From an uncultured Eubacterium sp. (GTDB lineage Bacteria > Bacillota > Clostridia > Peptostreptococcales > Anaerovoracaceae), in NCBI GenBank assembly GCA_947367725.1, contig CANBFZ010000027.1:1-11363 (forward strand): a DNA stretch of 11,363 bases, read 5' to 3'. Numbering within the stretch: position 1 is the first letter of the stretch; the number at the start of each line of letters is the position of its first letter. The position numbers were made by a program, and so were the translations under genes. This document shows positions 1 to 11,363 of the stretch, piece after piece. The notes below the pieces were generated by a model. That model worked only from the letters and a program-made list of their open reading frames with translations, was not told where the DNA came from and made no database searches.

Positions 1-950
1 CCATCTACAGAAACATATTTTCTGATCCCTCTGATTTCTTTAATACTACCAACGGTATAAAGGCTAATCCCTGCTTCTGCAACGATACTTCTGCCCGGTT
101 CAATAACAACTTGCGGTTGCGGCAGGTTACGCGCTGTAAACCACTGCCCAATTCGCTCCATCATCGGTGCAAGGAAATAGCTGTAAGGCGGACGTTTTTC
201 ATCCACATAAGTTACACCAAAGCCACCGCCCAAATTCAGTTCCTTCACGGTCTTACCAAAAGTATCCTGCACCTTTCCTGCAAGTTCCAACAATACTTCC
301 AGCGCCTGCAGATGAGACTCTCGATCCAAAAGCTGGGAGCCAACATGGAAGTGCAGTCCATAAAACTCCACATACGGAGAATCAATCGCTGCTTTGATCT
401 GCGGCATTACGACATCATCATCAAGAGGAATTCCAAATTTAGAATCCTTCTTTCCTGTGACAATATAGTCGTGGCTGCTGCTCTTGACACCTGGCGTAAT
501 GCGGAACAGAATTTTCATTGTCTTGCTCTGTTCCTTGCATATTTCTTCCAACATGGCAAGTTCCTGCAATCCATCCACAATAATTCTGCCGATGCCATAT
601 TCTACTGCCATTTCCAGTTCACTGCGCAGCTTATTGTTGCCGTTAAACTCAATTCGTTCTGCAGGAAATCCTGCTTTGATGGCAGTATAAAGTTCTCCAC
701 CAGACACCACATCTACACACATGTCTTGATTCTTTACAAGTTCTGCCATCGCCAGCGGGAAGAACGCTTTTGCCGCATAAGCCACCCGGGTGCCCGGATA
801 CGCTTCGACAAAATCCCGTCTTAATTCAGCAAATCTGCCCACAATATCGCTTTCAGAGTAGACATACAATGGTGTGTCATACTTCTGCGCAAGCTCTACA
901 GTGCTGCATCCATCAAAATATAAGGTATGCTCTTTGATCTCTTTCACCAT
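1..950 (-). CDS. lysA: Diaminopimelate decarboxylase (LysA), partial at the window edge
   Basis: PLP-dependent decarboxylase that converts meso-diaminopimelate to L-lysine and CO2 in the cytoplasm. About 316 residues are visible; the C-terminal part lies beyond position 1. The fold-type III marks are clear: YAAKA with the Schiff-base lysine at K61, GLHFHVGSQ at 198-206, the phosphate-binding GGGFG at 241-245 and EPGRS at 284-288. HVGSQ with EPGRS fits DAP decarboxylase better than ornithine or arginine decarboxylases. The ATG at 950-948 follows a moderate AGAGG site about 9 nt upstream. It sits 20 nt after the LD-carboxypeptidase gene and is last of the visible minus-strand operon. No other lysine-biosynthesis gene is nearby, so a salvage role, turning DAP from cell-wall peptides into lysine, is possible but inferred. 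The missing end carries further active-site residues that cannot be checked. Confidence 0.92.
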   Translation of the reverse strand, partial: MVKEIKEHTLYFDGCSTVELAQKYDTPLYVYSESDIVGRFAELRRDFVEAYPGTRVAYAAKAFFPLAMAELVKNQDMCVDVVSGGELYTAIKAGFPAERIEFNGNNKLRSELEMAVEYGIGRIIVDGLQELAMLEEICKEQSKTMKILFRITPGVKSSSHDYIVTGKKDSKFGIPLDDDVVMPQIKAAIDSPYVEFYGLHFHVGSQLLDRESHLQALEVLLELAGKVQDTFGKTVKELNLGGGFGVTYVDEKRPPYSYFLAPMMERIGQWFTARNLPQPQVVIEPGRSIVAEAGISLYTVGSIKEIRGIRKYVSVD

Positions 951-970
951 TATCTTGCCTCTCGTTTCTT

Positions 971-1891
971 TTATCTTTCTACCGTAAAGGCAATGCTGCC
1001 TTTTTCGGTATCCATACTGCAAAGGGCGCCCATTGGAAGCGTCATCATCGGCTTTCCATGGCCTGATTGTACATTGTACATCACAGGAATGTCAAGCCCA
1101 TCAAAGACTTCCTTAAGACAGGAAAGTTCTGTATAAGAAGGACATTCCTCATTGACAATTTTCGTAAATTGTCCAAGGATAATCCCCTTGCATGCTACTA
1201 ATTTTCCGGCGTTTCTGAGATGATACGCCCATTTTTCGATTTTTGTCACCGGCTCACATACTTCCTCTATGAACAAGATTTTATCCTTTGTATCCAGTTC
1301 ATACGGTGTGCCGATGCTGGCAGAAAGGAGGGAAAGATTCCCTCCGACCAGTCTGCCTTCTGCCCTACCTGGTTTCATCACACCAATCTCAAATCCTGCA
1401 GGATTTTCAAATGCATAAGTGCCTTCCGCATTCAGTGCCGCAAACAAGGACGTTTTCGACGCCTCATCAAAGCCATCTACCATATTAGAGGACACCATCG
1501 GTCCATGAAACGTCACCAGATCGCACTTCTGATTGATCGCCAAATGTAAGCTAGTTACATCACTGTAGCCAACAAACGCCTTTGGATGTTCTGCAATCAG
1601 ATCAAAATCTATGTACTCCATTGCCCGGCTGCCGCCGTCTCCGCCGCGGACACAGAAAATACCATCCACCGCAGAATCTGCAAACATCTGATTGACCCAC
1701 TGACCACGGATCTGCCCGCTGCCTGCCATATAACCTGCATAATCTGTGTCCAGATTATCTGCCACTTTCACCTGAAATCCCAGATCTTCCACAGCCTTTA
1801 CACACTGTGCAATTCGTGCTGTTTCAATGGCAGAACTGACACAAATCAGTCCAATGGTATCGCCTTGTTTTAATTTCTTTGGGTAACGCAT
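971..1891 (-). CDS. LD-carboxypeptidase, peptidase family S66 (LdcA/MccF type)
   Basis: Cytoplasmic serine carboxypeptidase of family S66. LdcA members remove the terminal D-Ala from murein tetrapeptides at the L-DAP(or L-Lys)-D-Ala bond; MccF members instead cleave microcin C-like adducts. With the chosen start the protein has 306 residues, normal for the family. The N-terminus KLKQGDTIGLICVSS is typical. The catalytic triad is visible: S110 in FVGYSD, E209 in LFIEEVCEP and H278 in QSGHGKP, with spacing close to that of characterised LdcA. The frame stays open to a GTG at 1921, which would overlap spmB by 10 nt, and has an ATG at 1903. I chose the ATG at 1891 because it matches family N-termini and has an AAGGGG upstream, though the 12-nt gap is long. 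Position in an operon with lysA and near D-Ala enzymes favours murein-peptide recycling over microcin immunity. Confidence 0.9.
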   Translation of the reverse strand: MRYPKKLKQGDTIGLICVSSAIETARIAQCVKAVEDLGFQVKVADNLDTDYAGYMAGSGQIRGQWVNQMFADSAVDGIFCVRGGDGGSRAMEYIDFDLIAEHPKAFVGYSDVTSLHLAINQKCDLVTFHGPMVSSNMVDGFDEASKTSLFAALNAEGTYAFENPAGFEIGVMKPGRAEGRLVGGNLSLLSASIGTPYELDTKDKILFIEEVCEPVTKIEKWAYHLRNAGKLVACKGIILGQFTKIVNEECPSYTELSCLKEVFDGLDIPVMYNVQSGHGKPMMTLPMGALCSMDTEKGSIAFTVER

Positions 1892-1911
1892 GTTTACACT
1901 CATCCCCTTGC

Positions 1912-2445
1912 TTAGAACCACATGACATTAACAATCACAGTCGCTGCAATCAGAGATGCAAGGTCGCCTAACAGACCTGCTGCGATGGAATGTCTGGTGT
2001 TGCTGATGCCGACAGAACCAAAGTATACTGCCACTACATAGAATGTCGTTTCCGTAGAACCCAGTGCAACAGAGGCAATTCTACCGATCTGAGACTGTGT
2101 ACCATAAGTTGCTAAAAGATCTGACATCATACCTTCTGCACCGCCGCCGGAGAAAGAACGCATGATTCCCATCGGCAGCACTTCACTCGGCATGCCGATT
2201 AAATTGGTAACCGGAGAAAGAAGGCTGCAGAGCCAATCCATAGCGCCGGAAGCTCTGAACATACCGATAGCACAGAGCATCGCTACCAGATAAGGGATAA
2301 TCATAATTGCTGTAGAAAAACCTTCCTTTGCGCCTTCTGTAAATACAGAATATACAGGCACTTTTTTACAAATCGCGTAAAAGGTTACCAGCGCTACTAC
2401 GACTGGAATCGCCCATACGGAAATCGCTTCTAATACTGCTGTCAT
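1912..2445 (-). CDS. spmB: SpmB-family membrane protein (nucleoside-recognition/Gate domain)
   Basis: Integral membrane protein of 177 residues, the usual SpmB length. Hydrophobic segments lie near residues 8-27, 44-63, 133-147 and 155-175. Family marks are MRSFSGGGAEG at 95-105 and GSTETTFYVVAVYFGSVG at 129-146. In Bacillus subtilis SpmA and SpmB are needed for spore core dehydration and sit in an operon with dacB, a D-Ala carboxypeptidase gene. Homologues also occur in non-sporulating bacteria; E. coli YjiG is an SpmB relative encoded next to the isoaspartyl dipeptidase gene iadA. Its molecular function is not settled. Here it lies 12 nt behind spmA, with an AAGGAGG site overlapping the end of spmA, and just ahead of a murein-peptide carboxypeptidase. 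A role as half of a small-molecule or dipeptide permease is my inference; a sporulation role cannot be excluded. Confidence 0.92.
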   Translation of the reverse strand: MTAVLEAISVWAIPVVVALVTFYAICKKVPVYSVFTEGAKEGFSTAIMIIPYLVAMLCAIGMFRASGAMDWLCSLLSPVTNLIGMPSEVLPMGIMRSFSGGGAEGMMSDLLATYGTQSQIGRIASVALGSTETTFYVVAVYFGSVGISNTRHSIAAGLLGDLASLIAATVIVNVMWF

Positions 2446-2457
2446 CTTCGTACCTCC

Positions 2458-3177
2458 TTAGAAAGAAACTCTTTCGCCATCGTTTGCATTAACGGATCTG
2501 TAATCTTTTGGCAGAACTATCGGGCTGTCTCCGATGTAATCTTCATTGATTTCCAGTCTGCCTGCTGCCATTTCCTTTTCGATTACGTTCTCCCACTTCC
2601 ATTTCTTTACTCTCTGGAACAACAACGTAAATGTAACACCGGTGATGGTAGAAATTGCAGTTGCAATGATAACCGGTGCGATGATTTCTGCAGCGCCCTC
2701 TGTCTGTACCGCAGCACGCAGGCCCATTGCAGTCACCGGAATTAAAGTAATAGAAGTGGTGGAAATTGCCATCAGCATACACTGCGCGTTGGTTGCAATG
2801 CCTTTGGTTGGATTCAATGTCTGCAGTTCTTTCATTGCTTTTAATCCAAATGGGGTTGCCGCATTCCCAATGCCCAGAATATTTGCCGCAAAGTACAGTG
2901 CCATGGCAGAGTTCGCAGGGTGATCTGCCGGAACATCCGGGAACAGAAGTCTCATCACTGGTGCAATGACCTTACCCAGCTTTTCACAGAGTCCCGCTCT
3001 TTCCATCACTTTCATCAGACCGCAGAAGAAAGCCATAACGCCAATCAGACCTAAAGCAATATCAACTGCAGTCTGTGCAAAGTCAAAGATATTATTTAAT
3101 ACCGCTTCAATATTACCAGTCACACCGCCGGCGATGACTGCGATGACAACAAATGCCACCCAAATGTAATTCATCAT
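2458..3177 (-). CDS. spmA: SpmA-family membrane protein (nucleoside-recognition/Gate domain)
   Basis: Integral membrane protein of 239 residues and partner of the downstream SpmB. Hydrophobic segments lie near residues 3-20, 38-56, 91-105, 131-152 and 164-188. The family signature ANILGIGNAATPFGLKAM is at 98-115. It is about 40 residues longer than B. subtilis SpmA, the extra part being a charged C-terminal tail after KKWKW (residues 191-195). The first of two adjacent ATGs (3177) is chosen because an AAGGAGG lies 10 nt upstream. This is the first gene of the spmA-spmB-ldc-lysA operon, and a sigma54 promoter is found about 160 nt upstream. SpmAB are linked to spore maturation in Bacillus; here the setting is peptide and D-amino-acid metabolism, suggesting a transport-related role. 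That reading is inference. Confidence 0.92.
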   Translation of the reverse strand: MMNYIWVAFVVIAVIAGGVTGNIEAVLNNIFDFAQTAVDIALGLIGVMAFFCGLMKVMERAGLCEKLGKVIAPVMRLLFPDVPADHPANSAMALYFAANILGIGNAATPFGLKAMKELQTLNPTKGIATNAQCMLMAISTTSITLIPVTAMGLRAAVQTEGAAEIIAPVIIATAISTITGVTFTLLFQRVKKWKWENVIEKEMAAGRLEINEDYIGDSPIVLPKDYRSVNANDGERVSF

Positions 3178-3333
3178 AATTCAATATCCTCCTTAAAAAA
3201 TTACGTATAGGTTCTACACGATTCTTTATAATTGCGAATTTAATCTTTTATGGTTCAAATCCATCGATCGGTCTGCAGCCCTTCAATAAAACTTTGAACA
3301 AAAAGCTTAAATTGCTTGACGAAAAGTAGTACA

Positions 3334-3348
3334 GCAATATTCATGCCA
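3334..3348 (-). promoter_or_regulatory. Sigma54 (-24/-12) promoter for spmA-spmB-ldc-lysA
   Basis: Read on the minus strand: TGGCATGAATATTGC, followed by T. It matches the TGGCAC-N5-TTGC consensus with one change (C to T) and the invariant 10-nt gap between GG and GC. The predicted start of transcription is near 3322, giving a leader of about 145 nt before spmA. No gene other than the spmA operon lies downstream on this strand. Confidence 0.75.
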
Positions 3349-3349
3349 A

Positions 3350-3385
3350 ATTCATTTCATCTTCCTTTACGCAAATAAAATGAAT
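3350..3385. repeat. Inverted repeat between divergent sigma54 promoters
   Basis: ATTCATTT at 3350-3357 is the exact reverse complement of AAATGAAT at 3378-3385, with a 20-nt spacer. It lies just upstream of the spmA promoter and about 50 nt upstream of the opposing promoter, a position where an activator could serve both. The arms are AT-rich, so chance is possible. The rest of 3178-3502 holds the long spmA leader, the two promoters and no other gene that I can see. Confidence 0.3.
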
Positions 3386-3431
3386 CCATTTACATGTCTG
3401 CCTTCCGTTTATCTGCATAATATATACATGC

Positions 3432-3446
3432 AGGCATGATTTTTGC
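3432..3446 (+). promoter_or_regulatory. Sigma54 promoter for the two-span membrane protein gene
   Basis: AGGCATGATTTTTGC has GG and GC separated by exactly 10 nt, followed by TT. The predicted start of transcription is near 3458, 45 nt before the ATG at 3503. It is almost identical to the promoter at 4180-4194 (one difference in 15). A TATAAT overlaps at 3448-3453, but no good -35 box lies 17 nt upstream of it, so a sigma70-type promoter is the weaker reading. Confidence 0.65.
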
Positions 3447-3502
3447 TTATAATATGTGATAGGAACAAGTTTCCTGCCAAATTTAAAAAAGGAGATTTTC
3501 TC

Positions 3503-3973
3503 ATGCAAGGACATTTTTCGGTCATCAACAAGCGAGGTCTGATCACCGCTTGTATTCTCATCTTTTTCAGCATTCTACTCTTCGCCTTCAGCCTGGCAAA
3601 GCTGGTTGGCGGCGGATCCAGGCTATGGATTGCGCTGCTTGCTTTTGCAGCGTGTTTCTGTCTCATCAGTCTACTGATTCTTCGCGCAGTAGCGACTGCA
3701 GGCGTCGATGTAGAAAATGGTCAAGTTATCTTTGCCAGTACAGACAGCGGCGGTGTACGCGCGCCGCAATTTTCCCTATCTGCATTATCCGCGATTGCGC
3801 TCTGCGGAAACGACGGTCCCTTTGCTAACCCTGAAACCGATTGTCTGCTGGGCGCTAGAGTCGTCTTCACAGCAGATAACCAGCAGCAGTTCGTCTACTA
3901 TCCGGTTGCGATTACATACAAACAATTTGCAAATCTTCGCAACGGACTGTTCCAGTTAAAATCTACGCTATAA
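3503..3973 (+). CDS. Two-span membrane protein of unknown function
   Basis: I do not recognise a named family. The protein has 156 residues: a short basic N-terminus, two hydrophobic segments at about 13-34 and 41-62, then a soluble domain of about 95 residues. The soluble part reads as alternating strands (VDVENGQVIFAS, ARVVFTADNQQQFVYYP) and resembles in outline the PH-like domains that follow a membrane hairpin in other bacterial proteins; this is only a resemblance. The ATG at 3503 has an AAGGAG site 8 nt upstream; an upstream in-frame TTG at 3443 overlaps the promoter and is rejected. The gene stands alone between its own sigma54 promoter and a strong terminator. Promoter likeness to the next gene suggests both belong to the same response. 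Confidence 0.75.
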   Translation: MQGHFSVINKRGLITACILIFFSILLFAFSLAKLVGGGSRLWIALLAFAACFCLISLLILRAVATAGVDVENGQVIFASTDSGGVRAPQFSLSALSAIALCGNDGPFANPETDCLLGARVVFTADNQQQFVYYPVAITYKQFANLRNGLFQLKSTL

Positions 3974-3990
3974 CCTTTCATACGCACTAC

Positions 3991-4051
3991 GGCTTAGTCG
4001 AATGCTGAAAGCGAAAAAAATTTCGTTTTCCTTTCGGCTAAGTCTTTTTTT
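3991..4051 (+). terminator. Rho-independent terminator
   Basis: The outer stem pairs GGCTTAG (3991-3997) with CTAAGTC (4038-4044) with one G-T pair, and an inner arm pairs GAAAGCGAAA with TTTCGTTTTC. A run of seven T follows directly. It begins 17 nt after the stop of the two-span membrane protein gene and separates it from the next transcription unit, which has its own promoter. Confidence 0.8.
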
Positions 4052-4081
4052 ATGATAAAGTCCGTCTAAAATTATGCAATT

Positions 4082-4129
4082 TTGTCCGAAAATCAGGACA
4101 ATAAATCCTATTATCAGGATTAATAGTCC
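4082..4129. promoter_or_regulatory. Phased half-site array, probable enhancer for the sigma54 promoter at 4180
   Basis: Two dyads follow one another: TTGTCC-N8-GGACAA (4082-4101) and AATCCT-N6-AGGATT (4104-4121). The cores alternate TCC, GGA, TCC, GGA, TCC starting at 4085, 4096, 4106, 4117 and 4127, that is every 10-11 nt, so all face one side of the helix. ATCAGGA is repeated exactly 21 nt apart (4092 and 4113). The array centre is about 100 nt upstream of the predicted transcription start, the usual place for an activator site at a sigma54 promoter. Which protein binds is unknown; the activator gene at the right edge is the obvious candidate. Confidence 0.5.
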
Positions 4130-4179
4130 ATATGATCCTTTCGACCGCTTGAACTGGCGATCTTTTCTGCATCATTTTT

Positions 4180-4194
4180 AGGCATGATTCTTGC
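4180..4194 (+). promoter_or_regulatory. Sigma54 promoter for the three-span membrane protein and D-Ala-D-Ala dipeptidase genes
   Basis: AGGCATGATTCTTGC, GG to GC spacing exactly 10 nt, followed by T. The predicted start of transcription is near 4206, leaving a leader of about 100 nt. The upstream terminator at 3991-4051 isolates this unit, and a phased half-site array lies at the expected enhancer distance. Confidence 0.72.
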
Positions 4195-4306
4195 TACTAT
4201 CATCATAGTATAGAACTATATGCGTTTCTGTCAGAAAATAGCACCCCAGCTTTTTTCGCTGCCGCAGAAGCGCCCGCAAGCTACCATCAGGAAAGGAAGT
4301 TTTAAG

Positions 4307-4915
4307 ATGCATAAAATCCAATATCATTATACAAACATTGCGAAGCAGGCTTTTTTCGCTGTATGCTTTCTGTACGTACTGCTGCGCTTTCTGATTATGG
4401 CAGAAATCATTCTGTTTAAAATCGACGGTTACTACCAAGCGACCAATATTCCGTTGACATTGCTGATGTATCTGGCAATTTTTTCGATTCTGATTTTCGC
4501 ATTTCGCGGGCACCGAATCTGTTACAGTACCTACAGCGAAACCCAGCTCACCTATCACAATGCCTTACTTCGGAAAGCTCGCAGTCTGGATTTGAGAGAA
4601 GCAAAGACTGCAGTCTTCGATACCAAAGGCGTCAGCTTTTACAGGACGGCAGACCAAAACTTTGAAGAGGAACCACCGGTATTCTTCCTCCCTTTTTTCC
4701 GGGATGGCATCATTGAAGCCGTACAGATTAACCGGTTTTACAAAATGCTGAAAGAAATGCCCGACATGCGGGTGATCAAGCGATTTCAGGTTTTGCCGGG
4801 CTACAGCAAAAAATGGAACTTTGTGACCATTGCCTACGGTTTTCTTGCCGTTGTAGTATTTATGAGCTGTGCTACCCCGTTGACGCTTTTTATCGTATTG
4901 CTGCAGAATCACTAA
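4307..4915 (+). CDS. Three-span membrane protein of unknown function
   Basis: No family recognised with confidence. The protein has 202 residues. Hydrophobic spans lie near residues 11-36, 49-66 and 173-197, with a soluble region of about 100 residues between the second and third. The soluble region (LTYHNALLRKARSLDLREAKTAVF at 81-104, then KGVSFY) looks like the strand pattern of bacterial PH-like domains, but this is a visual impression. The ATG at 4307 has an AAGGAA site 8 nt upstream; the in-frame ATG at 4220 lacks one and would add 29 residues with no membrane-protein character. It is 14 nt ahead of the VanX-type gene, so the two are surely co-transcribed from the sigma54 promoter at 4180. 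A role in sensing, anchoring or moving D-amino-acid peptides is conceivable but unproven. Confidence 0.78.
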   Translation: MHKIQYHYTNIAKQAFFAVCFLYVLLRFLIMAEIILFKIDGYYQATNIPLTLLMYLAIFSILIFAFRGHRICYSTYSETQLTYHNALLRKARSLDLREAKTAVFDTKGVSFYRTADQNFEEEPPVFFLPFFRDGIIEAVQINRFYKMLKEMPDMRVIKRFQVLPGYSKKWNFVTIAYGFLAVVVFMSCATPLTLFIVLLQNH

Positions 4916-4929
4916 GGGAGGCGGATCTT

Positions 4930-5505
4930 ATGACAATCAGACAATACGGCAATCTGGTGCGTCTGTTAGATTTGGACAAAGAATTCATCATCGATCTGGT
5001 TTATGCTACGCCGAACAATTTTACAGGACACGTCGTATATGATTCTTCCGAATGTTACATCGATATTGACACCGCCAAGCGGCTCATCATTGCCAAAGAC
5101 CTGGCAAAAAAAGACGGCTTTCGGATGAAAGTCTGGGACGCGTTTCGTCCGGTCAGTGCCCAGCAGCGATTCTGGGATCTCTTGCCCGATAACAATTATG
5201 TCGCCTACCCGCCGGATATGGAGACGATTACAGAATTTAAAAACTCTCACATGAACGGACAGTCCGTCGACGTCACGCTAACAGATCAAAGCGGCGAAGA
5301 ACTGTCCATGCCCAGCTGCTTTGATGATTTCACACAAAAAGTCCGCCTGGACTGTCCTGAGACATCCGGCGAGACTCTTCAAAATGCAATCTATTTGCGA
5401 GATATTATGATGCAGGCAGGCTTTACGCCCTACAGCGGCGAATGGTGGCACTTTTATGACCACAATCCAATACCGGTAAGATACACAGAGACTATTCCGA
5501 AATAG
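4930..5505 (+). CDS. ddpX: D-Ala-D-Ala dipeptidase, peptidase family M15D (VanX/DdpX type)
   Basis: Zinc dipeptidase that splits D-alanyl-D-alanine into two D-Ala. The protein has 191 residues, slightly shorter than VanX (about 202). Zinc ligands are H107 and D114 in SHMNGQSVD and H174 in EWWHF; the catalytic base is E171 and the transition-state arginine is R73 in DAFRP. No signal peptide is seen, so it is cytoplasmic. The ATG at 4930 has AGGGAGG 8 nt upstream, right after the stop of the membrane-protein gene. No vanH, vanA or VanRS-type genes are present, so glycopeptide resistance is unlikely; in E. coli the related DdpX serves use of cell-wall D-Ala-D-Ala as nutrient. D-Ala released here could feed the alanine racemase encoded at 7949-9076. 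Its last codons lie inside a palindrome shared with the opposing gene. Confidence 0.93.
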   Translation: MTIRQYGNLVRLLDLDKEFIIDLVYATPNNFTGHVVYDSSECYIDIDTAKRLIIAKDLAKKDGFRMKVWDAFRPVSAQQRFWDLLPDNNYVAYPPDMETITEFKNSHMNGQSVDVTLTDQSGEELSMPSCFDDFTQKVRLDCPETSGETLQNAIYLRDIMMQAGFTPYSGEWWHFYDHNPIPVRYTETIPK

Positions 5506-5512
5506 TCTCTGT
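5485..5512. terminator. Perfect 12-bp palindrome, probable bidirectional terminator
   Basis: ACAGAGACTATT (5485-5496), loop CCGA, AATAGTCTCTGT (5501-5512): all 12 pairs are perfect. It spans the stop codons of two converging genes (TAG at 5503-5505 on plus, TAG at 5494-5492 on minus). The plus side is followed by a moderately T-rich GTATTCGTTT; the minus side has no good T-run, so termination there may be weak. Confidence 0.6.
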
Positions 5513-5665
5513 ATTCGTTTCCGTTTCCGCCTGCGCAGCTTCCATACACGCCTTTGCCTTGGCGCTTTTCTTTTCTAACAAGTTCTGCATCATGCTCTTA
5601 TCATGATTCTTCATGACATAAACAAAGGATGCTACAATAATGGCAATACCAATTATTTTTACCAT
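5492..5665 (-). CDS. Small single-span membrane protein, 57 residues
   Basis: A short gene directly behind the M19 dipeptidase. The protein begins MVKIIGIAIIVASFVYVMKN, one membrane span at about residues 3-18, followed by a charged, lysine-rich then glutamate/threonine-rich tail ending in TETISE. The ATG at 5665 is preceded by GGGAGG at a 9-nt gap, and that site is formed by the last codons and stop of the dipeptidase gene (GGG AGG TAA), so translation is probably coupled. It overlaps the end of the converging D-Ala-D-Ala dipeptidase gene by 14 nt within a palindrome. I know no family for it. It could be a regulator or partner of a membrane transporter or of the dipeptidase; function unknown. 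The clean ribosome site, span and spacing argue that it is real. Confidence 0.7.
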   Translation of the reverse strand: MVKIIGIAIIVASFVYVMKNHDKSMMQNLLEKKSAKAKACMEAAQAETETNTETISE

Positions 5666-5671
5666 AAAAGA

Positions 5672-6622
5672 TTACCTCCCAATGACATCTTTTAGCAGGC
5701 GCAGCGCATTCCCGCAGCAAATCAAATCAATCTCATCATCTGTAAAATGTTTTCCCATAGCGCCGATGAGTCTGCCGAAGCCTGCATAGTTGACCAGTTC
5801 TCCGTTGTCCTCAATGCCGTCAAAATCAGAGCCGAAGCCGATGGCTTCAATCCCTGCCTTATCTTTCATATACAAAAGGTGTTCCACAACCCAGTCAATT
5901 TTCGGTGCTTCTTCATCGTCTTTCAGGAACGGTCCGTTAAAGTTGACGCCGACCATGCCGCCTGCATTACCCAGGGTTTTCAGCTGATCATCGGTCAAAT
6001 TTCTTCTGTGCCCGCACAAAGCTCTGGCACAGGAATGAGAAGCGACAAATGGTTTTTTGCTGTATTTTGCTACATCATAGAATCCGCCCTCGGACAGGTG
6101 TGACGTATCGATGATCATACCCAAACGGTTCATTTCTTCTACCACCTCAATACCAAACGGTTTCAGTCCGCGCAGGTGTTCCTCTTGCGTATCGCTGCTC
6201 GGATAGCCGACAGAATTCTCATAGTTCCAAAGCAGCGTAACCAATCTGACGCCCATGTCATATACTTCGTGGAGCCGTTCCATCTTTCCATCCAGAAATA
6301 CGCCGTCTTCAATGGTTAAAAGAGAAGAAAGCACGTCCTCTTCCTGGTTTTTCAGGATATCACTTACACAATACACCGGTCTGATATGGGCTTTATTTGC
6401 TTCCATGATTGCTTTGTAACGGGCATACATGCTTTTAATAATCTCATAGGAATCCATGGTTTCCATTTCGCTTCTGGAAATGTACATAGCAAAAAACTGT
6501 GCCAGGCAATCATTTTCTTTCAGCAGTTTCAGGTTGATGGAAAGATCTCCATCATAAAAATTCAGTTCCGGTCTTCTCCACGCCTCCAGCAAAGTATCAC
6601 AGTGCATATCTATAATTCTCAT
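5672..6622 (-). CDS. Dipeptidase, peptidase family M19 (membrane/renal dipeptidase type)
   Basis: Binuclear zinc dipeptidase of the amidohydrolase superfamily. M19 enzymes hydrolyse dipeptides and, unusually, accept a D-amino acid at the C-terminal position (L-D dipeptides). The protein has 316 residues. Metal ligands and active-site residues are visible: H7 and D9 in DMHCD, E105 in TIEDG (bridging ligand), H175 in DTSH, H196 in ASHS and D266 in GSDFDG. No signal peptide is seen. The ATG at 6622 is chosen because GGAGG lies 8 nt upstream; longer in-frame starts would overlap that site or the promoter. It is the first gene of a minus-strand unit driven by a sigma54 promoter at 6680-6666. In this setting likely substrates are L-D dipeptides from peptidoglycan stems; the exact substrate is not readable. 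Confidence 0.92.
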   Translation of the reverse strand: MRIIDMHCDTLLEAWRRPELNFYDGDLSINLKLLKENDCLAQFFAMYISRSEMETMDSYEIIKSMYARYKAIMEANKAHIRPVYCVSDILKNQEEDVLSSLLTIEDGVFLDGKMERLHEVYDMGVRLVTLLWNYENSVGYPSSDTQEEHLRGLKPFGIEVVEEMNRLGMIIDTSHLSEGGFYDVAKYSKKPFVASHSCARALCGHRRNLTDDQLKTLGNAGGMVGVNFNGPFLKDDEEAPKIDWVVEHLLYMKDKAGIEAIGFGSDFDGIEDNGELVNYAGFGRLIGAMGKHFTDDEIDLICCGNALRLLKDVIGR

Positions 6623-6665
6623 TTTTTCATCCTCCATTTTGTATCTATGATATGCTATATTAAAA

Positions 6666-6680
6666 GCAAATATTGTGCCA
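6666..6680 (-). promoter_or_regulatory. Sigma54 promoter for the M19 dipeptidase unit
   Basis: Read on the minus strand: TGGCACAATATTTGC, then T. It fits the TGGCAC-N5-TTGC consensus at every defined base. The predicted start of transcription is near 6654, 32 nt before the ATG at 6622. This is the best sigma54 match in the window. Confidence 0.85.
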
Positions 6681-6691
6681 CTTTTACATAT

Positions 6692-6706
6692 CGGCACAAG
6701 TCTTGC
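6692..6706 (+). promoter_or_regulatory. Sigma54 promoter for the M20 amidohydrolase and alanine racemase genes
   Basis: CGGCACAAGTCTTGC, then A; only the first base departs from TGGCAC-N5-TTGC. The predicted start of transcription is near 6718, about 32 nt before the ATG at 6750. It stands back to back with the minus-strand promoter at 6680-6666, the two -24 boxes being only 11 nt apart. Confidence 0.82.
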
Positions 6707-6749
6707 ATTACATTAGTAGTAGAACAGAACATTGACAACGGAGGTTTTC

Positions 6750-7955
6750 ATGAATTATACCATAGAAGAAATCAAAAATAAAGTAGATGCCGTTTATGAT
6801 ACGGTCGTTTCTATGCGCCGTCATCTACATATGTACCCAGAACTTTCCGAGGAAGAATGCGAAACCAGCCGCTTTATCTGCCAGCAGCTGGATCTTTTAG
6901 GCATCCCTTACGAAAAGGATATTGCAGGCCACGGCATCAGCGCCGTGATCTATGGAAAAAACCGCGCCCACGGTGTGGGACTACGGGCTGACATGGACGC
7001 CCTGCCCATAGAAGAAAAGGTTGAAATCCCATTTAAATCGAAAAATCCTAATATTATGCACGCCTGTGGTCATGATATTCACACAGCAATCCTGCTGGGC
7101 GCAGCAAAAATTTTAAACGAAATGAAAGACGATCTGCCCGGTTCGGTCCGCTTATTCTTCCAGCCTTCAGAAGAAACCATCGGCGGCGCAAGGCAGATGA
7201 TCGAAGCAGGCTGTCTGACATCGCCGGCGATTTCCAGCGTGCTGGGACTTCACGTAGATTCGTCCACCGATGCGGGCAGCGTTGAACTGATTCCAGGTGC
7301 GATGAATGCCGCTTGCTGCGAGTTCACCGTCGTTGTCACAGGAAAAGCCTGTCACGGCGCCCATCCCAATGACGGGATCGATGCACTGCTGCCTGCCTGC
7401 ACCATGGTTTCCAGTCTGCAGTCCATCATCACAAGAAGAATTGACCCGGCAGAATCCGTGCTGATTACTGTGGGAAAATTCAACAGCGGTACCAAAGAAA
7501 ATATCGTATCCGGCGAAGCCGTCTTCTCCGGCACCATGCGCGCCTTAGATATGAGAAACATGGACAAATTAAAAACCTATCTGACAGACCTTTGCAAAAG
7601 CACCGCTGCTGCTTACGGTGCTTCCTGTAGCATAAGCTTTTCTGGCAGTTATCCCACCTTGGAAAATGATCCGAAGTTGTTTGACATCGTCATGAAAACC
7701 GCCAAAGCAGTGCTGGGCGATACACACGTCAAACTGACGGTAAAGCCAAGCCTTGGTGCTGACGATTTTGCGTTTTTCTGCCATGAAAGCCGCGGACTCT
7801 ACTATAACATCGGCTGTAGAAAACCCGGCGAAACAGACGCCTACCCGATTCACAGCGAGCTGTTCTGTCCAGATGAATCCTGCATCCGCACCGGGATACT
7901 CACCCAAGTCGCTTCTGTACTGCACATCCTAAAGGAGGAAGAAAAAACATGGTAA
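6750..7955 (+). CDS. M20D-family amidohydrolase (N-acyl-amino acid or peptide hydrolase)
   Basis: Zinc-dependent amidohydrolase of peptidase family M20, subfamily D, which includes hippurate hydrolase, aminoacylases, IAA-amino acid hydrolases and N-acetyl-diaminopimelate deacetylase. The protein has 401 residues, normal for the family. Visible marks are GLRADMDALP at 77-86, the metal ligands C106 and H108 in HACGHD, the catalytic E141 and ligand E142 in QPSEE, H168 in GLHVD and H368 in IHSE; the dimerisation-domain region follows between about 190 and 300. The ATG at 6750 has GGAGG 5 nt upstream; an in-frame TTG at 6732 precedes that site and is rejected. It overlaps the racemase gene by 7 nt, so the two are translationally linked. 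The substrate is uncertain: an acylated or DAP-containing peptide would suit the neighbours. Confidence 0.9.
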   Translation: MNYTIEEIKNKVDAVYDTVVSMRRHLHMYPELSEEECETSRFICQQLDLLGIPYEKDIAGHGISAVIYGKNRAHGVGLRADMDALPIEEKVEIPFKSKNPNIMHACGHDIHTAILLGAAKILNEMKDDLPGSVRLFFQPSEETIGGARQMIEAGCLTSPAISSVLGLHVDSSTDAGSVELIPGAMNAACCEFTVVVTGKACHGAHPNDGIDALLPACTMVSSLQSIITRRIDPAESVLITVGKFNSGTKENIVSGEAVFSGTMRALDMRNMDKLKTYLTDLCKSTAAAYGASCSISFSGSYPTLENDPKLFDIVMKTAKAVLGDTHVKLTVKPSLGADDFAFFCHESRGLYYNIGCRKPGETDAYPIHSELFCPDESCIRTGILTQVASVLHILKEEEKTW

Positions 7956-9076
7956 ATGCCACACCAGAAATTCTGCGCGACACCAAGATTGTCGTAGACC
8001 TTGGAAAAATCGCCTATAACATGTCAAAAATTCGCGAAATGGTTGGACCACAAACAGAGGTTATGCCCGTGATCAAAGCCAACGGCTACGGTCACGGCGC
8101 TCTCGCCATCGCACCAACTTTGATAAAAAACGGCGCAGCAGCCCTGGCTGTCGCCACCCTTACAGAAGCGCTGGAGCTGAAAGACGCGTATCCGGATTAT
8201 CCGGTGCTGATCATGGGGCATACGCCGAACCGGCTTCTGCATCACGTTGTAGCGCGGGATATCATACAGACCATCTGGTCCATCGAACAGGCAGAAATGC
8301 TGGGTTCCCTGGCTGCTTCCCTGCAGAAAAATGCCCGCGTCCATATCAAAGTAGATACAGGTTTTCACCGTCTGGGAAAAGCCCCTTCTGATGCGTTCGC
8401 AGCAGAAATCTGCCGCATGTTCAATGTGGCCCATCTCTGCGTAGAAGGCATCTTCAGCCATCTTGCCCTGGCAGGCACAGAAGCTGACGAAATCCAGTAT
8501 CAGCAGTTTCTCCACTTTGTCCAGAAGCTGGAGGGGCTTGGCTGCCGTTTTCGCTATCAGCATATTGCAGATAGTATTGCCTGTGTAGACTATCCCCGCT
8601 ACAGAATGAATCTCGTTCGACCTGGCGCCTTGCTCTACGGCATGAAGAGCGCTCAGTTCGGCGACCTGCCTGTGGTTCAGGCACTGACATTTCAAACAGC
8701 AATTTCTCAGCTGCACCAAGTTGCAGCAGGAGAGGGACTCAGCTACGACTATCTTTGGAAAGCAAAGCGGGACAGCATCATTGCCACCCTGCCGTTCGGC
8801 TATGCGGACGGCTATCCGCGCAATCTCAGAGAGAAGGGATATGTCATCATCAATGGCGTAAAAGCGCCGATCGTCGGCGTCATCTGCATGGATCAGTGCA
8901 TGGCGGATGTGACCGACGTTCCAGATGTATGCTGCGGCACAGAAGCCATCATCTACGGAGACGGCCACGATGGTTCCATGACCATCGAAGAAGCAGCCTC
9001 CCTTGCAGGCACGAACAAAAATGATATCATCGCCCGCCTGACCGCAAGACCGCCGCGGGTTTATATCGGCGAATAA
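7949..9076 (+). CDS. alr: Alanine racemase
   Basis: PLP enzyme interconverting L- and D-alanine. The protein has 375 residues, the normal length. PLP-binding K43 lies in VIKANGYGHG, the second catalytic residue Y266 in GLSYDY, R141 in VDTGFHRLG, and the ICMDQ (residues 312-316) and PFGYADGYPR (282-291) segments are typical. The ATG at 7949 overlaps the end of the amidohydrolase gene (ATGGTAA) and has AAAGGAGG 10 nt upstream. Placed behind a peptidase and with D-Ala-releasing enzymes nearby, it probably runs in the catabolic direction (D-Ala to L-Ala), like DadX, while a separate biosynthetic racemase may exist elsewhere. The residue aligned by eye to the substrate-pocket Tyr354 of the Geobacillus enzyme appears to be A366, so broader substrate use cannot be ruled out. 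Confidence 0.93.
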   Translation: MVNATPEILRDTKIVVDLGKIAYNMSKIREMVGPQTEVMPVIKANGYGHGALAIAPTLIKNGAAALAVATLTEALELKDAYPDYPVLIMGHTPNRLLHHVVARDIIQTIWSIEQAEMLGSLAASLQKNARVHIKVDTGFHRLGKAPSDAFAAEICRMFNVAHLCVEGIFSHLALAGTEADEIQYQQFLHFVQKLEGLGCRFRYQHIADSIACVDYPRYRMNLVRPGALLYGMKSAQFGDLPVVQALTFQTAISQLHQVAAGEGLSYDYLWKAKRDSIIATLPFGYADGYPRNLREKGYVIINGVKAPIVGVICMDQCMADVTDVPDVCCGTEAIIYGDGHDGSMTIEEAASLAGTNKNDIIARLTARPPRVYIGE

Positions 9077-9086
9077 ACTTGCCCAC

Positions 9087-9133
9087 GAAAAAAGCGTTTC
9101 CGTTGCTCTATTCTTTTTCGGAAACGCTTTTTC
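9087..9133 (+). terminator. Strong terminator after alr, probably bidirectional
   Basis: GCGTTTCCG (9094-9102) pairs with CGGAAACGC (9119-9127), extended by the flanking A-run and T-run to about 14 pairs, with a loop of about 16 nt. TTTTTCTTTTATT follows on the plus strand, 10 nt after the alr stop region. On the minus strand the stem is followed by six T, so it may also stop transcripts from dppA. Confidence 0.85.
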
Positions 9134-9201
9134 TTTTATTACAGCAACGTTTTCCAAACGCAAACAGGATTCCAAATCGGAGAACGGCCTGTTCACACTT
9201 G

Positions 9202-9224
9202 GCGTAAAAGCTGCGAGCTTACGC
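9202..9224. other. Hairpin downstream of dppA
   Basis: GCGTAA (9202-9207) and GCT (9210-9212) pair with AGC and TTACGC (9216-9224), leaving two bulged A and a GCG loop. It lies 12 nt past the dppA stop on the minus strand. No T-run follows on either strand, so it is a weak terminator at best; it may protect the mRNA 3' end. Confidence 0.3.
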
Positions 9225-9235
9225 TTGTGCCCCGC

Positions 9236-10069
9236 TTAGAAAAGCGGATTGTAGAAGTCACTACCAGCGCCAAACACAATCTGCCGCAGCGCCATCAACG
9301 CATCCATATTTTCAGCGCCGATGCCTACTGTCATCGAATCGATTCGTTTTGTCCCCGGTACACGCATAGCGCCGTCAGCCAGATTGACCTGCTGAAAGGT
9401 GACTTTCATTTCCGGATTTGCAGGTACGGCTACTGGTTTTCTTTCCTTTGCCGCACGCACTGCTTTTTCTGCCGTATCGCGCAGCATGCGCTGCGTCGTC
9501 GTTCTCGGCAGACAGTTTGCACAGAATCTGCCCTCCGCGTACTTCACAATCACAGTTTCTACCTCTGGATCAAAGGCTTTTGCCTCAGCAGAAAGCGCCT
9601 GATCCCCAGTTGCCATCAGAAGCGGCACGCCTTTTTCTGCAGCAAAAAGGGCGTTCATGCCCAGTTCTCCCACACTGACACCCGCTACCGATAAATCCCG
9701 AATGGTAGTCGGATTAAAGGTATGGTCTAAAATTGCATGTTGTGTTCCGAATTTGGCGTGATATCCTACCAGAATCAACCCGTCGAACGATGCATCCAGA
9801 CCATGCACCATGGAGTTTCTGCGTGTATCGCCGCGCAAAAGCTGCGCTCTTTCATCCAGAAGTTCCATCTTGATATTTTGAGAAATGTTATGCGAATCAC
9901 AGACGACAACTTCTGTCGCACCGCCTGCAAAAGCGCCGTCTATCACTGCATTGACTTCTTCCGTCATAAAAATGCGCGCCTGCTGATACCCAGCGCCCAC
10001 CTCTTCTACGTCTTCTGGCGCTGCAATCCCATTGATGCCTTCTAAATCTGCTGAAATAAAAATCTTCAT
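9236..10069 (-). CDS. dppA: D-aminopeptidase, peptidase family M55 (DppA type)
   Basis: Zinc-dependent aminopeptidase that removes N-terminal D-amino acids, best on short peptides such as D-Ala-D-Ala; the Bacillus subtilis enzyme forms a ring-like decamer and is encoded with a dipeptide transporter. The protein has 277 residues, close to the family norm. The signature SADLEG gives ligands D8 and E10; H60 in DSHN and H104 in GYHAKFGT match the Bacillus positions exactly, and E135 in GELGMNA matches the last ligand shifted by two. H116 in DHTFN is another likely active-site residue. No signal peptide is seen, so it is cytoplasmic. The ATG at 10069 has GGAGG 8 nt upstream. It lies 14 nt behind the sigma54 activator gene and is probably co-transcribed with it. 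No Dpp transporter genes are in the window. Confidence 0.93.
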   Translation of the reverse strand: MKIFISADLEGINGIAAPEDVEEVGAGYQQARIFMTEEVNAVIDGAFAGGATEVVVCDSHNISQNIKMELLDERAQLLRGDTRRNSMVHGLDASFDGLILVGYHAKFGTQHAILDHTFNPTTIRDLSVAGVSVGELGMNALFAAEKGVPLLMATGDQALSAEAKAFDPEVETVIVKYAEGRFCANCLPRTTTQRMLRDTAEKAVRAAKERKPVAVPANPEMKVTFQQVNLADGAMRVPGTKRIDSMTVGIGAENMDALMALRQIVFGAGSDFYNPLF

Positions 10070-10083
10070 ACTTACTTCCTCCG

Positions 10084-11363
10084 TTAATATTTTATATGAT
10101 ATCTCTTTAGTTTGTCGTAAAATACAGTTCTGGACATATCCAGTTCTTCCATAGCTGCCTGTTTATCCCCGTTATACTTCAGCAAGGTCATTTCCAAAAT
10201 GCGGGCTTCCTCTTTCGCCAGCATCTCTTTCATGGTCACCGGAATATTACCTTTGCCGATGCGCAAATGCTCCGAATAAATAATATTGGACTCACACAAG
10301 GTAATGGCGCGCTCTATGGCATTTTCCAGTTCGCGCACGTTACCTGGCCAGTTATAGGAGATTAGCTTCTGCAGCGCCTCCCCAGAAAACTGTTTCTGTG
10401 GCAGTCCGTACATTTCGCAAATCTGCCCCAAAAGCTGATTGATCAGCAAATATAAATCCGCCTTACGTTCCCTAAGCGGTGGAATTTCAATGGGAAACAC
10501 ATTAATTCGGTAAAATAGGTCCTGCCGAAACCGCCCCTGTGCCACCTCTTCCTCCAGATTTCTGTTGGTCGCAGCAATGACCCGCACATCCACCTTGATG
10601 GGTTTAGAGGAACCCACCCGGTAAATGGTTTTGTTCTGGAGCACATGCAGCAGCTTCACCTGAATGTCCAGCGGAATTTCACCGATTTCATCCAGAAAAA
10701 TCGTTCCTTGGTTGGCAGCCTCAAAGAAACCGATCTTCCCCTCGTTCTTTGCACCAGTGAAAGCGCCGCCTACATAGCCGAACAATTCACTTTCAAAAAG
10801 TGTCGGCGCAATTGCGTTGCAATTCACTTCCACAAAAGGCGCCTGCGGCATGCCGATGTTGTGAATTTCCCGCGCCAGTTTTGATTTCCCCGTGCCGCTC
10901 TCTCCGGTGAGAATCACATTAAACCGGCTGTTGGCAGCTTTCCACGCCAGATATTTCACTTCTCGCGCTTTGACACTCTTTCCGGCAAACCCTGAAAACG
11001 CATCCTCTGGATAGTCAAGCCCTGCGGTTTCTGCCGCCGTGTTATGTTCTTCTATCTGCTGTATGATGTCGTTGCGATCACTGAGCATAGATTCCAAATG
11101 TGATGCATCCCGCAGCAATAGAAATACGCCGCCTCCTTCTGAAAGTTCTTCTGCACTCCACTTGACAATACTGCAGTCGAAAGGTCTTCGATTGATTTCG
11201 AACAGACGGTTTCGCACCGACGCCTCTTTCCCGTCCAGCACCGCATGCATGCTTTCCGCAAGGGGCATTCCGCTGAACAGGTCGCTGAAATCCTGCCCTG
11301 TGACATCGACGTCCATATCCTCTGTTGTCTTTTCTCTGTAAGGCGCACCTCGCATCAGTTCGC
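10084..11363 (-). CDS. Sigma54-dependent transcriptional activator (PAS-AAA+-Fis HTH), N-terminus beyond window
   Basis: Enhancer-binding protein that remodels sigma54 RNA polymerase. The frame is open to the right edge, so the true start is outside; residue numbers here count from the ATG at 11355, which is internal. Residues 1-90 look like a PAS-type sensor region (ending in GVFLLLRDASHLE). The AAA+ domain follows: Walker A GESGTGKS at 151-158, the sigma54-contacting GAFTGA at 197-202, Walker B TIFLDEIG at 218-225, the arginine-finger region RFRQDLFYRINVFP at 275-288 and WPGNVREL at 336-343. A Fis-type helix-turn-helix ends the protein (about 385-423, GDKQAAMEELDMSRTVFYDK). There is no receiver domain in the visible part, so it probably senses a small ligand or protein partner. 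It precedes dppA and is the natural activator of the five sigma54 promoters in this locus, which is inference. Confidence 0.93.
   Translation of the reverse strand, partial: ELMRGAPYREKTTEDMDVDVTGQDFSDLFSGMPLAESMHAVLDGKEASVRNRLFEINRRPFDCSIVKWSAEELSEGGGVFLLLRDASHLESMLSDRNDIIQQIEEHNTAAETAGLDYPEDAFSGFAGKSVKAREVKYLAWKAANSRFNVILTGESGTGKSKLAREIHNIGMPQAPFVEVNCNAIAPTLFESELFGYVGGAFTGAKNEGKIGFFEAANQGTIFLDEIGEIPLDIQVKLLHVLQNKTIYRVGSSKPIKVDVRVIAATNRNLEEEVAQGRFRQDLFYRINVFPIEIPPLRERKADLYLLINQLLGQICEMYGLPQKQFSGEALQKLISYNWPGNVRELENAIERAITLCESNIIYSEHLRIGKGNIPVTMKEMLAKEEARILEMTLLKYNGDKQAAMEELDMSRTVFYDKLKRYHIKY

Follow-up and report, generated by a model that had tools for sequence, protein, structure and literature searches.

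The window analysed here comprises 11,363 nucleotides and is one entire contig from the metagenome-assembled genome of a gut-type anaerobe, Emergencia (G000, 74% complete). Protein families were assigned with Pfam and NCBIfam, while sigma54 promoters were located with the pattern TGGCAYN5TTGCW, allowing at most one mismatch. No tRNA was found in the window with ARAGORN, nor did Rfam yield anything there at gathering thresholds. The following features could be distinguished:

3 to 950, minus strand: lysA, diaminopimelate decarboxylase, C-terminus cut by the contig end (Orn_Arg_deC_N/lysA; TIGR01048, 295 bits)
971 to 1891, minus strand: S66 LD-carboxypeptidase of the LdcA/YkfA/MccF family (Pfam S66 N and C domains; GYSD, EE, SGH)
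1912 to 2445, minus strand: SpmB-like Gate membrane protein (Pfam Gate; NF007811 below cut-off; order-wide profile search)
2458 to 3177, minus strand: SpmA-like Gate membrane protein (Pfam Gate; synteny)
3333 to 3348, minus strand: sigma54 promoter of spmA-spmB-S66(-lysA) (0 mismatches; conserved)
3432 to 3447, plus strand: sigma54 promoter of mem1 (1 mismatch, first base; conserved)
3503 to 3973, plus strand: mem1, unnamed membrane protein with two TM-like segments (alignment A2; hydropathy)
4084 to 4099, no strand: proposed EBP enhancer, dyad 1: GTCC-N8-GGAC (dyad motif)
4105 to 4120, no strand: proposed EBP enhancer, dyad 2: ATCC-N8-GGAT, offset by 21 bp from dyad 1 (tandem score)
4180 to 4195, plus strand: sigma54 promoter of mem2-vanX (1 mismatch, first base; conserved)
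4307 to 4915, plus strand: mem2, unnamed membrane protein with three TM-like segments (profile A1; hydropathy)
4930 to 5505, plus strand: VanX/DdpX-type D-Ala-D-Ala dipeptidase, M15D (Pfam M15; motifs aligned with 1r44)
5672 to 6622, minus strand: M19 membrane-dipeptidase family enzyme (Pfam M19, 283 bits; renal dipeptidase structures)
6665 to 6680, minus strand: sigma54 promoter of M19 (0 mismatches; conserved)
6692 to 6707, plus strand: sigma54 promoter of M20D-alr (1 mismatch, first base; conserved)
6750 to 7955, plus strand: M20D amidohydrolase (TIGR01891, 336 bits; HACGHD in the alignment)
7949 to 9076, plus strand: alr2, second alanine racemase (TIGR00492, 286 bits, above cut-off)
9236 to 10069, minus strand: M55 D-aminopeptidase, DppA-like (Pfam M55, 303 bits; DppA structure 1hi9, 144 bits)
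10084 to 11361, minus strand: sigma54 activator (EBP; AAA+, Fis-type HTH), N-terminus cut by the contig end (Sigma54_activat and HTH_8)

A sequence-only reading had recognised seven enzymes acting on D-amino-acid peptides or their products, and all seven are present on the basis of their Pfam/NCBIfam families and active-site motifs. The motifs of the M20D, S66, VanX, M19 and M55 proteins were seen in alignments with PDB relatives, including SHxxGxxxD, EWWH and DAFRP of the VanX-type protein, which match 1r44. The latter protein does not reach the cut-off of the NCBIfam VanX equivalog (65.6 bits; cut-off 320), and the M55 enzyme scores 199.6 against the NCBIfam DppA model (cut-off 430). Strict motif patterns failed for 4/13 VanX, 2/35 M20D and some of the 46 S66 relatives; those re-read (four VanX, two M20D and five S66) retain the key residues, with small changes. 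The lysA of the window falls just under the TIGR01048 cut-off (295.2 against 297.9 bits) because the gene is cut by the contig end; three full LysA relatives score 443-467 bits (443 for the L032 copy), and the DAP-decarboxylase signature CE[ST]GD occurs in 33/33 aligned LysA proteins, as CCETGD in three. A stronger alr than alr2 is found elsewhere in 11 relatives. No membrane segment is predicted in the enzymes, which should thus act intracellularly on imported peptides. An NlpC/P60 gamma-D-Glu-diamino-acid endopeptidase was not found among the proteins of the window or the neighbours given to Pfam, and the window contains no L-Ala-D/L-Glu epimerase gene.

The same reading had named SpmAB and three unnamed membrane proteins. 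An SpmA/SpmB-like pair is indeed encoded, but score tiers and identity place it as a Gate-family paralogue separate from canonical sporulation SpmAB. In an order-wide profile search, cluster-type SpmB proteins score 303-342 bits, while another copy, presumably the sporulation one, scores 138-154 bits in G020, G233, G250 and G290, and in G233 the two pairs share only 32% and 36% identity. The Escherichia coli YjiG/YjiH proteins, encoded beside the isoaspartyl dipeptidase IadA, likewise form an SpmB/SpmA-like Gate pair adjoining a peptidase; the peptidase is different, however, and the SpmB-like protein of the window scores 38.5 bits against NF007811 (PRK10519), with a cut-off of 111. In Bacillus subtilis, spmAB is encoded beside the spore D,D-carboxypeptidase gene dacB; the other SpmAB of G233 (L134) was tried as a dacB-linked control and rejected, the neighbour tested being EPSP synthase. 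Two unnamed membrane proteins rather than three were found, mem1 and mem2, neither with a Pfam or NCBIfam match. The mem2 profile A1 matches 29/393 genomes of the order, while a relationship between mem1 and mem2 was not detectable (hhalign probability 0.5%).

The five sigma54 promoters previously proposed are borne out, with exactly five intergenic sites, each aimed at a gene. Their number exceeds the 1.25 expected, with five being reached in 1/200 shuffles, while a looser scan with two mismatches is not above chance (22 sites against 15.8; 18/200 shuffles). In two related Emergencia, each of the five is either unchanged or altered at a single base. Across 12 Emergencia stretches, 39/42 sites lie 5' of cluster genes, as do 33/40, 5/6 and 8/11 in three further groups of stretches, whereas the reversed motif, used as control, gives four sites in total and none upstream of cluster genes.

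The sigma54 activator is likewise present, with Sigma54_activat and HTH_8 domains, and full-length relatives are co-linear over their whole length at 39-92%. Its likely binding site is an enhancer-like element consisting of two dyads RTYC-N8-GRAY spaced 20-21 bp apart. This tandem, found via 4-base arms on operons from other families, occupies positions 4084-4120 of the window and scores 34.6 with a matrix whose training set excluded the window and included close relatives, the best score among 40 shuffles being 14.6. The 46 untrained stretches hold 24 matches scoring at least 16, with 22/24 within 450 bp 5' of a cluster gene, while shuffled controls of all 53 stretches give 2.2 matches at the lower limit of 14. 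An enhancer stands at a cluster gene in 15/23 untrained stretches with the same EBP type and at none in the remaining eight (L056, L098, L104, L120, L121, L129, L133, L135); 0/5 stretches with another activator type contain any, and none occurs in 15/20 stretches where no activator was seen. The candidate enhancer stands before mem2/spmA, and before lysA/dapF in several relatives, including a second copy before lysA or dapF in L049, L093, L100 and L107 and a copy before lysA in L118, L119, L123 and L126. The M19 and M20D promoters of the window have no RTYC-N8-GRAY tandem nearby and are not tied to the EBP through a nearby site. No inverted repeat with arms of at least six bases is common to the promoters. 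For two neighbours of the L118 activator a cyanophycin-type identity was considered and rejected, as they are ValS and FolC.

Absence of the clustering from related genomes, which the sequence-only reading had named as evidence against itself, was not seen. The gene set recurs with shuffled order across Emergencia and its family, while other families of the order carry a compact operon, lysA-spmA-spmB-S66-M20D, beside the same EBP type. The S66 gene occurs in 11/12, 16/16 and 18/19 of the genomes counted in three groups, the Gate pair in most copies of the cluster and M55 orthologues in 4/12 other Emergencia genomes. An L-Ala-D/L-Glu epimerase-like (YkfB-like) gene is present in 5/19 stretches from other families; its specificity is only inferred, because the NCBIfam epimerase models matched below their cut-offs (271-280 against 500, NF041118), and it scores 385 bits to 1jpm. 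A 363-residue neighbour in L119, considered as an epimerase by its length, proved to be an HD-type protein. In L091, a paralogous spmAB-S66-mem2 cluster adjoins an oligopeptide ABC transporter preceded by a sigma54 site. The conserved set, the sites 5' of cluster genes and the EBP-type enhancer thus support the prediction of a joint locus under sigma54 regulation.

Several described systems share elements with this locus. The YkfABCD/Dpp murein-peptide pathway of B. subtilis has in common an S66 enzyme (YkfA) and an M55 DppA-type D-aminopeptidase, and its YkfB has an epimerase-like counterpart in some relatives of the window (PMC2954226). Its oligopeptide ABC transporter is matched only beside the paralogous cluster, and no YkfC-type NlpC/P60 endopeptidase was found among the proteins tested here, whereas LysA, DapF, M20D, M19, the VanX-type enzyme, Alr2, the Gate pair, two unnamed membrane proteins, the sigma54 sites and the dedicated EBP are additional. 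The permease importing free stem peptides in B. subtilis was described there as unidentified (PMC2954226). The Clostridioides difficile SigL operons CD2699-CD2697 (membrane proteins, peptidase; EBP CD2700; 0.03 to 0.09 in a sigL mutant) and CD2862-CD2860 (dipeptidase, membrane proteins; EBP CD2863) likewise combine a sigma54 promoter, membrane proteins beside an M20D peptidase and an adjacent EBP (PMC7438776, PMC9130780). In the two genomes carrying the CD2699 promoter sequence in which the comparison was made (L114/L115), however, the EBP is of another type (33% to EBP2; M20D 29%), one membrane protein is weakly SpmB-like (31-36% over 87-99 residues) and the other without clear similarity, no S66, LysA, VanX or Alr adjoins, and the RTYC-N8-GRAY tandem is lacking. 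A catalogue of 39 EBP regulons in Clostridiales, including XcyR and YpdR groups labelled peptide degradation, resembles this locus in the EBP gene adjoining its target, the multiple upstream sites and the -24/-12 promoter, but Table 1 of that paper has no group with lysA, spmAB, LD-carboxypeptidase, D-Ala-D-Ala dipeptidase or alanine racemase, and the words lysine and diaminopimelate are absent from its main text (PMC6615313). D-alanyl-D-alanine dipeptidase is among the COGs enriched under sigma54 (PMC12316311). In Bacillus thuringiensis, lysine 2,3-aminomutase is under sigma54/KamR control and the sigL list includes a diaminopimelate decarboxylase gene whose promoter matches poorly (PMC4428206). 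Within the openly licensed (CC0/CC BY/CC BY-SA) literature searched, no paper brings together diaminopimelate decarboxylase, LD-carboxypeptidase and spore maturation protein, and the regulon is undescribed.

From its gene content and regulatory sites, the locus is probably a sigma54/EBP regulon using murein stem peptides as a source of amino acids. The dedicated EBP would sense, via its N-terminal half, a signal that may derive from muropeptides, bind the tandem dyad enhancer and open the sigma54 promoters. The SpmA/SpmB-like Gate pair is a likely membrane carrier. Within the cell, the S66 enzyme may take D-Ala off the tetrapeptide, the VanX-type and M55 enzymes may cleave D-Ala-D-Ala and D-aminoacyl peptides, and M19 and M20D the links between L-Ala, D-Glu and DAP. 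Alr2 would convert D-Ala to L-Ala, while LysA would convert meso-DAP to lysine, which could be fermented via lysine 2,3-aminomutase; KamA is above cut-off in 11/13 Emergencia and was not found in G000, the genome being 74% complete. Murein peptides as the substrate are supported indirectly, by the DAP-decarboxylase signature of LysA and the epimerase-like genes.

The peptides may instead come from the cell's own wall, with LysA and DapF biosynthetic and the EBP coupling murein turnover to lysine demand. This is possible, though it appears a good deal less probable, and is compatible with the use of stem peptides as an amino-acid source, differing in where the peptides originate. Most of these genomes have no strong LysA besides that of the cluster (the sole TIGR01048 match in 11/12 other-family genomes with lysA in the cluster), which thus probably also serves biosynthesis, dapF adjoins lysA in eight stretches, dapB is present in 12/13 Emergencia, and the enzymes without membrane segments likewise accord with recycling. 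However, a full D-specific peptidase set under sigma54 with a second Alr looks catabolic, and an Opp-type peptide importer adjoins the paralogous cluster. Furthermore, the lysA of G010, G012 and G281 belongs to a different type, sharing 38-40% identity with the L032 copy, and still lies in the cluster behind its own sigma54 site, with the enhancer too in G010 and G281, and G010 (99% complete), with no dapB match, keeps dapF-lysA under the enhancer. That D-amino-acid peptides of any origin are used is improbable. Broad specificity is typical of the M19, M55 and M20D families and the M55 orthologues are patchy among other Emergencia, but LysA acts on DAP, which is scarcely known from peptides outside murein, and the epimerase-like genes of relatives and the near-constant S66 also argue against it.

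The remaining alternatives account for parts of the gene set. N-acetyl-DAP deacetylase belongs to M20D, such that M20D, dapF and lysA could complete lysine synthesis by the acetylase branch, as its final steps, and DapH is above cut-off in 12/15 genomes tested outside Emergencia. It is above cut-off in only 3/12 Emergencia, however; six of the other nine are at least 98% complete and seven of the nine still have the cluster M20D, which, with S66, VanX, M19, M55 and Alr2 left unexplained, makes this very unlikely. It is still harder to credit a sporulation or spore-cortex locus, suggested by the SpmA/SpmB similarity and a SpoIIGA gene approximately 2 kb past the lysA end in L055, given the divergence of the two Gate pairs in G233, the sigma54 sites, the EBP enhancer and the D-peptide enzymes. 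The least credible origin is a glycopeptide-resistance (van) remnant with VanX and a VanT-like racemase: the VanX-type motifs are present and the VanT catalytic-subunit model is the top NCBIfam match of Alr2, but that match is 293 against 460 and the VanX model gives 65.6 against 320, no ligase, vanH or vanRS occurs among the proteins of the window, and the gene set is common to the genus.

The use of murein stem peptides under sigma54/EBP control could, more tentatively still than the own-wall source, be extended to a widespread module by which amino-acid-fermenting Clostridia eat the wall peptides of other bacteria, with LysA catabolic and feeding DAP into lysine fermentation, and with the Gate pair carrying murein peptides or D-alanine, the same activity explaining sporulation SpmAB. 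Guts and sediments contain much D-amino acid and DAP in the form of dead bacteria, and the consumers of this material are poorly known. A regulon defined by a single type of activator, a single predicted DNA site, few genes and, in most copies, the Gate pair makes the question testable. SpmAB-like proteins gain a concrete candidate role, and the regulon would add an activator group to the Clostridiales catalogue.

The window, a complete contig (C27) of 11,363 bases, derives from a genome (G000) of 2.12 Mb in 360 contigs, with a completeness of 73.6 %, whose nearest named relatives belong to Emergencia, a genus that NCBI assigns to the Anaerovoracaceae, Peptostreptococcales. Twelve genes are encoded in the window, with lysA truncated at one contig end and the sigma54 activator at the other:

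lysA, S66 (LD-carboxypeptidase family), spmB-like and spmA-like genes: minus strand
mem1 and mem2 (unnamed membrane proteins) and vanX-like gene: plus strand
M19: minus strand
M20D and alr (alanine racemase Alr2): plus strand
M55 and activator: minus strand

A hydropathy scan predicted membrane segments in SpmA, SpmB, mem1 and mem2, and none in the window enzymes.

Using BLAST at 1e-10, with a match anywhere in the DNA stretches fetched from twelve Emergencia genomes (G003, without a stretch, being excluded), Alr was found in 12/12 genomes, S66, SpmA, SpmB and LysA each in 11/12, M20D, M19, VanX and mem2 each in 10/12, dapF in eight and mem1 in seven. M55 orthologues (77–89 %) were present in just four of the twelve other Emergencia genomes searched, and M55 is therefore an optional member. 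Gene order is identical to that of the window in Emergencia sp. 1XD21-10 (stretch L032) and rearranged in others; dapF adjoins lysA, or lies one open frame away, in eight stretches (L045, L047, L048, L049, L054, L055, L056 and L057). The clustering proposed in the sequence-only reading recurs in the stretches of twelve Emergencia genomes, in part with rearranged order, and in other families as a more compact set.

Of 393 genomes sampled from the order, 29 matched the mem2 profile; 27 of these belong to the window's family and two to another. In the twenty stretches fetched around these matches, mem2 and spmA-spmB-S66 face each other in the commonest core, and sigma54 sites often lie in between. 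The SpmB profile matched 171/393 genomes; among the matches listed, 40 places scoring above 300 bits represent the window's cluster type, a second tier of 27 places (approximately 241–273 bits) belongs to other families, and further places score lower. Many of the nineteen other-family stretches fetched from this second tier hold a compact operon of lysA, spmA, spmB, S66 and M20D, often with an adjoining activator gene (SpmB in 19, SpmA in 18, S66 in 18, M20D in 15, LysA in 12 and the window's activator type in 10 stretches). Five of the nineteen also encode an enolase-superfamily protein (L116, L117, L121, L123 and L135), in L121 beyond the activator, on its far side. The one such protein compared matched the B. 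subtilis L-Ala-D/L-Glu epimerase over its full length (385 bits to 1jpm). Epimerase models from NCBIfam rank first or appear among the matches, with scores under their cut-offs.

Five sites in the window agree with the sigma54 consensus (TGGCAYN5TTGCW) at no more than one mismatch, compared to a shuffle mean of 1.25 (five being reached in 1/200 shuffles), in keeping with the five promoters claimed from sequence alone; the number found in a two-mismatch scan of the window was no better than chance. When the window is aligned to two related Emergencia, all five sites are kept with at most one base altered in each, while the flanking DNA has drifted in large part. Strict sites are correctly oriented and no more than 250 bp ahead of a cluster gene in 39/42 cases in the twelve Emergencia stretches, 33/40 in sixteen stretches from the window's family and a second family, 5/6 in three second-cluster stretches and 8/11 in the nineteen other-family stretches, where lysA is preceded by a strict site in 6/12. 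The reversed motif gave 1, 2, 0 and 1 sites in these four groups, none of them upstream. This tally excludes the stretches L051, L052 (three sites) and L105 (no sites). In L052:10476-13688, a sigma54 site precedes genes for a protein with a transglutaminase core, for S66 and for a protein with a beta-lactamase fold. A protein with a similar core is encoded in L105:3838-7901 together with S58, S66 and an Asp/Glu racemase. Across the whole G000 genome, TGGCACN5TTGCW has 14 perfect matches and 124 matches when up to one mismatch is allowed, versus 28 for the reversed pattern; sigma54 seems to be heavily used in this genome.

The leader between the mem2-vanX promoter and its genes (window 4205-4306; L032:8561-8641; L045:9086-9169) is partly conserved and hairpin-capable (fold z-scores of -2.2, -4.2 and -1.6, respectively), and in both the window and L032 the -12 box is directly followed by a TACTAT-N4-ATAGTA dyad. 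These elements possibly provide a second layer of control. The 147 nt spmA leader (window 3178-3324) is conserved in blocks and folds with a z-score of -3.0, with 0/200 shuffles as good.

At least 24 relatives of the activator are co-linear from end to end, including the sensor half (39–92 % identity, at least 605 residues). In L032 and L045, the activator gene is preceded by that of a 137-residue protein (L032:230-643 and L045:16365-16778), which may resemble DUF3842. Repeated GTTC-N8-GAAC dyads occur upstream of lysA promoters in other families. In Emergencia the dyad mostly reads RTCC-N8-GGAY and precedes mem2 as a pair spaced 21 bp apart. A matrix of this candidate enhancer, built from fourteen sites including close relatives and excluding the window, scored 34.6 at window 4084-4120, against 14.6 for the best of forty shuffles. 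When 53 stretches (939,095 bases) were scanned, the 46 not used in training gave 24 matches scoring at least 16, of which 22 lie no more than 450 bp ahead of a cluster gene, while shuffles of all 53 gave 2.2 matches in total even with the limit lowered to 14. Where the window's activator type is present, 20/28 stretches (15/23 among the untrained) show an enhancer at a cluster gene; it is missing in L056, L098, L104, L120, L121, L129, L133 and L135. Such an enhancer was found in 0/5 stretches with the other activator type (L057, L090, L096 and two of C. difficile type, L114 and L115), and in 5/20 where no activator was seen (L047, L095, L103, L108 and L124). In L049, L093, L100 and L107, dapF-lysA or lysA has a second candidate enhancer in front of it, which connects lysA with this activator. 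The M19 and M20D promoters of the window have no enhancer of their own and lie approximately 2.5 kb from that at 4084-4120; they may be served either by the activator acting at a distance or by another activator.

DAP within peptides is known essentially only from murein. The CE[S/T]GD signature is kept in all 33 LysA proteins aligned, and LysA would take meso-DAP as substrate, while S66, the VanX-type enzyme, M55, M19, M20D and Alr2 could jointly cover most stem-peptide bonds. The proteins tested included no NlpC/P60 enzyme, leaving the gamma-D-Glu-DAP bond as a gap in the pathway. Our guess is that M20D is the likeliest to split this bond, since hydrolases of N-acyl-amino acids and of N-acetyl-DAP are among the known M20D enzymes.

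M20D may alternatively be the deacetylase of the acetylase branch of lysine synthesis in the other families, where DapH exceeds its cut-off in 12/15 genomes tested; with DapH above cut-off in only 3/12 Emergencia tested, this does not simply account for M20D in that genus. The cluster LysA is the sole TIGR01048 match in 11 of the 12 other-family genomes carrying lysA in the cluster. Because LysA is mostly single-copy (exactly one above cut-off in 10/13 Emergencia) and dapB occurs in 12/13, the cluster LysA probably also serves lysine synthesis, which speaks against a purely catabolic reading. The exception is G010, a 99 % complete genome without a dapB match, where dapF-lysA nevertheless has both an enhancer and a sigma54 site in front of it. 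Unlike LysA, Alr2 is a second racemase, with eleven relatives carrying a stronger alr elsewhere in the genome.

The proposed murein-peptide route would parallel the B. subtilis YkfABCD/Dpp route (PMC2954226), but shows no YkfC among the proteins tested, adds a DAP-to-lysine step and uses sigma54 promoters. Among published sigma54 operons, two small C. difficile operons come nearest (PMC7438776, PMC9130780). One of them, as read in L114 and L115, which have the same promoter as the C. difficile operon, encodes a weakly SpmB-like protein along with an M20D enzyme; its activator is of a different type. The 39 Clostridiales activator (EBP) regulons in Table 1 of PMC6615313 include no group with this gene content.

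In G006 (L091:10585-18893), a paralogous spmAB-S66-mem2 cluster adjoins a run of five genes, four of which are assigned by Pfam to a binding protein for oligopeptides, two permeases and an ATPase. This oligopeptide ABC transporter is preceded by its own sigma54 site at 18878, and its position fits with peptide uptake. In L092, a paralogous spmAB-S66 cluster occurs with a binding-protein gene, and a cut M18 aminopeptidase gene lies further on. G000 itself carries a second mem2/spmA/spmB/S66 cluster (contig C20; L090 8813-11937); the activator there is of the other type (EBP2, 58 %), and a sigma54 site is located at 9642.

Lysine 2,3-aminomutase is above cut-off in 11/13 Emergencia, the two others, G000 and G005, being incomplete genomes; DAP-derived lysine could therefore be fermented via this enzyme. 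On the strength of sequence throughout, the locus most likely functions in the use of murein peptides.
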